Assembly: GCA_039028635.1 (NCBI GenBank)
Contig: JBCCHV010000011.1
Location: 62,001-126,000 of the forward strand
Direction of reading: 5' to 3'
Length of the DNA: 64,000 nucleotides
Origin: Acidobacteriota bacterium
GTDB lineage: Bacteria; Acidobacteriota; Thermoanaerobaculia; Multivoradales; JBCCEF01
The first letter of the stretch is position 1, and each line of letters begins with the position of its first letter. Shown here one piece after another: positions 1-64,000 of the stretch. The notes beneath the pieces were generated by a model. That model saw nothing but the letters and a program-made list of their open reading frames with translations, did not search any database and had not been told where the DNA came from. The translations under genes were made by a program, and so were the position numbers.

Positions 1-93
1 AGTCGGTGACGGCAGCGGCCGCAGGCCACTGCAGCCGGCGGCCAGCAGGCCCGCCATCAAACCCAGGAGCTGGCCGCGGAGGTTTCCCAACAT
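1..93 (-). CDS. N-terminus of a lipoprotein, cut by the left edge
   Basis: Reading leftward from an ATG whose complement is at 91-93 gives an open frame of 31 codons to the window edge. It begins MLGNLRGQLLGLMAGLLAAG followed by Cys, then a Ser/Pro-rich stretch. A short positive n-region, a hydrophobic core and LAAGC form a convincing lipobox, with Cys21 as the lipidated residue. The mature protein lies outside the window, so the function is unknown. It is divergent from the CPBP protease gene, with about 60 bases between them. Confidence 0.55.
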   Translation of the reverse strand, partial: MLGNLRGQLLGLMAGLLAAGCSGLRPLPSPT

Positions 94-153
94 GGCAACA
101 GTATGGGCTTCGGAGGACCGATTCACAAGCTCCTGTGCTAGCCTCAGGCCGCC

Positions 154-914
154 TTGATCCAGCCGCTGGAAGCACCGTCATCGCAGGATCTTTCCCCGAA
201 CTTGCGCTCTTGGGGAGCGTTCGCCTCCCTGGCTTTGACGGCCGTGCTGTTCGTGCTCTACAGCCTGCTGCAGGCTGCCGGCCTGGCGGCCGTTTCGATC
301 GCCGAGGCCAACACCGGTGGCAATCCCTTCGCCGGCGTCACCAACCACTTCGGCACCATGCTGTGGGCCGGCATTCTGATCGCCGCCCCGATCACCCTGG
401 CAGCGATCTACTTCCTGGTTCGCGTCCGCCGCCCGCAGGGCGTCCTGGAGTACCTCGGCTGGGTTTCCTTCCGCTGGCCCGGCGCCCTCCTTGGCCTGGC
501 CGCCATCCTGGCCACCAGCTTCACCTTCGATGCCCTCTCCCGCGGCCTCGATCGGCCGCCGATTCCGGCCTTCGTCGAGATGGCGATGACCACCGCCGGC
601 TCCCTGCCGGCCCTGATCTTCGCCATCGTGGTGGTCGCTCCCCTCTTCGAAGAGGTCCTCTTCCGCGGCTTCCTGTTCACCGGCCTCGCCAACTCCGCCG
701 CCGGCACCTGGGGAGCCGTCTTGATCACCAGCCTGCTGTTCAGCGTCATCCATCTGCAGTACGACCTCTTCGACATGAGCTCGATCTTCATCCTCGGATT
801 GATCCTGGGAGCGGTGCGCGCCCTCACCGACTCGACCCGGCTGGCCTTCCTGCTCCACGCCGCGGTCAATCTGTTGGCCGTCGGCCAGGCCGCCCTCTAC
901 CTGTGGGGTGACGC

Positions 915-918
<4 letters not shown>
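154..918 (+). CDS. CPBP family intramembrane glutamic endopeptidase
   Basis: A 254-residue polytopic membrane protein with about seven or eight hydrophobic segments. The CPBP (Abi/Rce1-like) signature is complete: EEVLFRGF near residue 168 (the EExxxR motif), then FSVIHLQ, then LLHAAVN near the C-terminus. These supply the glutamates, histidines and asparagine of the intramembrane active site. Family members cleave membrane or lipidated peptides; the substrate here is unknown. The frame is closed upstream by a TAG at 139, so the TTG at 154 is the earliest start; no clear ribosome site precedes it. The stop overlaps the GTG of the antiporter gene by four bases, so the two are translationally coupled. 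Confidence 0.85.
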
Positions 919-2152
<1,234 letters not shown>

Positions 2153-2156
<4 letters not shown>

Positions 2157-3832
2157 GCCGACTCCTCCTCCTGGGCCTGTGCCTGGCCGTCGCCGCCGCT
2201 CTGCCGGCGATCGGCGGAGAAAGCGAGCCGGAGCCGCCGATCCACGAGCGCGAGCCGCGTTTCGCCGTTCCCGACGACCAGTCCCTCGAGGCTTCGGGAG
2301 CGGTCATCGGCGACATCATCATCCGCGCCGGCAACGTCTTCGACACCAGCGATCCGGCCGAGAACAACACCATCTTCCGGCTCGCCAATCGGCTCCACCG
2401 CACCACCCGCGACCCGGTGATCGAGCAGCAGCTCCTGTTCCGCTCCGGTGAGCCTTTCTCGCGCCGCCTGCTCGACGAGTCGGAGCGTCTGCTGCGCTCG
2501 ACCCGCTACCTCTACGACGCCCAGATCCGGCCGGTGCGCTACCGCAACAACCGGGTAGATCTCGAAGTGGTGACGCGCGACGTCTGGACCTTGACGGCGG
2601 GTCTCGGCGTGTCGCGCAGCGGCGGCGAGAACAGCACCCGCTTCGAGATCCAGGACACCAACTTCCTCGGCACCGGCCGGGAGCTCGCCATCGAGCGCAC
2701 GGACGACGTCGATCGCACCCGCCAGCTACTGTCCTACAAGGACCGCTACCTCGCCGGGAGCCGCACCCAGCTCGAGCTCTGGCTGGCCGAGGCGAGCGAT
2801 GGCTCGCTGCGCCGGCTCGAGCTCGAGCGCCCCTTCATCTCGCTCGATTCGCACTGGGGCTCGGGCCTCTTCGCGCGCTCCGAAGAGCGCGTCGACCCGC
2901 TCTATCGCGCCGGCGAGGAGGTCGACCGCTTCCGCCTGCGACGCGACTATGCGGAGATCTACGGCGGACTCTCCCGCGGCCTGGTCGATGGCTGGACGCG
3001 GCGCCTGACCGCCGGCTACACCTTCGATCGTCGGCGCTTCGACGATGCCCCCGATGAAGAGCCGGCCTTCCGGCTACCGCCGGATCGCACCCTGTCCTAC
3101 CCCTGGATCGGCTTCGAGGTGGTGGAGGATCGCTACCTCGAGACTAACGACATCGACCAGCTACAGCGCACCGAAGACTTCTTCATCGGCCGCCGCGCCC
3201 ACGCCCGCCTCGGCTGGGCGGCGGAAGCCTTCGGCAGCGACCGCGACCGGCTGGTCTTCGACAGCGGTTTCTATGCCGGCTTCGAGCCCACCGAGCGCGG
3301 CCTGTTGCTGATTTCCGGCGACCTCTCGACGCGCTGGGCGGACAGCCAGGAAGAAGACCTCCGCGCCTCCCTCAAGGCGCGCTACTACCAGCGCAACTTC
3401 GGCAACAACCTGTTCTTCGTCTCGGCGGAGGTCGACGCCACCAGCAACGCCGATCAGGACACCCAGCTCCTGCTCGGCGGCGACAGCGGCCTGCGCGGCT
3501 ATCCGCTGCGCTACCAGGACGGCGACCGGCGTTTCCTGCTCACCCTCGAGCAGCGCTTCTACACCGACTGGCACCTCTTCCGGCTGCTCCACATCGGCGG
3601 CGCCGTCTTCTTCGACATCGGCCGCGCCTGGTTCGACGGCGAGCCGCGTGAGCTCCCCGGCAGCCCCACCATCCGCGACGGCGTGCTCAAGGACATCGGC
3701 ATCGGCCTGCGCCTGTCTTCGAGTCGCTCCGGCCAGGGGTCGATGATCCACCTCGACGTCGCCTTCCCCCTCGACCGCGACGGCTCGATCCGCGGCGTCC
3801 AGTGGTTGGTCTCGACCCGCGACACCTTCTGA
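2153..3832 (+). CDS. Omp85-superfamily outer-membrane protein (BamA/TamA-like)
   Basis: A 559-residue protein with a signal peptide (about residues 1-20). One POTRA-like domain lies near residues 45-145, followed by a beta-barrel of alternating polar and aromatic strands. The barrel carries GGDSGLRGYPLRY, matching the conserved RGY/RGF loop-6 motif of Omp85 barrels, and the chain ends with Phe, the usual C-terminal barrel signature. It has fewer POTRA domains than BamA (five) or TamA (three), so it is more likely an accessory translocase or lipid-handling barrel than the essential BamA. Translation is coupled to the antiporter gene by ATGA. Confidence 0.82.
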
Positions 3833-3849
3833 AGCCCCTCGCCGTCGGC

Positions 3850-3867
3850 GGCGACGCCCGCGTCGCC
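3850..3867 (+). terminator. GC-rich hairpin after the Omp85 gene
   Basis: Inverted repeat GGCGACG-CCCG-CGTCGCC begins 17 bases after the Omp85 stop codon. The stem is seven perfect pairs with a four-base loop. No T-run follows, so it would be a weak or Rho-assisted terminator. Confidence 0.4.
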
Positions 3868-4038
3868 CCCCCTCTCCCGGCCCGGTCCGCGGGTCGCTGA
3901 AACGAATCGGCCTTCTCGATCATATTTGAGTGCGACCTCAATTAAGGCGGCGGCGGCGCCGATCACGGCGCGCCCCATCCGCCGGCCTCGGGGTCCCATG
4001 GGTTGGAATTTTCATCTTTGATCCGGGAGGAGTCTCGA

Positions 4039-5289
4039 ATGTCCCAAGCACTCGCCGTCGCCGCACGCAACTCGCACCAGCTCACCGACCCCGAGAGCAT
4101 CGAGCGGGTCCGCTCCGCGGTGTTGGAAGAAGTTCACCGCGTCATGCATCAGAAGCCGATCCATCCGGTGATCGAGGACTTCCAGCAGTTGATCGCCAGC
4201 GATCCGGTGGCGCGCATGATGATGACCGAGATGATCCGGGAGATCCCGGACCAGTACAAGGCGCACCATCCCAAGACGGTTGAAGAGCTGCTGCTGCAGC
4301 TCAATGCCGTCTTGACCATCGCGCCGCCTTACATTCCGCCCGGCCACGGCGAAGCGACGGCCCTCGTCGGCACCCCCTTCTCGGCGATCCTGATCTGGAC
4401 CATGGGAACGCCCTCCGGTTTGGCGGCCTACCGCTACCCTGCGATCAACGCCATGTTCCGACGCCTGCTGCTCGCCTGGACCGGCTTCCTGGACTCCACC
4501 GACTCCCGCTACGTGCTCAATCCCGGTCCCATCGGCTGGCAGAGCGAAGCGGCGCAGAAGCAGCTCGACATGGAGGACTACGTCTACGAGCCCGACGCCA
4601 AGTACTGGGGCTTCAAGTCGTGGAATGACTTCTTCACCCGTCCGGTGAAGCCCGGCAAGCGGCCGATCGCCGATCCTCACGACCCGCGGATCATCACCTC
4701 GGCCTGCGACTCTCAGGTCTATCGCATCGCCCGCGACGCCAAGCGCTCGACCCCCTTCTGGGCCAAGCGCGAGCCCTACTCCCTGCACGACATGCTCGAC
4801 GGCAACTACGTCGAGGAGTTCGTCGGTGGCGACGTCTACCAGGCCTTCCTCAGCCCGTTCAACTACCACCGCTGGCACAGCCCGGTGGCCGGCAAGGTGG
4901 TCAAGGCCTACATCAAGGAAGGCCTGCTGTTCAGCCAAGACTCGGCCTGGGGCGAGGACCCGACGGACCAGGATCACTCGGAGGGCTACATCGCCCACGT
5001 CCAGACCCGCGCCCTGATCTTCATCGAAGCGGACGACCCGGTGGGCCTGATCTGCGTCATGCCGATCGGCATGGTGGAGATCTCGACCTGCGTCATCGAC
5101 CCCGAGATCCGGCCCGGCGCGCGGGTCGAAAAGGGCCAAGAGCTGGGTTACTTCCAGTTCGGTGGCTCGACCCACTGCGTGCTCTTCCGCCCCGGCGTGA
5201 TCAAGGAGTTCACCGGCCACGGCCCGAGCACCCCCAACGGCAGCGACGGCTCCAGCTACCTGGTGGGTCAGGTGATCGCGAAGGCCTAG
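4039..5289 (+). CDS. Phosphatidylserine decarboxylase family enzyme with PSDC N-terminal domain
   Basis: A 416-residue pyruvoyl-enzyme homologue. The first ~190 residues resemble the PSDC domain found in the PsiD-like (L-tryptophan decarboxylase) branch. The rest is the PSD catalytic domain, with SPFNYHRWHSPVAGKV (catalytic His) and FGGSTHC near residue 375. In this family the chain self-cleaves at Gly-Ser and the Ser (about 377) becomes the pyruvoyl cofactor. The ATG at 4039 follows a good ribosome site (CGGGAGGAG at 4024-4032), better than an in-frame TTG at 4003. Unlike membrane PSD it has no obvious transmembrane helix. The substrate could be phosphatidylserine or an aromatic amino acid; the domain layout favours the latter, but this is inference. 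It is monocistronic. Confidence 0.82.
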   Translation: MSQALAVAARNSHQLTDPESIERVRSAVLEEVHRVMHQKPIHPVIEDFQQLIASDPVARMMMTEMIREIPDQYKAHHPKTVEELLLQLNAVLTIAPPYIPPGHGEATALVGTPFSAILIWTMGTPSGLAAYRYPAINAMFRRLLLAWTGFLDSTDSRYVLNPGPIGWQSEAAQKQLDMEDYVYEPDAKYWGFKSWNDFFTRPVKPGKRPIADPHDPRIITSACDSQVYRIARDAKRSTPFWAKREPYSLHDMLDGNYVEEFVGGDVYQAFLSPFNYHRWHSPVAGKVVKAYIKEGLLFSQDSAWGEDPTDQDHSEGYIAHVQTRALIFIEADDPVGLICVMPIGMVEISTCVIDPEIRPGARVEKGQELGYFQFGGSTHCVLFRPGVIKEFTGHGPSTPNGSDGSSYLVGQVIAKA

Positions 5290-5314
5290 CCCGAAATCTG
5301 GTGAGAAGGTCGGC

Positions 5315-6478
5315 CTAGTAGCGCGGCACGGTGGGGTCGATGCGCCGGCTCCAGGCATCGATCCCACCGGCGAGGTTGACCACCCGCGACAGCCCTTGGC
5401 GACGCAGGAAGTCGACCGCCTGGGCGGAGCGCACGCCGCCGTGGCAGTAGACCACCGTCAGGGTGTCGCGATCGAGACCCTGCCAGCGGCCCGGTAGCTC
5501 CGCCAAGGGCAGGAGCTCCGCCCCGTCGAGACGGCAGATCTGGTACTCCACCGGATTGCGCACATCGAGCAGATGGAGCTGCCGGCCGGCCTGCAGCCAG
5601 GCCTGCAGGGTTTCGACCTCGATCTCGTCGAGCAGTCCTTCGTCCATCGTCTCGTCTCCCTCGCCGGCAGCTTCCGTGCCGCAGTGCAGGTCGTAGTCCA
5701 TCAGCTCGGTGATGGTCGGCTCGTCGCCACAGACCGGACAGCCCGGGTTCTTCGGAATGCGCACTTCGCGAAAGCGCATGGTCAAGGCGTCGAGGGTCAA
5801 CAGCCGCCCGAGCAGCGGCTCGCCTTCGCCGAGCACCAGCTTGATGACTTCCGTCGCCTGGATCGAGCCGATGATCCCCGGCAGCACCCCGAAGACCCCG
5901 CCTTCGGCACAGGACGGCACCAACCCGGGCGGCGGCGGCTCTGGGAAGAGGCAGCGATAGCAGGGCCCGCGCTCGCCCCAAAAAACCGCCGCTTGCCCCT
6001 CGAACTTGAGCACCGCGCCGAAGACGTTGGGCTTACCGGTCAAAACGCAGGCGTCATTCACCAAGTAGCGGGTGGCGAAGTTGTCGGAGCCATCGACCAC
6101 GATGTCGTAGTCGGCGATCAGGTCGAGGGCCTGCTGCGACTCGAGGCGCAGGCCGTGGGCCTCGAGATTCAGGTGAGGGTTGACCTCCTGGAGCCGCTCG
6201 CCGGCGGCGACCAGCTTGTCGCGGCCGACATCCCCCTGACCGTAGAGCACCTGGCGCTGTAGGTTGGTCTCGTCGACGCGGTCGAACTCGACGACTCCGA
6301 GGCTGCCGATTCCAGCGGCGGCGAGATAGAGGCCGATCGGCGAGCCCAGACCGCCGGCGCCGACCATCAGCACTCGCGCTGCCTTGAGGCGCCGCTGGCC
6401 CTGCGGACCGACCTGCGGCAGGATCAGGTGCCGCCCGTAGCGGCGGACCTCCTCACGGCTCAGCTCGGGAAGGGTCAT
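5315..6478 (-). CDS. MoeB/ThiF-type adenylyltransferase fused to rhodanese
   Basis: A 387-residue E1-like protein. Residues about 1-250 form the ThiF/MoeB fold: nucleotide loop GAGGLGSPIGLYLAAAG, the DRVDETNLQRQ motif, and DGSDNF. Two Cys pairs (CYRC and CPVC) bind structural zinc. Residues about 285-387 form a rhodanese domain with active-site Cys345 in VVYCHGGVRS. Such MoeZ/MoeBR proteins adenylate the C-terminal Gly of MoaD/ThiS-type carriers and transfer sulfur to it, for molybdopterin, thiamine or cysteine synthesis. The gene starts four bases after the rhomboid stop on the same strand, so they are probably co-transcribed. It is convergent with the decarboxylase gene. Confidence 0.88.
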   Translation of the reverse strand: MTLPELSREEVRRYGRHLILPQVGPQGQRRLKAARVLMVGAGGLGSPIGLYLAAAGIGSLGVVEFDRVDETNLQRQVLYGQGDVGRDKLVAAGERLQEVNPHLNLEAHGLRLESQQALDLIADYDIVVDGSDNFATRYLVNDACVLTGKPNVFGAVLKFEGQAAVFWGERGPCYRCLFPEPPPPGLVPSCAEGGVFGVLPGIIGSIQATEVIKLVLGEGEPLLGRLLTLDALTMRFREVRIPKNPGCPVCGDEPTITELMDYDLHCGTEAAGEGDETMDEGLLDEIEVETLQAWLQAGRQLHLLDVRNPVEYQICRLDGAELLPLAELPGRWQGLDRDTLTVVYCHGGVRSAQAVDFLRRQGLSRVVNLAGGIDAWSRRIDPTVPRY

Positions 6479-6482
6479 GGCG

Positions 6483-7328
6483 TCACAGGGAGCGCAGCTC
6501 CGCCAGGCCGGTGACCAGCGAGAACAGCACCGCGGCCAGCGAGGCGGCGAGCAGCAGCATCGCCATCAGCAGATGGTCGACGCGCTCGCGCTTCAAGGGA
6601 TCGAGCAAAGCCGCCATGCCGAAGCCGCCGAGAAATCCGCCGAGATGGGCCCAGTTGTCGACCGCCGGCATGATGAAGCCGAAGGCGAACAGGATGGCGG
6701 CCCACAGCCAGGCCTGGCGACCGACCTCGGTACTGCCCTTGCGGCCGTAGAGCACTAGCGCCCCGAGCAGGCCGAAGATCGCCGCCGAGGCCCCAACCGT
6801 GAAGCTGCCGCGCCCCAGGATCAGGGCCAGCGGTGGAGCGACCAGCGGACCGAAGCTGCTGGCGGCGAAGCCGACGACGCCGGCGACGACATAGATGATG
6901 ATCATGCGGCCGGCACCGTAGATCGAAGCCACCGCCGGGCCGAGCTGGCGAATCCACAAGACATTGAAGAAGATGTGGAGCAGTCCGCCGTGCAGCCAAG
7001 AGGCCGAGAGCAGCGTCCACCAACGGCCGCCCTCGACCACCGGCAGGGTGCCGCTCGCCCCGAAGGCATAGAGGCTCAACGGGCTCGGGCTGAGCATGCC
7101 GCCGAGGTTGCCGGTGTCGGCGATCAGCGTGGCGCCGTAGAGGAGAGCACAGCCCCACATCACCAGCGGCACGAATCCGAGGTCTTGGCCGAGGCGCCGC
7201 AGCAGCGGTCCATAGCCCCACATGCCGGGATTGCGCCGGCCGCAATTCCAGCAGGCTTCATCCTGGACCCCGGTCAACTTGCCGCAGGAGGGACAGACGA
7301 CGGAACCGGAGGTTTGGCGACGCAACAT
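6483..7328 (-). CDS. Rhomboid intramembrane serine protease with N-terminal zinc ribbon
   Basis: A 281-residue protein. Residues 12-30 hold CPSCG and CWNCG, a likely cytoplasmic zinc ribbon. Six or seven membrane helices follow. SASWLHGGLLHIFFNVLWI carries the conserved His/Asn of helix 2. The catalytic Ser is Ser181 in TVGASAAIFG and the catalytic His is His228 in DNWAHLGGFLGG, so the Ser-His dyad is intact. Rhomboids cut transmembrane substrates in the inner membrane; the substrate is not evident. It is the promoter-proximal gene of a pair with the MoeB-rhodanese gene and is divergent from the DM13 gene. Confidence 0.87.
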   Translation of the reverse strand: MLRRQTSGSVVCPSCGKLTGVQDEACWNCGRRNPGMWGYGPLLRRLGQDLGFVPLVMWGCALLYGATLIADTGNLGGMLSPSPLSLYAFGASGTLPVVEGGRWWTLLSASWLHGGLLHIFFNVLWIRQLGPAVASIYGAGRMIIIYVVAGVVGFAASSFGPLVAPPLALILGRGSFTVGASAAIFGLLGALVLYGRKGSTEVGRQAWLWAAILFAFGFIMPAVDNWAHLGGFLGGFGMAALLDPLKRERVDHLLMAMLLLAASLAAVLFSLVTGLAELRSL

Positions 7329-7464
7329 GAAAGCGATTGTAACGGCCGATCTGCTGCGCTGGAATCGCCGTATACAGGGTCGCCGGGAAGATCAGGTATT
7401 TTCCGGCCTTCGAGCCCGCAATTCCCTCCCCGCCGACCGGCGGAATTCCTTCAGGAGCCTAGCC

Positions 7465-7866
7465 ATGATTCATCGTGTGTCGATTCTCGTCCTGCTCGCC
7501 CTCGCCTTCGTCGCCCCGCTGATCGCCGCCGAGCCGGTGGCCTCCGGCGAATGGAGCAAGAAGAGCTTCCGCATCGACGGAAGCTGGCAGATCGTCGACG
7601 AAGGCGGCAGCCTGTGGGTGGTCCTCGACGACTCCTTCAAGACCAAGAAAGCGCCCGACCTCAAGCTCTTCCTGTCACCCAAGAGCCTCGCCGAGGTCGG
7701 CAACCGCAACGCCACCGACGGCTCGGTGCTGATCGCTCCCCTGGACTCCAACCGCGGCGCCCAGCGCTACGCGATTCCCAAGGGCACCGACCTCGCGGCC
7801 TTCCAGACCCTGTTGATCCACTGCGAAAAGTACTCGAAGCTGTGGGGCGGAGCCGCCCTCGAGTAG
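7465..7866 (+). CDS. Secreted DM13-domain protein
   Basis: A 133-residue protein with a Sec signal peptide (about residues 1-21, ending LIAA). Residues 28-133 match the DM13 pattern: SGEW...FRIDGSWQIV, the DDSFKTKKAPDLKLFLS core, then YAIPKGTDL and a final LIHCEKYSKLWGGAAL with the conserved Cys. DM13 domains are proposed to act in extracytoplasmic redox or electron transfer; the specific role here is unknown. The ATG at 7465 follows AGGAG. Upstream in-frame codons back to 7222 lack a ribosome site and overlap the divergent rhomboid gene. Confidence 0.75.
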   Translation: MIHRVSILVLLALAFVAPLIAAEPVASGEWSKKSFRIDGSWQIVDEGGSLWVVLDDSFKTKKAPDLKLFLSPKSLAEVGNRNATDGSVLIAPLDSNRGAQRYAIPKGTDLAAFQTLLIHCEKYSKLWGGAALE

Positions 7867-7884
7867 GCCCGGCGCCCGCGAGCA

Positions 7885-8655
7885 TCAGCCGGCGCGCACC
7901 GGAGGGCCGGCCTCCTGCCAGTCGGGAACCGAAGTCCCCCAGGATCGGGCCCAGTAGATGAAGGGCGTGTCGAGGATGGCGATGATCACCTTGAAGACGT
8001 ACTTCACCGCCGCCAGACGAAGCGCCGTCGGCAGGTCGAGAACGGCCCACCACACCACCAGCGAGTAGATCAGGGTGTCGATCGCCTGGGAGACCACCGT
8101 CGAGAGGGTGTTGCGCAGCCAGAGGTGGCGGCCGCCGGTCTTCTCCTTGAGCAGATGGAAGAACCACACGTCGTGGCTCTGGCTGACCAGATAAGCCACC
8201 AGGGAGCCGAGGATGAATCGCGGCGTGAAGCCGAACAGGAAGGCCAGCGCCTGGTGGGCATCGACCGCTAGCTGATGGGCCTTGCCCGCCTCGCGAGTCG
8301 GCAGGAACATCAGGCTGAGGGCCATGAACACGATCACCAGAATGCTCACCGCAAAGCCGATGCGCACCGCCCGGTTGGCCTCCCGCCGGCCATAGCGCTC
8401 GCTCAACAGGTCGGTGGCGAAGTAGATCCCCGAGTAGAGAATCACGCCGAGACTGGTGGTCATGCCGAACACCGTGGTCAGCTTCGGCCCCTGCAGGTTG
8501 CAGAGCAGCACATTCAAACAGATGACGGCATAGAGACCCTGCTTGCCGAACAGGCGGTACATCAGCAGGGTGAAGGCGAGATCGAGGGCGACGGTCAACA
8601 CCCAGAGCAAGCTCTGGTGGGCGGCGAAGAAGTCGCTGAAGGCTTGCGGGAGCAT
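7885..8655 (-). CDS. VUT family queuosine-precursor transporter (YhhQ-like)
   Basis: A 256-residue membrane protein with about six helices. It matches the VUT/YhhQ family in LYAVICLNVLLCNLQGPK near the N-terminus, ATDLLSERYGRREANRAV (the charged loop typical of the family), and WLRNTLSTVVSQAIDTLIYS. Homologues import preQ0/preQ1 for tRNA queuosine synthesis. No queuosine genes are nearby, so the substrate is by homology only. The ATG at 8655 begins the conserved region; the frame stays open upstream only as an overlap with the next gene. It lies downstream of the DUF1272 gene but is separated from it by a strong terminator. Confidence 0.82.
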   Translation of the reverse strand: MLPQAFSDFFAAHQSLLWVLTVALDLAFTLLMYRLFGKQGLYAVICLNVLLCNLQGPKLTTVFGMTTSLGVILYSGIYFATDLLSERYGRREANRAVRIGFAVSILVIVFMALSLMFLPTREAGKAHQLAVDAHQALAFLFGFTPRFILGSLVAYLVSQSHDVWFFHLLKEKTGGRHLWLRNTLSTVVSQAIDTLIYSLVVWWAVLDLPTALRLAAVKYVFKVIIAILDTPFIYWARSWGTSVPDWQEAGPPVRAG

Positions 8656-8701
8656 GCGGCAGTCTAGCCCGGAGCTCACCGCCGACAGAGTCCTTCCCGA
8701 G

Positions 8702-8734
8702 AAAAAAGTAGGGAGGGCGGTCCCCCGCCCTCCC
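8702..8734 (-). terminator. Rho-independent terminator of the DUF1272-SnoaL gene
   Basis: On the minus strand a ten-pair perfect stem (GGGAGGGCGG with its complement, four-base loop, 8711-8734) is followed by a run of six T (8702-8707). It starts seven bases after the stop at 8741. This is the best intrinsic terminator in the window. Confidence 0.85.
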
Positions 8735-8740
8735 ACGCGA

Positions 8741-9316
8741 TCACACCGAAGGGGGATGCTCCCCGCCGGGAAGGACAGATCCCTCGCAGGGCAGCGCCTT
8801 GGTGAAAGCATCTTTGCGACGAATCTTCGTGCCCTCGAACACGAACAGGTCGCAACCGCGGATCTCGAGGCGCCGGCCGTCGCCGTCGGTCCGGTGGTAG
8901 GACCACTCGCAGACGGCGCGGTTCCCCAGCACCAGCACCTCCCCGGCCGAGGCATCTTCGAGATCTTCATAGGCCAGCATGAGCCGAAAGCCGCGCTCGA
9001 CCTCGCGGCGACCGACATAGGTCTGGCCCGGCTCGGGGCCGACCGAAGCGCAGTAGACGCAGTCGTCGGAAATATGGCTCAGGAGTCCCGCGACGTCGCC
9101 CCGCCGCCAGCAGTCGTTGAAGGCTTCGACGCGCCGTCGGACCTCTACCTCGAGGCCCGGCCGTCGAGGCCGAAGAACCAGCTCGCCGCCGCAGTTCGGG
9201 CACCGGCGATCGGGCTCCGCGCAGGTGCCGCAGAAGGTGCAGCCGAGCCAGCAGACGAAGGCCAACCCCTCTTCCGTCAAGGGCGTCGGGCAGAGCTCAC
9301 AGACGTCCTTTCTCAT
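8741..9316 (-). CDS. DUF1272 zinc-binding domain fused to a SnoaL/NTF2-like domain
   Basis: A 191-residue protein. Residues 1-55 are a DUF1272 module (MRKDVCELC, then CxxCGTC and CPNCGGEL), a cysteine-rich zinc-binding domain that usually stands alone. Residues about 60-180 form an NTF2/SnoaL-like fold: VEAFNDCWRRGDVAGLLSHI, then TYVGRREVERGF and FEGTKIRRKDAF, as in SnoaL-like proteins of unknown activity. The ATG at 9316 follows GGGGGAG. The gene is divergent from the FtrA-like regulator, which probably controls it. The fusion itself is unusual. Confidence 0.72.
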   Translation of the reverse strand: MRKDVCELCPTPLTEEGLAFVCWLGCTFCGTCAEPDRRCPNCGGELVLRPRRPGLEVEVRRRVEAFNDCWRRGDVAGLLSHISDDCVYCASVGPEPGQTYVGRREVERGFRLMLAYEDLEDASAGEVLVLGNRAVCEWSYHRTDGDGRRLEIRGCDLFVFEGTKIRRKDAFTKALPCEGSVLPGGEHPPSV

Positions 9317-9467
9317 CACGGCTCCCCCGGACACCCGTCCAGGCCCGCGGTGAAAGCGTCAGCTCCGCAGCTCGAATCCACCGGCTCGTTCCTCATGACT
9401 CGAAGGATGGCAAGGCTCATCGACGCCAAAAAGTGGCATATTCGTCAAACTACGATACACTTACGCC

Positions 9468-10433
9468 ATGACACACCGCATCGCGACGGCCATCTATGAC
9501 GGACTGCTCGCCTTCGAGCACAGCATCGCCGCGGAGATCTTCGGCTGGGAACGGCCCGGTCTCGGGGTGGATTGGTATCAGTACAAGGCCTGTCGCATCG
9601 AGGACGGACCGCTCCACAGCAGTCACGGGATGCGCTTCGATCCGCCCGGCGATCTCCTCGATGTCGAACGCGCCGACACCATCCTGATTCCAGGCTGGCG
9701 GTCTCCGCTGGAGCCCCCTCCGACGGACTTCCTCGACATCCTGGTGCGCGCCCATGGCCTCGGCAAGCGCCTGGTGTCGATCTGCACCGGCGCCTTCGCC
9801 TTGGCCCACGCCGGCCTGCTCGACGGGCGCCGCTCGACCACCCACTGGATGCACGTGCCGAAGCTCAAGAAGCACTTTCCACGCACCTTGGTCGACGAAG
9901 ACGCCCTCTACGTCCACGATGGCGAGATCTCGACCTCGGCCGGCTCCGCCGCCGGCCTCGATCTCAGCCTGGCGATCGTGCGGCAGGATTTCGGGATCCG
10001 GGTGGCCAACACCATCGCGCGGCGCATGGTGGCGCCGGTGCACCGCGAAGGCGGCCAGTCCCAGTATGTCGAGATCGGCAAGGCGGCCACCGAGCCGAAT
10101 GGCTTCGGCAAGGTCCTCGACACGCTCCTCGATCGCCTCGACGAAGAGCTACCGGTCGAGCAGCTCGCCTGCGAGTTCGGTTACACGCTGCGCACCTTCC
10201 AGCGCCGCTTTCGCGAGATCACGGGGCTGTCGCCGCACCGCTGGATCAGCCAGCAACGGGTGGTCAAGGCGCGCGAGCTTCTCGAGCAGACGGACTTCAG
10301 CATCGAGCAGGTGGCTTCACGCTCCGGCCTGGGTTCGGCGGCCAACCTGCGCAAGCACCTCGCCCGCCATCTGGCGACCACGCCGCGGGCTTATCGCTCG
10401 GCCTTCCGGGCGGAAGATCGAGCAGGTTGCTGA
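9468..10433 (+). CDS. GlxA/FtrA-type AraC-family transcription regulator
   Basis: A 321-residue regulator. Residues about 1-190 are a DJ-1/PfpI-like (class I glutamine amidotransferase fold) domain with VSICTGAFALAHAGLLDG, where the Cys sits at the nucleophile elbow. Residues about 220-315 are an AraC-type double helix-turn-helix (EFGYTLRTFQRRFREITG and GLGSAANLRKHLARH). FtrA/GlxA regulators often activate a divergent metabolic or detoxification gene, here the DUF1272-SnoaL gene. The upstream DNA (9430-9465) is AT-rich for this genome and includes TACGAT as a possible -10. Its TGA stop lies inside the terminator hairpin at 10425-10463. Confidence 0.85.
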   Translation: MTHRIATAIYDGLLAFEHSIAAEIFGWERPGLGVDWYQYKACRIEDGPLHSSHGMRFDPPGDLLDVERADTILIPGWRSPLEPPPTDFLDILVRAHGLGKRLVSICTGAFALAHAGLLDGRRSTTHWMHVPKLKKHFPRTLVDEDALYVHDGEISTSAGSAAGLDLSLAIVRQDFGIRVANTIARRMVAPVHREGGQSQYVEIGKAATEPNGFGKVLDTLLDRLDEELPVEQLACEFGYTLRTFQRRFREITGLSPHRWISQQRVVKARELLEQTDFSIEQVASRSGLGSAANLRKHLARHLATTPRAYRSAFRAEDRAGC

Positions 10434-10463
10434 ATGAGCCGCCCGGCGGCTCATTCGGCAACC
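10425..10463. terminator. Bidirectional terminator between convergent genes
   Basis: A 39-base near-perfect palindrome: GGTTGCTG + AATGAGCCGCC, one central C, then GGCGGCTCATT + CGGCAACC. This is 19 pairs with one mismatch. It overlaps the ftrA-like stop and ends one base before the stop of the convergent RND gene. Its left edge AGCAGGTTGCTGAA matches the ends of the mosaic repeat elements described below. Confidence 0.75.
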
Positions 10464-10464
10464 G

Positions 10465-13400
10465 CTACTCGGCCGGTGCCGGCTCGGCGCTGCCGAAGTT
10501 CCGGAACACCCGCCGGAAGAGCTGCATGAAGCGCTCGCGGGCGTCGTCGAACAGGGTGTAGAGCACCGGAACCACCAGCAGCGTGAGCAGCGTCGCAGTG
10601 GTCAATCCACCGATCAAGGTGTAGCCAAAGCTCTTGTAGGAGATGCCGATCTCGCTGGTCCTGCCGAGGGTCAGGGGAATCATGCCGAAGATGGTGGTCA
10701 GGGCGGTCATCATGATCGGCCGGAAACGCCGCCGCGCCGCGATCAAGACGGCTTCGGAACGCTCGTGTCCCCAACGTCTCAGGCGGTTGATGTAGTCGAT
10801 CAGCACAATGCCGTTGTTGACCACCACGCCGATCAGCAGCACCATTCCCACCATGCCCAGGAAGTCGATGTTCTTGCCGGCGATGATGTGCCCCCAGGCG
10901 ACGCCGATACCGGCGAGGGGAATCGTGAAGACGATCGACAGGGGCAGGATGAAGCTCTCGAACAGAAAGCCCATCAGGAGGTAGATGAAGAGGATCGACA
11001 TCAAGGCCGCAAACCCCATGGCAGCAGTCTCTTCGCCGGTCGTGTTGGCTCGACTGCGGCCACCGAAGACAACTCCTTCCGGCAGGTCGATGCGGTTCTT
11101 GAGGGCAGTCAAGGCCTTGCGCGTATCTTCCTCGCTCCCCTCCTCGAGCTCGAGGGTGATGGTGCGAGCCATGCGCTTCTCGCGCCGGAAGATCGACTTC
11201 GCTCCGGCGGTGTACTCGACGTCCGTCAAGGACGCCAGCGGCACCATCGAACCGGTCTCCGTCGGCACTCCGAAGTCGGACAGCTCGGCCAAGCTCTCGC
11301 GGTCCTCTTCTTCGAACCGCACCCGCACCTGGATCTCCCGTCCATCGGCGTAGAACTTGGGCAGGGATTGGCCGCGCAGGGCATAGCCCACCACCCCGGC
11401 GATCACCTGCGGATTGACCTCCTGCTTCTGCGCCCGGTCGCGGTCGACCACCAACGACAGCTCGTTGGGTTGGCGTTGACTGCTGGAGAGCTTCTTCACC
11501 CCCAGCACGCCGTCGACGGAGGCGAAGACATCCTCGAGATCCTCGACGATGGTCTCGAGCTGATCCGGGTCTTCGCCGTTGAGGGTGATCGCATAGATCG
11601 ACTCGTCGTCGGCGCCGGACTCGTCCTCGGACCCGGTGTAGTACTCCACGCCGGGAGCCTCCGGCAGCGCCTCGAGGACCGCCTCGGTCACCTGACGGGG
11701 GGTCATGTCGTTGGTCCGCTCGCTGGGGAACCAGCCCTCGATCTCACCCCAGTTGGTGCGATGGAAGAAGAAGTGCCCTTCGAGCCCCCAGTCTTCCTGA
11801 TTCGCCAGCATGATCTCTTCCACCTGCAGGAAGAAACGCTCCGTTTCCTCGAAGGAGTAGGTCTGTGGCAGCTCGATGTCGATCTCGAACCCGGGGCGCT
11901 CGTCTTCGTCCTGATCGACCACCTTGAGCTCGCGGCCGCCGGCGGCGATGCCGGTGATCACCGCCACCCCGAGAATGCCGAGCATCAGGTCGAGGCGGCG
12001 GCGCAGGAAGAACGACAGCAACCGGCCATAACCGCGATTGATGCGTTCGAAGGTGGCGTCGTAGGCGCGCGCCAACACTCCGTTGACCCGCTTGTGGCTG
12101 CGCTGCATGAAGCTGTCCCGGTGGTCACCGCCGTTCGCCGGCAACGTCAGGTAGACGCTCAACGGAATGAACACCAGCGCCACGAACAGCGACGCCAGCA
12201 GCGAGACGGACACCGGAATCGCCATCCGCAGCAGGAAGAACTGACCTTCGCCTTCGACCAGCGACACCGGCAGGAAAACGATCACCGTGGTGAGCGTCGC
12301 CATGGTGACGGCGAGGGCGATCTCGCTGGCGCCGCGGATACAGGCTTGGCGCCGCGGCACGCCGTCCTTGTGCATGCGATAGATGTTCTCGGCCACCACC
12401 ACCGAGTTGTCCACCAACAAACCGATACAGATCATCAACCCGAGGAGCGACAGGATGTTGAGGCTCTCGCCAGCGAAGTACATGACGGTCAGGGCGATCA
12501 GCATCGACAGCGGCACGGACAGCGTGATGATCAGCGTCATGCGCGCCCGGCGGAGGAAGAAGAACAGCACCGCGACGGCGAACAGGGCGCCGATCTTGCC
12601 GCTGTCGAGCAGGGTGCCGAGGGACTCGAGAATCACCGACCCTTGATCGAAAAAGACCGTCATCTCGACGCCCGCCAGGCGGGGATCCTCCTGCATCTTG
12701 TCCACCAAGGCGTGAACCCGGCGCGACACTGCGAGGGTGTTGGCCTCGCCCTCCTTGAACACCTGGAGAGCCACCGCCGGACGACCGTTGACCCGCACTC
12801 GGTACTTCTTGTCCGGCTCCTCATAGGTCACCGAGGCGATATCTCCGACTCGTACCGAGGGTGCCACCGAGCGGTTGCGCACGGCGTCAAGATCGGGGTA
12901 CCGCGCCACCGAGCGCAACAGCAGCTTCTTGCCACCGGAGTACACCGAGCCACTGGCGAGACTGAAGTTGTCGCTGCCGAGGTCCTGGGCGATCTCGTAG
13001 ATGTTGAGGCCCGCCGCTTCGGTGCGCTCACGGTCGAGCTCGATCAGGATTTCCTTCTCCTCGAGCCCCTGTGGGTCGACCTTGGCAACGCCGTCGAGGC
13101 GCTCGAGGGGCATCTTGATGCCCTTCTCGATCAGGTCGTAGCCGTTGGTCACCGTGGGATCGATCCCCAGGCCGACCATCGCCACCGGAAAGCCCGAGGA
13201 ATCCTCCTTGCGGATATAGACCCGATCGGCATCCTCCGGCATGCGAGCCCGCGCCCGCTGGACGCGATCGCGCACCTCGCGGTACGCGATGTCCATGTCG
13301 GTGTTCTGTTTGAAGGACAGAAAAACTCGACCGAAACCGGTGGTCGAGAAGGAGCTGATGCGATTCAGCCCCTTGACAGTCGCCAGCTCCTCTTCGAGGG

Positions 13401-13623
13401 GCAGGATCACCTTGTCGAGAACCTCCCGCGCCGGCGCATCGCTCCACGGCACGTTGACCGCCAGGAACGAGGCCGTGAAGCCGCGCGGGAAGAGCTCGAG
13501 AGGAATCCCGACCGTCGACACCAAGCCCACCACCAGGGTGGTGGCGAGGAGCACGAGGACGGTGATGCGCCGATCGAGGGAGAACTTGGGAAGCAGACTT
13601 TCCAGGCGCGTGCGTTTCTTCAT
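10465..13623 (-). CDS. RND efflux permease (AcrB superfamily), second pump of the minus-strand operon
   Basis: A 1052-residue resistance-nodulation-division transporter with TM1 near residue 20, two large periplasmic loops and twelve helices. TM4 reads GLLVDNSVVVAENI, where classical HAE1 pumps have an Asp-Asp pair. TM10 reads GVVVNNGIVLIDYINRLR. Its periplasmic porter domains resemble multidrug or lipophile exporters. It lies 16 bases after the 1223-residue pump gene, in an operon with one adaptor and two pumps, so a mixed trimer of the MdtBC kind is possible. No outer-membrane factor is in this operon; the one at 19337 may be shared. Confidence 0.9.
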   Translation of the reverse strand: MKKRTRLESLLPKFSLDRRITVLVLLATTLVVGLVSTVGIPLELFPRGFTASFLAVNVPWSDAPAREVLDKVILPLEEELATVKGLNRISSFSTTGFGRVFLSFKQNTDMDIAYREVRDRVQRARARMPEDADRVYIRKEDSSGFPVAMVGLGIDPTVTNGYDLIEKGIKMPLERLDGVAKVDPQGLEEKEILIELDRERTEAAGLNIYEIAQDLGSDNFSLASGSVYSGGKKLLLRSVARYPDLDAVRNRSVAPSVRVGDIASVTYEEPDKKYRVRVNGRPAVALQVFKEGEANTLAVSRRVHALVDKMQEDPRLAGVEMTVFFDQGSVILESLGTLLDSGKIGALFAVAVLFFFLRRARMTLIITLSVPLSMLIALTVMYFAGESLNILSLLGLMICIGLLVDNSVVVAENIYRMHKDGVPRRQACIRGASEIALAVTMATLTTVIVFLPVSLVEGEGQFFLLRMAIPVSVSLLASLFVALVFIPLSVYLTLPANGGDHRDSFMQRSHKRVNGVLARAYDATFERINRGYGRLLSFFLRRRLDLMLGILGVAVITGIAAGGRELKVVDQDEDERPGFEIDIELPQTYSFEETERFFLQVEEIMLANQEDWGLEGHFFFHRTNWGEIEGWFPSERTNDMTPRQVTEAVLEALPEAPGVEYYTGSEDESGADDESIYAITLNGEDPDQLETIVEDLEDVFASVDGVLGVKKLSSSQRQPNELSLVVDRDRAQKQEVNPQVIAGVVGYALRGQSLPKFYADGREIQVRVRFEEEDRESLAELSDFGVPTETGSMVPLASLTDVEYTAGAKSIFRREKRMARTITLELEEGSEEDTRKALTALKNRIDLPEGVVFGGRSRANTTGEETAAMGFAALMSILFIYLLMGFLFESFILPLSIVFTIPLAGIGVAWGHIIAGKNIDFLGMVGMVLLIGVVVNNGIVLIDYINRLRRWGHERSEAVLIAARRRFRPIMMTALTTIFGMIPLTLGRTSEIGISYKSFGYTLIGGLTTATLLTLLVVPVLYTLFDDARERFMQLFRRVFRNFGSAEPAPAE

Positions 13624-13639
13624 GAGGTCACTCTTCTGT

Positions 13640-16600
13640 TCAGGTCAGGGCCGTTTCCGGTTCCGAGTAGAGCCCGCCGGCGGCCTCTTCGGTAGCCTCC
13701 TCGCGCCCCAGCAGGCGCGACTGAATGCGATCGAAGAGGGCGTAGACGGCCGGAACGATCAGCAGCGTCAGCGCCGTCGAGACCACCAGCCCGCTGATCA
13801 CCGCAATCGCCATCGGGGTGCGGATCTCGGCGCCGTCACCGACCCCCAAGGCCATCGGCAGCAAACCGAGGACGGTGGTCGCGGTGGTCATCAGGATCGG
13901 TCGTAGACGGGCCTCGCCGGCGGTCACGATGGCGGCGTCGCGACTCAGGCCTCGGCCGCGCAGAGTGTTGATGTAGTCGACCAGCACGATGGCGTTGTTG
14001 ACCACGATCCCCGCCAGCATGATCATGCCGAGCACCACCACGATCGACAGGCTGATGCCGAGAATCTGCAGCGCCAGCACCGTGCCGAGGAAGGCCAGGG
14101 GGATGGTGAACATGATCACCAGCGGCTGGACCAAGGACTCGAACTGGGCCGCCATGATGACGTAGACCAGGAAGATCGACAGCGCCAGGGCGAGATAGAG
14201 ACTGCCGCGGCTGCGCTGCCACTCTTCGTTCTGGCCGGCGATGTAGTAGGTCATGTCGGATGGCCAGTCGACCTTGTGGGTGAGGGCGTTCTCGATTGCC
14301 GCCACCGCCCCACCGAGCGAACCCTCGCCGATGTTGGCGTTGACCAGGGCAACCCGTCGGCCATCGACCCGGCGCACCTCGCTCGGGCCTTCTCCGAGGG
14401 AGACGTCGGCAATCGAGGCCAGCGGAATCGGCCGGCTGCCGGAGGGGTTGACCACCAGCGCCCGCAGGTCTTCCACCGACTCACGATCGTCCTCGCCGAG
14501 GCGCACCAGGATCGGCACCCGCCGGTCCTGCAGATTGAAGCGCGTCGCCTCGAAGCCCTTGACCTGGTTGCGCACCAGCTCCGCCGTGCCGCGCAGGTTG
14601 AGGCCATAGCGCAGCAGCAGCTCGCGGTCGTAGACGATCTGCACCTCCGGCGCGCCGCTCTTCAGGGTCACCTCGACATCGGTGAGCTCCGGCAGGGACG
14701 CCATCATCGCTCGCACCTCTTCACCCTGACGCTTGAGCTCCGCCAGGTTGTCGCCGTGGACCTCGACCTCGATCGGTGTCTTGGAGCTGAACAGCACCGG
14801 ACGCACCACCCGCGCATCGAGATCCGGCACCTCTGCCAGGCTCTGCCGAATGCGGGCGATCACCGCCTCTTCGCGGGCCCTCAGATCGGTTTCCCGCCAC
14901 AGGCGACCGGAAAGGAACCAGGCCACCTTCTGGCCGAAGCCGATCTGCGGACGATCGAGCAACACCTTGAAGCGAGCGGTGTGCTCACCCTCGTCGGAGC
15001 GCTGCGAGTTGGCGGCGTCGAAGCCGACCGTCAGGATGAGCGCCTCGATGCTGTCGCGCTCCGCCAGGATGGCCTGCTCCACCGGCTCGAGAATGCGATT
15101 GGTCTCCTGGATCGGGGTACCCACCGGCAGCGCCACCTCGAAGGTGAACTCTCCCTGATGGACCTCCGGCAGCAGCTCGTTGTCGAGCTCGAGGGCAATC
15201 GCCACCGAGCCGGCGATCAACAGCAGGGCCACCAGGGCCACCGTGCCGGTGTGACGGATCGCCCAACGCAGCACCGGCGGATAGGTGTTGCGCAGGAACC
15301 CCAGCGCCCCCTCGGTGATCTTGCTGGGCAAGAACATCAGCACCTTGAAGACGATTCCGAGGAACGGCAGCAGCACTCGCCGCAACAGAACCCCGAAGAG
15401 CAGGCCGCCACCGATCAACAGCTTGGCGACGAGCTCGAAGACGGATCCCAAGACCAGGCGAAGCAAGAAGTAGAGCAACACCAAGGGCAGGCTGACGATG
15501 CGCCCGAGACGAGCCAGGACTCCGCCCTGCCCGAAGCGACCTCGGTAGGCCGCGAAGTCGCGGCGGCAGGCGCCCCAGGTTTCGAAGCTCGAGAACACGC
15601 CGTCGCTCAGCTCGCGCCCTTGGCGAATGCCCTGGCGGCTGGCCAGCATCGGAATCAGAAACACCGCCACCAGCAGCGAAGCGAGCAGCGAGATCACCAC
15701 CGCCAGACCGAGATCACCGAAGGCCTCGCCGGCGATGCCCTCGACGAAGACCATCGGGAAGAACACCGCAATCGAGGTCAGCGTCGAGGCGATGACCGCA
15801 GCGCGCACTTCGCCGGTGCCACGCACCGCCGCCGGCACCACGTCGTCGCCCTCTTCGCGACAGCGGAAAATCGATTCGAGCACCACGATCGAAGAGTCCA
15901 CCAACATGCCGATGCCGAGAGCGAGACCGCCCAGGGACATGATGTTGAGGGATACCCCGAGCACTTTCAGGGGTCCGAAGGTGATCAGCAACGACACCGG
16001 AATCGACACCGCCACGATCAGCGTGGTCTTGACGTTGCGCAGGAACACAAAGAGCACCAGGATGGCGAGAATGCCGCCGATGATGGCGGTGTTGCGCACC
16101 TCGTTGATGCTGCTCTCGATGAACAGCGACCGGTCCGCCACCACCTGCAGCTTGGCGCCTTCGTTGACGAATAGCTGCTGCGCCAGCCCCGCCGCCTGCT
16201 GACGGCCGCCGGGGCCACCCCGTTCACTCGCCGAGGCTCCCGCAGCGGCCTCTTCATCGATCTCCCCGAGACGGAGTCGCACTCGCTTGGCGAGGGCGAC
16301 GATGTTGGCGTCCGCCTCCTTGAAGATGTCGATCTGAACACTCTCGCCGCCATCGGTACGGGTCTCGATCTCCCGCTCCTTGTGCGACCACTGGACGGTG
16401 CCGAGGTCGCGCAGGCGAACGTCCCGGCCGGCGAGGCGCGCCACCACCGTGTTCTCGATCTGCCCGATGTCCTCGTACTCGTTGAGGGTTCGCACCATGT
16501 ACTCGGTGCGCCCTTCTTTGATCGTGCCGCCGGCGACGTTGATGTTCTCCTGCGACAGGCGATTGATCACGGTCTGGATCGACAGGCCGGTGCGCGACAG

Positions 16601-17311
16601 CTTCTTCTCGTCGATCAGGACGTGGATTTCTTCCTCGAGACCGCCGCGCACTCGCACCGCCGCCACCCCGGTGACCGGCTCGAGGGCGCGCTTGATCTGC
16701 AGATCCGCCAGGCGCCGCAGGCGCCGCAAGCCCTCCTCGTCGGCGAAGCGGCCGCCGGCGCCGGAGAGGGAGAGCTCCATCACCGGGTCGAGGGACGGGT
16801 CGTAGTGCAGGATCAGCGGCCGTTCCGCCTCGTCCGGCAGAAAGACCAGGTCGAGGCGCTCGAGGGCATCCTGGGTGGCATCGGAGATCTCCGTGTCCCA
16901 GGAGAACTCCATCACCACATCGCTCACCCCGGAGCGGCTGATGCTCGAAATCCGGCGCAGGCCGCCGATCACGCCGAGCGCTTCCTCGATCGGCCGGCTG
17001 ATGTCGTTTTCGACCTCTTCCGGCGCCGCCCCCGGGTAGGTGGTGCGCACCGTCAAGGTGGGATAGGTCAGCTCCGGCATCAGGGTCACCGGCAGGCGCC
17101 CGTAGGACATGAAGCCGAACACCGCCAGGGCGATGAACACCATCAAGACCGCCACCGGTCGGCTGGTCGTGAAGCTCGACAAACGGCTTCCGCGATCGTC
17201 CTCTCCGGGATCTTCGGGTTCGAGATCGACCGGCTCGCGGGCCGTCGTCTCGACTCCCGGCAGGGTCTCTTCGCCGCTCACCCGCGGCGCATCATCGTCG
17301 TGAGTGCTCAT
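13640..17311 (-). CDS. RND efflux permease with an extra hydrophobic insertion, 1223 residues
   Basis: An AcrB-superfamily pump, longer than the usual 1020-1060 residues. About 50 acidic cytoplasmic residues precede TM1. TM4 reads GMLVDSSIVVLESI, with a single Asp. TM10 reads GIVVNNAIVLVDYINTLR. Between TM6 and TM7 (about residues 557-674) lies a roughly 115-residue insertion rich in Leu, Val, Phe and Gly that looks like two extra membrane or membrane-surface helices. A flexible Gly/Ala-rich patch (GASASERGGPGGRQQ) occurs in the first porter loop, near residue 360. The start ATG overlaps the adaptor stop by four bases, so translation is coupled. Confidence 0.9.
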   Translation of the reverse strand: MSTHDDDAPRVSGEETLPGVETTAREPVDLEPEDPGEDDRGSRLSSFTTSRPVAVLMVFIALAVFGFMSYGRLPVTLMPELTYPTLTVRTTYPGAAPEEVENDISRPIEEALGVIGGLRRISSISRSGVSDVVMEFSWDTEISDATQDALERLDLVFLPDEAERPLILHYDPSLDPVMELSLSGAGGRFADEEGLRRLRRLADLQIKRALEPVTGVAAVRVRGGLEEEIHVLIDEKKLSRTGLSIQTVINRLSQENINVAGGTIKEGRTEYMVRTLNEYEDIGQIENTVVARLAGRDVRLRDLGTVQWSHKEREIETRTDGGESVQIDIFKEADANIVALAKRVRLRLGEIDEEAAAGASASERGGPGGRQQAAGLAQQLFVNEGAKLQVVADRSLFIESSINEVRNTAIIGGILAILVLFVFLRNVKTTLIVAVSIPVSLLITFGPLKVLGVSLNIMSLGGLALGIGMLVDSSIVVLESIFRCREEGDDVVPAAVRGTGEVRAAVIASTLTSIAVFFPMVFVEGIAGEAFGDLGLAVVISLLASLLVAVFLIPMLASRQGIRQGRELSDGVFSSFETWGACRRDFAAYRGRFGQGGVLARLGRIVSLPLVLLYFLLRLVLGSVFELVAKLLIGGGLLFGVLLRRVLLPFLGIVFKVLMFLPSKITEGALGFLRNTYPPVLRWAIRHTGTVALVALLLIAGSVAIALELDNELLPEVHQGEFTFEVALPVGTPIQETNRILEPVEQAILAERDSIEALILTVGFDAANSQRSDEGEHTARFKVLLDRPQIGFGQKVAWFLSGRLWRETDLRAREEAVIARIRQSLAEVPDLDARVVRPVLFSSKTPIEVEVHGDNLAELKRQGEEVRAMMASLPELTDVEVTLKSGAPEVQIVYDRELLLRYGLNLRGTAELVRNQVKGFEATRFNLQDRRVPILVRLGEDDRESVEDLRALVVNPSGSRPIPLASIADVSLGEGPSEVRRVDGRRVALVNANIGEGSLGGAVAAIENALTHKVDWPSDMTYYIAGQNEEWQRSRGSLYLALALSIFLVYVIMAAQFESLVQPLVIMFTIPLAFLGTVLALQILGISLSIVVVLGMIMLAGIVVNNAIVLVDYINTLRGRGLSRDAAIVTAGEARLRPILMTTATTVLGLLPMALGVGDGAEIRTPMAIAVISGLVVSTALTLLIVPAVYALFDRIQSRLLGREEATEEAAGGLYSEPETALT

Positions 17312-18444
17312 TCCGCAACAACCTGTCCCTCGGTCGCCTCGGGAGCCATTGCAGCCTGCACCACACGCACCTCGGCGCCGTCCTTGAGACCGGCCTGCCC
17401 CGCCACCACCAGGCGGTCCCCGGCCGCGATTCCGGCCACCGGCTCGATGTTCTCCTTGTCTTCGAGGGCGGCTTCCACGATCACCCGCTCGACCGTCATA
17501 TCGTCCGCCAGGCGATAGACGAAGATCTGGTCCTCGTCATAGACCAGCGCCCGCTTCGGCACCAGCAGGGCGTCATCGCGCACCGCCGTCACCAGCTCGA
17601 CATCGACATACATGCCCGGCCGCAGGCCGCCCCGAGGGGGTGTCGAAACGGTCACCTTGACGGTGCCGCTCTGGGGATCGACGATCGGCGCCAGGCGCTG
17701 CACCCGGCCGCGGAAGCTGTCGCCCTGCAGGGCCGGTGCACTGATTCGGGCGTTCTGACCGATCTCGACCCGGTGGAGCACCTTCTCGGGTACGTAGACC
17801 CGCGCCACGATGGAATCGAAGTCGACCATCTCGAACAGCGCCTGATTGACCGTCACATAGTCGCCGAGGCTGACCATGCGCGCCGTCATGGTGCCGGAGA
17901 TCGGCGCCCGCACCTCGGTGTAGGAGAGCTGACGCTGGGCCTCTTCGAGCTCGAGCTTGAGCTGCTCGAGATCGTAGGTGGCGTCATTGAAGGCCTGCTC
18001 GCTGATCAGCTCGTCGGCATGCAGGCGCTTCTGGCGCTCGTACTCGCGGGAGGACTTGTCGTACTGGCTCTGCACCTTGGCCAGGCGGGTGCGCTGCTCT
18101 TCGTCCTGCAGCCGCACCAGAATCTGGCCCTTGCGCACCCGGTCCCCTTCTTCGACCCGCAGCTCCTGAACCCGACGCGCCGCCTCGGCGAACACGGTCA
18201 CCGAGTTCTCGGCCTCGAGATTGGTGGAATAGCGCAGGGTCTCCTCGATGGCACCCCGGCGGAGCTCGACGACCTCCACCGGAACGGTCTCGTCTTCCTT
18301 TTCGTCCTCGCCCGCCTCACCATCGGCGGCCTTCTCAGCGGTCGTCGCCTCGGCAGCATCGGTGTCGCTACCAGCGCAACCGGTCTGGGTCATGACGAAG
18401 GCCGCCATTAGCAGGACGAGCAGCAGCGTCTTGACTGAATTCAT
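17308..18444 (-). CDS. RND periplasmic adaptor (membrane fusion protein)
   Basis: A 378-residue HlyD/AcrA-type adaptor. A signal sequence ending near TQTGC could be a weak lipobox. An acidic linker (about residues 25-60) follows, then a lipoyl half-motif, a coiled-coil hairpin (about 110-170, rich in Glu/Gln/Leu), and beta-barrel and membrane-proximal domains ending with AGDRLVVAGQAGLKDGAEV. It bridges an RND pump to an outer-membrane channel. The ATG at 18444 follows GGGGAG. It is the first gene of the minus-strand efflux operon and is divergent from tetR, whose tandem operator lies about 190 bases upstream. Confidence 0.9.
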   Translation of the reverse strand: MNSVKTLLLVLLMAAFVMTQTGCAGSDTDAAEATTAEKAADGEAGEDEKEDETVPVEVVELRRGAIEETLRYSTNLEAENSVTVFAEAARRVQELRVEEGDRVRKGQILVRLQDEEQRTRLAKVQSQYDKSSREYERQKRLHADELISEQAFNDATYDLEQLKLELEEAQRQLSYTEVRAPISGTMTARMVSLGDYVTVNQALFEMVDFDSIVARVYVPEKVLHRVEIGQNARISAPALQGDSFRGRVQRLAPIVDPQSGTVKVTVSTPPRGGLRPGMYVDVELVTAVRDDALLVPKRALVYDEDQIFVYRLADDMTVERVIVEAALEDKENIEPVAGIAAGDRLVVAGQAGLKDGAEVRVVQAAMAPEATEGQVVAE

Positions 18445-18603
18445 AGCTCTAGATCTCCCCAATATCGGCCGCTGAAGTGGCCGCGAAGTGTCTTCCTGGT
18501 CCTCAAAGCCTGGGTGCGATTACCGTCGCTATCGGTACTACGCCTCGCAACCAGCGTTTGTTTCTTCGCCCCCTCGAGCCGGCCTTCATCGCCATCGCGG
18601 GGC

Positions 18604-18632
18604 TTGACACCAGCGCCCGACAACCCTACCAT
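18604..18632 (+). promoter_or_regulatory. Sigma70-like promoter of the tetR-efflux operon
   Basis: TTGACA (18604-18609) is a perfect -35 box. A 17-base spacer leads to TACCAT (18627-18632), four of six matches to TATAAT. Transcription would start near 18639, inside the operator and only about 27 bases before the tetR ATG. Confidence 0.6.
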
Positions 18633-18634
18633 TC

Positions 18635-18659
18635 AAACGTTCGTTTGAAACGATCGTTT
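18635..18659. promoter_or_regulatory. Tandem TetR-type operators
   Basis: Two perfect 12-base palindromes, AAACGTTCGTTT (18635-18646) and AAACGATCGTTT (18648-18659), are separated by one base. They lie immediately downstream of the -10 box and end six bases before the tetR start. Their centres are 13 bases apart, a little over one helical turn. This layout predicts autorepression by blocking polymerase. Confidence 0.75.
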
Positions 18660-18665
18660 ACAACC

Positions 18666-19340
18666 ATGAACTTGCCTTCGAATCCCACCAAGGACGTCCT
18701 CCTCGATGCCGCCGAGCGCCTGTTCGCGGCTCACGGCATCGCCCGCTCCTCGCTGCGCGCCATCACCCAGGAGGCGGGCACCAACCTGGCTTCGGTGAAC
18801 TACCACTTCGGCTCCAAGGACGCCCTCATCCGGGCCGTCTTCGCGCGCCGCATTCGCCCCATCAACGGCGAGCGCCTGCGCCGCCTCGACGCCCTCGAAG
18901 CCGAGGGTACGCCGAGCGTCAGCCAGATCGCGCGCGCCTTCGTGGCGCCGATCCTGCGCATGATGCGCGATCCGGATCACACTCCCCAGGCCATCGCCCA
19001 ACTGATGAGCCGAGCCTTCTCCGAACCCGGCGACGAAGTCCGAACCATCCTGGTGGCGGAGTTCCGGCCGATCCTCGAGCGCTTCACCGCGGCCTTCGCC
19101 CGCGTCCTCCCCCACCTCTCGGCGGAGGAGATCTTCTGGCGCTTTCACTTCATGGTGGGCTCGATGGTCCACACCGTCACCGCTGGACTGCTGAGAAAAC
19201 ACTTCGGCCCCCCCGGCAACCCGGTCGAGGTCGAAGCTCTCGACACCGACATCCTCGAACAGCGCCTCGTGGCCTTCGTGACGGCGGGCTTTTCGACCGC
19301 CGCCTGCGGAGACCCTCCCGAGGCCGGAGAACACCCTTGA
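18666..19340 (+). CDS. TetR/AcrR-family repressor of the efflux operon
   Basis: A 224-residue regulator. Residues 8-55 form the TetR helix-turn-helix (VLLDAAERLFAAHG, then LRAITQEAGTNLASVNYHFG). The C-terminal ligand and dimer domain resembles the CecR/YbiH group that controls efflux genes. The ATG at 18666 sits directly after the tandem palindrome and lacks a ribosome site, so the leader is very short. The stop overlaps the TTG start of the outer-membrane factor gene, so the repressor is the first cistron of the pump operon it presumably controls. Confidence 0.9.
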   Translation: MNLPSNPTKDVLLDAAERLFAAHGIARSSLRAITQEAGTNLASVNYHFGSKDALIRAVFARRIRPINGERLRRLDALEAEGTPSVSQIARAFVAPILRMMRDPDHTPQAIAQLMSRAFSEPGDEVRTILVAEFRPILERFTAAFARVLPHLSAEEIFWRFHFMVGSMVHTVTAGLLRKHFGPPGNPVEVEALDTDILEQRLVAFVTAGFSTAACGDPPEAGEHP

Positions 19341-20788
19341 ACAGACCGCTCCCCGCCGCCGGTGGACTCCTCTTGGTCTTCGCCCTCGCGCTCGCCCTCG
19401 GATGCACTTCCGCACCGCCGGCGAGCACCCCCGAGCTGGCTTTCGAACCGCCCCAATCCTGGACCCGCCCGGCCCCTCCGACACCGCTCCCGGAGCCCAC
19501 CTGGTGGCGCAACTTCGACGACCCGACCCTCGATGACCTGATTCGCGAAGCCCTGACCAGCAACTACGACCTCGCCGGCACCGCGGCACGGCTCGCCGCC
19601 GCCGAAGCCCGTGCACGCATCGCCGGCGCCGACCGCAAGCCGAGCGTCAGCGCCGGCTTCGATGGCTCGCGCGGCCGGCAGAACTTCATCGGCCTGCCGA
19701 TTCCCGGTGCCAGCGGCGGCGTTCTCTCGAACACGTCGACCTCCCTCGGCCTCAGCCTCAGCGGCTCCTGGGAGATCGACCTGTGGGGCCGCCTGCGAGC
19801 CAACGCCGGCGCCGCCCAGGCGCAGCGCGAAGCTAGCGCGGCGGACCTGCGAGCGGCCCGCGTGTCGCTCGCCGGACTGACCGCCAAGGCCTGGTTCGCG
19901 GCCCTCGATGCGGAGGCTCAGCTGCGGTTGGCGGAAGCGGAGCTGGGCAACCGCCAGGCCACCACGGACCGCATTCGACGGCGCTATCGGCGCGGTGTGC
20001 GCAGCGCCCTCGACCTGCGCCTGGCGGCCGCCAACGAGGCCTCCGAAGCTGCCACCCTGCCGCAGCGGCGGCAGCAGGTCGAGGAGAGTCGTCGCCGCCT
20101 CGAGCTCCTCCTCGGCCGTTATCCGTCCGCCGAGGTGGCGAGCGCCGGCACCTTGCCGCCTCTGCCGGCGGCGTTGCCGGCGGGGCTGCCGGCGGACCTC
20201 CTGCAGCAACGTCCGGATCTGGCGGCCGCCGAGCGGCGCCTGGCGGCGGCTGGCTTCTCGCTGGTGGCGGCGCGCGCCGCCCTCTACCCGCAGATCCGCC
20301 TCACCGGCAGCGCCGGCCGCTCGTCGAACGAGCTCGGGGATCTGGTGGACAGTGACTTCTCGATCTGGAACCTGGCCGGAAACCTGCTGCAGCCGGTTTT
20401 CCAGGGCGGCCGCCTACGCGCCGCCGTCGAACTCTCGGAGGCCCAGCGCCAGGAGCTGCTGGCCGCCTACTCGGGTTCCATCCAACGCGCCTTCGGCGAG
20501 GTCGAATCGGCCTTGGCGGCGGAGCTCTTTCTCGACCAACAGCTCACCGCCCTCGGCGAGGCGGTGCAGGAGGCGGAAGCCGCCCGCGCCCTCGCCGAGC
20601 AACGCTACGATGCCGGACTGATCGACTATCTGACGGTGCTCGAGACCCAGCGCTCGGCCTTCCTCGCCCAACGCTTGCTGCTCACCGCCCAACGCCAACG
20701 GCTCGATGCCCGCGTCGACCTCCACCTCGCCCTCGGCGGCGATTTCGACTTACTTCCCCCGAACTCTCCGGAGACCCCGTCGAAATGA
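19337..20788 (+). CDS. Outer-membrane efflux factor, NodT family lipoprotein
   Basis: A 483-residue TolC/OprM-type channel subunit. The signal peptide ends ALALGC, a plausible lipobox. WWRNFDDPTLDDLIREAL is the typical NodT N-terminal motif. Two OEP repeats of paired long helices follow, with the central LLGRYP...LPAGLPADLLQQRPDL sequence highly typical of this family. It forms the trimeric outer-membrane exit duct. It uses a TTG start overlapping the tetR stop and has an ATGA overlap with the next adaptor. It is the only outer-membrane factor in the window. Confidence 0.92.
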   Translation: MNRPLPAAGGLLLVFALALALGCTSAPPASTPELAFEPPQSWTRPAPPTPLPEPTWWRNFDDPTLDDLIREALTSNYDLAGTAARLAAAEARARIAGADRKPSVSAGFDGSRGRQNFIGLPIPGASGGVLSNTSTSLGLSLSGSWEIDLWGRLRANAGAAQAQREASAADLRAARVSLAGLTAKAWFAALDAEAQLRLAEAELGNRQATTDRIRRRYRRGVRSALDLRLAAANEASEAATLPQRRQQVEESRRRLELLLGRYPSAEVASAGTLPPLPAALPAGLPADLLQQRPDLAAAERRLAAAGFSLVAARAALYPQIRLTGSAGRSSNELGDLVDSDFSIWNLAGNLLQPVFQGGRLRAAVELSEAQRQELLAAYSGSIQRAFGEVESALAAELFLDQQLTALGEAVQEAEAARALAEQRYDAGLIDYLTVLETQRSAFLAQRLLLTAQRQRLDARVDLHLALGGDFDLLPPNSPETPSK

Positions 20789-21954
20789 ACCGACGTCTGC
20801 GTGTCCTCTTACCCCTCTTGATCCTCCTGCTCGGTGGCATCGCCGCCACCGTCATCGCCCGTTCCAAGCCGCAGGTCGAAAGAGTCGAGTCGGCGGTGCC
20901 CCCACCGCTGGTGCGGACCGCCACCGCCGAACCGCTGGCGGCCCGCCTCGACGTCTCTTCCCAGGGCACCGTCGCACCGCGCACCGAGACCGTCCTGATC
21001 GCCCAGGTCGCCGGTCGTATCGAGTGGGTCTCGCCGGCCTTCGCCGATGGCGGCTTCTTCTCCCGCGGCCAGACCCTGCTGCGCCTCGAGGCGAGCGACT
21101 ACGAGCTCGCCGTCGCCCAGGCCGAGGCCGCCGTCGCCCAGGCCGCCTCGCGCCTCGAGCTCGAGACCGCCGAAGCGGAAGTAGCGCGCCAGGAATGGGA
21201 GGAGCTCGGCAGCGGCGAAGCCAACGCCCTGGTGCTCCGCCAGCCGCAGCTCGCCGAGGCGCGGGCCAACGTCGAGGCCGCCAAGGCGAGCCTGAGCAAG
21301 GCCCGCCTCGACCTCGAGCGCACCCGCATCAGCGCTCCCTTCACCGGTCGCCTGCGCAGCAAGCAGGCGGACCTCGGCCAGTTCGTCGCGCCGGGCACGC
21401 CGCTGGCCAGCGCCTTCGGTACCGACTATGCCGAAATCCGCTTGCCGGTGTCGCAGCAGGAGCTCGGATTCCTCGATCTGCCCCTCGGCGAGCCCTCCGG
21501 CGAGGCCGGCCCGGAGGTCACCCTGCGCGGCCAGTTCGGCGGCCAGATCGCCACCTGGCCGGCACGGGTGGTGCGCACCGCCGGCAGCGTCGACCAACGC
21601 AGCCGCATGCTCGACCTCATCGCGCGCGTCGACGATCCCTTCCGGCGCCGTCCCGGAGCCTCCGGACCGCCTCTCCCGATGGGCTTGTTCGTCGATGCGG
21701 AGATCGCCGGCCGCGAAGTCGAGGAGGTCTTCGTCCTGCCCCGCGGCGCCCTGCGCGAAGGCCAACAAGTACTGGTCCTGGACCAGGACCAGCGGCTGCG
21801 CTTCCGCACCGTCGAGGTGCTCCGCACCAAGGGGGAGGAGGTCTTCGTGAGCGGCGGCCTCGAGGCCGGTGAAGAGATCTGTGTCTCGCCCATCGTGGCC
21901 GTCGTCGACGGCATGGAGGTGCGCACCGACAGCACCTCCGGGGAGCCCTCATGA
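20785..21954 (+). CDS. RND periplasmic adaptor (membrane fusion protein)
   Basis: A 389-residue adaptor with an N-terminal membrane anchor or signal (about residues 5-26). The lipoyl domain contains VAGRIEWVSPAFADGGFFSR. An Ala/Glu-rich coiled-coil hairpin (about residues 105-190) is followed by RISAPFTGRLRSKQADLGQF and a beta-barrel. The hairpin is of the short type found with AcrA-like partners. It overlaps the channel gene and the RND gene by four bases each, so the three pump components are co-translated. Confidence 0.9.
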   Translation: MNRRLRVLLPLLILLLGGIAATVIARSKPQVERVESAVPPPLVRTATAEPLAARLDVSSQGTVAPRTETVLIAQVAGRIEWVSPAFADGGFFSRGQTLLRLEASDYELAVAQAEAAVAQAASRLELETAEAEVARQEWEELGSGEANALVLRQPQLAEARANVEAAKASLSKARLDLERTRISAPFTGRLRSKQADLGQFVAPGTPLASAFGTDYAEIRLPVSQQELGFLDLPLGEPSGEAGPEVTLRGQFGGQIATWPARVVRTAGSVDQRSRMLDLIARVDDPFRRRPGASGPPLPMGLFVDAEIAGREVEEVFVLPRGALREGQQVLVLDQDQRLRFRTVEVLRTKGEEVFVSGGLEAGEEICVSPIVAVVDGMEVRTDSTSGEPS

Positions 21955-24900
21955 GACGCCTGATCCACTGGTTCGCCGCCAACGGCGTCGCCGCCAACCT
22001 GCTGATGATGCTGATCATCGCCCTCGGTTTGATGGCCGCCTGGGGCCTGCGCAAGGAAGTCTTTCCGGAGTTCTCGGCGGACCGCATCTCGGTGGTCGTG
22101 CCCTACCCCGGCGCCGCCCCGGCGGAGGTCGAGCGCGGCGTCGTGCTGCGCATCGAGGAGGCGATTCAAGATCTTCAGGACATCAAGAAGATCGAATCGA
22201 CGGCGGCCGAGAACTCCGCCTCGGTGATCGCCGAGCTGGAGCGCGGTGCCGACGCCCAGAAGCTGCTCAACGAGATCAAGAGCCGGGTCGACGGCATCGA
22301 CACCTTCCCGGACGAGGCCGAAGAGCCGGTCATCGAAGAGGTCATCCTGCGCCGCCAGGTGATCAACGTGGCGGTTTCCGGGGATGCCGACGAACGCACC
22401 CTCAAGACCCTCGCCGAGGGCGTCCGGGAAGAGATCCTCGCCCTTCCCGGCATCACCCAGGTGGAGGTCGCCGTCACCCGTCCGGACGAGATCTCGGTCG
22501 AGGTCTCGGAGCAGGCGCTGCGCCGCTGGGGCCTGACCTTCGACGACGTCGCCGGCGCCGTGCGACGCTCTTCCCTCGACATTCCCGGGGGCGAGATCGA
22601 GACCCGCGGCGGCGAGATCCTGCTGCGCACCGAAGGCCAGGCCTACGATGCCGACGCCTTCGCCGGTCTGCCGGTGCTGGCTCTGCCGGACGGCCGCCGG
22701 GTGCACCTCGGCGAGATCGCCACCATCGTGGACGGCTTCGCCGACACCGATGTCCAGGCGCGCTTCAACGGCCAGCCGACGGCCTTGGTCCAGGTCTTCC
22801 GGGTCGGGGAGCAAAGCGCCATCTACGTCGCCGATACGGTCAAAGACTACGTCGCCGAGGCCCAGGCCAGCCTGCCGCAAGGCATCGCCCTGACCACCTG
22901 GCAGGACGACAGCCAGGTGCTGCGCAGCCGCCTCGGCCTGCTCATCCGCAGCGGTCGCGCCGGTTTCGCGCTGGTCTTCCTGACCCTCGCCCTCTTCCTG
23001 CGCCTGAAGCTCGCCGGCTGGACCACCCTCGGCATTCCGATCTCTTTCCTCGGCGCCTTCGCCTTCATGCCGGTGGTCGACGTTTCGATCAACCTGATCT
23101 CGCTGTTCGCCTTCATCATCGTGCTCGGCATCGTGGTCGACGACGCCATCGTGGTGGGCGAGAACATCTATGCCGAGTTCGAAAAGGGCAAGGAGGGGCT
23201 GCAAGCCGCCGTCGATGGCGCCAACCGGGTGGCGATTCCCGTCACCTTCGCAATTCTCACCACCATCGCCGCCTTCGCCCCGCTGCTCAACGTCCCCGGC
23301 AGCACCGGCAAGATCATGCGGGTGATTCCGCTGATCGTGATCGCCACCCTGGTCTTCTCGCTGATCGAGTCGCTGCTCGTCCTCCCCAACCATCTCTCTC
23401 ACCTCAAGCACACCGAGGAGAAACAGCCGGGTGCCCTGCGGCGCCGCTGGCAGACCATCCAGCGGGCTTTCTCGCGCCGCCTGCAATGGCTGGTCGAGAA
23501 CGCCTACCGGCCGTTCCTCGAGCGCGCCATCGAGCAGCGCTATCTCACCCTGTCCACCACCCTCGCCGTGCTGATGGTGACCTTCGCGGTGGTCATCGGC
23601 GGCTGGGTGCGCTTCTCCTTCCTGCCGCCCACCGAGGCGGACAACGTGGTGGCGATCCTCGAGATGCCCCAGGGCACCCCGGCGGAGATCACCATCGCCG
23701 CCGTCGAGGATCTCGAGCGGGAAGTCTTCGCCCTGCTCGCGGAGCTCGAGGAGGAGGAGGGCGAGAAGATCTTCCAGAACGTCTCCACCACCATCGGCGC
23801 TCAGCCCTATCGCAGCGACCAGAGCCGCGGCGCCGGCGGCGTCGGCCAGGACTATTCCGGCGGCCACCTCGGCGAGGTCAACGTCGAGCTGACGCCGGCG
23901 GAAGACCGCCGCCTCACCAGCCCCGAGCTGGCTCGCCAATGGCGCGAACGAGCACCGGCGATTCCGGCGGCCGAGAGCCTGACCTTCAGCGCCGCCCTGT
24001 TCTCGGCCGGCGATGCGGTCAACGTCCAGATGTCGGGAGCCGATGGCGAACGTCTGCAAACGGTGGCCAGTCGTCTCAAGGAAGAGCTGCGCAACTATCC
24101 GGGAGTGCAGGACATCGCCGACTCCTACCGCGCCGGCAAGCAGGAGATCGAGCTCGACATCACCGCCGAAGGGGAGGCCGCCGGTCTCACCTTGAGCGAC
24201 CTCGGGCGTCAGGTGCGCCAGGCCTTCTACGGCGAAGAGGCGCAGCGCCTGCAGCGCGGCCGCGAAGACGTTCGGGTGATGGTGCGCTTTCCGGCCCAGG
24301 AGCGCCGCTCCCTGGCCGATCTCGAGAGCATGTGGCTGCGCACGCCGGACGGCGGCACCATTCCCTTCACCACCGCCGCCCGCGCCTCCCTCTCCCGCGG
24401 TCCGTCATCGATCCGACGCATCGACCGCCGCCAGGTGGTCAATGTCACCGCCGACGTCGACCCGGACAAGGCCAACTCGGCCCAGATCATCGCCAGCCTC
24501 GAAGGCGAGGTGCTACCGCGATTGCTGCGCGACTATCCCGACGTGCGCTACACCTTCGAGGGTGAGCAGCAGGAGCAGCGCGACTCCTTCGGCGGCCTGA
24601 TCCGCGGCTTCATCATCGCCATGTTCGCCATCTACGCCCTGCTGGCGGTGCCGTTCCGCTCCTATCTCCAGCCGCTGATCGTGATGGCGGTGATTCCCTT
24701 CGGCCTCATCGGCGCCGTCTTCGGGCACGTGCTGATGGGTATCAACCTCACCATCCTGTCCTTCTTCGGCATCGTCGCCCTCACCGGCGTGGTGGTGAAC
24801 GACAGCCTGGTGATGGTCGACTGGATCAACCGCGCCCACCGCCAGGGGACTCCCCTGCGCCAGGCCATTCGGGAGGCCGGGGCGGCCCGCTTCCGACCCA

Positions 24901-25163
24901 TCATCCTGACCTCCCTGACCACCTTCGTCGGGCTGCTTCCACTGTTGCTCGAAGAGAGCATGCAGGCCCAGTTCCTGATCCCGATGGCCACCTCGCTGGC
25001 CTTCGGCGTCCTCTTCGCCACCTTCATCACGCTGGTGCTGGTGCCGACCCTCTACCATGTCCTCGAAGATCTGGTGCGCGGCGCCCGGCCGGTGAAAGAA
25101 GAAGAGGGTGAGGAGACCCTAGCCACCGAGGGCGCCCTCGAGCCGATTCCGGCCGAAGGCTAG
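21951..25163 (+). CDS. RND efflux permease (AcrB superfamily)
   Basis: A 1070-residue pump with the standard twelve-helix, two-loop plan. TM4 contains GIVVDDAIVVGENI with both aspartates of the proton relay, unlike the two pumps of the divergent operon. TM10 contains GVVVNDSLVMVDWINRAHR. The N-terminus (MRRLIHWFAANGVAANLLMM) and porter sequence suggest a small-molecule or lipophile exporter. The substrate cannot be read from sequence. It is the last gene of the tetR/channel/adaptor/pump operon, followed by a hairpin at 25185-25210. Confidence 0.92.
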   Translation: MRRLIHWFAANGVAANLLMMLIIALGLMAAWGLRKEVFPEFSADRISVVVPYPGAAPAEVERGVVLRIEEAIQDLQDIKKIESTAAENSASVIAELERGADAQKLLNEIKSRVDGIDTFPDEAEEPVIEEVILRRQVINVAVSGDADERTLKTLAEGVREEILALPGITQVEVAVTRPDEISVEVSEQALRRWGLTFDDVAGAVRRSSLDIPGGEIETRGGEILLRTEGQAYDADAFAGLPVLALPDGRRVHLGEIATIVDGFADTDVQARFNGQPTALVQVFRVGEQSAIYVADTVKDYVAEAQASLPQGIALTTWQDDSQVLRSRLGLLIRSGRAGFALVFLTLALFLRLKLAGWTTLGIPISFLGAFAFMPVVDVSINLISLFAFIIVLGIVVDDAIVVGENIYAEFEKGKEGLQAAVDGANRVAIPVTFAILTTIAAFAPLLNVPGSTGKIMRVIPLIVIATLVFSLIESLLVLPNHLSHLKHTEEKQPGALRRRWQTIQRAFSRRLQWLVENAYRPFLERAIEQRYLTLSTTLAVLMVTFAVVIGGWVRFSFLPPTEADNVVAILEMPQGTPAEITIAAVEDLEREVFALLAELEEEEGEKIFQNVSTTIGAQPYRSDQSRGAGGVGQDYSGGHLGEVNVELTPAEDRRLTSPELARQWRERAPAIPAAESLTFSAALFSAGDAVNVQMSGADGERLQTVASRLKEELRNYPGVQDIADSYRAGKQEIELDITAEGEAAGLTLSDLGRQVRQAFYGEEAQRLQRGREDVRVMVRFPAQERRSLADLESMWLRTPDGGTIPFTTAARASLSRGPSSIRRIDRRQVVNVTADVDPDKANSAQIIASLEGEVLPRLLRDYPDVRYTFEGEQQEQRDSFGGLIRGFIIAMFAIYALLAVPFRSYLQPLIVMAVIPFGLIGAVFGHVLMGINLTILSFFGIVALTGVVVNDSLVMVDWINRAHRQGTPLRQAIREAGAARFRPIILTSLTTFVGLLPLLLEESMQAQFLIPMATSLAFGVLFATFITLVLVPTLYHVLEDLVRGARPVKEEEGEETLATEGALEPIPAEG

Positions 25164-25184
25164 CCAGTCCTTGACGCTTCCTGA

Positions 25185-25210
25185 CCGGCCGCCCCTGGCG
25201 GGGCGGCCGG
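25185..25210 (+). terminator. GC-rich hairpin after the RND operon
   Basis: CCGGCCGCCCC-TGGC-GGGGCGGCCGG: eleven perfect pairs, four-base loop, 21 bases after the RND stop. There is no T-run, so it is either Rho-assisted or a barrier between the efflux operon and egtD. Confidence 0.6.
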
Positions 25211-25260
25211 AACCCTCGTAGGGTGCCTGGCGTTGCACCGAATCACCCCAGGAGATCGCG

Positions 25261-26265
25261 ATGAGCCCGCCCAATCTCGGCCCCAGTAGCGTCGCGGTCG
25301 CCGCCTTCGAACCGGACGATCCCACCGCGGAGCTCGCCGGGGCGGTGCGCCAAGGTCTCGGCGACGAGCCCAAGTGGTTGCCATCGAAGTACTTCTACGA
25401 CGCCTACGGCTCGCGCCTTTACGAGAAGATCACCGATCTGCCGGAGTACTACCCGTACCGCGCCGAGCGCGCTCTCCTCGAGCGCGAGAAGGAGGCCATC
25501 GTCGCTGCCGCCCGGCCGCAGGCCATCGTCGAGCTGGGCTCGGGCAGCGCCAGCAAGACCCGGCTGCTGCTCGACGCCGCCGTCCGGGCCGGCACTCTCG
25601 AAGGCTTCGGCGCCGTCGAGGTCAGCGAGACCGCCCTGCGGGCGTCCCTCGACGAGCTCCGGCGTCACTATCCGGACATCGACCTGCAGGGAGTTCTCGG
25701 CGATTTCAATCACTGGCCGGAGCTGCCCTTCGCCGGCCGCGACCGCCTGGTGCTGTTTCTGGGCTCGACGATCGGCAATTTCGAGGATGCGGAGATCGCC
25801 GACATCCTGGCGCGAGTCGGAGCCAGTCTCGGCCGGCGCGACACCTTCCTGGTCGGATTCGACCTGGTCAAGGATGTCGCCGTTTTGGAGGCTGCCTACA
25901 ACGACTCCCAAGGCGTCACCGCGGCCTTCAATCGCAACCTCCTGCGGCGCCTCAACCGTGAGCTGGGCTGCGAGTTCCATCTCGACCGCTTTCGCCACCG
26001 GGCCTTCTACGACCGCAAGCGGCGCCGCATCGAAATGCACCTAGTGGCGACGGTCGAGCAGCGCGTCTCCCTCGGCCGCGCCGGTGGCGTCGCGCACTTC
26101 GCCGCCGGCGAGTCGATCCACACCGAGATCAGCCGCAAATTCACCGCCGACGAAGTGACCCGACTGGCCAGCGATGCCGGCCTCCATCTCGAGCGCTGGA
26201 TCAGCGACCGGGAGGGCCGCTTCGGCCTCGCCTTCCTGACCCCCTCGACAGGAGCCGCCCGATGA
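25261..26265 (+). CDS. egtD: L-histidine N-alpha-methyltransferase (ergothioneine biosynthesis)
   Basis: A 334-residue SAM-dependent methyltransferase that makes hercynine from histidine. Typical EgtD sequences are present: WLPSKYFYDAYGSRLYEKIT near the N-terminus, DLPEYYPYRAERALLE, the SAM loop IVELGSGSASKTRLLL, and LFLGSTIGNF. The length matches the family. AGGAG precedes the ATG. The stop overlaps the egtB start (ATGA), so the two enzymes are made together. Confidence 0.93.
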   Translation: MSPPNLGPSSVAVAAFEPDDPTAELAGAVRQGLGDEPKWLPSKYFYDAYGSRLYEKITDLPEYYPYRAERALLEREKEAIVAAARPQAIVELGSGSASKTRLLLDAAVRAGTLEGFGAVEVSETALRASLDELRRHYPDIDLQGVLGDFNHWPELPFAGRDRLVLFLGSTIGNFEDAEIADILARVGASLGRRDTFLVGFDLVKDVAVLEAAYNDSQGVTAAFNRNLLRRLNRELGCEFHLDRFRHRAFYDRKRRRIEMHLVATVEQRVSLGRAGGVAHFAAGESIHTEISRKFTADEVTRLASDAGLHLERWISDREGRFGLAFLTPSTGAAR

Positions 26266-27542
26266 TCTCCGACCTCGCCCACAGCGCGCCCCTGACCGAC
26301 CGCTTCCTCGCCGTTCGCCGGCAAACGGAAGACCTCGCCGCACCGCTGGCCACCGAGGACTACGTCGTCCAGTCGATGCCCGACGTCAGCCCCACCAAGT
26401 GGCACCTCGCCCACGTCACCTGGTTCTTCGAGACCTTCGTGCTGGTGCCCCAGGCCGTCGGCTACGAGGTCGTCGACCCGGACTACCAATTCCTTTTCAA
26501 CTCCTACTACCTGGGCGCCGGCGAACGCCACTGCCGCGACCAGCGGGGCTACCTCAGCCGCCCGACGGTGGAGCAGGTCTACACCTACCGCCAGCGCGTC
26601 GACGAGGCCATGGCAGCCTTCCTCGATTCGCTCGCCGGGCGTCACGACTCAGAGGCCCAAGAGATCCACCGGGTGGTCGAGATCGGGCTGCATCACGAGC
26701 AGCAGCACCAGGAGCTCCTGCTCACCGATATCAAGCACGTCCTGTCGGTCAATCCGCTGCGACCGGCCTATGACACCTCGCCGCGGCCGGCGACCCCGGC
26801 GGGCTCGGTCGAGGCGCTGCGCTGGCTGCCCTACGAGGCCGGTCTGCGGGAGATCGGACATCGCCCGGAAGACGGCTTCAGCTTCGACAACGAGGGCCCC
26901 CGGCACCGCTACTTCCTGGAGCCCTTCGAGCTCGCCGACCGGCTGGTGACCCAGGGCGAGTTCCTCGAGTTTCTGACCGACGGCGGCTACCGGCGCGGCG
27001 ACCTCTGGCTCTCGGAGGGTTGGGCCCAGGTGCAAGAAGCGGGCTGGAAGGCCCCCTTTTACTGGCAGGAGCGAGACGGCGAGTGGCAGGTCTTCACCCT
27101 CCACGGCCTGCGGCCGCTCGAGCCTTCTCTACCGCTCGCCCACATCAGCTACTTCGAAGCCGATGCCTACGCCCGCTGGGCCGGCGCCCGGCTGCCCAGC
27201 GAGTTCGAGTGGGAAGCGGCCGCCGCCACCCTGCCGAGGAGCGGCAACTTCGTCGAGTCGCGAGCCCTCCACCCCCTACCCGCCGCCGACGACGGGATCG
27301 CCGGCCCGCGGCAGATGTTCGGCGACGTCTGGGAGTGGACCGCCAGCCAATACTCGCCCTATCCCGGCTATCGCCCCCTGGACGGCACCCTCGGCGAGTA
27401 CAACGGCAAGTTCATGAGCAACAAGTTCGTCTTGCGCGGTGGCTCCTGCGTCACCCCCGGCAATCACATCCGCGCCACCTATCGCAACTTCTTCCCGGCC
27501 GATACCTGCTGGCAGTTCAGCGGCCTGCGTCTAGCCCGTTAG
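26262..27542 (+). CDS. egtB: Ergothioneine sulfoxide synthase EgtB
   Basis: A 426-residue protein with an N-terminal DinB-like domain and a C-terminal formylglycine-generating-enzyme (FGE-sulfatase) fold. Iron ligands are in SPTKWHLAHVTWFFETF and in HHEQQHQELLLTDIKH (the HxxxHxE motif). The FGE part includes GARLPSEFEWEAAA and MFGDVWEWTASQY and ends RNFFPADTCWQFSGLRLAR. It joins hercynine to a thiol donor using oxygen. Neither egtA nor egtC is present, so the donor may be cysteine or the other steps may be encoded elsewhere. Its TAG stop is also the first bases of a repeat element. Confidence 0.93.
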   Translation: MISDLAHSAPLTDRFLAVRRQTEDLAAPLATEDYVVQSMPDVSPTKWHLAHVTWFFETFVLVPQAVGYEVVDPDYQFLFNSYYLGAGERHCRDQRGYLSRPTVEQVYTYRQRVDEAMAAFLDSLAGRHDSEAQEIHRVVEIGLHHEQQHQELLLTDIKHVLSVNPLRPAYDTSPRPATPAGSVEALRWLPYEAGLREIGHRPEDGFSFDNEGPRHRYFLEPFELADRLVTQGEFLEFLTDGGYRRGDLWLSEGWAQVQEAGWKAPFYWQERDGEWQVFTLHGLRPLEPSLPLAHISYFEADAYARWAGARLPSEFEWEAAAATLPRSGNFVESRALHPLPAADDGIAGPRQMFGDVWEWTASQYSPYPGYRPLDGTLGEYNGKFMSNKFVLRGGSCVTPGNHIRATYRNFFPADTCWQFSGLRLAR

Positions 27543-27720
27543 ACGGCTGCCGAACAAGTCGCGTTTGCGACTTCTTCGGCGGCCGCTGTCTGTCTCGAGA
27601 GGGGCTACGCGCCCCTCATCCGGCCCAAGAAGCGTGGTTCTTGGGCCTCCTCTCCCGTCGCGGCGGCTGCGCCGCCGCCTCGGGCTTCGCCCTCGGGTGC
27701 CGAGTGCTCGATTAGCACAC
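27540..27720 (-). repeat. Mosaic intergenic repeat element, copy IV (reverse orientation)
   Basis: A string of stem-loops begins at the egtB stop. It contains GAGGGGC-TACGC-GCCCCTC (27599-27617), GGCCCAAGAA with its complement (27622-27647), and a GCC-rich palindrome. The 47 bases at 27622-27668 are the reverse complement, with one mismatch, of 53577-53623 and closely match the complement of 36641-36687. It carries no credible gene despite an open frame. Confidence 0.75.
27549..27580 (+). terminator. Terminator-like hairpin after egtB
   Basis: GCCGAA, C, AAGTCGC, GTTT loop, GCGACTT, C, TTCGGC: thirteen pairs interrupted by one C-C mismatch. It forms the outer module of repeat copy IV and lies six bases after the egtB stop. 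No T-run follows. Confidence 0.55.
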
Positions 27721-28038
27721 GGCGGCTCTTGGAACCGACTGTCGCCGGCCCTGAGGCGACCGCCCGGGCGCACGCGCGGATCGTCGTCGCGGCCGAACAG
27801 GCTTCAGCCCATCCAGGCCGGCCCCGTCCTCGGCGGCCGCTAGCCTTGCCCTGACCTCGGCGCAGAGAAATTCGGTAACGCTCGCCGAGCTTCGCCCTCT
27901 CATCTTCCGAAACCCGAGCTCGGCCGCGCGGCCCACCCCTCTCACCGGCTCCCGAGGGGCGTGGGCCCGCGGCCGTTCCCCCGACCCGTCGCTGCCGGGA
28001 AGCGAGCCCTCCGGGGCTCCCCCGGCCGGAGGAATGAG
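27721..28038. other. Intergenic region without a recognisable gene
   Basis: About 320 bases of GC-rich DNA lie between repeat copy IV and the next start. Open frames here lack ribosome sites and have no family features. The last 100 bases are rich in G and C runs, which could fold in the leader of the downstream mRNA. I saw no known riboswitch pattern. Confidence 0.4.
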
Positions 28039-29808
28039 ATGGTCTCGATCATTCGTTGCGTTGCCAGCCATCCTGCGAGCAGTCCCGCCTGGGCCAGCCC
28101 GCGGGCTACCGCCGTCGCCCTGGCGCTCCTTCTCGCCGCCCCTTTCATCTCGCCCGTCCAGGCCTGTGAGCCAACGCCATCGCCGCCCGTCTGCGGCAAG
28201 ACCCTGATCCTCGCCAAAGCGGCTCGCGAGGTCGTGCTGCTGCCCGCCGGCGGCACCTTCGACATCGACTCCCTGGTCTACTTCGGGATCGGCGACTTCC
28301 CGGCCGGCTCCGGCCTCTGTCCGCCGGGCCCGTACACCGTCGACATCACCTACACCGCCACCTGCACGCCCGCCGGCGACGGCGGCGGCAGCGTGGTCGC
28401 CGCGACCCTCTCCGAAGGTTTCAACGAGATCACCGTGCCGATCACCCTGCCGGCGGGACCGCCGCGCATCTGCACTCTCGCCGGTACCGCCACCGTCACC
28501 CTCGCCGACGGCATGATCCTGGAGGCCAGGTCCGGCGGCTCGGCGGTCTGCGTCGGAGATCCGGCACCGGGCAACCCGGCGGTGCCTCGCCTCGACTTCG
28601 AGCTCCTCGACCCCAGCCCGATCAGCCTGGTGCAGCCTGGCGATCAAGGGACCCATCTCTATCGCATCACCAACAACGATCCGACCGAGACCTTCACCGG
28701 CATTCTCACCGTCGACCTGCAAAACACCTCACGCCTGCCCGCCGCCAGCGGTCCGATGCCTCCGGGAACCGGTCCCTTCTCGATCTCCGATCCGGGCCTG
28801 GGCGACAACTTCCCGATCGGCTTCGAGGAACACCTCTTCCAGGGCTGCCTGCCGCAGCCGCCGGACCCGCGGGGCATGGTCATCTCGCAGGTCGATCGCA
28901 ACATCCTCCTGCCGCCAGGCGCTTCCTTCGAGTTCGACCTCTTCGTGCGACCCTGGAGCATGTGCGGTCACGGCTCCTGTGCCGAAGGCAGCCTGATCGT
29001 CGATGGCGCCTTCTCGGGCCTCGATCCGGCGGTGGCCTGCGCCGGCCTGATCAACGCCGTCGACATCGCGTCGCCCCCGCAGTTCCTCTGGCCCGACGCC
29101 GGCTCGGCGCTGGCCTTCCTGCCGCCGCTCGATCCGCTCCAGGGGGTGATGACCTTCGAAGGCGTGCCGCTGCCCGGACCGCCCCTCGCCCTCGATTGGG
29201 TCATGATTCCTCCTCAGCTCGAGGTCGGCGGCGATCCCCTACCCCAGGGCACCAATGTCCAGCTGTTCTCGGACACCTTGATGCCCGGCGCCGGCCGCAA
29301 CCGCGTCTTGATCGAAAACCCCGGCGGCCTGATGCCCATCGACTCGACCCTCGATGCCTTCTTCAACATGCAGTTCCCGCCCCTCCAAGGGCAGCCGCAG
29401 GTGATTTCTCAGGTGGTCGATTTCACTCCCCACGGTGGACCCACGGGTTTCGAGCAGATCGCTCCCACGGCGGGATTGCTGATCGGCCTCGAGACGCCGT
29501 CGATCGATCCCTTCTTCACCCTCAGCGCTCAGTTCTCGGGCATCGCCATCGACAACCTGGGGCAGCGCCACGACCTGCTTCTGCCACCCCCCGTGGGCCA
29601 GCCCCTCGGGGTCAACGGTCTCGACCTCCATCTGCAGGCTCTCGTTCAGTCGCCGCGCCGCAGCCTCGGAGGCGCCACCACCATCATGTCCATCGAGCTC
29701 TACACCGACCTGCGGGGCTTCGCCTCACCGCAACCGGAGAGCGGCCTCCTGTTCCGCGACAAGTTCGAAGACGGCGACACCGACCGCTGGTCGGCGACGG
29801 TGCAGTAG
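28039..29808 (+). CDS. Large secreted protein of unknown function with FEDGDTDRWS tail
   Basis: A 589-residue exported protein. An N-region of about 20 residues precedes a signal core (TAVALALLLAAPFISPVQA, cleavage before CEP). The mature chain is beta-rich, Pro/Gly-rich and has about a dozen scattered Cys, suggesting disulfides. Residues about 185-310 look like an Ig- or DUF11-like module (SLVQPGDQGTHLYRITNNDP). The C-terminus reads LLFRDKFEDGDTDRWSATVQ. A tail of the form F-(D/E)-(S/D)-G-(D/N)-T-x-x-W-S recurs on secreted proteins of Acidobacteriota and relatives; its role is not known. The ATG at 28039 follows GGAGGAATGAG. Confidence 0.65.
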   Translation: MVSIIRCVASHPASSPAWASPRATAVALALLLAAPFISPVQACEPTPSPPVCGKTLILAKAAREVVLLPAGGTFDIDSLVYFGIGDFPAGSGLCPPGPYTVDITYTATCTPAGDGGGSVVAATLSEGFNEITVPITLPAGPPRICTLAGTATVTLADGMILEARSGGSAVCVGDPAPGNPAVPRLDFELLDPSPISLVQPGDQGTHLYRITNNDPTETFTGILTVDLQNTSRLPAASGPMPPGTGPFSISDPGLGDNFPIGFEEHLFQGCLPQPPDPRGMVISQVDRNILLPPGASFEFDLFVRPWSMCGHGSCAEGSLIVDGAFSGLDPAVACAGLINAVDIASPPQFLWPDAGSALAFLPPLDPLQGVMTFEGVPLPGPPLALDWVMIPPQLEVGGDPLPQGTNVQLFSDTLMPGAGRNRVLIENPGGLMPIDSTLDAFFNMQFPPLQGQPQVISQVVDFTPHGGPTGFEQIAPTAGLLIGLETPSIDPFFTLSAQFSGIAIDNLGQRHDLLLPPPVGQPLGVNGLDLHLQALVQSPRRSLGGATTIMSIELYTDLRGFASPQPESGLLFRDKFEDGDTDRWSATVQ

Positions 29809-29890
29809 AGCGATGCCGGACCTGGCCGAGCTCGCGCGCCGGCGACCGGCCGTCGAAGGAAACGCCGGAGGTCGCTGCTAGCATGCCGAC

Positions 29891-30490
29891 GTGGCCGACG
29901 AGAAGGACCTCCTGCGCCGAGTCGTGGCCCGTGAAGCGGGCGCCGAGGAAGAGTTCGTGGAGCGCTATCGCGACCTCGTCCTCGGCCTCGCCCATGGCCG
30001 CCTCGGCCTGCCGCGGGAAGCCGCCGAGGAGCTTCTCCAGGAGACCATGATGCGGCTCTGGGAGAAGGACCATCGGGCGCTGCGAGCCTGGCGTGGTCAG
30101 GGCAAGCTGTCGACCTACCTGACGGTCATCACCCTGCGCCTGGCCCGCGAGCGGGCCGTCGGCGGCATGGAACCGCGGCGGGCCGAAGGGCCGCCACCGC
30201 GGCCGCTGCCGACGCCCGGCGAATCGGTGGAAGCCCAGGAACGTTGGCAGTCGGTGCGCCGAGCCTTTGCCGGCGGAACGCCCCGCGACCGCCTGGTGCT
30301 CGCTCTGCGCTTTCTCGACGAACGCTCACCGAGCGAGATCGCCCAACTCCTCGGCACCCGTCCCGGCGCCGCCCGCAAGGCCATTCACGATGCCCTCCGC
30401 CGCCTTAGGCAGCGCTTGCGGCAGGGCCGGCCGGACCTCTTTCGCAAGCAGCCTTCGGCCTCCCCTTGGCTCAAGGGGCGTGAACCATGA
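29891..30490 (+). CDS. ECF-type RNA polymerase sigma factor
   Basis: A 199-residue sigma70-family factor. Region 2 spans about residues 10-80 (FVERYRDLVLGLAHGRLG, ELLQETMMRLWEK, then KLSTYLTVITLRLARER). Region 4 spans about 120-185 (DRLVLALRFLDERSPSEIAQLLGTRPGAARKAIHDALRRLRQRL is the helix-turn-helix area). It has no sigma 1.1 or region 3, as in ECF factors. It starts with GTG. It is coupled to the zinc-finger gene by an ATGA overlap and, through it, to the CHAT gene, so this is a three-gene regulatory operon. Confidence 0.88.
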   Translation: MADEKDLLRRVVAREAGAEEEFVERYRDLVLGLAHGRLGLPREAAEELLQETMMRLWEKDHRALRAWRGQGKLSTYLTVITLRLARERAVGGMEPRRAEGPPPRPLPTPGESVEAQERWQSVRRAFAGGTPRDRLVLALRFLDERSPSEIAQLLGTRPGAARKAIHDALRRLRQRLRQGRPDLFRKQPSASPWLKGREP

Positions 30491-31509
30491 ACGACTCCCG
30501 ACCCCCGATTCCACCGTCCTGGCCGGCGGCCTGGCGGGAGACCCCGAGCCGCGGCGACCATCTCGACGACGTCACCATGGCCGAGCTCCTCGATGGCGTC
30601 CTGGGCGACCAAGACCGCCAGCGGGCGGAGGAACATCTCGCCCACTGCCCGACCTGCCGCTCGCTGGCCAACCAGGCATCGGAGGCCCTCGCCGTCGATC
30701 CAGTGGCGACGGCGCCTGCGGGCTCGCCGTTGCGGCGGCGCTGGCTGCCCCTGGCGGCGGGCCTCGCCTTGATCGCCGTAGGCTCGGGGTGGTTCCTGCT
30801 CCAACCTGACGCCGGCCCGACGATCGCCGACAACCCAGCGCCGGCGACAGCCTTCGGCGACGCCACGGCAGCCCTCGTCGAACGCGCCCTCGCCGGTGAT
30901 TGGCCGCCTCTCGCCGGCCTCGAGGATCTGCCTCCTCCGGCCGAGCCGGTGCTGCGCCAGGGCAGCGAAGGCTTGCGGCCGACGCCCTCGTCACCGCGCT
31001 GGGGCAGCGTGCGCTCGACCCGCCCGGCCTTGCGCTGGTGGCTCGGCGACCGGGCCGCCGCCACGGAGCCCGCCGCCCCGGAACCCGCCGCCACGGAGCC
31101 CGCCGAGGCGACCTTCGAGCTGCTGGTCGTCGACCAGCGAGACAACCTCCTGCTGCGTCGCACGGTGGCTGCGGCGGCGCGGCCGGACGGCGTCCTCGAA
31201 GCCGCCTGGCCCGCCGACGCTCCGGAGCTGCTGCGGGGAGCTCTCTACGCCTGGAAGGTCAACGTCACCTCTGGCGGCACCACCGCCGCCTCGGCCTTCG
31301 TGCCCTTCCGCGTCCTCAGCGACTCCGAAGTTCTCGAGCTAGCGCAGCGTCCCAGCGTCGATCCCGTCGCCGACAGCCTGCACCTGGCCACCCTCGGACT
31401 TTTCGACGAGGCCCTCGGCGGACTGCGCCAGGCGCCTGTCGACGAGGCCACCCGGGAGGCCTTGATCGCCGCCGTCACAGCGCGCAAGCGGCTTCCTCCG
31501 GCACCGTGA
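30487..31509 (+). CDS. Zinc-finger anti-sigma factor with one membrane helix
   Basis: A 340-residue protein. Residues about 25-65 are a zf-HC2 domain: MAELLDGVLGDQDRQRAEEH followed by LAHCPTCRSLA gives the H-x3-C-x2-C zinc site of anti-sigma factors. A single hydrophobic helix (LPLAAGLALIAVGSGWFLL, about residues 82-101) follows. The outer part has an Ala/Pro/Glu repeat (TEPAAPEPAATEPA) and a beta-rich domain (FELLVVDQRDNLLLRRTV...YAWKVNV) that could sense an envelope signal. It should hold the co-transcribed sigma factor inactive. Its stop overlaps the GTG start of the CHAT gene. Confidence 0.85.
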   Translation: MNDSRPPIPPSWPAAWRETPSRGDHLDDVTMAELLDGVLGDQDRQRAEEHLAHCPTCRSLANQASEALAVDPVATAPAGSPLRRRWLPLAAGLALIAVGSGWFLLQPDAGPTIADNPAPATAFGDATAALVERALAGDWPPLAGLEDLPPPAEPVLRQGSEGLRPTPSSPRWGSVRSTRPALRWWLGDRAAATEPAAPEPAATEPAEATFELLVVDQRDNLLLRRTVAAAARPDGVLEAAWPADAPELLRGALYAWKVNVTSGGTTAASAFVPFRVLSDSEVLELAQRPSVDPVADSLHLATLGLFDEALGGLRQAPVDEATREALIAAVTARKRLPPAP

Positions 31510-33806
31510 AGCTGACCGCCTGGCTTACCCTCGCGGCGCTCTTCGCGGTGCCGTCCCTGGTCGGGCAGAACGATCCCCTGGCCGACGCCCCGGCGCTTCT
31601 GCTACGCGACCCCGGCGCTGCCCTCGAGCTTGCCGAGGAGGTCCTCGCCGACACCGACGACGGTAGTGAGCTGGCAATTCGAGCCCGCCTGGTGATCGCC
31701 GAAGCCCAAGTCTGGCTGAGCGCGCCGCGGCTGGCCGTCGAAAACCTCGATCGGGCGATCGCCGAGGCCCAGCTCCTGGCGGCCAGGAGCTGGGAGGCGG
31801 AGGCCCGGTGGATCAAGGGCCGAGCCCTCAACCACCTGCAGAGCTACGCCGCCTCGCGCCAGTCCATCGATCACGCCGAGCAGATCTACCTCGAGCTCGG
31901 TGACGACCGTGGCCTGGCGGTCGTCGCCAGCCTGCGCAGCACGCGAGCCGCTCGCAAGGGAGAGTTCGGGCTGGCCATCGCGCTGGCCCAGGAGGCCCTC
32001 GACTCGGGCACCCTCGAGCCGCTCCACAACGCCTCCCTCAATGCTCTGTCGAGCCTCGCCTATGGTCACCATCGGAGCGGCAATCTGGCGCTGGCCCAAA
32101 AGCTCTACGACCGCCTCATCGACCGCGCCTGGCAGGCCGGCGATCAACGGCGCCTGCACTTCGCCTTCTGCAACCGTGCCGAAACCCGCTGGCTGCAGGG
32201 CGAGCGCCGGCCCGCCCTCGAAGATCTCGAGCGTGCCGTCGTCGGCTTCGAGTCCGCCCGCTCCCGCCTCCATGCGGACACCACCGAGCGAGCCCGCTTC
32301 CTCGCCGAGCAGGTTCAGGTGTACGACCGCGCCGTGCGCTATCTGATGGACACGGACCAGCCGCAGGCCGCCTTCGAATATGCCGAGCGATTCCACGGCC
32401 GCTCTTTCCTCGAGATGCTCGGCACGCGGGAGCTGGAGCTCGCCGACGCGCCGACGGCAGAAGCCACCGAGCTCGGCGATGCCATCGGCCGACTGCGGCT
32501 ACAGCTCGCCCAGGACGGTCTCAGCAGCGCGGCGCGCCAGGAGCTCGAAGCCCTCGAGCAGCGCTACCGCAAGCTGCTCGAGGAACGCGCTCGGCGAAAT
32601 CCCCGCCTGCACTCCCTCCTCGAGCCGCCGCGTTCCGACCTCGGCACCACCCAGCGGGCCCTGGCGCCGGGCGAGATCTTGATCTCCTACTGGGTGAGCG
32701 AGAAACGCAGCTTCGCCTGGCTGATCAGTCGGGAGAAGCTGCGCGCGGTGCACATTCCGGTCTCCGCCGACACCCTCGGCCGAAGCCTCGAGGCCTACCT
32801 GGCGCCGCTGCGCGACCCGGCCCGCGCCAGCGACCTCGCCCTGGCCGGCGACGAAGCGGCTCACCTGGCCCACGGCCGCCGGCTGTACGACTGGTTGATC
32901 GCCCCCCTGGCGCCGGAAATCGCCGCGGCGCGCCGGCTGCTGCTGGTGCCGGACGGCATCCTCCACTACTTGCCCTTCGGCTCCCTGGTGCGCTCGTGCT
33001 CACCCACCGAACCCGCCGATCCGGCGGACGAGCGCGCCATTCACCAGACCTACCGTGACTGTCGTTTTCTCGGCCTCGACAAGCCGATCGCCTACAGCGC
33101 TTCGGCGGGCATCTTCGCCCAGCTGCGGGAACGTCGCCGGCAGCCGCCGCGCGCCGCCCTCCTCGCCATGGCACCGGACACTCCCGGTGCCGACGAGCGG
33201 GTCGCCTTGGAGCGCGCGGGGCTCGCTCCGCTGCGCTTCGCCCAACGTGAGGTCGAAGCCGTCGAAGAGCTCATCGGCGGCCGCGCCGTCACCGGCCGGC
33301 AGGCCAGCGAGCAACGTCTCAAGGCGGAGATTTCGGCCTTCCGCTATGTCCACCTCGCGACCCACGGCCTGGTCGACGATCGCCACCCGATGAGCTCCGG
33401 CGTCTTGCTTCACGAAAGCGATGGCGAAGACGGCCTGCTGCAGGCCCGAGAGGTACTCGCCCTCGAGCTCTCCGCCGACCTCGTCGCCCTCTCCGCCTGC
33501 CGTACGGGGCGCGGCAGGCTCCTCCGTGGCGAGGGCATCGTCGGTCTCAGCCGGGCCTTCCTCTACGCCGGCGCCGCCTCCGTACTGGCATCCCAGTGGG
33601 ATGTCGACGACCGCACCACTCCCGAGCTGATGGCCGCCTTCTATCGCCATCTCGCCGCCGGCGGCGACCGTGCCAGCGCCCTCCAACGGGCGCGCCGCGA
33701 GCTGTTCGAGCAACAGGGCACTCAGCGCACCGTCTTCCGCGAGAAGGTCATCTCCTACGCGCATCCACGGTTCTGGTCGAGCTTTATCCTGATCGGAGTC
33801 CCGTGA
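31506..33806 (+). CDS. Exported TPR-CHAT caspase-like protease
   Basis: A 766-residue protein whose N-terminus looks like a signal peptide (MKLTAWLTLAALFAVPSLVG). Residues about 30-330 are helical repeats of TPR type (for example LAQKLYDRLIDRAWQAGDQ). The C-terminal 300 residues are a CHAT domain: the catalytic His620 lies in YVHLATHGLVDD and the catalytic Cys665 in LVALSACRTGRG, followed by GEGIVGLSRAFLYAGAASVLASQWDVDD. Both residues of the caspase-like dyad are intact. The GTG start at 31506 overlaps the anti-sigma stop; the same frame is open further left but there it only overlays the anti-sigma gene. A CHAT protease under ECF/anti-sigma control suggests an envelope stress or regulated-proteolysis role (inference). 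Confidence 0.87.
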   Translation: MKLTAWLTLAALFAVPSLVGQNDPLADAPALLLRDPGAALELAEEVLADTDDGSELAIRARLVIAEAQVWLSAPRLAVENLDRAIAEAQLLAARSWEAEARWIKGRALNHLQSYAASRQSIDHAEQIYLELGDDRGLAVVASLRSTRAARKGEFGLAIALAQEALDSGTLEPLHNASLNALSSLAYGHHRSGNLALAQKLYDRLIDRAWQAGDQRRLHFAFCNRAETRWLQGERRPALEDLERAVVGFESARSRLHADTTERARFLAEQVQVYDRAVRYLMDTDQPQAAFEYAERFHGRSFLEMLGTRELELADAPTAEATELGDAIGRLRLQLAQDGLSSAARQELEALEQRYRKLLEERARRNPRLHSLLEPPRSDLGTTQRALAPGEILISYWVSEKRSFAWLISREKLRAVHIPVSADTLGRSLEAYLAPLRDPARASDLALAGDEAAHLAHGRRLYDWLIAPLAPEIAAARRLLLVPDGILHYLPFGSLVRSCSPTEPADPADERAIHQTYRDCRFLGLDKPIAYSASAGIFAQLRERRRQPPRAALLAMAPDTPGADERVALERAGLAPLRFAQREVEAVEELIGGRAVTGRQASEQRLKAEISAFRYVHLATHGLVDDRHPMSSGVLLHESDGEDGLLQAREVLALELSADLVALSACRTGRGRLLRGEGIVGLSRAFLYAGAASVLASQWDVDDRTTPELMAAFYRHLAAGGDRASALQRARRELFEQQGTQRTVFREKVISYAHPRFWSSFILIGVP

Positions 33807-33850
33807 CGCCTCGGGAGTCCCGATGGCGATGGATCAGAAGCTCTCATGAG

Positions 33851-33882
33851 GTTATTTTTTATCTCTCTATGATATATTTTTT
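33851..33882 (+). promoter_or_regulatory. AT-rich island, candidate promoter
   Basis: A 32-base stretch of almost only A and T stands out sharply from its GC-rich surroundings. It contains TATGAT (33868-33873) and GATATAT as possible -10 boxes. No good -35 box lies at the right distance. It sits about 250 bases upstream of the Cys-tailed secreted gene and could be its promoter or an UP-element. The rest of 33807-34121 holds the hairpin below and no gene. Confidence 0.35.
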
Positions 33883-34076
33883 CCATCGTGCAAGACGTCG
33901 AAACTTGGCAAACCTCGGCCACGGGCTTGGCCTCCACTCCCGACCCGAAGGCCACGCCCCTCATCGAGCAACCCGGCCGGGAAGCTTCCGGCGATCACCC
34001 AGGCGCGGACCACGACGGACCCTCGGAGCTGTCGTCTCGGGCCCGAACTGTCCCCTTTTTGCAGAACTTCAGCACC

Positions 34077-34114
34077 TCCTCAGGCAAGGGATGTCTTCAA
34101 TCAACGCCTGAGGA
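34077..34114 (+). promoter_or_regulatory. Leader hairpin covering the ribosome site, with a six-codon upstream frame
   Basis: TCCTCAGGC (34077-34085) pairs perfectly with GCCTGAGGA (34106-34114). The right arm contains the GAGGA ribosome site for the GTG at 34122. The loop encloses a short frame, ATG at 34091 to TGA at 34111 (MSSINA), whose stop overlaps the ribosome site. Translating ribosomes on the short frame would open the hairpin. This is a candidate leader-peptide or structure-based control. Confidence 0.45.
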
Positions 34115-34121
34115 AGCCACC

Positions 34122-34559
34122 GTGAGGCACCACCCTCTGCTTCTCGTCTGTGCCCTGTTGCTGTTGCCTTCTGCCGCCTCGGGCAGAGGCCACGACCTCG
34201 AGCTGAGGGTCCAGATCGACGGCGAGACCATCGACTTCAGCAATCGGTGGGGCTCCCCCTTGGTGGTGGCGAGCGGCACCGAGACTCTCTGGATCGTCCC
34301 CCACCTCGAAGCCGACGGAACCAGCCTCGACGTCCATCGCGCCGACCTGAAGGGCGAGCTTCTGCCGCTTTCGAAGGTCGAGCTGCCGCCGTGGGGCACC
34401 GTGCGTCTGCCGATGCTCGACGCCACCGTCGAGCTACTCAGCTGGACTCCCTCCACTTCCGACTTCCGCCCCCGGAACTGCTGCATCTGGTGCGGCGAGA
34501 ACATCATGTGCGGCGGCTGCGTCGACCATCACGGATGCGGCACGTGCTGCGTCGAGTGA
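34122..34559 (+). CDS. Small secreted protein with a cysteine-rich C-terminal knot
   Basis: A 145-residue protein with a signal peptide (LLLVCALLLLPSAASG). About 90 residues of predicted beta structure without Cys follow. The last 26 residues read RNCCIWCGENIMCGGC then VDHHGCGTCC, giving nine Cys and two His in the tail. The pattern CC-x2-C-x4-C-x2-C-x5-C-x2-CC would suit disulfides or metal binding. No family is recognised. The GTG at 34122 follows GAGGA; longer upstream starts would lack a signal peptide. It lies downstream of the CHAT operon and 14 bases before another secreted gene. Confidence 0.65.
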   Translation: MRHHPLLLVCALLLLPSAASGRGHDLELRVQIDGETIDFSNRWGSPLVVASGTETLWIVPHLEADGTSLDVHRADLKGELLPLSKVELPPWGTVRLPMLDATVELLSWTPSTSDFRPRNCCIWCGENIMCGGCVDHHGCGTCCVE

Positions 34560-34573
34560 CCGGGGAGACCACC

Positions 34574-34975
34574 ATGCACCAGCCATTGCCATTCTTCTTG
34601 CGGTCCCTCGCTGCCGCCCTGTTGCTGATCTCCCTGGCGGGATCGTCCCGGGCGGTGCCGCCGGGAGACGGTGCTTGGATCGAGATCTCCTATGACTCGG
34701 AGGTGATGGGTCGGGTCTACATCACCGCCGAGCACGACGGCTCGAGCCAGTTCGAGGGCTGCAAGCCTTTCGCCCTCCATCTGGTGGCCCTCACCCGCGA
34801 CGGCGCCACCATCGAGATTCGCCGACTCGGCGATGCCCGCGAGACGGTCTACCAGGTGCGAGCCGGCGAGCTGCTGCAGACGGTCGAGTTACGCCAGGGC
34901 GAAAAGGCCCGCCCCACCGACCACAATCCGGCCCTCGCCCTGCGCCTGGTGCGCGCGATCCCGGCCAACGGCTAG
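34574..34975 (+). CDS. Small secreted protein, function unknown
   Basis: A 133-residue protein with a clear signal peptide (FLRSLAAALLLISLAGSSRA). The mature part is about 105 residues, predicted mainly beta, with one Cys (FEGCKPF). It has two repeated beta-hairpin-like stretches (ATIEIRRLGD, ALALRLVRAI). A ribosome site (GGGGAGA) precedes the ATG. It probably forms a pair with the upstream Cys-tailed protein. The TAG stop is also the left terminus of repeat element I. No family recognised. Confidence 0.55.
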   Translation: MHQPLPFFLRSLAAALLLISLAGSSRAVPPGDGAWIEISYDSEVMGRVYITAEHDGSSQFEGCKPFALHLVALTRDGATIEIRRLGDARETVYQVRAGELLQTVELRQGEKARPTDHNPALALRLVRAIPANG

Positions 34976-35174
34976 CAGGCGCCCCCCTCAGGCCTACGCG
35001 GCCCGGCTTCGCGCATGTCGCGCGCCTTCACCCAGTCCAGGGCGGCCCCAATCCAGGGCGGCACCGTCCAGGGCGGCCCCGTCCTCGGCGCCGAAGGCGC
35101 CGCCTCGCCCGCTGGGCTCGGGGTCCCACGCGGGCCGGAAGTCCTCGAACCTGAGCTTTTTCAGCAACCTGCTA
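34973..35174 (-). repeat. Mosaic intergenic repeat element, copy I (reverse orientation)
   Basis: The element spans exactly from the TAG of the plus-strand gene to the TAG of the convergent minus-strand gene. Its ends read TAGCAGG on both strands. Bases 35096-35147 are a perfect 52-base inverted copy of 36791-36842 in element II. It also has an internal triplet of about 15 bases (TCCAGGGCGGCCCC-type, 35036-35081) that is missing from element II. There is no protein signal. Confidence 0.8.
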
Positions 35175-35561
35175 GGCGGCGAGCCAGGTCAAGGCTGCGA
35201 CAACCCAGCAGAAGATCCACTGCCCGAGGGCGAGGAAACGCCGCGGCACTCCTCGGCCCGCCACGGCGGCCGTGACCAGCCACACCGAACCGACCCCCAA
35301 GAAATAGAGGGCCAAAAGGGAGAAAATCGCCGATTCAGCGGCGAACAGGTCCGTCATGCCGAGGCCCAAGAGCACCGCTCCAGCCGCCAAGAGGTCGAAG
35401 GAAACCCAGTGCCACCCGCAAACCGTCTGGGTCCACACCAGACGAGCCTTGCCCTGGTCCGCGGCCGGCGTGAGCAGGGCGAGCTCGCGACCGCCGACGA
35501 TGGCGTGAGCCAGAAAAGCGAGAATGACCAGCACACCAGCTCCAAGAGCGAATCCGTTCAT
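35172..35561 (-). CDS. Four-helix membrane protein, function unknown
   Basis: A 129-residue protein almost wholly made of four hydrophobic helices (about residues 3-22, 50-70, 76-98 and 108-127). The polar loop between helices 1 and 2 holds TQTVCGWHWVSFD. The Cys, His and Trp there could bind a ligand, but I cannot name the family. It lies between element I and mutM, divergent from mutM by about 90 bases. Its TAG stop is supplied by the end of repeat element I. Confidence 0.6.
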   Translation of the reverse strand: MNGFALGAGVLVILAFLAHAIVGGRELALLTPAADQGKARLVWTQTVCGWHWVSFDLLAAGAVLLGLGMTDLFAAESAIFSLLALYFLGVGSVWLVTAAVAGRGVPRRFLALGQWIFCWVVAALTWLAA

Positions 35562-35653
35562 GTCGCAGCTCCTCCGTTTTCGGGACGAAGCTCGACCCTA
35601 CAACGGATTCCGCACCGGCCCTCGAGGCTCCACCCTCTCGATAGAGTGAAGCC

Positions 35654-36565
35654 ATGCCCGAGCTCCCGGATGTCGAGGTCTACCTTGCGGCCCTGCGGCC
35701 GCGCGTCGTCGGACAGCCCCTCGCCGGCGTCCGCCTGGGGAGCCCCTTCGTGCTGCGCTCGGTGTCGCCACCCCTCGGCGAGGCGGCCGGGCGAACGGTC
35801 GTCGCCGTACGACGGCTGGGGAAGCGGGTGGTGTTGGTTCTCGAAGGCGAGCTCTTCCTGGTGATCCACCTGATGATCGCCGGCCGACTGCAGTGGAAAC
35901 CACCCCGGGCCACCATCCCGCGGCGCCTCGGGCTGGCCGCCTTCGACTTTCAGGCCGGCACGCTGCTGCTGACAGAGGCGGGGTCGAAGAAGCGCGCCTC
36001 CCTCCATCTGGTGGCCGGGGAGGATGCCCTCGCCGAGCATGATCCCGGCGGTCTCGAGGTCCTGGCCGAGCCGGACGACCGGCTCATCGAGGTCTTCCAG
36101 GCGGTCAACCACACGCTCAAGCGGGCCCTCACCGATCCCCACATCTTCTCCGGCATCGGCAATGCCTACTCGGACGAGATCCTCCATCGGGCGCGACTCT
36201 CGCCGTTCAAGCAGACGCGCCACCTCGCTCCGGCGGAGGCTGAGCGGCTGATCACCGCCTGTCGCCAGGTGTTGACCGAGTGGCGCGACCGGCTGCTCTC
36301 CCAGACCGGCGACGACTTCCCGACCAAGGTCACCGCCTTTCGCCCCGAGATGGCGGTGCACGGTCGTCACCGTCAGCCTTGCCCGGTCTGCGACGCCCCG
36401 GTTCAGCGCATCGTCTACGCCGAGACCGAGTGCAACTACTGCCCCGGTTGCCAAACGGACGGCCGCATCCTGGCCGATCGGGTGCTGTCGAAGCTGCTCA
36501 AGGACGACTGGCCGAAGACCCTCGACGAGCTCGAAACGCACCGCGGCCTGGGCCGCTCCTCTTAG
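35654..36565 (+). CDS. mutM: Formamidopyrimidine-DNA glycosylase (Fpg/MutM family)
   Basis: A 303-residue base-excision-repair enzyme. It begins MPELPDVEVYLAAL, giving the catalytic N-terminal Pro and Glu3 after Met removal. LGKRVVL has the conserved Lys. The helix-two-turn-helix region includes FSGIGNAYSDEILHRARLSP. A C-terminal zinc finger (CPVC...CNYCPGC) ends the fold. Family members excise oxidised purines. The tail after the finger (about 35 residues) is longer than in typical Fpg, so specificity could differ (Fpg or Nei-like). The TAG stop forms the end of repeat element II. Confidence 0.9.
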   Translation: MPELPDVEVYLAALRPRVVGQPLAGVRLGSPFVLRSVSPPLGEAAGRTVVAVRRLGKRVVLVLEGELFLVIHLMIAGRLQWKPPRATIPRRLGLAAFDFQAGTLLLTEAGSKKRASLHLVAGEDALAEHDPGGLEVLAEPDDRLIEVFQAVNHTLKRALTDPHIFSGIGNAYSDEILHRARLSPFKQTRHLAPAEAERLITACRQVLTEWRDRLLSQTGDDFPTKVTAFRPEMAVHGRHRQPCPVCDAPVQRIVYAETECNYCPGCQTDGRILADRVLSKLLKDDWPKTLDELETHRGLGRSS

Positions 36566-36982
36566 CAGGTTGCTGAAAACTCATCGGCAACCTGCGACCG
36601 GGCCCGAGCGGGCTGGGCGCCCCCGGCCCGGCGGCGGCTCAGCCGCCGCGACGGGAGAGGAGGCCCAAGAACCAAGGTTCTTGGGCCGGAGCGGGACGCG
36701 CAGTCAGGGGCGCGCAGCCCGGGACGCGCAGTCAGGGGCGTGTAGCCCCTCTCGGAAAAAACAGCTAGCAGCGCTGGAAAAGTTCAGTTTCGAGGACTTC
36801 CGGCCCGCGTGGGACCCCGAGCCCAGCGGGCGAGGCGGCGCCGAAGGCGCCGAGGACGGGGGTGAAGGCGCGCGACATGCGCGTAGCCGGGCCGCGTGCG
36901 CCTGAGGGGGGCGCCTTTAGCCCCCCTGAAAAAAACAGCAGGCGCTGAGAAGCCGCGAAGCGGCTTTTCCAGCAGCCTGCTA
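36563..36982 (+). repeat. Mosaic intergenic repeat element, copy II
   Basis: A 420-base element spans from the mutM TAG to the TAG of the convergent gene. It contains in order the TIR TAGCAGGTTGCTGAAAA, the 47-base core (36641-36687) with a GGCCCAAGAA stem, GGGGCG-rich modules, an internal TAGCAGCGCTGGAAAAG, and the 52-base inverted repeat shared with element I (36791-36842). It closes with a long terminal hairpin (about 36938-36981). An open frame across it (36570-36905) has no ribosome site and is not believed. Confidence 0.8.
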
Positions 36983-37309
36983 GCCGCCCCGGTTCTCCCC
37001 CACCACGGCGGGATTCTCGACCGCCTCGATCACCAGCGTGTCGTTGGTGTTGAGGGTGTCGTCCCAGGCGCTGCCGCGCACCGTCACCAGACGCCCCTGA
37101 TTGGCGGTCGAGCCGGCATTGCGCCAGGCCAAGGAGACACCGTTGAGGAACGGGTTCTCCGCATCACCATACTCGATGCGCTTTTCCGCCTGCGCCAGCA
37201 CATCGATGAACAGGGTCGGGCCAGAGTTTCGCGGATCTTCCCCCTGCCGGGTGAAGACGGTCACCGCCAGGTCGAGATCGGTTCGGTTGACAAAGGTCTT
37301 GTGGGCCAC
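36980..37309 (-). CDS. Small hypothetical protein, predicted beta sandwich
   Basis: A 109-residue protein with no signal peptide or membrane segment. It reads as alternating beta strands: KTFVNRTDLDLAVTVFTRQG, GPTLFIDVLAQAEKRIEYGD, then LVTVRGSAWDDTLNTNDTL. The composition (Asn, Thr, Val) suits a small soluble or secreted beta domain. No family is recognised with confidence. Its stop is provided by the end of element II. It is transcribed away from the cysteine-rich gene array. Confidence 0.5.
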   Translation of the reverse strand: MAHKTFVNRTDLDLAVTVFTRQGEDPRNSGPTLFIDVLAQAEKRIEYGDAENPFLNGVSLAWRNAGSTANQGRLVTVRGSAWDDTLNTNDTLVIEAVENPAVVGENRGG

Positions 37310-37636
37310 GCTGTCCTCCCAGGGTCGCGATGCGCGAGTCGAGCTCGCGCCGGTTCACCCTGTCGTGGTTCGGCCGGCCCCAGGCATTTCAGCGGCTCCC
37401 CCAGCCGGACGGTGATCGGTTCTCGCGGCGGCTCGCGCGTAAACCAGTAGATCCACGAATGATCGAATCCCTCGCCCGTCGGCGAGGGCTCCCGCGTCGC
37501 CCCGGGCAGCGCCATTGGGAGAGGTCTGTCCGGAGAGACGCGTTCCCGGGCGCTGCGGCGCCCCGAGCGGTGCGCGACGAGCCCCAGCGGTCGCCGCGCC
37601 ACGACCATCGGCCAGCAGGCCGAGAAAGGAAAAGCG
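37310..37636. other. Intergenic region upstream of the cysteine-rich array
   Basis: A 327-base gap between divergent genes. A perfect hairpin CCCTCGCC-CGTC-GGCGAGGG lies at 37469-37488. The last 20 bases give a ribosome site (AAAGGAAAAGCG) for the array. No credible gene; the promoter for the four-gene array should be here but no strong -35/-10 pair is visible. Confidence 0.4.
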
Positions 37637-38122
37637 ATGAACAAAGGACTCAGCCGTCACCTCGTCGGGATCGGAATCCTGGCCTTGCTGCTCGCGCTGG
37701 CGATCCCGGCGATCGCCGAGAACGCCCGCGAAGAGTGCGAAGCTCGCGCTGTCGATAGCACCTCGGCGGAAGCCACCGCCGTCCTCGGACTGGGAATCTT
37801 CCAGGCGCTGGCCGCACCGACGGTCCAGGAATCCCGCCGCAACGGCCGCACCGTCAAGGAGTCGAGCCAGCCTTTCGTGGTGCGCGACAAAGACGGCTGG
37901 GCCGTCGGCACCGGCACTCTGACCTGTGAGGCCACCTGTACCGGCGGTTGTGGCGTCACCGGCTGCGACCCGGACGATGGCAACTGCACCGCCTGCTCCT
38001 GCATCGACAACTGGGACTGCAGCGCCTGCACCTGCAAGAAGACCACCACCGCCCAGACCCTGCCGCGCGGGCCGGTGAGTCCCGGCCCGATCTCCCCCGG
38101 CCCGATCAGCCCGCGCTTCTAG
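37637..38122 (+). CDS. Secreted cysteine-rich repeat-family protein, paralogue 1 of 4
   Basis: A 161-residue protein with a signal peptide (about residues 1-27). The mature chain opens with EECEARAVDST, has KESSQPFVVRDKDGWAVG in the middle, and then a Cys module of ten Cys: C-x3-C-x3-C-x4-C-x6-C-x2-C-x-C-x5-C-x2-C-x-C. It closes with a Pro/Gly tail ending PGPISPRF. The same plan recurs in the next three genes at 12-18 base spacing, so they form an operon made by duplication. Ten paired Cys in about 40 residues suggest disulfides or metal binding outside the cytoplasm. No known family recognised. Confidence 0.75.
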   Translation: MNKGLSRHLVGIGILALLLALAIPAIAENAREECEARAVDSTSAEATAVLGLGIFQALAAPTVQESRRNGRTVKESSQPFVVRDKDGWAVGTGTLTCEATCTGGCGVTGCDPDDGNCTACSCIDNWDCSACTCKKTTTAQTLPRGPVSPGPISPGPISPRF

Positions 38123-38134
38123 GGAAGGATCGCC

Positions 38135-38584
38135 ATGAGAAAGATCTGGACTTGCCTCATCGTCCTCATCCTGTTGGCCTCGGGTAGTGCCTACGCGGCC
38201 GAAAAATGCGAATCCCGAGCCTACGACGACACCGCCATCGGCCTGGCCGAGATGCTGGCGCGCTACGACGTCGCTCCGACCGCCCAACCCATGGTGCGCT
38301 ACAGCAACGCTTCCGGAACCATCGCCAAGGAGTCCAGCCAGCCCTTCGTCATCCGCGACAAGGATGGCTGGGCGATCGGCGGCGGCACCCTGTCCTGCAC
38401 CGGAAAGTGCACCGGTTCGTGGTGCGGCGTCACCGGCTGCGACCCTGAGAACGGCGGCTGCTCGGGCTGCTCCTGCACCGGCAACTGCAGCTCGACCTGC
38501 ACCTGCACCAAGAAGGTCACCGTCGAGATGGCGCCGGCTCCGGGGCCGGTGACCCCCGACATTCCGCGCTCACCGCGTTTCTAG
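38135..38584 (+). CDS. Secreted cysteine-rich repeat-family protein, paralogue 2 of 4
   Basis: A 149-residue protein: signal peptide (IVLILLASGSAYA), EKCESRAYDDTA, KESSQPFVIRDKDGWAIG, then ten Cys spaced C-x3-C-x4-C-x4-C-x6-C-x2-C-x-C-x3-C-x3-C-x-C, and a tail ending PRSPRF. It is the closest relative of paralogue 1 in the central segment. It begins 12 bases after paralogue 1, with GGAAGGA as ribosome site. The function is unknown. Confidence 0.75.
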   Translation: MRKIWTCLIVLILLASGSAYAAEKCESRAYDDTAIGLAEMLARYDVAPTAQPMVRYSNASGTIAKESSQPFVIRDKDGWAIGGGTLSCTGKCTGSWCGVTGCDPENGGCSGCSCTGNCSSTCTCTKKVTVEMAPAPGPVTPDIPRSPRF

Positions 38585-38599
38585 AGCCAGGAGTCGACG

Positions 38600-39058
38600 A
38601 TGCGAAGAATCTTCATTCTCAGCCTGACCGTGACCCTGCTGGCCCTGCCGGCGGCCGCTTCGGGCCTCGCCAGCGCCAAGTGCGAGCCGAACGCCATCGA
38701 CGCCACGGCCCCCGAGATCTCCGCCCTCTTGCAGGGCTATCAGCTGCTCGCCCTGGGCTCGCCGCTGCGCCTGGTGCAGGCCGAAGGTGCCTCGAAGGTG
38801 GAGTCCCTGCGCTTCGAAGTGCGCAGCCCGGAGGGCTCCTTGATCGGCACCGGAAATACCAGCTGCAAAGGCACCTGTAGCGCCACTGGCTGCACCGTCA
38901 GCGGCTGCAAGGTCGAAACCGGAGGGTGCTCCCACTGCTCCTGCAGCGGTATTCACTGCGACGGCTACTGCACGTGCAAGAAGTCGACGACCTTCGAGAT
39001 GGCTCCCGGACCGGTGAATCCCGGACCGGTTCCCATCGGCCCGAGAACTCGCAACTGA
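38600..39058 (+). CDS. Secreted cysteine-rich repeat-family protein, paralogue 3 of 4
   Basis: A 152-residue protein with signal peptide (ILSLTVTLLALPAAASG), then AKCEPNAIDATA. The central segment (ESLRFEVRSPEGSLIGTG) has drifted from paralogues 1 and 2, but the ten Cys keep register (C-x3-C-x4-C-x4-C-x6-C-x2-C-x-C-x4-C-x3-C-x-C). The tail has NPGPVPIGPRTRN and lacks the SPRF end, the most divergent C-terminus of the four. AGGAG precedes the ATG. Confidence 0.75.
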   Translation: MRRIFILSLTVTLLALPAAASGLASAKCEPNAIDATAPEISALLQGYQLLALGSPLRLVQAEGASKVESLRFEVRSPEGSLIGTGNTSCKGTCSATGCTVSGCKVETGGCSHCSCSGIHCDGYCTCKKSTTFEMAPGPVNPGPVPIGPRTRN

Positions 39059-39076
39059 CCAGAAATGGAGTTCGCC

Positions 39077-39535
39077 ATGAAGAAAATCACAGTCCTGTTG
39101 GCCTTCCTGCTGCTTTCCTCGGTCGGCTCTTCGCTGGCCGAATCGAAGCGTGACGGCTGCGAGCCTCGAGCTCTCGACGCGACGTCCTCATCGAGCCTCG
39201 AGCTGCTGGCTCGCGGCGAGATCGTCGCGGTCAGCGGCGCCAACACCGAGCACGTTCTGAAGGACGGCAAGGACACCAAGGTGTCGACCCAGCGCTTCGC
39301 CCTGATCGACGAGGAATCCAACCTCATCGGCGGCGGCACCCTCACCTGCACCGCCGAGTGCTCCGGAGCCTGGTGTGCCACCCGCGGTTGCGATCCGGTG
39401 AACGGAAGCTGTTCGCCCTGCAGCTGCGACGGCGATTGCATCACCCACTGCACCTGCACCAAGGAGGTCACCGTCGAAGCCATGCCGGCACCGCGAGGAC
39501 CGGTCCACCCCGGTCCTCTCAGCCCGCGTTTCTAG
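39077..39535 (+). CDS. Secreted cysteine-rich repeat-family protein, paralogue 4 of 4
   Basis: A 152-residue protein with signal peptide (ITVLLAFLLLSSVGSSLA), then GCEPRALDATS, the central TQRFALIDEESNLIGGG, ten Cys in the same spacing as paralogue 2, and a tail HPGPLSPRF. The ATG at 39077 is chosen because GGAG lies six bases upstream; an ATG at 39065 overlaps that site. It is followed by a hairpin at 39600-39627 that likely ends the operon. Confidence 0.75.
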   Translation: MKKITVLLAFLLLSSVGSSLAESKRDGCEPRALDATSSSSLELLARGEIVAVSGANTEHVLKDGKDTKVSTQRFALIDEESNLIGGGTLTCTAECSGAWCATRGCDPVNGSCSPCSCDGDCITHCTCTKEVTVEAMPAPRGPVHPGPLSPRF

Positions 39536-39599
39536 AGAGACGTTTCCAGACACCAGCGTAAAGAAGCGCTGCGCGCCCATCGGCATCGGTCTGAAACCT

Positions 39600-39627
39600 C
39601 GAGGGGGGGCTGCTCCAGACCCCCTCG
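39600..39627 (+). terminator. Hairpin after the cysteine-rich array
   Basis: CGAGGGGG (39600-39607) pairs with CCCCCTCG (39620-39627) around a 12-base loop, about 65 bases after the last array gene. No T-run follows, so the call is moderate. Confidence 0.45.
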
Positions 39628-39712
39628 CCGACGGCGCCCTTCCGAGACCCACTTCCCCGGCCCGCTCGGCCATCACGCCGTCGCGGGCCGGCGCTGTTCC
39701 GGCCAAACCCGC

Positions 39713-40060
39713 TCAGGTTTCGACCAGCTCCCGCCAAGCGCCCTCGGCCTGCCGATAGGCGGCCTTCAGCTCACCCACCATCGCATCGAGATCCTCGCCG
39801 GCGAAGCGTTTCGTCGCCTGCTCCACGGTGCTGCAGGCCTCCTCCAGGCGACGCGCTCCGAGAGCTGCGGCGGACGATCGGAGAGCGTGCGCAACCCGCC
39901 CGAGGGCCAAGATGTCGCCTTCCCGACGACAGCCCTCGAGAGCCACCATCCGCTCCTCGCCCTGGGTCAGAGCCGCCGCCGCCATCTCGGCGAGCAGCCC
40001 GCGGCCGCCGAGCTCTTCGAGGCTCGAAAGCACCTTCGGGTCGAGCACGGAAGCGTTCAA
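39713..40060 (-). CDS. Stand-alone HPt phosphotransfer protein
   Basis: A small helical protein of about 115 residues. RVAHALRSSAAALGARRLEEAC is the HPt signature, with phosphoaccepting His58. The rest fits a four-helix bundle (LLAEMAAAALTQGEERMVALEGC, then LDAMVGELKAAYRQAEGAW). It can relay phosphate between the hybrid CheA or kinase and the receivers encoded next to it. The start is uncertain: the TTG at 40060 begins the conserved part, GTG at 40048 is possible, and an ATG at 40165 would add a basic, unconserved leader. It is divergent from the receiver gene at 40164. Confidence 0.7.
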   Translation of the reverse strand: MNASVLDPKVLSSLEELGGRGLLAEMAAAALTQGEERMVALEGCRREGDILALGRVAHALRSSAAALGARRLEEACSTVEQATKRFAGEDLDAMVGELKAAYRQAEGAWRELVET

Positions 40061-40163
40061 AGGTCGACTCGTAGCGCGCCGGAATCGGTGACCGCGGATC
40101 CGTAACGTGGGACGTAATGCAGGCTGCCTACCATGGTTCCAGCTTAGAACAGCAAGCCTCATC

Positions 40164-40934
40164 ATGCACCTCGACCTTTATTCTTCAAACGACCTAGACC
40201 CCGGCGGCGAGCTCCTCGCGGAGGCGCTGGCGGCGGCCAAGGCCGGAAATCGCACCCTCGCTCGCCAACTCGTCTTGCAGGTGGTCGAAACCACGCCACA
40301 ACGGGAAGCGGCCTGGCTTCTTCTGGCGTCTCTCGAAGAGAGCCCCGAGGATGTCGCCGTCTGCCTGCAGCAGGTCCTGACCATCTGCCCCGATCATTCT
40401 CTGGCTCGACCTTGGCTCGAGTCGGTGCTGCAGGGCGGTCCCTTGGCCCCTCCGCTGACCGAAGACGACGCCGACCCCCTGGGCGGCGACGGCCGCGACC
40501 GGGAAGACTCGGTCCTCGAGCAACCGGCGGAGGCCTCGGCTCCAGCACCGCAGATCCGTGGCAAGGTGCTGGTCGTCGACGACAGCCCGACGGTACGCAA
40601 GCTGGTCACGCTGGTGCTCGAGGCCCTCGCCTGCGAGGTGATCACCGCAGCCAACGGCCTCGAGGCCCTCGCCAAGATCCACAGCCGCTCACCGGACATG
40701 GTGATCGTCGACATCGGTCTCGACCATATCGACGGCCATCAGATCTGCCAGGTCGCCAAGGGCCGAGTGCGCGATCGCGAGATCGCGGTGATTACCCTGA
40801 CCGGCCGAGATCAACCGCATGACCGGGCCCGCGGACTCGCCGCCGGAGCCGACGAGTTCCTCACCAAGCCGGTGGACGCCAACGAGCTCGGCCGGGTCGT
40901 GGAGCGCTATCTCTCCGACGGAGGTGAGTCGTGA
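40164..40934 (+). CDS. Response regulator with TPR-like N-terminal domain
   Basis: A 256-residue protein. Residues about 10-95 are two helical pairs of TPR character (LLAEALAAAKAGNRTLARQL, then AAWLLLASLEESPEDVAVCL). A Pro/Ala linker leads to a receiver domain (about 133-250) with acidic pair Asp139-Asp140, phosphoacceptor Asp183 (VIVDIGLD) and Lys in FLTKPVDA. There is no DNA-binding output domain. It heads the chemosensory operon, and the next gene overlaps its stop by one base. The TPR probably positions it on a partner. Confidence 0.8.
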   Translation: MHLDLYSSNDLDPGGELLAEALAAAKAGNRTLARQLVLQVVETTPQREAAWLLLASLEESPEDVAVCLQQVLTICPDHSLARPWLESVLQGGPLAPPLTEDDADPLGGDGRDREDSVLEQPAEASAPAPQIRGKVLVVDDSPTVRKLVTLVLEALACEVITAANGLEALAKIHSRSPDMVIVDIGLDHIDGHQICQVAKGRVRDREIAVITLTGRDQPHDRARGLAAGADEFLTKPVDANELGRVVERYLSDGGES

Positions 40935-41512
40935 TGCCGCGACGCGAGGAGCAAGAGGGTTGGAAATCGTCTCGGCGCCTCTCGGCAGTGCGTTCACCCC
41001 TCGAGCAGGCCGACCAGGAGAGCCCGGCGCCGCACCTACAGGTGGTGGCAGAGACCACGCCGGTCCCCGAGTTGCCGGCGAACCTGTCGTTGGAGGTGGT
41101 CACCACCGTCGCCCACCTCGAGCGCGACCTGGCCGCCCTGATGGCGAGCGAAAGCGGCCCACGGCCGATCTTCGAACGCATGCTGGAACGGCTCCTGCTG
41201 CTGGCTCGAAGCACCGACCCGCAGCACTTCGGCCATCACGCCCTCGAGCTGGCGGTCGACCGGCAATGCCAGGTCGGCTCCGGCGAAGGGGCCGTCTCGG
41301 TGGTCGACGGCCAGGTTCTCTTCGGTCTCGGACCCGCCGATGAGACCGTGAGGCACCTGTTTCTGGGTCTGTTCGTCGCCACGACGAATCGCTGGCTTCG
41401 CCTCGTGTCGAACCACCGCGAGAGCGAGGACTGGCGAGAGCTTTTCGAGGTATTCACCGGCGAGCTCGCGCGCGAGATCGACCGCATCAACGACCAAGAA
41501 CTTTGGGACTGA
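40934..41512 (+). CDS. Conserved-looking protein of unknown function in the chemosensory operon
   Basis: A 192-residue cytoplasmic protein. The first 55 residues are polar and probably disordered. Residues about 55-190 are alpha/beta: LSLEVVTTVAHLERDLAALM, FERMLERLLLLARSTDP, GEGAVSVVDGQVLFGLGPAD, and a C-terminal helix rich in Asp/Glu. The central part resembles a small roadblock- or heat-repeat-like fold, but I cannot assign a family. Its position between two receivers of a Pil/Chp-like operon suggests an adaptor or effector role. It starts with ATG overlapping the previous stop (TGATG). Confidence 0.6.
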   Translation: MPRREEQEGWKSSRRLSAVRSPLEQADQESPAPHLQVVAETTPVPELPANLSLEVVTTVAHLERDLAALMASESGPRPIFERMLERLLLLARSTDPQHFGHHALELAVDRQCQVGSGEGAVSVVDGQVLFGLGPADETVRHLFLGLFVATTNRWLRLVSNHRESEDWRELFEVFTGELAREIDRINDQELWD

Positions 41513-41523
41513 GGAGTTATGGA

Positions 41524-41895
41524 ATGGTGAACGGCAACATCTTGGTGGTGGAAGACAGCGACACCGAGCGGCAGGCGATCGTCAAGGTCCTGACCGATCA
41601 CGGTTTCCGCGCCACCATGGCACGCAACGGTGACGAGGCGATGGCCCAGATTCAGCAGGAGCGGCCCGCCCTGGTGCTGCTCGACGTGGTCATGCCGGGC
41701 CCCAACGGTTACCAGGTTTGCAGGAAGCTCAAGTCCGATCCCACCACCCGCGACATCAAGGTGGTGATCGTCACCAGCAAGGGTCTCGAAGCCGACCGCT
41801 TCTGGGGCTTCAAGCAGGGCGCCGACGACTACGTCAGCAAGCCCTTCTCACCGGACAACCTGGTCTCGACGGTACGCAAGCAACTGGCGTCGTAG
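41524..41895 (+). CDS. Single-domain CheY-like response regulator (PilG/PilH type)
   Basis: A 123-residue receiver without an output domain. Acidic residues are Glu10-Asp11, phosphoacceptor Asp54 in LVLLDVVMPGPNG, Thr in VIVTSKG and Lys in YVSKPFS. The order receiver, CheW, MCP, CheA matches pil-chp clusters, where the receivers control type IV pilus motors. GAGGAG precedes the ATG at 41524; the frame opens slightly earlier at a TTG without support. Confidence 0.88.
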   Translation: MVNGNILVVEDSDTERQAIVKVLTDHGFRATMARNGDEAMAQIQQERPALVLLDVVMPGPNGYQVCRKLKSDPTTRDIKVVIVTSKGLEADRFWGFKQGADDYVSKPFSPDNLVSTVRKQLAS

Positions 41896-41934
41896 CCCGA
41901 GCAATCTGCTGAATTCGAGGATTTGGAGCAATTG

Positions 41935-42108
41935 ATGGCAATGGATTCACAAGTCAAAAAGAACTGGATCGAGCACCAGAAGAAGTATCCCTATCCAGTC
42001 AACGCGTTGGGTTTGAGAATCGACAACGGTGACGACGGCGCCCTCAAGATCTGGCGGGAGGAGGGGATGGATCAGTTTGTTCTCGGCCGCCAGGAGAGCG
42101 ACTCGTGA
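41935..42108 (+). CDS. 57-residue conserved-position small protein
   Basis: A short frame between the receiver and CheW genes: MAMDSQVKKNWIEHQKKYPY, then NALGLRIDNGDDGALKIWRE and GMDQFVLGRQESDS. It is hydrophilic, with no membrane segment. It has a ribosome site (TTGGAG at 41923-41928) and its TGA overlaps the GTG of cheW, the same coupling seen throughout this operon. That supports a real gene. The function is unknown; possibly a CheW or receiver partner. Confidence 0.55.
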   Translation: MAMDSQVKKNWIEHQKKYPYPVNALGLRIDNGDDGALKIWREEGMDQFVLGRQESDS

Positions 42109-42647
42109 ACCAACCGCCGGAGCACTCCCCACCGCAGGCCGAGGGCCGCCCAGCGATCCCGCCGCAGGGAGTTCCGGAAGCTGCCCCAGAAGCCCCCACC
42201 GAGACCTGGCGCGGCATCGTCGTGAGCTCCGCCGGCCAACGCTTTTTCGTCCCCACGGAGGCTCTTCTGGCGATCGAGAAGGATCTCGAGATCTACCCTT
42301 TCCCCCTCGGCCCGAGCTGGCTGGCGGGGGTGGCCCGCTGGCGTCTCGGCCCGGTGTCGGTGGCGCGGCTGGCGGACTTCGCCGGCGGTTCCGAGAGCAC
42401 TCCGAGCACCGGGGAGCGCCTGCTGGTGCTATCCGGGTCCGGCGGTGAGCCGCTGGGAGTCCTGGTCGGCGGCATCGAAGGCAGTCGCAGCGTCCCGCCG
42501 ACCCCGCGGTCCCCGTCGGAGGTCGGTCTGGACAGTCTGCCCGAGGCCCTGGTGGCAGAGGCAGTGACGAGCAACGAGGAGTGGCTGCCGGTGCTCTCCG
42601 GCACCAACCTCGAGAAGTTTTTGAACGCCCAGGCGGAGGCGTCCTAG
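42105..42647 (+). CDS. CheW-like coupling protein
   Basis: A 180-residue protein with about 40 disordered Pro/Glu-rich residues and then a CheW fold. IVVSSAGQRFFVPTEALLAI is the first strand pair and WLAGVARWRLGPVSVARLAD the second barrel motif, with LLVLSGSGGEPLGVLVGGIEG and LPVLSGTNLEKFLNAQ at the end. It should link the MCP and the CheA-like kinase encoded downstream. The GTG start overlaps the small gene's stop. Confidence 0.8.
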   Translation: MNQPPEHSPPQAEGRPAIPPQGVPEAAPEAPTETWRGIVVSSAGQRFFVPTEALLAIEKDLEIYPFPLGPSWLAGVARWRLGPVSVARLADFAGGSESTPSTGERLLVLSGSGGEPLGVLVGGIEGSRSVPPTPRSPSEVGLDSLPEALVAEAVTSNEEWLPVLSGTNLEKFLNAQAEAS

Positions 42648-42728
42648 GGCCGAGCCCGCCCGGCGCAGCCCCGCCAGATGCCTGGCAGGGCCTGGGAAAT
42701 TGGATTTTCATCTCATAGGAGTCTGGTC

Positions 42729-44558
42729 ATGTTGCGCAATATCAAGGTCACCACGCGGCTTATCTTGGCCTTCTCGCTCAGCCTCTTGCTGATGGCCGGT
42801 CTGGGCGTCGCCTCGTTCTTCGCCCTGCAGGGCGTCTCCGAGGCCGCGGAGCAGATCCTCAAGAACGACGTCCGGATCGCCGCCCTCGCCAGCCAGGCGC
42901 AGGGCTCCGCGCTGCAGCTACGACGCTTCGAGAAGGACTACTTCCTCAACATCGGCGATGCCGAGGCCCAGGCCGACTATTTCTCTCGCTGGGAGACTCA
43001 GGAGAAGCAGCTCGAAGCCACTCTGGCCGAGCTCCGGAGCCTGGCGACCAACCCCGACGACGCAGCGGCGGTGGAGTCCATGACCGCCGGCCTGGCGTCC
43101 TACTTCACCGGTTTCGAGGCCACCGTCGAGCAGATCGAGGAAGGCACCCTGCAAACGCCGCAGGAAGCCAACCTGTTCATTGGCGCCTACAAGGACCCGA
43201 TCCGAAGTCTGATCAGCGGCTCCGCCGACTTCTCGCAGCGGCGCGCCGACCAGGTGACCCAGCAGGAGCAGTTCGTCACCGGTCTGATCGGCTCCACCCG
43301 CCGTGACGCCCTCATTCGAACCGCTGTCTTGCTCGGCCTGGCGCTGCTGGTGGCGGGCCTCGCCGGCTTCGGCACGGCGCGCGTCATCGGCCGCCAGCTC
43401 GGCTCGATCACCAACACTTTCTCGCGCGTTGCGGTCGGCGACTTCGACGCCCGCGCCAAGGTCTACGGTGGTGACGAGCTCGGCAAGACCGCCGGCGCCT
43501 TCAACGCCATGCTCGACAACATCCGCGGCCTGATGCAGAGCCGCGACGAGCGCGACCAGATGCAGGGCTCGATCATCAAGCTCCTCGATCAGGTCAGCGC
43601 GGTGGCGGAAGGCGATCTGCGCAAGGAAACGGAGGTCGGTGCCGACGTCACCGGCGCTGTCGCCGACTCCTTCAACTTCATGATCCTCGAGCTGCGCCGC
43701 ATCATTCGCGAGGTGCAGTCGGCGACCGTCTTCGTGTCGAGCCGTGCCGGCGCGGTGCGCGACTCCACCGAGACCCTGGCCACCGGCAGCACCGACCAGG
43801 CGAGCCGCATTCGCGAGACCTCGGCCGTCCTCGGCAACGTCGCCAACGACATGCAGGGCGTATCCGAGCGCGCCGGCTCCGCCGCCACCGTCGCCGAGCA
43901 GGCGCTGCAGAAGGCCAAGCAGGGCTCCGACTCGGTGGCCAAGACGATCGACGGCATGAACGCGATTCGCAACCGGGTGCAGGAGACCTCGAAGCGCATC
44001 AAGCGCCTGGGCGAGAGCTCGCAGGAGGTCGGCGAGATCGTCCAGCTGATTGCGGACCTGGCGGACCGTACCGGCATGCTGGCCCTCAACGCGTCGATTC
44101 AGGCAGCCGCCGCCGGCGAGGCCGGACGGGGCTTCGTGGTGGTGGCGGAAGAAGTCGAGCGTCTCGCCGAGCGCGCCTCGTCTTCGACCCGCAGCATTGA
44201 ATCGCTGATGCGCTCGATGCAGAGCGACACCCAGGAGGCGGTCTCGGCGATGGAAGAGACCACCAAGGAGGTGGTCGGCGGATCCTCCATCGCCGTCGCC
44301 GCCGGTCAGGCCCTGGAAGAGATCGAGCGCGTCACCCAGGAGCTCACCCAGCTGATTCGCGACATCGCCACCTCCACGCGGCGCCAGGCGCAGAGCTCGG
44401 AGTCGGCGGCCAAGACCATGGCCGACGTTTCCGGCGACACCCTGCGCAACGTCGAGGTGTCGCAACGAGCCGCCGAAGAGCTGCGTGAGCTGACGGTCCT
44501 CGCCGACCGTCTGCGCGAGTCCGTCGACCGCTTCCGTCTGCCCGAGCAGGCGGCCTGA
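42729..44558 (+). CDS. Methyl-accepting chemotaxis protein (PilJ-like) with tandem HAMP
   Basis: A 609-residue receptor. TM1 is about residues 11-33 and TM2 about 197-220, enclosing a helical periplasmic sensor of about 160 residues with [14 protein letters not shown], a helical-bimodular or PilJ-like type. Two HAMP domains follow ([20 protein letters not shown] and [15 protein letters not shown]). The signalling tip reads [20 protein letters not shown]. Methylation helices flank it, though no CheR or CheB lies nearby. AGGAG precedes the ATG at 42729. Confidence 0.9.
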
Positions 44559-44587
44559 GCCGACGTCAACGTCGAAGGGAGCGCATC

Positions 44588-47500
44588 GTGAACGATCAGG
44601 CACTGGTGGTCGCCCTCGTCGCCGAGGTCAGGACCTATCTACAGTCCGTCGACGAGCTGCTCACCCGCACCGAGGCCACCGCCCGGATCGGGGGAGCGGC
44701 TCGCGAGGCCGGCAACTCGCTGCACTGCATCCGGGCAGCCGCCGAGATGGTCGGCCTGGAGCCGTTGGCTACCCTCGCCGGCGAAGGCGAGAGGATGACC
44801 CAGGCCGTCGCGCAACAGCTGCGCCCCTTCGACCCTGCCACCCGGGAACGCCTCGGCGAGCTGCGCCGCGAGCTCAGCGAGCACCTCGACGACCTCGGTG
44901 CCGAACCCGGGGGGTCCGCCGGGGCGGACCTCGACCGGCCGCCTGCGGAGGCGGCGATCGAGGTCGAGATCGCACCGGCGGAGCCGGCCGCACCTCAGCC
45001 GGCCGCACCTCAGCCGGCCACACCTCAGCCGGCCACACCTCAGCCGGCCACACCTCAGCCGGCCACACCTCAGCCGGCCACACCGGCACCAAAGATGGGT
45101 CTCTTCGATCTCAGCTCCGATCCGGAGTTCCAGGCCGACCTGGTCGCCGGCTTCCGAGCCGAGGCCCAGGATCACCTTTCGGAGGCCTCGGCGGCCCTCG
45201 ACCGCATCGAGGACCAGGGAGCTCAGGAGTCCGACTTGAATCGCCTCAGCCGGGCCCTCCATACCCTCAAGGGCGCCTCGGCAGTGGTCGGCTTCTCGGT
45301 GGCGGCGCGCCTCTCCCACGCCCTCGAGGACATGCTCGATCAGCGCACCGCCTTCGCCTCGGGCAACGATCCCGAGACCGCCATCGCCCAGGTGCGAGAG
45401 GGGCTCGAGCTGCTCGATCAGCTAACCCAGGGAAACGCCGAGGCCGAGCCCACCGATTCATCGCAGGCGGACGCCCTGATCGCCCTGGTCCGGGCCCTCA
45501 CCACTCCTGGGGAGCAGACAGCCGGGGCGCAGACACCGGAGAAGACGTTCAGCGAGCCATCGCCGATCGTCGAACCGGTCGCGCCGGCGGCCGAGGCCGC
45601 GGATCCGGCGCCGCCAACGGCCGACGAAACCACCTCGCAGCCGCCCGAAGATCAGACCGCGGCCTTCGGTGGCGCGCTCCCCGCCTTGGCGACCGGTGGC
45701 GGCCTGTCGGCTCCCGTCGAGGTTCGCACCCAAGAGCTCACCGAGGCTCCCAAAGAAGAGCGTCCGGCGGGCGCCGAGGCCTCGGTCCGCGTCCCCCTCG
45801 ACCGGGTCGAATCGGTGGGCCGACTGGCCGGCCAGTTGCTGGTCGAGCGCACCCTCTTCGAGCGTACCGAGCAGAACCTGGTGTACCAGGTCGACGAGCT
45901 CAACCTGTCGATCCGCCGCCTGCGCGGCCTGGTGGAAGAGCTGTCGACGGACTTCGAGGCTTTCGCCCTGGCGAGCGGCCGTGGCGGCCTCGGGCGCAGC
46001 GGCCTGGACGGCGGCGAGTTCGACGAGCTTGAGCTCGACCGCTACACCGAGTTCCACCTCCTCACCCGCCGCCTCGCCGAGGCGGTCGACGATCTCTCCA
46101 CCGCCGGTTCCGACCTCGGTGGTACCAATCAGGAGCTGGACGAGTACCTCAGCCGTCAGCGCCGCCTGCTGCGTGAGATGCAAGAGGGCCTCGGGCGCCT
46201 GCGTACGGTGCCGGTCTCGAACCTCGAGGCGCGCCTCAGCCGGGCCGTCCGCGTCACCGCCGCCCGCACCGGCAAAGACGTCCGGTTCGAGCTCGTCGGC
46301 GGTACCGTCGAGCTCGACAAGGGCGTTCTCGAAGATCTCGCCGATGCTCTCCTCCACCTGGTGCGCAACGCCGTCGACCATGGCCTCGAGGACAGCGACG
46401 AGCGTCGGCGGGCGGGCAAAGAGGGCCCCGGCACGGTGCGCTTCTCGGCCAGCGTGCGCGGTGCCCAGGTGTTCTTGGCGGTGGAGGACGACGGCCGCGG
46501 AATCGACCTCTCGGCGGTGCGCGAAGCGGCCGTCGAGCGCGGCCTCGTCGACCCCCGGCTGGACGACGATCTCGCCCCCTCGGAAGGCTACAGCCTGCTC
46601 TTCCGGCCGGGCTTCTCGACCGCCTCGGAGATCACCGAGATCTCCGGCCGCGGCGTCGGCCTCGACGTCGTCGCCACCCGCCTGGCCGAGCTGCGCGGCT
46701 CGATCTACGTCGAGTCGGAGCCTGGCGAAGGCACCCGCTTGGTGCTCCGCCTACCGCTCACCCAGGCGGTCTTCCAGGCGATCTTCGTGCAGTCCGGCGG
46801 CCGCACCGTGGCGGTGCCCCTGGCCCCGGTTACAGAGGTCACCCGAGTCGACCAGAGCGACCTCCTGAGCGACGCCAACGGTCGCTTTCTCGAACGCGCC
46901 GGCGAACGTCTGCCGGTGCTCGACCTCGCCGACACCCTGCGATTGCCGGCGAAGCCCCTCGGCGAAAGCCCTCAGGCGCTGATTCTCAACCTCGGTGACC
47001 GCAGCCTGGTGGTGCTGGTGGAAAACCTCAACGAAGCCCGCGACATCGCGGTTCAACCGCTGCCTCACCTGCTGCGGCGCGAGCCCGCCTGGCTCGGCCT
47101 GACGGTGCAGCGCGACGGCGCCGTGGTGCCGATTCTCGACCCTTATCGCGTCGCCTGGCAGGGCGCAGGTGCGGACGTTCGGCGCACCGAGACCGCCCCT
47201 TCCATCGCCGCGCCACCGGAATCCTCGGTGTTGATCGTCGACGACTCGCTGTCGGTTCGCCGAGTGCTCGCCAACCTGGTCACCCAAAACGGCTTGCGGG
47301 CGCACACCGCGAAAGACGGTATCGAGGCCCTCGAACGCTTGCAGGAGCTGCCCCACATGCCCGATGTCATGCTGCTCGACATCGAAATGCCGCGCATGGA
47401 CGGCTACGAGCTGACCGCCACCGTACGCGGCCAGGACAAGCTGCGCGGCCTGCCGATCATCATGATCACCTCGCGCGCCGGTGAACGGCACCGTCAGAAG

Positions 47501-47608
47501 GCCCTCGCCCTGGGCGTCGACGAGTATCTGATCAAGCCTTTCAACCCGGACGACCTGCTGCAGCTCATCGGCCGCCTGGGTCAGGTCCCCATCGCCTCGG
47601 CGGTCTAG
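44588..47608 (+). CDS. Hybrid CheA kinase (ChpA/PilL-like) with two HPt domains and a receiver
   Basis: A 1006-residue kinase. HPt1 is at residues about 1-110, with His46 in NSLHCIRAAAEMVGL, a variant of the usual HxLKG motif. A (A/T)PQPA repeat linker spans about 135-164. HPt2 has His225 in ALHTLKGASAVVGF. There is no P2 domain. A dimerisation helix pair (about 390-560), an HATPase domain (LLHLVRNAVDHGLEDSDERR, EISGRGVGLDVV), a CheW-like domain, and a receiver with Asp931 (VMLLDIEMPRMDG) follow. The GTG start is preceded by GAAGGGAG. The architecture matches pilus or gliding chemosensory kinases more than flagellar CheA. Confidence 0.9.
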   Translation: MNDQALVVALVAEVRTYLQSVDELLTRTEATARIGGAAREAGNSLHCIRAAAEMVGLEPLATLAGEGERMTQAVAQQLRPFDPATRERLGELRRELSEHLDDLGAEPGGSAGADLDRPPAEAAIEVEIAPAEPAAPQPAAPQPATPQPATPQPATPQPATPQPATPAPKMGLFDLSSDPEFQADLVAGFRAEAQDHLSEASAALDRIEDQGAQESDLNRLSRALHTLKGASAVVGFSVAARLSHALEDMLDQRTAFASGNDPETAIAQVREGLELLDQLTQGNAEAEPTDSSQADALIALVRALTTPGEQTAGAQTPEKTFSEPSPIVEPVAPAAEAADPAPPTADETTSQPPEDQTAAFGGALPALATGGGLSAPVEVRTQELTEAPKEERPAGAEASVRVPLDRVESVGRLAGQLLVERTLFERTEQNLVYQVDELNLSIRRLRGLVEELSTDFEAFALASGRGGLGRSGLDGGEFDELELDRYTEFHLLTRRLAEAVDDLSTAGSDLGGTNQELDEYLSRQRRLLREMQEGLGRLRTVPVSNLEARLSRAVRVTAARTGKDVRFELVGGTVELDKGVLEDLADALLHLVRNAVDHGLEDSDERRRAGKEGPGTVRFSASVRGAQVFLAVEDDGRGIDLSAVREAAVERGLVDPRLDDDLAPSEGYSLLFRPGFSTASEITEISGRGVGLDVVATRLAELRGSIYVESEPGEGTRLVLRLPLTQAVFQAIFVQSGGRTVAVPLAPVTEVTRVDQSDLLSDANGRFLERAGERLPVLDLADTLRLPAKPLGESPQALILNLGDRSLVVLVENLNEARDIAVQPLPHLLRREPAWLGLTVQRDGAVVPILDPYRVAWQGAGADVRRTETAPSIAAPPESSVLIVDDSLSVRRVLANLVTQNGLRAHTAKDGIEALERLQELPHMPDVMLLDIEMPRMDGYELTATVRGQDKLRGLPIIMITSRAGERHRQKALALGVDEYLIKPFNPDDLLQLIGRLGQVPIASAV
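44990..45079 (+). repeat. Six tandem 15-base repeats inside the cheA-like gene
   Basis: Unit (G/A)CACCTCAGCCGGCC repeats six times: two units with GCACC, then four with ACACC, head to tail without gaps. It encodes (A/T)PQPA in the linker between HPt1 and HPt2. The unit is a multiple of three, so copy-number change would alter linker length but not the frame. Confidence 0.9.
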
Positions 47609-47792
47609 CCCGTCCTTGTCACGAGCTTTCCGCTGCGAGTCCGTATGTCCCCGAATCTGCTGCGTTATCCGTCGCCTGCTCTCCTCGCAGTACCTCGAGT
47701 ACGGCGGCGTCGTGGCAGCGACGGATGCCTGGCATCTTCAAGAACCTACGGCCTCTCGCGAGGAAACCTCGTGACAAGGGCGGTCTAGCCCG
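47599..47792 (-). mobile_element. MITE-like element at the cheA stop codon
   Basis: Direct repeats GGCGGTCTAGCCCG occur at 47599-47612 and 47779-47792. Just inside are 12-base inverted repeats CCTTGTCACGAG (47614-47625) and CTCGTGACAAGG (47768-47779). Between them is about 140 bases with a further inverted pair (ATCCGTCGC and GCGACGGAT). The cheA TAG lies in the left direct repeat. There is no transposase. The direct repeats look like a target duplication. Confidence 0.6.
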
Positions 47793-47836
47793 ACCGAGCG
47801 GCCACTGACTCTCCACCGGCGAGGATTCGAGCTTCC

Positions 47837-48805
47837 ATGACGCGTGTGTTGATCGTCGACGACGACCCGGTGACGGTCCTGGCGGCACGCACGAGCCTCG
47901 AAGCAGCGGGGTTCGATGTCACCACCAGCCAGGATCCTCGGCAGGCCCTCGATCTCGCCACCAGCGACCCGCCGGATGTCGCCGTGCTCGATGTCGTCAT
48001 GCCGGAAATGTCGGGCTTCGAGCTCTTTCGCGCCCTGCGCCAGGCACCGAGCACGCGCTCACTGCCGATCGTCTTCCTGTCGGCTCGCGGCGAGGCCGAG
48101 AATCGCATTCGGGGACTGCGGGAAGGCGCCGAAGACTTCGTCGTCAAGCCCTTCGACCCGGTCGAGCTGGCACTGCGCGTCGGTCGCGTCGCGCGCTCGC
48201 CCGATAGCGAAGAGAGCGCTCTCGAGGGAAACCTCCAGGACTTTCCGTGCCCGACCGTGCTGCAGCGCCTCCAGGAGGAGAAGAAGAGTGGGCTGCTCAC
48301 CTTGTCGAGTGCGAAGGGCCACGCCGTCTTCGTGCTCGATGAAGGCACCGTCCGCAGCGCCGCCCTCGGCTCCCTCACCGGTACCGAGGCGGTCCTCGCG
48401 GCCCTCGACCTCGAGACCGGACGCTTCGAGTTCGAAACCCGCCCGGTGTCGCAAGATCGCCCTTCCTGGGCCGATGCCAACCTCGACATTCAGTCGATCC
48501 TCTTGCGATCCGCCTGGATTGAAGATCAAACGCGCCGCCTGAGCCCGCTGCTGCCGAAGCCTGGAGAGGTCTTCGCGCGCAGCGGTCCGGTACCACCGGA
48601 AGACCTCGAGCGCTGGCCGGAGCTCGCCCTACCGGCGATCGCCGAGGCTTTGGAGGAAGGCGTTCCCAGCACTCTCGTAGAGCTCGCCAAGGAGCTGGCG
48701 CTGTCGCCCGCTCACCTGCGTCTGGCGCTGGCCGTGCTGCGACGCAGCGGCACCCTCGTTCTGGTCAAGGGCTCGGCGCCGACTCCTCAGCGAGACCCGG
48801 GATGA
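47837..48805 (+). CDS. Response regulator with DUF4388 output domain
   Basis: A 322-residue protein. Receiver at about 1-115 with Asp9-Asp10, phosphoacceptor Asp52 (VAVLDVVMPEMSG) and Lys in FVVKPFD. A DUF4388 (PATAN-like) domain spans about 130-240 (TVLQRLQEEKKSGLLTLSSA, then FVLDEGTVRSAALGSLTGTE). A C-terminal helical region (about 255-315) could be a winged helix. Such proteins occur with gliding and type IV pilus control in deltaproteobacteria and acidobacteria. Its last 19 bases overlap the convergent regulator gene. Confidence 0.85.
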   Translation: MTRVLIVDDDPVTVLAARTSLEAAGFDVTTSQDPRQALDLATSDPPDVAVLDVVMPEMSGFELFRALRQAPSTRSLPIVFLSARGEAENRIRGLREGAEDFVVKPFDPVELALRVGRVARSPDSEESALEGNLQDFPCPTVLQRLQEEKKSGLLTLSSAKGHAVFVLDEGTVRSAALGSLTGTEAVLAALDLETGRFEFETRPVSQDRPSWADANLDIQSILLRSAWIEDQTRRLSPLLPKPGEVFARSGPVPPEDLERWPELALPAIAEALEEGVPSTLVELAKELALSPAHLRLALAVLRRSGTLVLVKGSAPTPQRDPG

Positions 48806-49491
48806 GAAAAGACGTACCCGACGCCGCGCTGGGTTCGCACGTAGGAAGGCTTCGAGGGCTGAGGCTCGATCTTGCTGCGCAGGCGGTGCAGATGCACTCG
48901 CAGAGCGTCCTCGAAGACCTCTTCGGTAGGCCACAAGCGACGCACCAGATAGCTGCTCGGCAACGGTCGGCCGGGCGTTTTCATCAGCAGGTAGAGGAGC
49001 TTGCTCTCGGTGGGGGTGAGGTCCACCGGCTCGCCCTCGACCCACACCCGCTGGCCCGCGAAGTCGACGCTCAGTCGGTCGTCCACCGTGCTGCGCGGCC
49101 CCGCCACATAAGAGAAGTCGCCGATGCGCTGCAGGATCCGCCGCACCCGAGCGGCCACCTCGGCGGGATGAAACGGCTTGACGATGTAGTCTTCGGCGAA
49201 GCCTTCGATCACATCGACCAGGGTTTCTTTGGTGTCGACGGCGGTGATCACCATCAAAGGCACGTCGCTCCAGGACTTGATCCGCCGACAGAGCTCGAGA
49301 CCGCCGACTCCGGGCATCAAGAGATCCACCAGCATCAAGTGCGGCAAGCCGCGGCGCTCGAGGATTTCGAGCGCCTCTTCTCCGCTCTCGGCGAGCCAGA
49401 CGTCGAAGCCCTGGCCGACCAGGATGCGCTCGAGCAATGCGAGGATCGAACGATCGTCGTCGACGGCCAGAATGCGATAGCAGTCGGTCAC
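48787..49491 (-). CDS. OmpR-family DNA-binding response regulator
   Basis: A 234-residue two-domain regulator. The receiver (about 1-120) has Asp11-Asp12, Asp57 or so in LMLVDLLMPGVGG and Lys in YIVKPFHPAEV. The trans_reg_C winged helix (about 140-230) has LTPTESKLLYLLMKTPGRPL and the recognition region ALRVHLHRLRSKIE followed by RGVGYVF. It is divergent from the PAS hybrid kinase, its likely partner. A palindrome at 49668-49684 between them is a candidate binding site. Confidence 0.9.
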   Translation of the reverse strand: MTDCYRILAVDDDRSILALLERILVGQGFDVWLAESGEEALEILERRGLPHLMLVDLLMPGVGGLELCRRIKSWSDVPLMVITAVDTKETLVDVIEGFAEDYIVKPFHPAEVAARVRRILQRIGDFSYVAGPRSTVDDRLSVDFAGQRVWVEGEPVDLTPTESKLLYLLMKTPGRPLPSSYLVRRLWPTEEVFEDALRVHLHRLRSKIEPQPSKPSYVRTQRGVGYVFSHPGSR

Positions 49492-49667
49492 TTTCCTCGG
49501 CGCCTCCGGGGCGCAATGTCTGGCGAAGGAAACGGTTGCGGTGCGGCGCTAGAACGGGACCGGCGGCTTGCGGGCGCCAGTCGTGCGAAGGTGATTACTG
49601 CAAGACAACAAATCCCACTCGGGGAAGCCAGGAAAATGATAGCAGGTTCTCAGCTGCTACGCCGGTT

Positions 49668-49684
49668 GACTGTCCAGGACAGTC
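49668..49684. promoter_or_regulatory. Palindromic candidate operator between regulator and kinase genes
   Basis: GACTGTCC-A-GGACAGTC, a perfect eight-pair inverted repeat with a one-base centre, lies in the 254-base divergent intergenic region. It is 62 bases before the kinase ATG. A role as a regulator binding site is inferred from position and symmetry only. Confidence 0.5.
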
Positions 49685-49745
49685 GACCACGGACCTGCTG
49701 CGACCGCGCTGAGATCGGCCCGTTCACGGTCCTCGAAAGCGCGCC

Positions 49746-51692
49746 ATGAGCTCGCCGAAGGGTTCGGCCAAGGCGGTTCATCTGCCGCAGTACCACGAGA
49801 TCTTCGAGCGCTCCGGCGACATCATTCTGGCCCTCGACAGCGAGCACTGCATCGTCTTCGCCAGTCCCCAGTGGGTTCGGACCACCGGATTCTCGACCGA
49901 GGAAACGGAAGGGCACAGCATCCTGCGCTGGCTGCCGGAGGACGAACACGACCCTTGGCACGCGCTGGTCACCGAGGTCCAGGGTAGCGACCAGGCCTGC
50001 CCCCTCGCCCTCACCCTGGAAGCGAAAGACCAGCAGGCCGTCGAGGTCGAAGGTTGGGCGATGGTGGAGAAAGGCCCCAGCCGGCGTCTGGCTCTGCAGC
50101 TCGTTCTACACGACGTCACCGAGCGCCATCGCCTCGAGCGCCAGCGCCAGGCCCACCTCGAACGGATCGAAGCACAGAACCTGGAGCTGGCCCGGCGAAT
50201 CCGCGAAGCGGAGCAGTCCAACCGCCTGAAGAGTGAGCTGATGGCGACCGTCAGCCACGAGCTGAGGACGCCGGTCAACGCGATCTGCGGCTTCACCGAT
50301 CTGCTCAACGACCCCGCCACCGGCGAGCTCAGCGAGATGCAACGCTCCTACCTCGAGTTCGTGCGCCAGGGGGCTCATCACCTGCGCGATCTGATCGGCG
50401 ACGTGCTCGACCTCGCGCGCCTCGAAACCGGCAGCCTTCCCCTCGACCTCCAGTCGATCGAGCTGGCGCCCCTGCTCGCCGAAGTGGCCTCGATGACCGC
50501 CTTGCTCGCCAAGGAGCGCCGCATCCATCTCGAGCTCGAAGCCGAAGCCGGCCTCGAGATCCACGCCGATCCGGTACGTCTGCGGCAAGTTCTGCTCAAC
50601 CTGGTGTGCAATGCGGTGCGCTACTCACCCCTCGATGGCAAAGTCGAGGTCACCGGAGAACGCCATGGCGATCGCTGCCTGGTGACGGTCACGGACGCCG
50701 GGCCGGGGCTGGTTCCGAGCCTGCACGAGAAGGTCTTCGAGGAGTTTCGCCAGCCGGGCTCGGGACCGCGCGATCCGGCCGGCGGCACCGGTCTCGGCCT
50801 CGCCATCGTGCGCCGCCTGGTGGAGGCCCAGGGCGGCAAGGTCTGGGTGGAGAGCGAAGGTCGCGGCGATGGCTGCCGCTTCGGGTTCTACCTCCCGACG
50901 GAAGCCCCGAAATGGAGCAGCGGTGCGCTGCGCCAGGCAGCCCTGGTCGCGGCCTCGGCGACCAAAATCCTGATCGCCGGTGGTCCCGCCGCCGAACGCC
51001 GTCAGCGCATCGCCGAGCTGCGACGGGAGGGCTATGCCGCGATCGAAGTGCCGGCCCTCGAAGACTTCCCGGAGATGATCCGCAACCTTCGGCCAGCGGC
51101 CTGGGTTCTCGATCTCGATGGCATTCCCGACCCCTGGCCCGCGATCGCGGAGATCTCACCCCGGGACGACGGCGGCACCCTCGCCATCGTCATGGCCTCT
51201 ACGCAATCGAAGAGCCGGGCTTTTCTGCACGGTGTCGATCACTATCTGATCAAGCCCGTGACCCTGGGGGCGATCAGCGACTGTTTGCGGGCCCACTTCC
51301 CGGAGCTGGGCCGCGGCGCCAAGACCGTCATCGTGGTGATGAAGCCCGGCGAAGCCCGCGACGAGGTCGCCGAAGCGCTGGTCGAGGCCGGGCTGCGACC
51401 GATCTCGGCGCGCGATGGCCGGCGCGCTCTGCGGCTGATTCAAGAGCTCCACCCCTTCGCCGCCATCGTCTCGATGGACCTGCCGGACTCCGACGGCAGC
51501 CAGACCCTCATCCGCCTGCGCAGCGACCCGGTCACCGCCATGATGCCGTTGATCGCCCTCGACGACCGGACCAGCGGTGAAGGTGGGCCGCGCCGCGACC
51601 GGCGGGCGACCCGGTGGATCGACCCCACTACCAGTCACTGGAAGGAAGCGCTGATCGCAGCCCTTTCCTCCGCTCCCGGAGGCGACTCGTGA
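49746..51692 (+). CDS. PAS-sensor histidine kinase with two degenerate receiver domains
   Basis: A 648-residue cytoplasmic kinase. A PAS domain (about 15-130: IFERSGDIILALDSEHCIVF), a short coiled coil, HisKA with His171 in ATVSHELRTPVNAI, and HATPase_c (NLVCNAVRYSP, DAGPGL, GGTGLGLAIVRRLVEAQGG) are all intact. Two receiver-like domains follow (about 405-520 and 535-640). The first keeps VLDLDG and Lys (LIKPVT) but lacks the acidic pair. The second keeps SMDLPDSDG but also lacks the acidic pair and the Lys. They are probably pseudo-receivers. The stop overlaps the GTG of the next receiver gene. Confidence 0.87.
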   Translation: MSSPKGSAKAVHLPQYHEIFERSGDIILALDSEHCIVFASPQWVRTTGFSTEETEGHSILRWLPEDEHDPWHALVTEVQGSDQACPLALTLEAKDQQAVEVEGWAMVEKGPSRRLALQLVLHDVTERHRLERQRQAHLERIEAQNLELARRIREAEQSNRLKSELMATVSHELRTPVNAICGFTDLLNDPATGELSEMQRSYLEFVRQGAHHLRDLIGDVLDLARLETGSLPLDLQSIELAPLLAEVASMTALLAKERRIHLELEAEAGLEIHADPVRLRQVLLNLVCNAVRYSPLDGKVEVTGERHGDRCLVTVTDAGPGLVPSLHEKVFEEFRQPGSGPRDPAGGTGLGLAIVRRLVEAQGGKVWVESEGRGDGCRFGFYLPTEAPKWSSGALRQAALVAASATKILIAGGPAAERRQRIAELRREGYAAIEVPALEDFPEMIRNLRPAAWVLDLDGIPDPWPAIAEISPRDDGGTLAIVMASTQSKSRAFLHGVDHYLIKPVTLGAISDCLRAHFPELGRGAKTVIVVMKPGEARDEVAEALVEAGLRPISARDGRRALRLIQELHPFAAIVSMDLPDSDGSQTLIRLRSDPVTAMMPLIALDDRTSGEGGPRRDRRATRWIDPTTSHWKEALIAALSSAPGGDS

Positions 51693-52123
51693 ACCGGACC
51701 CAGGAACCGGCCGCACACGATCATCAGCCCTTGATTCTGATCGTCGAAGACGACCTCGCGAGTCGCATCCTGCTGCGCGAAGTCCTGACCCGCTGGGGCT
51801 ACCGGTGCCGCCTCGCCGAGGATGGCATCCAGGCCCTCGAGCAACTCGACGCGGCGCACCGGGACCAGGATCCGGTGCGCCTCGTCGTGCTCGACATCCA
51901 GCTTCCTCGCCTGGACGGATACGGGGTGCTCTCGAGCATTCGAAGCAATCCTCGGACCCAGCCCCTGCCGGTGATCGCCATCTCCGCCTTCGCCACCGAG
52001 GAAGAGCAAGTCAAGGCCAACGCCGCCACCTTCGACGGCTTCATTCCCAAACCCGTCGACATGCCTCGACTGCGCCAGGAGATGACCTGGCTTCTGGAGC
52101 GCGCCGCGCAGCCCTCCACTTGA
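51689..52123 (+). CDS. Single-domain response regulator
   Basis: A 144-residue receiver with Glu20-Asp21-Asp22, phosphoacceptor Asp69 (VVLDIQLPRLDG), Ser in VIAISAFA and Lys in FIPKPVD. There is no output domain. It is coupled to the upstream kinase by a GTGA overlap. Because that kinase's own receivers look inactive, this separate receiver is the best candidate for its phosphoacceptor. Confidence 0.88.
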   Translation: MNRTQEPAAHDHQPLILIVEDDLASRILLREVLTRWGYRCRLAEDGIQALEQLDAAHRDQDPVRLVVLDIQLPRLDGYGVLSSIRSNPRTQPLPVIAISAFATEEEQVKANAATFDGFIPKPVDMPRLRQEMTWLLERAAQPST

Positions 52124-52183
52124 GCAGTTCTGGCGGCGCCAGGGTGAGCTCGCGGTGCTCCCGGACGGAAGCCGCGGCAGGCC

Positions 52184-52453
52184 TCAGCGACGCGGCTCTT
52201 GGTCGGGGGGCGTGACGTTCTTGACCCGTGGCTCGGCGGCGCCCGCCGGGCCCGGCTCCGGCCTTCTGAGACGCCCGAGAAAGACGGTCAACAGGCCGAG
52301 CAGGATCTCGTCGACGAACGGAATCAGATCCGGCACGAAGAGGTCGATGACGAACACCGAGGCGGCGAGAAAGAAGAGTTGGGGATGCTTCAGGCGAGCG
52401 GCGAAATCTCGGATCAGGCCGCGGCGGTTTTCTCCCGTAAAGGTCTCAGCCAT
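52184..52453 (-). CDS. Small membrane protein, DUF6116-like
   Basis: An 89-residue protein: a short basic amphipathic start (ENRRGLIRDFAARLKHPQ), a hydrophobic helix (LFFLAASVFVIDLFVPDLIP), then FVDEILLGLLTVFLGRL, and a polar Pro-rich tail. This is the layout of the DUF6116 family of small membrane proteins, recalled by pattern only. The frame is open further upstream, but ATG 52453 begins the patterned part. Confidence 0.6.
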   Translation of the reverse strand: MAETFTGENRRGLIRDFAARLKHPQLFFLAASVFVIDLFVPDLIPFVDEILLGLLTVFLGRLRRPEPGPAGAAEPRVKNVTPPDQEPRR

Positions 52454-52529
52454 AGAGCCATTATATCGCCTTGACCCCACCGCGGCGGTCCGCGAGAATG
52501 AGGCTCCAGACCAAGGAGGAGATCGCGTC

Positions 52530-52823
52530 ATGCTCGACCAGTTGCAGAAGGATGCCTTTGCGGACCGCGTTGGAACGAAGGTCCATCTGACTCTGCCGGA
52601 CTCCGCCGAGCTCGAGCTGACCATCCACGAGGTCACCGCCCTACCGCAACACGACGGCCAGACCCGACCGCCCTTCTCGGTACTCTTCCGCGGCCCCGAA
52701 GCGCCCGTCCTGGAACAGGCGATCTACTCCCTAGGCCATTCCGACCTCGGCACCATGGAACTCTTCCTGGTCCCCCTCGGCCCGAAAAAGAGTGGGTTCG
52801 AGTACGAGGCCGTCTTTACCTAG
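52530..52823 (+). CDS. DUF6916-like small protein
   Basis: A 97-residue soluble protein, mostly beta: FADRVGTKVHLTLPDSAELE, RPPFSVLFRGPEAPVLEQAI, YSLGHSDLGTMELFLVPLGP, GFEYEAVF. This pattern fits DUF6916, which I recall often near tail-collar proteins; that link is memory, not a search result. AAGGAGGA precedes the ATG. It overlaps the convergent acetyltransferase gene by eight bases. Confidence 0.65.
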   Translation: MLDQLQKDAFADRVGTKVHLTLPDSAELELTIHEVTALPQHDGQTRPPFSVLFRGPEAPVLEQAIYSLGHSDLGTMELFLVPLGPKKSGFEYEAVFT

Positions 52824-53292
52824 GCGACCACTCCATCAGGTAGTACACGCCCTGGTCTTCGAGCTCCTCGAAGCCCAGGCGGTGGTACAGGCTGAGGGCG
52901 GGATTGTTCTTCTCGACGTGGATTCGCACCGGCAGTCCCGCCGCCTGCCCCTCGGCGAGGAGCTCGGCGAGCAGCCGGCTGCCGACACCACCACGACGCT
53001 TCTCCGGCAAGAGGGCGATGTCGATCAGGCGAATCTCGTCCGTCCGACGATCGACATAGAGGCGACCGATGGCCTCACCGTCGACCACCACGAGGTCGTA
53101 GGCGGCGTCGGGGAACTGCTGCTGATAGAAGGTGTGCTGGGCCTCGAACTGCATGCGGACGAACTGCTCCTTTTCCGCGTCGCTCCACGGCACCGCCGCC
53201 AGCTCCTCGGCGCGGGTTCCAGCGTAGACCTGCAGCAGGAAGGGCAGGTCCTCTGAGGTCATGGGGCGTAGCTCGATTTCCGCTGAAGACAT
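52816..53292 (-). CDS. GNAT-family N-acetyltransferase
   Basis: A 158-residue single GNAT domain: IELRPMTSEDLPFLLQVYAG at the start, DIALLPEKRRGGVGSRLLAEL (the acetyl-CoA pyrophosphate loop, motif A), then IHVEKNNPALSLYHRLGFEE (motif B), and a final YYLMEW. The acceptor substrate is unknown. Small GNATs of this kind sit next to tail-collar genes in several genomes (from memory). The ATG at 53292 begins the conserved part, although the frame continues upstream. Confidence 0.82.
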   Translation of the reverse strand: MSSAEIELRPMTSEDLPFLLQVYAGTRAEELAAVPWSDAEKEQFVRMQFEAQHTFYQQQFPDAAYDLVVVDGEAIGRLYVDRRTDEIRLIDIALLPEKRRGGVGSRLLAELLAEGQAAGLPVRIHVEKNNPALSLYHRLGFEELEDQGVYYLMEWSPR

Positions 53293-53512
53293 CCGCTTCC
53301 TCCGCTCGCTGGACGAACTCTGAGCGAGGCCAGTTCTACCACGACGACTGCAGGTCCGGGCGCGGCTCACGCCGCCCCCGGACCCACCGCCCTCAAGACG
53401 CTGAAAACTCTCGACTCACGGCATCCTTCATCCCCGAGGGCCTCCGAGCCCAGCGGGCTGACCGCCCGCGACGAGGCGGAGTCGGCCGCCGTGTCGCTCA
53501 TTTTGCGCCTGC
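53293..53512. other. Intergenic region before repeat element III
   Basis: About 220 bases upstream of the acetyltransferase gene. They should hold its promoter; no clear -35/-10 pair is visible. Open frames here are short and unsupported. Confidence 0.35.
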
Positions 53513-53513
53513 C

Positions 53514-53715
53514 AGCAGGTTGCTGAAAATTCATTGCCAACCGGCTGCCGGGCCCGAGAGGGCCCGGCGGCGGCGAAGCCGCCGCGACGGGAGAGGAGGC
53601 CCAAGAACCGCGCTTCTTGGGCCGGAGCGGGCCGCGCAGTCAGGGGCGCGTAGCCCCTCTCGGAAAACAGCAGGCGCTGAAAAAGTCGCCACGCGACTTT
53701 TTCAGCCGCCTGCTA
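53514..53715 (+). repeat. Mosaic intergenic repeat element, copy III
   Basis: Begins AGCAGGTTGCTGAAAA and ends with the complement TTTTTCAGCCGCCTGCT, whose final bases give the TAG stop of the minus-strand gene at 53713. Internally it has the 47-base core (53577-53623), a GGGGCGCGTAGCCCC hairpin and a long terminal hairpin. It is the most complete and compact copy. The open frame across it (53520-53735) is not a gene. Confidence 0.8.
53669..53714 (-). terminator. Long terminal hairpin of element III, terminator of the collar operon
   Basis: AGCAGG-C-GCTGAAAAAGTCGC pairs with GCGACTTTTTCAGC-CG-CCTGCT around a three-base loop, about 20 pairs. On the minus strand it follows directly after the stop of the 106-residue gene. 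A-tracts and T-tracts lie within the stem. Confidence 0.65.
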
Positions 53716-54033
53716 GCTCCAGGGCTCGACCTTGACCTCGGTCGTGTCGTCGCCATAGCAAACCCGAACCACCTTCGGCACGTGCTCCATCTGGTGCTCG
53801 GTGGTGCCGGAAGCGATGACGTAGGTGCGCTTGCCGTCACCGTAAGGCGGCGCCTCGACCAACAGACGCCACTCATCGAGCTTGTCGGCCTGAGGCACGA
53901 TCATGGCGGTCCAGCCACCGTCCGGAAAACTCATGGTGGCCAGCACGTAGAGCACGCCGTCCCGACCGTCCGAGTGATCGAAGTCCCGCACGAAGGCCCG
54001 ATATCCGATTTGAGAAGGTCCTCGCTCAGCCAT
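53713..54033 (-). CDS. Small protein downstream of the collar triplet
   Basis: A 106-residue soluble protein with no signal peptide. It is predicted mostly beta: YRAFVRDFDHSDGRDGVLYV, ATMSFPDGGWTAMIVPQADK, VEAPPYGDGKRTYVIASGTT. I recognise no family. It is the last of five same-strand genes (giant protein, three collars, this one), 57 bases after the third collar gene, and its stop comes from repeat element III. It may be an accessory to the collar proteins. Confidence 0.55.
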   Translation of the reverse strand: MAERGPSQIGYRAFVRDFDHSDGRDGVLYVLATMSFPDGGWTAMIVPQADKLDEWRLLVEAPPYGDGKRTYVIASGTTEHQMEHVPKVVRVCYGDDTTEVKVEPWS

Positions 54034-54090
54034 TACTCACTCCCTTGAAGTCATGGGTCCAAAGAAAACTCCGAGAAATTTCGCCGGCCA

Positions 54091-54603
54091 TCAGCCACGC
54101 GACGGATACAAGCCGACTAACGCGATGATGAAATTCATCACGATGAATGGCTGCAGATTGTTGTGCGGCTGGCTGCCGCCGGTGTTCGGCAGAGTTGGAT
54201 CAGCCGCCGCCTGCAAATTGGCTGCATTCGCATACATGTCGGTGCCGGCACCGAAATGGTGGTTCTGCGGATTCTGCGAGTTACCGTCTTCACCCGAAGC
54301 GATGAGCTGGTGGGTGTGATTCGGCATCTGCGCCTCGCTGAGGGTCACCATTTCGACGCCGCCTCGCTGTCCGAGCCGGCGCGACGTCAGGCCGGGGCCG
54401 CGGCCAGGGTGCATCGGCACCCGCCCCTTGAGATTGGGCAGCGCCGTGGTGGAGCGACCGTCGCCACCGTAGGTCGTCCCGATGAGCGAGAACAGCGCCG
54501 TGTTCTGAGCAATCGGCAGGAGCTGACCATTGCAGAAGGCCCAACCCCGCGGCGCGAAATTGCCGGCGAAAATGCGAATCTCCGCTGTGAATGGTTCCGA
54601 CAT
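54091..54603 (-). CDS. Tail-collar domain protein (MdpB-like), copy 3
   Basis: A 170-residue protein. Start MSEPFTAEIRIFAGN leads into the Tail_Collar motif FAPRGWAFCNGQLLPIAQ, then ALFSLIGTTYGGDGRSTTAL and LKGRVPMHPGRGPG. The C-terminal 80 residues (MPNHTHQLIASG, then SQPHNNLQPFIVMNFIIALV and GLYPSRG) match the microcystin-dependent-protein branch of phage-collar proteins. No signal peptide or tail-assembly genes are nearby. Ribosome site TAGGAGG. The role of non-phage MdpB proteins is not established. Confidence 0.85.
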   Translation of the reverse strand: MSEPFTAEIRIFAGNFAPRGWAFCNGQLLPIAQNTALFSLIGTTYGGDGRSTTALPNLKGRVPMHPGRGPGLTSRRLGQRGGVEMVTLSEAQMPNHTHQLIASGEDGNSQNPQNHHFGAGTDMYANAANLQAAADPTLPNTGGSQPHNNLQPFIVMNFIIALVGLYPSRG

Positions 54604-54612
54604 GATCGCCTC

Positions 54613-55131
54613 CTAGTGCCTCGACGGATAGATGCCGAACAAGGCGATGATGAAGTTGATGCACAGAAACGGCATCAGATTGGTGTGGCTGCGACTGCCG
54701 CCGACGTTGGTGATCGCTTGCGTGCTCATATTCACTGGATCCGGGTCTTCGGCCCAGGCGTCGATGCCGATGGCCGAGGCGGGAGCCCGACCGGCCGGAT
54801 CCTGGTTGTTGGCAAGGCTGTTGGTGGCTTGCATCGCATGGGTGTGGCTCGGTAGCTGGTTGACCGTCAAGGTGACTTTCTCGGCTCCGGCCTTGGCCCC
54901 CAAGCGGCGCGGCGACAGGCCGGGCCCTGACCCGGCGTGAAGCGGGACTCGCCCCCGCAGGTCCGGCAGGCCGAAGGTGGTACGCCCGTCGCCGCCATAG
55001 ATGGTGCCGAGGAGACTGAACAGGGCATCGTTCTGGGAAACGGCCAGGAGCTGACCATCACAGAAGGCCCAACCCCGCGGCGCGAAATTACCGCCGAACA
55101 TGCGCATCTCTCCCACAAAAGGTTCTGACAT
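54613..55131 (-). CDS. Tail-collar domain protein (MdpB-like), copy 2
   Basis: A 172-residue paralogue of its neighbours: MSEPFVGEMRMFGGN, FAPRGWAFCDGQLLAVSQND, ALFSLLGTIYGGDGRTTFGL, DLRGRVPLHAGSGPG, LPSHTHAMQATNS, then SHTNLMPFLCINFIIALFGI. The variable segment (about residues 105-140) differs from copies 1 and 3, as expected if that part sets specificity. Nine bases separate it from copy 3 and twelve from copy 1, so the three form one transcription unit. Confidence 0.85.
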   Translation of the reverse strand: MSEPFVGEMRMFGGNFAPRGWAFCDGQLLAVSQNDALFSLLGTIYGGDGRTTFGLPDLRGRVPLHAGSGPGLSPRRLGAKAGAEKVTLTVNQLPSHTHAMQATNSLANNQDPAGRAPASAIGIDAWAEDPDPVNMSTQAITNVGGSRSHTNLMPFLCINFIIALFGIYPSRH

Positions 55132-55143
55132 GCTTCGTCTCCT

Positions 55144-55662
55144 CTAGTTGCGGGATGGGAAGAGCCCTTGCAGGGCGATGACGAAGTTCACCGCCAGATA
55201 GGGCTGCATGTTGTCGTGGGCCTGGCCGCCGCCGACGTTGGCAACGGTGCCGGTCGCCATCGCCACCTGGGATCCGAACTCGCCATAGATGGTGGCGCCC
55301 ACGGCTCTCGCCAGCACTCGACCGTTCGGCTGATCGGTCGTGCCGTTGTTGTTGGTGACCTGCAAGACATGGTCGTGCTGAGGCATCTCGGCGCCAGAGA
55401 GGGTGTGGGTCTCCTCACCGCTCTTCTGGCCTTCCCGGTGATCCCCACCGCCATTGCTGCGGCCGACGTGCATCGGCACCCGGCCGCGCATGTCCGGCAG
55501 ACCGAAGGACGTTCGGCCATCGCCACCGTAGGTCGTGCCGAGCAGCGAGTAGAGGCTCTGGTTCTGATTGATCGGCAAGATCTGGCCGTCACAGAACGCC
55601 CACCCCCGCGGCGCGAAGTTGAAGCCCACCATGCGGACCTCCGCCAAAAATGGTTCCGACAT
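55144..55662 (-). CDS. Tail-collar domain protein (MdpB-like), copy 1
   Basis: A 172-residue paralogue: MSEPFLAEVRMVGFN, FAPRGWAFCDGQILPINQNQ, LYSLLGTTYGGDGRTSFGLP, DMRGRVPMHVGRSNGG, MPQHDHVLQVTNNNG, then AHDNMQPYLAVNFVIALQGL. It is the first collar gene, with a strong ribosome site (AAAGGAGG) on the minus strand. The ATG at 55662 is chosen over an in-frame upstream codon because all three copies then start MSEPF. The giant surface-protein gene ends 132 bases upstream, beyond a hairpin. Confidence 0.86.
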   Translation of the reverse strand: MSEPFLAEVRMVGFNFAPRGWAFCDGQILPINQNQSLYSLLGTTYGGDGRTSFGLPDMRGRVPMHVGRSNGGGDHREGQKSGEETHTLSGAEMPQHDHVLQVTNNNGTTDQPNGRVLARAVGATIYGEFGSQVAMATGTVANVGGGQAHDNMQPYLAVNFVIALQGLFPSRN

Positions 55663-55744
55663 CTCCACCTCCTTTGGTGAGTGTTGTGAACCGCCCGGTG
55701 GGTACACCGCCCCCGGATCGGCAACCTTCCCTACATCCCTCGGA

Positions 55745-55766
55745 CTCGCGGCCGCACGGCCGCGAG
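55745..55766. terminator. Perfect hairpin between the giant gene and the collar genes
   Basis: CTCGCGGCCG-CA-CGGCCGCGAG: ten perfect pairs. It lies 29 bases after the giant gene's stop on the minus strand. There is no T-run. It may separate or attenuate transcription into the collar genes. Confidence 0.5.
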
Positions 55767-55794
55767 AGCTCTCAGTACCGCCATCGAAAAATCG

Positions 55795-58700
55795 CTACGG
55801 AGGGGTCGGACAGCCGGCGCCACCGTTGTTGGTGAAGCCATTCCCCACCGGCGAAAGCACATGATTGCTGTTGCGCGGATCGAGGAAGGCCTCGACCGTC
55901 GCATTGTTGTTCGGTCCGGCACCCATGCCCTCGACATGGAAGGTGGCCGCCGCCTCGCGCTCGAGGACGATGCCGGTAGCCGCCGAGTTGGCGTCGGCTC
56001 CGACATTGGCGCCGTTGAGGTCGAGGCAGTAGGTCGAAGATCCCTCGGCCTCGAAGACGAAGTCGCCGGTGCCGCCGGCCCCCTGAATAATGGTGTTGCC
56101 GTGGACGGTGGCGTTGACCGTGCAGTTGTCGTTGTCGGCCTTGATCACCGCCGCTTGATCCGAAGACGTTCCCGTTCCGGTGTTCGTGACGTGGATCTGG
56201 TTGTCCGTGAACAGCACGTTCATGGTCTTCGGATCGGTGTCGTCGGCCTGAATGAAGACGCCGTCGCGGGTGCCCCCCACGTTGCCCGCCGTGGTCCCGA
56301 AGTTGCCGGTGCCGACGCGGTTGTTGGTCACCCGGAAGTGCGACGTCGGCGTGTCCTCGCGCACATCGATGAAGATGCCGATGCCGTTGGTCATGTCGTT
56401 GATGTCGTTGTTGTCGATGGTGACATCGACCACGCCCACCGAGCCGCTCGCCGGCTCGGGCACGATGTTGATCCCGCGACGACGGCCCTGGACGTTCTCG
56501 ATGCGATTGCCCGAGATCGTGCCGGTGATGGTGCCTCCGGCGTTGGCCGCCGCGGCCGCGATGTTGATCACCCCGCCGTTGACGCCCGGGATTCCGACGT
56601 TCTGAATCGTGTTGCCGGAGATGGTGAAGGCCGAGCTCGCGCTGTGCGCCTTGCCGATGTTGATGACGCTCGAGCCGACCGCGGCGCGGGCGTTGCTCAC
56701 GGTGTTGTTGCGGAACACCGAGGTCACCGTGCCGGTGTCGCCCGGATCGAGGCCCGCCGAGTGCTGGAAGGCGTCCGGCACCAGATCCGTGAACAGGCTG
56801 TCTTCGACAGTGACGTTCATCAGCGAGTTGCCGCGTCCCTCGACCAGGAACATCACCTGGCCGGTGACGGCATTGCGGAAGATCGAGTTGCCGGTAGTGA
56901 AGCCGGTGCCGGCGTTCAAATTGACGTTGTCGTTGCGCAGGAAGACGGCGCTGGTGTTGGCGACATCGACGTCCTCCACGGTGATGTGCATCAGCGAGCC
57001 CTGGCCGCTGAGCTGATCCGCCAGAATGCCGTTCCCTCCCGGCGTCAGGATTCGCATGCGCGCCAGGTTGAGCTCGTGGCTGCGATCGACCAGCACCGCC
57101 GTGCCGGTGGTGTTGCGGATGAAGCCGCCGGAGCTGTTGCCGCCCTGGGTGGTGTCGACATTGTCACCGGTCACCGTCACGCCACCGCTGGTGCCGGTGT
57201 TGGTCAGCACGATGCCGCTCGACGCACCGTTGGCCGAGATATCGCGGAAGGTCATGTCCAGGGCACCGATGTTGGTGTTCTCGACCCGCAGTGCCCGGCC
57301 GGTGGTGGTGCTGAGCGAGTGGGCCGTCGTCGGATCGAGCACGTTGACGGTACCGCCGTTGGTCACCACGAAGGCATCGAAGGTGGCGGTGTCGAGGTCG
57401 AGGGCGCCGTTCACCGTCACCACCGCGGCATCGTTGTTGTCGAGCAGGATGCCCTGGCCGGTGTCGGTGATGGCACCGCCCAGGGTCACCGTGCCGGCGC
57501 CGTGGTTGGTCACCTCGACGGAGCGCAACGCCGAGTTGTTGACGTCGCTGTCGATGGTCTTGGTGCCGGAGCCGAAGTCGACATCGATCGCCACGCCGGC
57601 GGCGTTGGCGATGGTGCCGCCACTGGCGACGAAGGAGCCGGTGACTCGCGTCAGGCTGATGCCGGCGCCGTTGCTGTTGGTCGAGCTGACGCTGGCGAAG
57701 GTCATGCCGACGGCGGTCGGGTTGATCACCACCGCCGGACCGCCCGTCGAGGCGATCGAGCTGGTGTTGTCGGTGACGTTGACGGTGCCCGAATCGGTCG
57801 CCACCAAGCCACGCACGCCCGCTCCGTTGGTGTTGACCGCCACCCGGCTGAAGTTGATCGTCGCCGTGCCGTTGGCGTTGAGGAAAACGGCATCCACCGG
57901 CGCCGGTGTGCCGCCGGCGATCACCATGTCCGGGAAGGTCATGTTGCCGGCGCTGTTCTGCACGCTGATGCCGTGGTGGTTGGTGGTCGCGATGGTGGTG
58001 CCGCCGAAGCTGCTGCCGCCATCGACGTCGTCGAAGACGATCACTCGGCCGTTTGAGTGACTGACGGCCATGTTGGTGACGTTGACCGCACCATCCGTGT
58101 TGCTCGCCGAAATGGCTGCGAAGCTGCCGCCGTCGGTGCTCAGGTTGCCGTTGTCCACGGTCACCGTGCCGCCGACCGTATTGGCGACCCGCACGGCGGT
58201 GGTGTCGGCACCGGTGATCGAGCCGCCATAGCTCACCACCGGCGCCGCGCCATCGACCAGGAAGCCGACGCCGGCCGGGTTGGTGATGGTGCCACCGGTG
58301 ATCGTCACCGAGCCACTGACATCGTCCAGACTGACGCCGCTCGCGGCGCTGTTGGTCGAGCTCAGGGAAGCCACCGTCATGGCGGCGGTCATGGGATCGA
58401 GATCGAGGGCGGCGCCACCGGTCGAGGTCAGGCTGGTGCCCGCACCGGTGGTCAGCCGGAAGCCGACGCCGGCGCCGGCGTTCAAGGGCCCGGCAGCGGT
58501 CGCCCGCAGGCCGCTCCCACCGTCGGCCACCACGTCGAGATCAGCGAACGCGAGATCGCCGGTCATATTGGTCAGCACCATTCCAGAGCCGCCAACGCCA
58601 TCACCGCTGGTCCCGACGGCCGTGTTCCCCGCCGTCACCGCATCGCCGGTGAAGTCGCCATCGCCGCCACCGCCCGTGCCGCCGTCGGCATCGAGCACGA

Positions 58701-61700
58701 CGCCGTTCATCACGATGCCGTTACCCGTGGTGTCCTGATGCACCGAGTTGCCGGCGAAGGAGGACACCACCAGGGTGCCGCCGCCGGAGCCATCGATCAC
58801 CACACCGTTGGCACCGCCGGTGATGTCGGCGTTGTTGTCGAACACCACCTCGAGTCCACCGTTGCTGGTGCGCACCTCGGCGGCGTCACCGGTGGCGGTG
58901 AGGGCGTTGCCGACGATCGCGACGCGACTGTCGCTGGCGGTGCTGTTGTGGTTGACGTCGACACCGTCGTCACCGCCATCGCGCACGATGTTGTTGTTGA
59001 TCGTCACCTCGACGCGGTTGCCGCCGGTGGCGGTGACGTCGATGGCGTTGTCGTCACCGTCGACGTTGAGGCCGCGCACGAAGATGCCGGTCAGGTCGCC
59101 GGAGTCGGCCGTCACCTGGACGCCGACGCCGCCGGTGGCGTGATCGATCATCGGGTGGTTACCGGCGCTCGCCGGCACCAGCGAGGTCGGTGCCGGATTG
59201 CCGTTGACGGAAACGTTGGGCTCGCAGCCGTGGTGCTCGCCGTGCAGCAGGACGCCGGAGAAGCTGATCTCGATGCCACCGTCATGGCCGGTCGAGGAGC
59301 CGTCACCGGTGCGCACGCAGATCATGTCGTTGGCGCCGTGAGCGGTCTCCGCCTCGGCGAGGGTGTCGAAGGGATCGCTCGACCGCCCGAGACCACCGGC
59401 GGCGGCATCGTTCTCGACGTACCAGACGCGGCCGACGAAGGTGATGTCCACCGTGCCGGTGACCGCCGTCGAGCCGTCCGTGACGTCGTAGGTGAAGGAG
59501 TCCATTCCGGTCGCCCCGGCAGGCGGCAGGTAAGTGAAGGTGCCGTCCGAGTTGACCGTCACCACGGCGCCCGCCGTGGCGGTGTTGAGGGAGGCGGACA
59601 GCGGCGCCGGGCCGTCGCCGCCATCGCTGTCGTTCGACAGCAGGTTGCCGGCCACGAACACCGAGGGGGTCTGGGTCTGGCTCGTGGCCACCTGCAGCAG
59701 GGTGTTGGAGACCGTGTCGAAGGTCTCGCCCACCACCATCGGGATGTCGTTGACGCCGGTGATGGTGATGGTCACCGTCGCCGTCTCGGAGCAGCTCCCG
59801 GAACCGTCATCGAGGGTGTAGGTGAACTGCTCCTGGGCCATGTCCCCGGGACCGAGCGAGTCGTAGCCGCCGTTGGGATCGAAGCTGAAGGAGCCGTTGG
59901 CATTCACCGTCAGCAAGCCCGAGCCGAGGGCGATCTGGACGCCGACGTTGGCGGCGTTGCCGTTGACCGCCGTCACCGTCAGGGAATCGCCTTCCGGATC
60001 AGAGTCCGCCGTCGTCGGGTTGGCCGCCGTGACGTTGCCGTTCAGCACCGTGTCCTCATCCGTCGACACCGCGTCGTCGACCGCCGTCGGACAGTCGTTG
60101 ACGCCGGTGATGGTCACCGTCACCGTTGCCATCTCGGAGCAGGTCCCCGAGCCGTCATCGATCGTGTAGGTGAAGCTGTCCGTGTCCGTCGCACCGGCGG
60201 CCAGGGTTTCGAAGGCACCGTTGGGGTCGTAGCTGAAGGTGCCATTGGCATTCACCGTCAGCAGCGCACCCGAACCCAGCGTGATCTGCACGCCAACGCT
60301 TGCCGCCATGCCATTGACCGCCGTCACCGTCATCGGATCACCGTCCGGATCCGAATCGGCGGTCGTCGGATTGGCGGCCAGGACATCGCCGTTCAAGACC
60401 GTGTCCTCGTCCGTCGACACGGCATCGTCCACCGCCGTCGGGCAACTGTTGCTGCCATTGATGGTGATGGTCACCGTCGCCGTTTCGCTGCAGGTGCCGG
60501 AGCCGTCGTCGAGGGTGTAGGTGAAGCTGTCCGTGTCCGTATCGCCATCGCCCAGGCTGTCGAAGGCGCCGTTGGGGTCGTAGTCGAAGGTGCCGTTGGC
60601 GTTCACCGTCAGCAGCGCCCCGGAAGTCAGCGTGATCTGGGTGCCGACACTCGCCGCCACACCGTTCACCTCCGTCACCACCAGCGTGTCGCCTTCCGGA
60701 TCGGAATCCGCCGTCGTCGGGTTGGCGGCCGTGACGTCGCCGTTCAGGGTGCCGCTCTCGCCCACCGAGAAGGCATCGTCGACCGCCGTCGGGCAGTCGT
60801 TGACGCCGGTGATGGTCACCGTCACCGTCGCCGTCTCGGAGCAGGTCCCCGAGCCGTCATCGATCGTGTAGGTGAAGCTGTCCGTATCCGTCGCACCCGC
60901 CGCCAGGTCGTCGAAGGCGCCGTTGGGGTCGTAGCTGAAGGTGCCGTTGGCGTTCACCGTCAGCAAGGCGCCAGAACCGAGCGTGATCTGGGTGCCGACG
61001 CTCGCCGCCACACCGTTCACCTCCGTCACCACCAGCGTGTCGCCCTCCGGGTCGGAGTCGGCCGTCGTCGAATTGGCGGCCGTGACATCGCCATTGAGGA
61101 CCGTGTCCTCGTCCGTCGACACCGCGTCGTCCACCGCTGTCGGGCAGTCGTTGACGCCGGTGATGGTCACCGTCACCGTCGCCGTCTCGGAGCAGGTCCC
61201 CGAGCCGTCATCGATCGTGTAGGTGAAGCTGTCCGTGTCCGTCGCACCGGCCGCCAGCGCGTCGAAGGCGCCATTCGGGTCGTAGCTGAAGGTGCCGTTG
61301 GCGTTGACCGTCAGCAGCGCCCCCGAACCCAGCGTGATCTGGGTGCCGACGCTCGCCGCCATGCCGTTGACCTCGATCACCACCAGGGAGTCGCCCTTGG
61401 GATCCGAATCGGGACCATTGCCGTTGTCGACGGTGACGTCGCCGTTCAAGACCGTGTCCTCGTCGGTGGCGACGTCGTCATCGACCGCCGTCGGGCAATC
61501 GTTGACGCCATCGACGGTGATCGTGACATCGGCCGAGTCGGGACAACCCTGGGGATCTTCGATGGTGTAGGCGAAGCCGTCCGTTGCCGCCTCGCCGGGC
61601 GCCAGAGGATCGAAGACGCCGTTCGGATCGTAGTCGAAGGTGCCGTTGGCGTTGACCGTCAGCAAGGCGCCCGAACCCAGCGTAATCTGGGTGCCGACGC

Positions 61701-62661
61701 TCGCCGCCACACCGTCGACGGCGGTCACCGTCAGGCTGTCGCCCTCGGGATCGGAATCGGCGCCGGAGCCGTTGTCGGCCAGCACGTCGCCGGCGAGGGT
61801 CGCCGAGGACACCACCGAGAGGGCGTCGTCTTGGGCTTCGGGACAATCATTGAGCACCGCATCGATGCGGAAGAACACCAGCCCCGGCTGGGCCTCGTCG
61901 GAGGCGCCGAAAAGGGCCACCAGGTCGGCATCGACGGGGGCATCGCCGGTGCCGTCGTTGCCCAGCGGCACCACCGCCGCCCACTCGCTGATGTCGCCAT
62001 CGGGAAGGAACAGCCCCCCACCGGCCCAGACCGAACCGACCGCCGCGGTCAGCAACACCGCCGCCACCACCATCGCCAGCGTCGAGGGATGGCGTCGCAG
62101 CACGTAGAGGGCCATCGCCGCCAGGAAGAAGGCGAGCAGCATCAAGCCCCACTGGGAAACCGTCGGAATCTCGAGCACCGAGACTCCACCGACCTCGAGC
62201 AAGGGGAGATCGAGCAACGCGTCCTCACCGCCGCCGGTGTCCTCGCGGCTGATCACCGCCACCCGTATGAACCGCTGACTCGCCGGCAGTTGGAGGGGCA
62301 AGTAGGTCTCGATCGCATCCGATCCCGCGACGCCGAGACCGACCCCGACATCCCATGGCGGTGCGAAGGGCGCGTCGACCACCATCGCCGGACCGAAGGT
62401 CCCGCTGCCGCTGTCGCAGTCGCGACGCACCACGGAAATCACACTCGGGGTGGTCGAGACGTTCTCTACGGTGGTGATGAGCACGGCCTCGACGCCCTCG
62501 AAGGGGCCGTCCGCCGTCGCCACCGTGCAGCCCGTCGTCGCTTGCGCATCGAGGTCGAGCAAGAGCTCGAGCTCACTCATCGAGGCAACGGCAGGAGCTG
62601 CCAACAGGCAGGCCAGAACAGCGATCACCAACGTCCAACGGTTCGTGGTCGGGCGCATCAT
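55795..62661 (-). CDS. Giant surface protein: IPTL-like segment, cadherin-like repeats and beta-helix
   Basis: A 2288-residue exported protein. Signal peptide 1-27 (ending APAVAS). Residues 28-164 are beta-rich. Residues 165-191 read VLEIPTVSQWGLMLLAFF onwards to an Arg-Arg, an IPTL-CTERM-like sorting signal that is internal here. A second hydrophobic segment (194-214) looks like a signal peptide or helix. Six tandem repeats of 116-117 residues (273-972) follow, each with CPTAVDDxxSTDEDTVLNGD and NGTFSYDPNGAF, of the VCBS/cadherin-like kind, plus a seventh degenerate copy. From about 1078 (WYVENDAAAGGLGRSSDPFD) to the end is a Thr/Asn/Gly-rich right-handed parallel beta-helix. The start ATG at 62661 follows GGGGGAGGAG. 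Confidence 0.88.
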   Translation of the reverse strand: MMRPTTNRWTLVIAVLACLLAAPAVASMSELELLLDLDAQATTGCTVATADGPFEGVEAVLITTVENVSTTPSVISVVRRDCDSGSGTFGPAMVVDAPFAPPWDVGVGLGVAGSDAIETYLPLQLPASQRFIRVAVISREDTGGGEDALLDLPLLEVGGVSVLEIPTVSQWGLMLLAFFLAAMALYVLRRHPSTLAMVVAAVLLTAAVGSVWAGGGLFLPDGDISEWAAVVPLGNDGTGDAPVDADLVALFGASDEAQPGLVFFRIDAVLNDCPEAQDDALSVVSSATLAGDVLADNGSGADSDPEGDSLTVTAVDGVAASVGTQITLGSGALLTVNANGTFDYDPNGVFDPLAPGEAATDGFAYTIEDPQGCPDSADVTITVDGVNDCPTAVDDDVATDEDTVLNGDVTVDNGNGPDSDPKGDSLVVIEVNGMAASVGTQITLGSGALLTVNANGTFSYDPNGAFDALAAGATDTDSFTYTIDDGSGTCSETATVTVTITGVNDCPTAVDDAVSTDEDTVLNGDVTAANSTTADSDPEGDTLVVTEVNGVAASVGTQITLGSGALLTVNANGTFSYDPNGAFDDLAAGATDTDSFTYTIDDGSGTCSETATVTVTITGVNDCPTAVDDAFSVGESGTLNGDVTAANPTTADSDPEGDTLVVTEVNGVAASVGTQITLTSGALLTVNANGTFDYDPNGAFDSLGDGDTDTDSFTYTLDDGSGTCSETATVTITINGSNSCPTAVDDAVSTDEDTVLNGDVLAANPTTADSDPDGDPMTVTAVNGMAASVGVQITLGSGALLTVNANGTFSYDPNGAFETLAAGATDTDSFTYTIDDGSGTCSEMATVTVTITGVNDCPTAVDDAVSTDEDTVLNGNVTAANPTTADSDPEGDSLTVTAVNGNAANVGVQIALGSGLLTVNANGSFSFDPNGGYDSLGPGDMAQEQFTYTLDDGSGSCSETATVTITITGVNDIPMVVGETFDTVSNTLLQVATSQTQTPSVFVAGNLLSNDSDGGDGPAPLSASLNTATAGAVVTVNSDGTFTYLPPAGATGMDSFTYDVTDGSTAVTGTVDITFVGRVWYVENDAAAGGLGRSSDPFDTLAEAETAHGANDMICVRTGDGSSTGHDGGIEISFSGVLLHGEHHGCEPNVSVNGNPAPTSLVPASAGNHPMIDHATGGVGVQVTADSGDLTGIFVRGLNVDGDDNAIDVTATGGNRVEVTINNNIVRDGGDDGVDVNHNSTASDSRVAIVGNALTATGDAAEVRTSNGGLEVVFDNNADITGGANGVVIDGSGGGTLVVSSFAGNSVHQDTTGNGIVMNGVVLDADGGTGGGGDGDFTGDAVTAGNTAVGTSGDGVGGSGMVLTNMTGDLAFADLDVVADGGSGLRATAAGPLNAGAGVGFRLTTGAGTSLTSTGGAALDLDPMTAAMTVASLSSTNSAASGVSLDDVSGSVTITGGTITNPAGVGFLVDGAAPVVSYGGSITGADTTAVRVANTVGGTVTVDNGNLSTDGGSFAAISASNTDGAVNVTNMAVSHSNGRVIVFDDVDGGSSFGGTTIATTNHHGISVQNSAGNMTFPDMVIAGGTPAPVDAVFLNANGTATINFSRVAVNTNGAGVRGLVATDSGTVNVTDNTSSIASTGGPAVVINPTAVGMTFASVSSTNSNGAGISLTRVTGSFVASGGTIANAAGVAIDVDFGSGTKTIDSDVNNSALRSVEVTNHGAGTVTLGGAITDTGQGILLDNNDAAVVTVNGALDLDTATFDAFVVTNGGTVNVLDPTTAHSLSTTTGRALRVENTNIGALDMTFRDISANGASSGIVLTNTGTSGGVTVTGDNVDTTQGGNSSGGFIRNTTGTAVLVDRSHELNLARMRILTPGGNGILADQLSGQGSLMHITVEDVDVANTSAVFLRNDNVNLNAGTGFTTGNSIFRNAVTGQVMFLVEGRGNSLMNVTVEDSLFTDLVPDAFQHSAGLDPGDTGTVTSVFRNNTVSNARAAVGSSVINIGKAHSASSAFTISGNTIQNVGIPGVNGGVINIAAAAANAGGTITGTISGNRIENVQGRRRGINIVPEPASGSVGVVDVTIDNNDINDMTNGIGIFIDVREDTPTSHFRVTNNRVGTGNFGTTAGNVGGTRDGVFIQADDTDPKTMNVLFTDNQIHVTNTGTGTSSDQAAVIKADNDNCTVNATVHGNTIIQGAGGTGDFVFEAEGSSTYCLDLNGANVGADANSAATGIVLEREAAATFHVEGMGAGPNNNATVEAFLDPRNSNHVLSPVGNGFTNNGGAGCPTPP
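59746..61845 (-). repeat. Six tandem ~351-base coding repeats in the giant gene
   Basis: Successive copies begin at the Cys codon of CP(T/E)A and recur every 348-351 bases. Copies 2-6 are highly similar at DNA level, with several 30-60 base stretches that look identical. Copy 4 differs in its first strand (FSVGESGTLNGD). This arrangement favours recombination that changes copy number, and short-read assemblies may misjudge the count. Confidence 0.9.
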
Positions 62662-62924
62662 CAAGACTCCTCCCCCAAGAGGAACGACCGGCAGGACCGG
62701 CTCGTCAATCGATCATTTTTTCAATTCAAGTCGAAGACCCGAATTCAAGGATACCGCCCCGCGGCGGTTCCTCGTCCTATTTGGCCGTGTTTCCATGGCC
62801 GAGAAACGTTTCGTCGTTGAATTCTGCAGCCTTCGAGGGCCAGGACGGGCGCTTCCTGGTAGGATTTGAGGCGTCACCGGGCGGCCTTCGCCGCCTTCCC
62901 ATTCCCCCTCGAGGAGTCTTCCCA
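62662..62924. other. Divergent intergenic region upstream of the giant gene
   Basis: Between the giant gene and the DinB-like gene. The 62700-62750 segment is AT-rich for this window (TGATCGATTGACG on the minus strand) and probably holds the giant gene's promoter. No confident -35/-10 pair can be assigned. Confidence 0.3.
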
Positions 62925-63437
62925 ATGAATCGCGCCACTGGACTCACGCTCCTTCTCATCCTGCTCATCGCCACCCCGGCCTTCGCCCAGGACGGCTTCC
63001 ATCGCGCTCAGCAAAGCGACTTCGAACGCGCTTCGGACAAGCTGGTCCAGCTCGCCGAAGCGATGCCGGCCGATAAGTACGACTGGCGCCCCGCCGAGGG
63101 CATTCGCTCGGTGAGCGAGAACTTCATGCATGTCGCCGAGGTCAACTTCATCCTCGGTGCCTCTCTCGGCGCCGCACCGGCGAAGGACGCCAGCGACCTC
63201 GAGAGCATCACCGACAAGGACAAGGTGGTCACCGAGCTCAAGCGCTCCATCGCCTACGCCCAAGAGGCCTTCGAAGAGGCGGTGGGCGGTGACATGGACC
63301 GCGAGCTGCCCTTCTTCGGTGGCAAGCGCAGCGCCTGGAGCATCATGCTGGTCATCAACGGTCACGCCCACGAGCACCTCGGCCAGGCCATCGCCTACGC
63401 GCGCTCGAATGGCGTCAAGCCGCCCTGGAGCCGTTAG
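62925..63437 (+). CDS. Secreted DinB-like domain protein
   Basis: A 170-residue protein with a signal peptide (LTLLLILLIATPAFA, cleavage before QDG). The rest fits a DinB/YfiT four-helix bundle: FERASDKLVQLAEAMPADKY, the metal-site His in NFMHVAEVNFILGA, and NGHAHEHLGQAIAYARSNGV with the second His cluster. DinB-like proteins are metal-dependent thiol transferases or hydrolases of mostly unknown role; an exported one is less usual. GAGGAG precedes the ATG. Confidence 0.8.
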   Translation: MNRATGLTLLLILLIATPAFAQDGFHRAQQSDFERASDKLVQLAEAMPADKYDWRPAEGIRSVSENFMHVAEVNFILGASLGAAPAKDASDLESITDKDKVVTELKRSIAYAQEAFEEAVGGDMDRELPFFGGKRSAWSIMLVINGHAHEHLGQAIAYARSNGVKPPWSR

Positions 63438-63468
63438 TTCGAAGGCGCTGCGCGACTTCGAACTAACG
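63432..63468 (+). terminator. Terminator after the DinB-like gene
   Basis: CGTTAGTTCGAAG (63432-63444) and CTTCGAACTAACG (63456-63468) form a perfect 13-pair stem around an 11-base loop. The stop codon TAG is inside the left arm. TTTTCTTTT follows at 63474-63482, giving a classical intrinsic terminator. Confidence 0.8.
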
Positions 63469-63483
63469 ACCGGTTTTCTTTTC

Positions 63484-63640
63484 AGGGGGGCTGGCGCGGC
63501 GCCGCCCAGGCCCCCCCCTCGAGCGCACGCACATGTCGTGCGCTCTCACCCCCGTCCTCGGCGGCTTTCGCCGCCGCCTCGCGCTTCGCGCTCGGGGGCC
63601 GCGTGCTGACGAGCACACGGCTGCTTGCTAATCGCCAGTA
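63484..63640 (-). repeat. Mosaic intergenic repeat element, copy V (partial)
   Basis: GC-rich stem-loops share modules with copies I, II and IV: the CACCCCCGTCCTCGGCG block (complement of the CGAGGACGGGGGTG block in element II), a GCC-rich palindrome, and GTGCT...AGCACACGGC as at the end of copy IV. The TAGCAGG termini are not clear, so it is a fragment. The remaining bases to 63706 hold no gene. Confidence 0.55.
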
Positions 63641-63706
63641 GGGCTCGCCCAGGTGATTCAGCGATGCGAGCTTGGGGTTTTGCGGGACGGAGAATTGGAG
63701 TTTTTG

Positions 63707-64000
63707 ATGCTTGCACGGACTTTCATCGTTGGCGGCCTCGTGTTCTTCCTTGCTGGCTCCGTTGCGAGCGAGCCATCCACCTCCCTCGGGGACTCGAAGA
63801 TCAGCGCCCGCCTGGCGGCGGAGCTGGATAGCTCGGAGACCCTGCACCGAGTTCAGGTGTCGCTGCGTCCGGAGGCCTTCGCCGATTCCCGGGTCAAGGG
63901 TCGCGCCTATGGCGACGCCCAGGGCCTGAAGGCGATTCAGCAGGATGTCGCCAAGGTGCTTGGCCGGGTGCTGGCGCAGCCCCCTGGCGGCCGCTTCGAG
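63707..64000 (+). CDS. N-terminus of a secreted protein, cut by the right edge
   Basis: An open frame of 98 codons runs off the right edge. It starts MLARTFIVGGLVFFLAGSVA, a good signal peptide cleaved near SVAS-EPS. The next region (ETLHRVQVSLRPEAF, then QGLKAIQQDVAKVLGRVLAQ) resembles the propeptide (inhibitor I9-like) of subtilisin-type proteases, but too little is seen for a firm call. Confidence 0.5.
   Translation, partial: MLARTFIVGGLVFFLAGSVASEPSTSLGDSKISARLAAELDSSETLHRVQVSLRPEAFADSRVKGRAYGDAQGLKAIQQDVAKVLGRVLAQPPGGRFE

Follow-up and report, generated by a model that had tools for sequence, protein, structure and literature searches.

Proteins with a three-part tail, made up of a motif, a helix and basic residues that a membrane protease is thought to recognise, are known from the PEP-CTERM/exosortase and GlyGly-CTERM/rhombosortase systems (PMC1569441, PMC3237569), where the tails are C-terminal almost without exception. 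In the working model for PEP-CTERM proteins, the protein is retained by the inner membrane until acted on by exosortase (PMC12188702). Haft et al. considered in 2006 that the small number of PEP-CTERM regions whose tails are far longer might not be functional (PMC1569441). IPTL-CTERM/XrtH sorting (TIGR04174/TIGR04177) has the same motif, helix, Arg-Arg and enzyme as the case described here, whereas PEP-CTERM and GlyGly-CTERM proteins have another motif and enzyme, but its signal lies at the C terminus and ours is internal. In Methylomirabilis, the S-layer protein has been described as carrying IPTL-CTERM at its C terminus (PMC8671808). An internal XrtH signal is itself known in outline from the NCBIfam model NF033207, "midcut-by-XrtH", the likeness being judged by the name of the model, which denotes an XrtH-type signal in mid-protein. 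In the literature that could be searched, no paper dealt with midcut proteins or with polyproteins processed by exosortases.

The window, by which we mean the whole 64,000-nucleotide stretch of acidobacterial DNA analysed and to which all positions refer, encodes a giant surface protein with such an internal signal. We think it likely, from its sequence and those of its relatives, that this protein is two secreted proteins in one frame, cut by XrtH and by signal peptidase. What the locus adds to NF033207 is fourfold: relatives hold the pieces as an adjacent IPTL-CTERM gene and a giant gene with a signal peptide; the second hydrophobic segment, which follows the motif, aligns in a sister set of fused proteins with the signal peptide of those split giants and may be recognised as one; three tail-collar genes usually form a cluster with the giant gene at its head, in Wenzhouxiangella too; and, in the subfamily of the window protein, the hairpin formed by the two hydrophobic segments may lie inside one beta-sandwich, natural hairpin-less versions of which exist.

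The gene is an open frame on the minus strand (55795..62664), coding for 2289 residues, and homologues span residues 12-285 in one frame. The listed start is a TTG (residue 1) with an ATG directly after it, the ATGATG standing behind the Shine-Dalgarno (SD)-like GGGGGAGGAG; the true start is likely to be the ATG just inside the listed TTG. All parts of the protein are encoded on the same strand. The N-terminal signal peptide (residues 1-28; 62581..62664), a hydrophobic segment recognised by sequence reading and alignment, is followed by a beta-sandwich part (residues 29-160; 62185..62580) delimited by alignment and an AlphaFold2 model, in which the strands at 29-150 mostly have pLDDT values of 80-93. 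Cys 46 and Cys 83 of this part are invariant in eight aligned sequences, and the domain matched no named family in searches of Pfam and NCBIfam. Next come the internal IPTL-CTERM signal, comprising IPT motif, transmembrane helix 1 (TM1) and Arg-Arg (residues 166-191; 62092..62169), the second hydrophobic segment, TM2 (residues 192-214; 62023..62091), and the start of the giant piece, a DGD..EW segment placed by alignment and models (residues 215-272; 61849..62022), with D222, G223, W228, R266 and D268 invariant in the eight-sequence alignment. Pfam and NCBIfam profiles then match cadherin-like, tandem-95 and Big_9 repeats (about residues 285-1075; 59440..61812), and the C-terminal repeat region (residues 1076-2289; 55798..59439), as its sequence reads, is probably a parallel beta-helix. 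This repeat architecture resembles that of the large tandem-95/cadherin-like surface proteins (NF012211, PF17803, PF17963), which, unlike the window protein, are without a fused second secreted protein in front.

The internal signal is above the thresholds of both profiles that describe it. TIGR04174, for which the curated cut-off is 20.5 bits, matches residues 166-191 with 29.3 bits when the whole protein is scanned, 32.2 with a fragment and 36.8 in the genome scan, and Pfam IPTL-CTERM (PF18203; cut-off 20.8) gives 28.4-31.7 bits. P167, T168, L189, R190 and R191 are invariant in eight aligned sequences. As 2124 residues separate the start of the motif from the stop codon, the signal is not C-terminal. 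The first-pass annotation, which had described the motif, helix and basic stop of an IPTL-CTERM tail at residues 165-191 with more than 2000 residues after it, and directly behind it a second hydrophobic segment ending VGSVWAGGG, was right on both counts. Its premise that such signals are C-terminal is true of the other 15 of the 16 TIGR04174 matches above the curated cut-off in the same genome, which stop 24-32 residues past the start of the motif, but disregards the NCBIfam midcut model that already exists. The window signal is the second best of the 16 and the only internal one, in a genome with more than 20 ordinary C-terminal tails.

That genome also encodes the enzyme, and a search for an exosortase, proposed earlier as a check, found XrtH with 101.8 bits against a cut-off of 86 (G000:C39). 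The protein has NGC, VR and SHT motifs, which we read as containing the Cys, Arg and His that exosortases use in catalysis, and the gene next to it is a weak match, at 21.7 bits and so below the cut-off of 35, to the XrtH-associated membrane protein. NF033207 matches residues 159-249 of the giant protein, covering the motif, both helices and the next segment, with 35.7 bits in the whole protein, 41 in a fragment and 43.2 in the genome scan, that is, 1.8-9 bits under its cut-off of 45; the orthologue in genome G006 lies above it, at 48.3 bits. Across the phylum, with up to 11 candidates scored per genome, at least 2 of 297 genomes have a match to this model at E 1e-9. A candidate split form in the window's own genome (C33:25489), where an NF033207 match contained a TAG, was rejected as an ordinary C-terminal tail with a chance match in the far part.

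With the parts and the enzyme gene observed, we infer two cuts, one by XrtH at the motif and one by signal peptidase I after A214. An earlier suggestion that an exosortase-like enzyme cuts the protein into an N-terminal and a giant piece thus gains an encoded XrtH and an existing NCBIfam model, the cut itself being the conjectural part. The protein would comprise an IPTL-CTERM protein (signal peptide, domain of ~135 residues, IPT motif, transmembrane helix and RR) joined to a giant adhesin-like protein that retains its own signal peptide. Sec would export the N-part until TM1 halted transfer, and TM2 would re-enter the membrane, acting as an internal signal sequence. Cleavage after A214 by signal peptidase I would free the giant part into the periplasm. 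XrtH would cleave at the IPT motif, transferring or releasing the small N-part; by analogy with the working model for PEP-CTERM proteins, that part would stay in the inner membrane up to this point. The outcome would be that of the split-gene relatives, but with a fixed 1:1 ratio.

Giants linked to the tail-collar triplet occur in several forms. Fused forms with an internal IPTL hairpin carry an N-module of type 1 (the window, L076, L077, L080 and L082) or of type 2 (L095, L100, L109, L120 and L121). In the split form, found in L098 (G007), L099 (G029) and L114 (G017), an IPTL-CTERM gene stops right before the giant gene, which carries its own signal peptide; the two genes overlap as ATGA in L098 and L114 and are separated by a gap in L099. 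In hairpin-less forms, comprising L115, L116 and others of family f14, a short linker joins the N-module to the next segment, and in Wenzhouxiangella the hairpin accompanies a degenerate motif. In the latter case, the start of the ORF at 8914-14976 of L089 (Wenzhouxiangella sediminis) has the hairpin with ALAVPVATG in place of the IPTL motif, in a genome with an XrtH of 208.8 bits. Plain giants with one signal peptide are found in L096, L104, L106, L111 and L112, and no IPTL gene was found beside any of these five. XrtH is encoded in all ten genomes with a fused triplet-linked giant, that of W. sediminis included, and in all three with a split pair; the plain form is that of both XrtH-negative genomes in which the giant is complete (L096 and L104).

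The earlier proposal that two secreted genes have fused is supported by the split relatives, albeit through other types of N-module. In L099 and L114, the split N-module shares 47-61% identity with the fused modules of type 2; that of L098 is of a third type. The TM2 of fused giants aligns with the signal peptide of split giants, with matching mature starts (for example 57% over 222 amino acids, L114 against L120). For the N-module type of the window protein, no split form or unfused homologue was found, and the reading of its TM2 as a signal peptide for the giant part is carried over from the type-2 set by shared architecture. In a small tree with moderate supports, the two type-2 split forms fall among the fused ones, and two changes are required; a step between the ATGA overlap and fusion takes a change of frame in addition to loss of a stop. 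Because relatives hold the parts as neighbouring, partly overlapping genes, with a second signal peptide at the place of TM2, the rare internal exosortase signals, which had been suspected of being non-functional (PMC1569441), would have a simple reason: a fused operon for two surface proteins in a fixed ratio. Cutting need not occur in every relative, as the XrtH-encoding Wenzhouxiangella has a degenerate motif and family f14 a linker without hairpin.

An AlphaFold2 model of residues 1-290 of the window protein (thin alignment of 8 sequences; pTM 0.68) has the beta-sandwich at 29-150, two helices and two further strands, and that of the natural hairpin-less L115 (likewise thin, 12 sequences; pTM 0.78) has both halves confident and the linker disordered. 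The DGD..EW segment may thus complete the N-terminal beta-sandwich. Structural alignments, all of them weak, start in the first half and extend across the second: VIA gave galectin-like (jelly roll) matches for the N-part together with the start of the giant part (best Z 4.4, rmsd 4.0, 98 aligned), and a Foldseek search with the model of the N-part returned nothing below E 0.1. VIA matches to the two-helix hairpin (Z up to 6.0) were dismissed as common arrangements. Together, models and alignments suggest that a single domain may enclose the hairpin, in which case the pieces could stay associated after cutting. A fuller version, in which the hairpin interrupts a single beta-sandwich (29-150 plus about 218-270) whose halves stay locked non-covalently after the cuts, the N-half tethering the giant to the surface, is speculative, and we would give it only a modest chance. 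If true, it would amount to a split-domain way of surface anchoring via an XrtH-processed N-half, and the idea of a joined domain makes the fate of exosortase products testable.

The predicted pair of helices (171-191 and 195-215, with a short turn, in the model of the first 290 residues) would also suit an uncut membrane hairpin, with TM1 and TM2 anchoring both domains in the inner membrane and the motif a relic, and Wenzhouxiangella has indeed retained its hairpin though the motif has decayed. We regard this as unlikely for the window protein: all eight aligned sequences have P167 and T168, only one motif scores higher in this genome, which has XrtH and many ordinary tails, and the first protein of the split relatives ends at such a tail.

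Alternatively, XrtH could be the only protease, and an uncleaved TM2 would anchor the giant part in the membrane, as the name of NF033207, which implies XrtH alone, would have it. The bearing of TM2 on this is as follows. The segment has Arg-Arg in front and Ala as its last residue (HPSTLAMVVAAVLLTAAVGSVWA↓GGG), and a signal peptidase site is predicted at its end, after A214 (AAVGSVWA↓GGG). By eye, the alignments fit the pattern of a Sec signal peptide, with a basic n-region, a hydrophobic core and an AxA-like end; the presumed -1 residue is Ala throughout and the -3 residue mostly A or V. In some relatives the -3 residue is I or L, which favours cleavage by XrtH alone, though the V and A of the window protein at -3 and -1 fit signal peptidase. 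The position of the type-2 TM2, at the place of the N-terminal signal peptide of split giants, and the classical AxA↓Q sites in which the TM2 of fused type-2 forms ends make an uncleaved anchor improbable.

The conservation of the joint bears on the two remaining alternatives. In seven relatives from the same taxonomic order (G001, G022, G006, G014, G005, G002 and G020), the domain, motif, TM1, RR, TM2 and next segment align in one open frame; an eighth (G010) ends at the end of its contig and a ninth (G060) was also found. Conservation here means within searchable genomes, the hosts of close relatives being mostly uncultured drafts. Eight of the nine genomes of the homologue set, our own included, encode XrtH, the exception being G014, a draft of 1250 contigs, and midcut protein and XrtH are associated over 59 genomes (Fisher p 0.01, kinship ignored). 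Between G000 and G001, dN/dS is 0.35 for the hairpin, which resembles the 0.38 of the N-domain and so indicates that the hairpin is translated and constrained like its neighbour. The suggestion that a second start near residue 183 or 197 yields a separate giant protein could appeal to the split relatives, which start the giant separately, twice with an ATGA overlap. It is nevertheless very improbable and we have abandoned it, as no SD-like sequence precedes the internal Met residues, these are not conserved in place, every fused relative has one frame across the joint, and the hairpin is under coding constraint. An assembly error or frameshift joining two genes, which had been named as what would undo the fusion, might be suspected from the many draft genomes (tens to more than 1000 contigs), but its probability is negligible and we treat it as refuted because the frame is conserved: several families, with at least 12 genomes between them, have such an in-frame joint, and so does a member of another phylum, where the motif is degenerate.

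We return to two secreted proteins in one frame with the genes that follow them, which hint at what both products do. After the giant gene come three tail-collar genes, a small ORF and a GNAT gene, all of the named ones on the minus strand. The collar proteins, identified by Pfam Collar and synteny, are encoded at 55144..55662 (100.5 bits), 54613..55131 (102.1 bits) and 54091..54603 (98.4 bits), and the acetyltransferase, which often follows the triplet, at 52816..53370 (Pfam Acetyltransf_1, 44.9 bits; synteny in L076, L077, L080 and L089). The ORF between them (53713-54033; 106 amino acids) is 76% identical in L076 and has no match in Pfam or NCBIfam. With collar protein 2 as query, 34 of 99 relatives had matches. 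Most of the collar loci fetched have a giant secreted protein directly upstream, the exceptions being L092, L094 and L105, and several end at contig ends; G002 and G060 have the midcut protein without an adjoining triplet. The cluster is found in the same order in Wenzhouxiangella sediminis (L089), which belongs to another phylum than the host of the window.

Further observations concern the triplet and the ends of the giants. A collar triplet after a giant secreted protein, often with a GNAT gene, recurs throughout Thermoanaerobaculia and in Wenzhouxiangella, being present at 52816-55662 of the window and in L076, L077, L080, L082, L089 and L121; the collar proteins are each about 170 amino acids long, and no signal peptide was seen in them. 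The last 80 residues of the window giant (55795-56040) are nearly identical with the C termini of those in L076 and L077, from different genera, and end in GCPTPP. Similar Cys-Pro tails (SCNLP, ACPLP and CPTPP) end many other triplet-linked giants and may be a secretion or assembly signal. A midcut protein unrelated to this family also occurs: a 1152-residue frame in L084 (G081:C32) has the motif at residue 791 and a downstream part that opens with CxxCH, as in a multihaem cytochrome, so that adhesin-like giants are not the only proteins in which an IPTL tail is fused to a signal peptide. A further midcut protein, in L085 (G024:C192), has the motif at residue 995 of 1183 and a short, low-complexity-looking downstream part.
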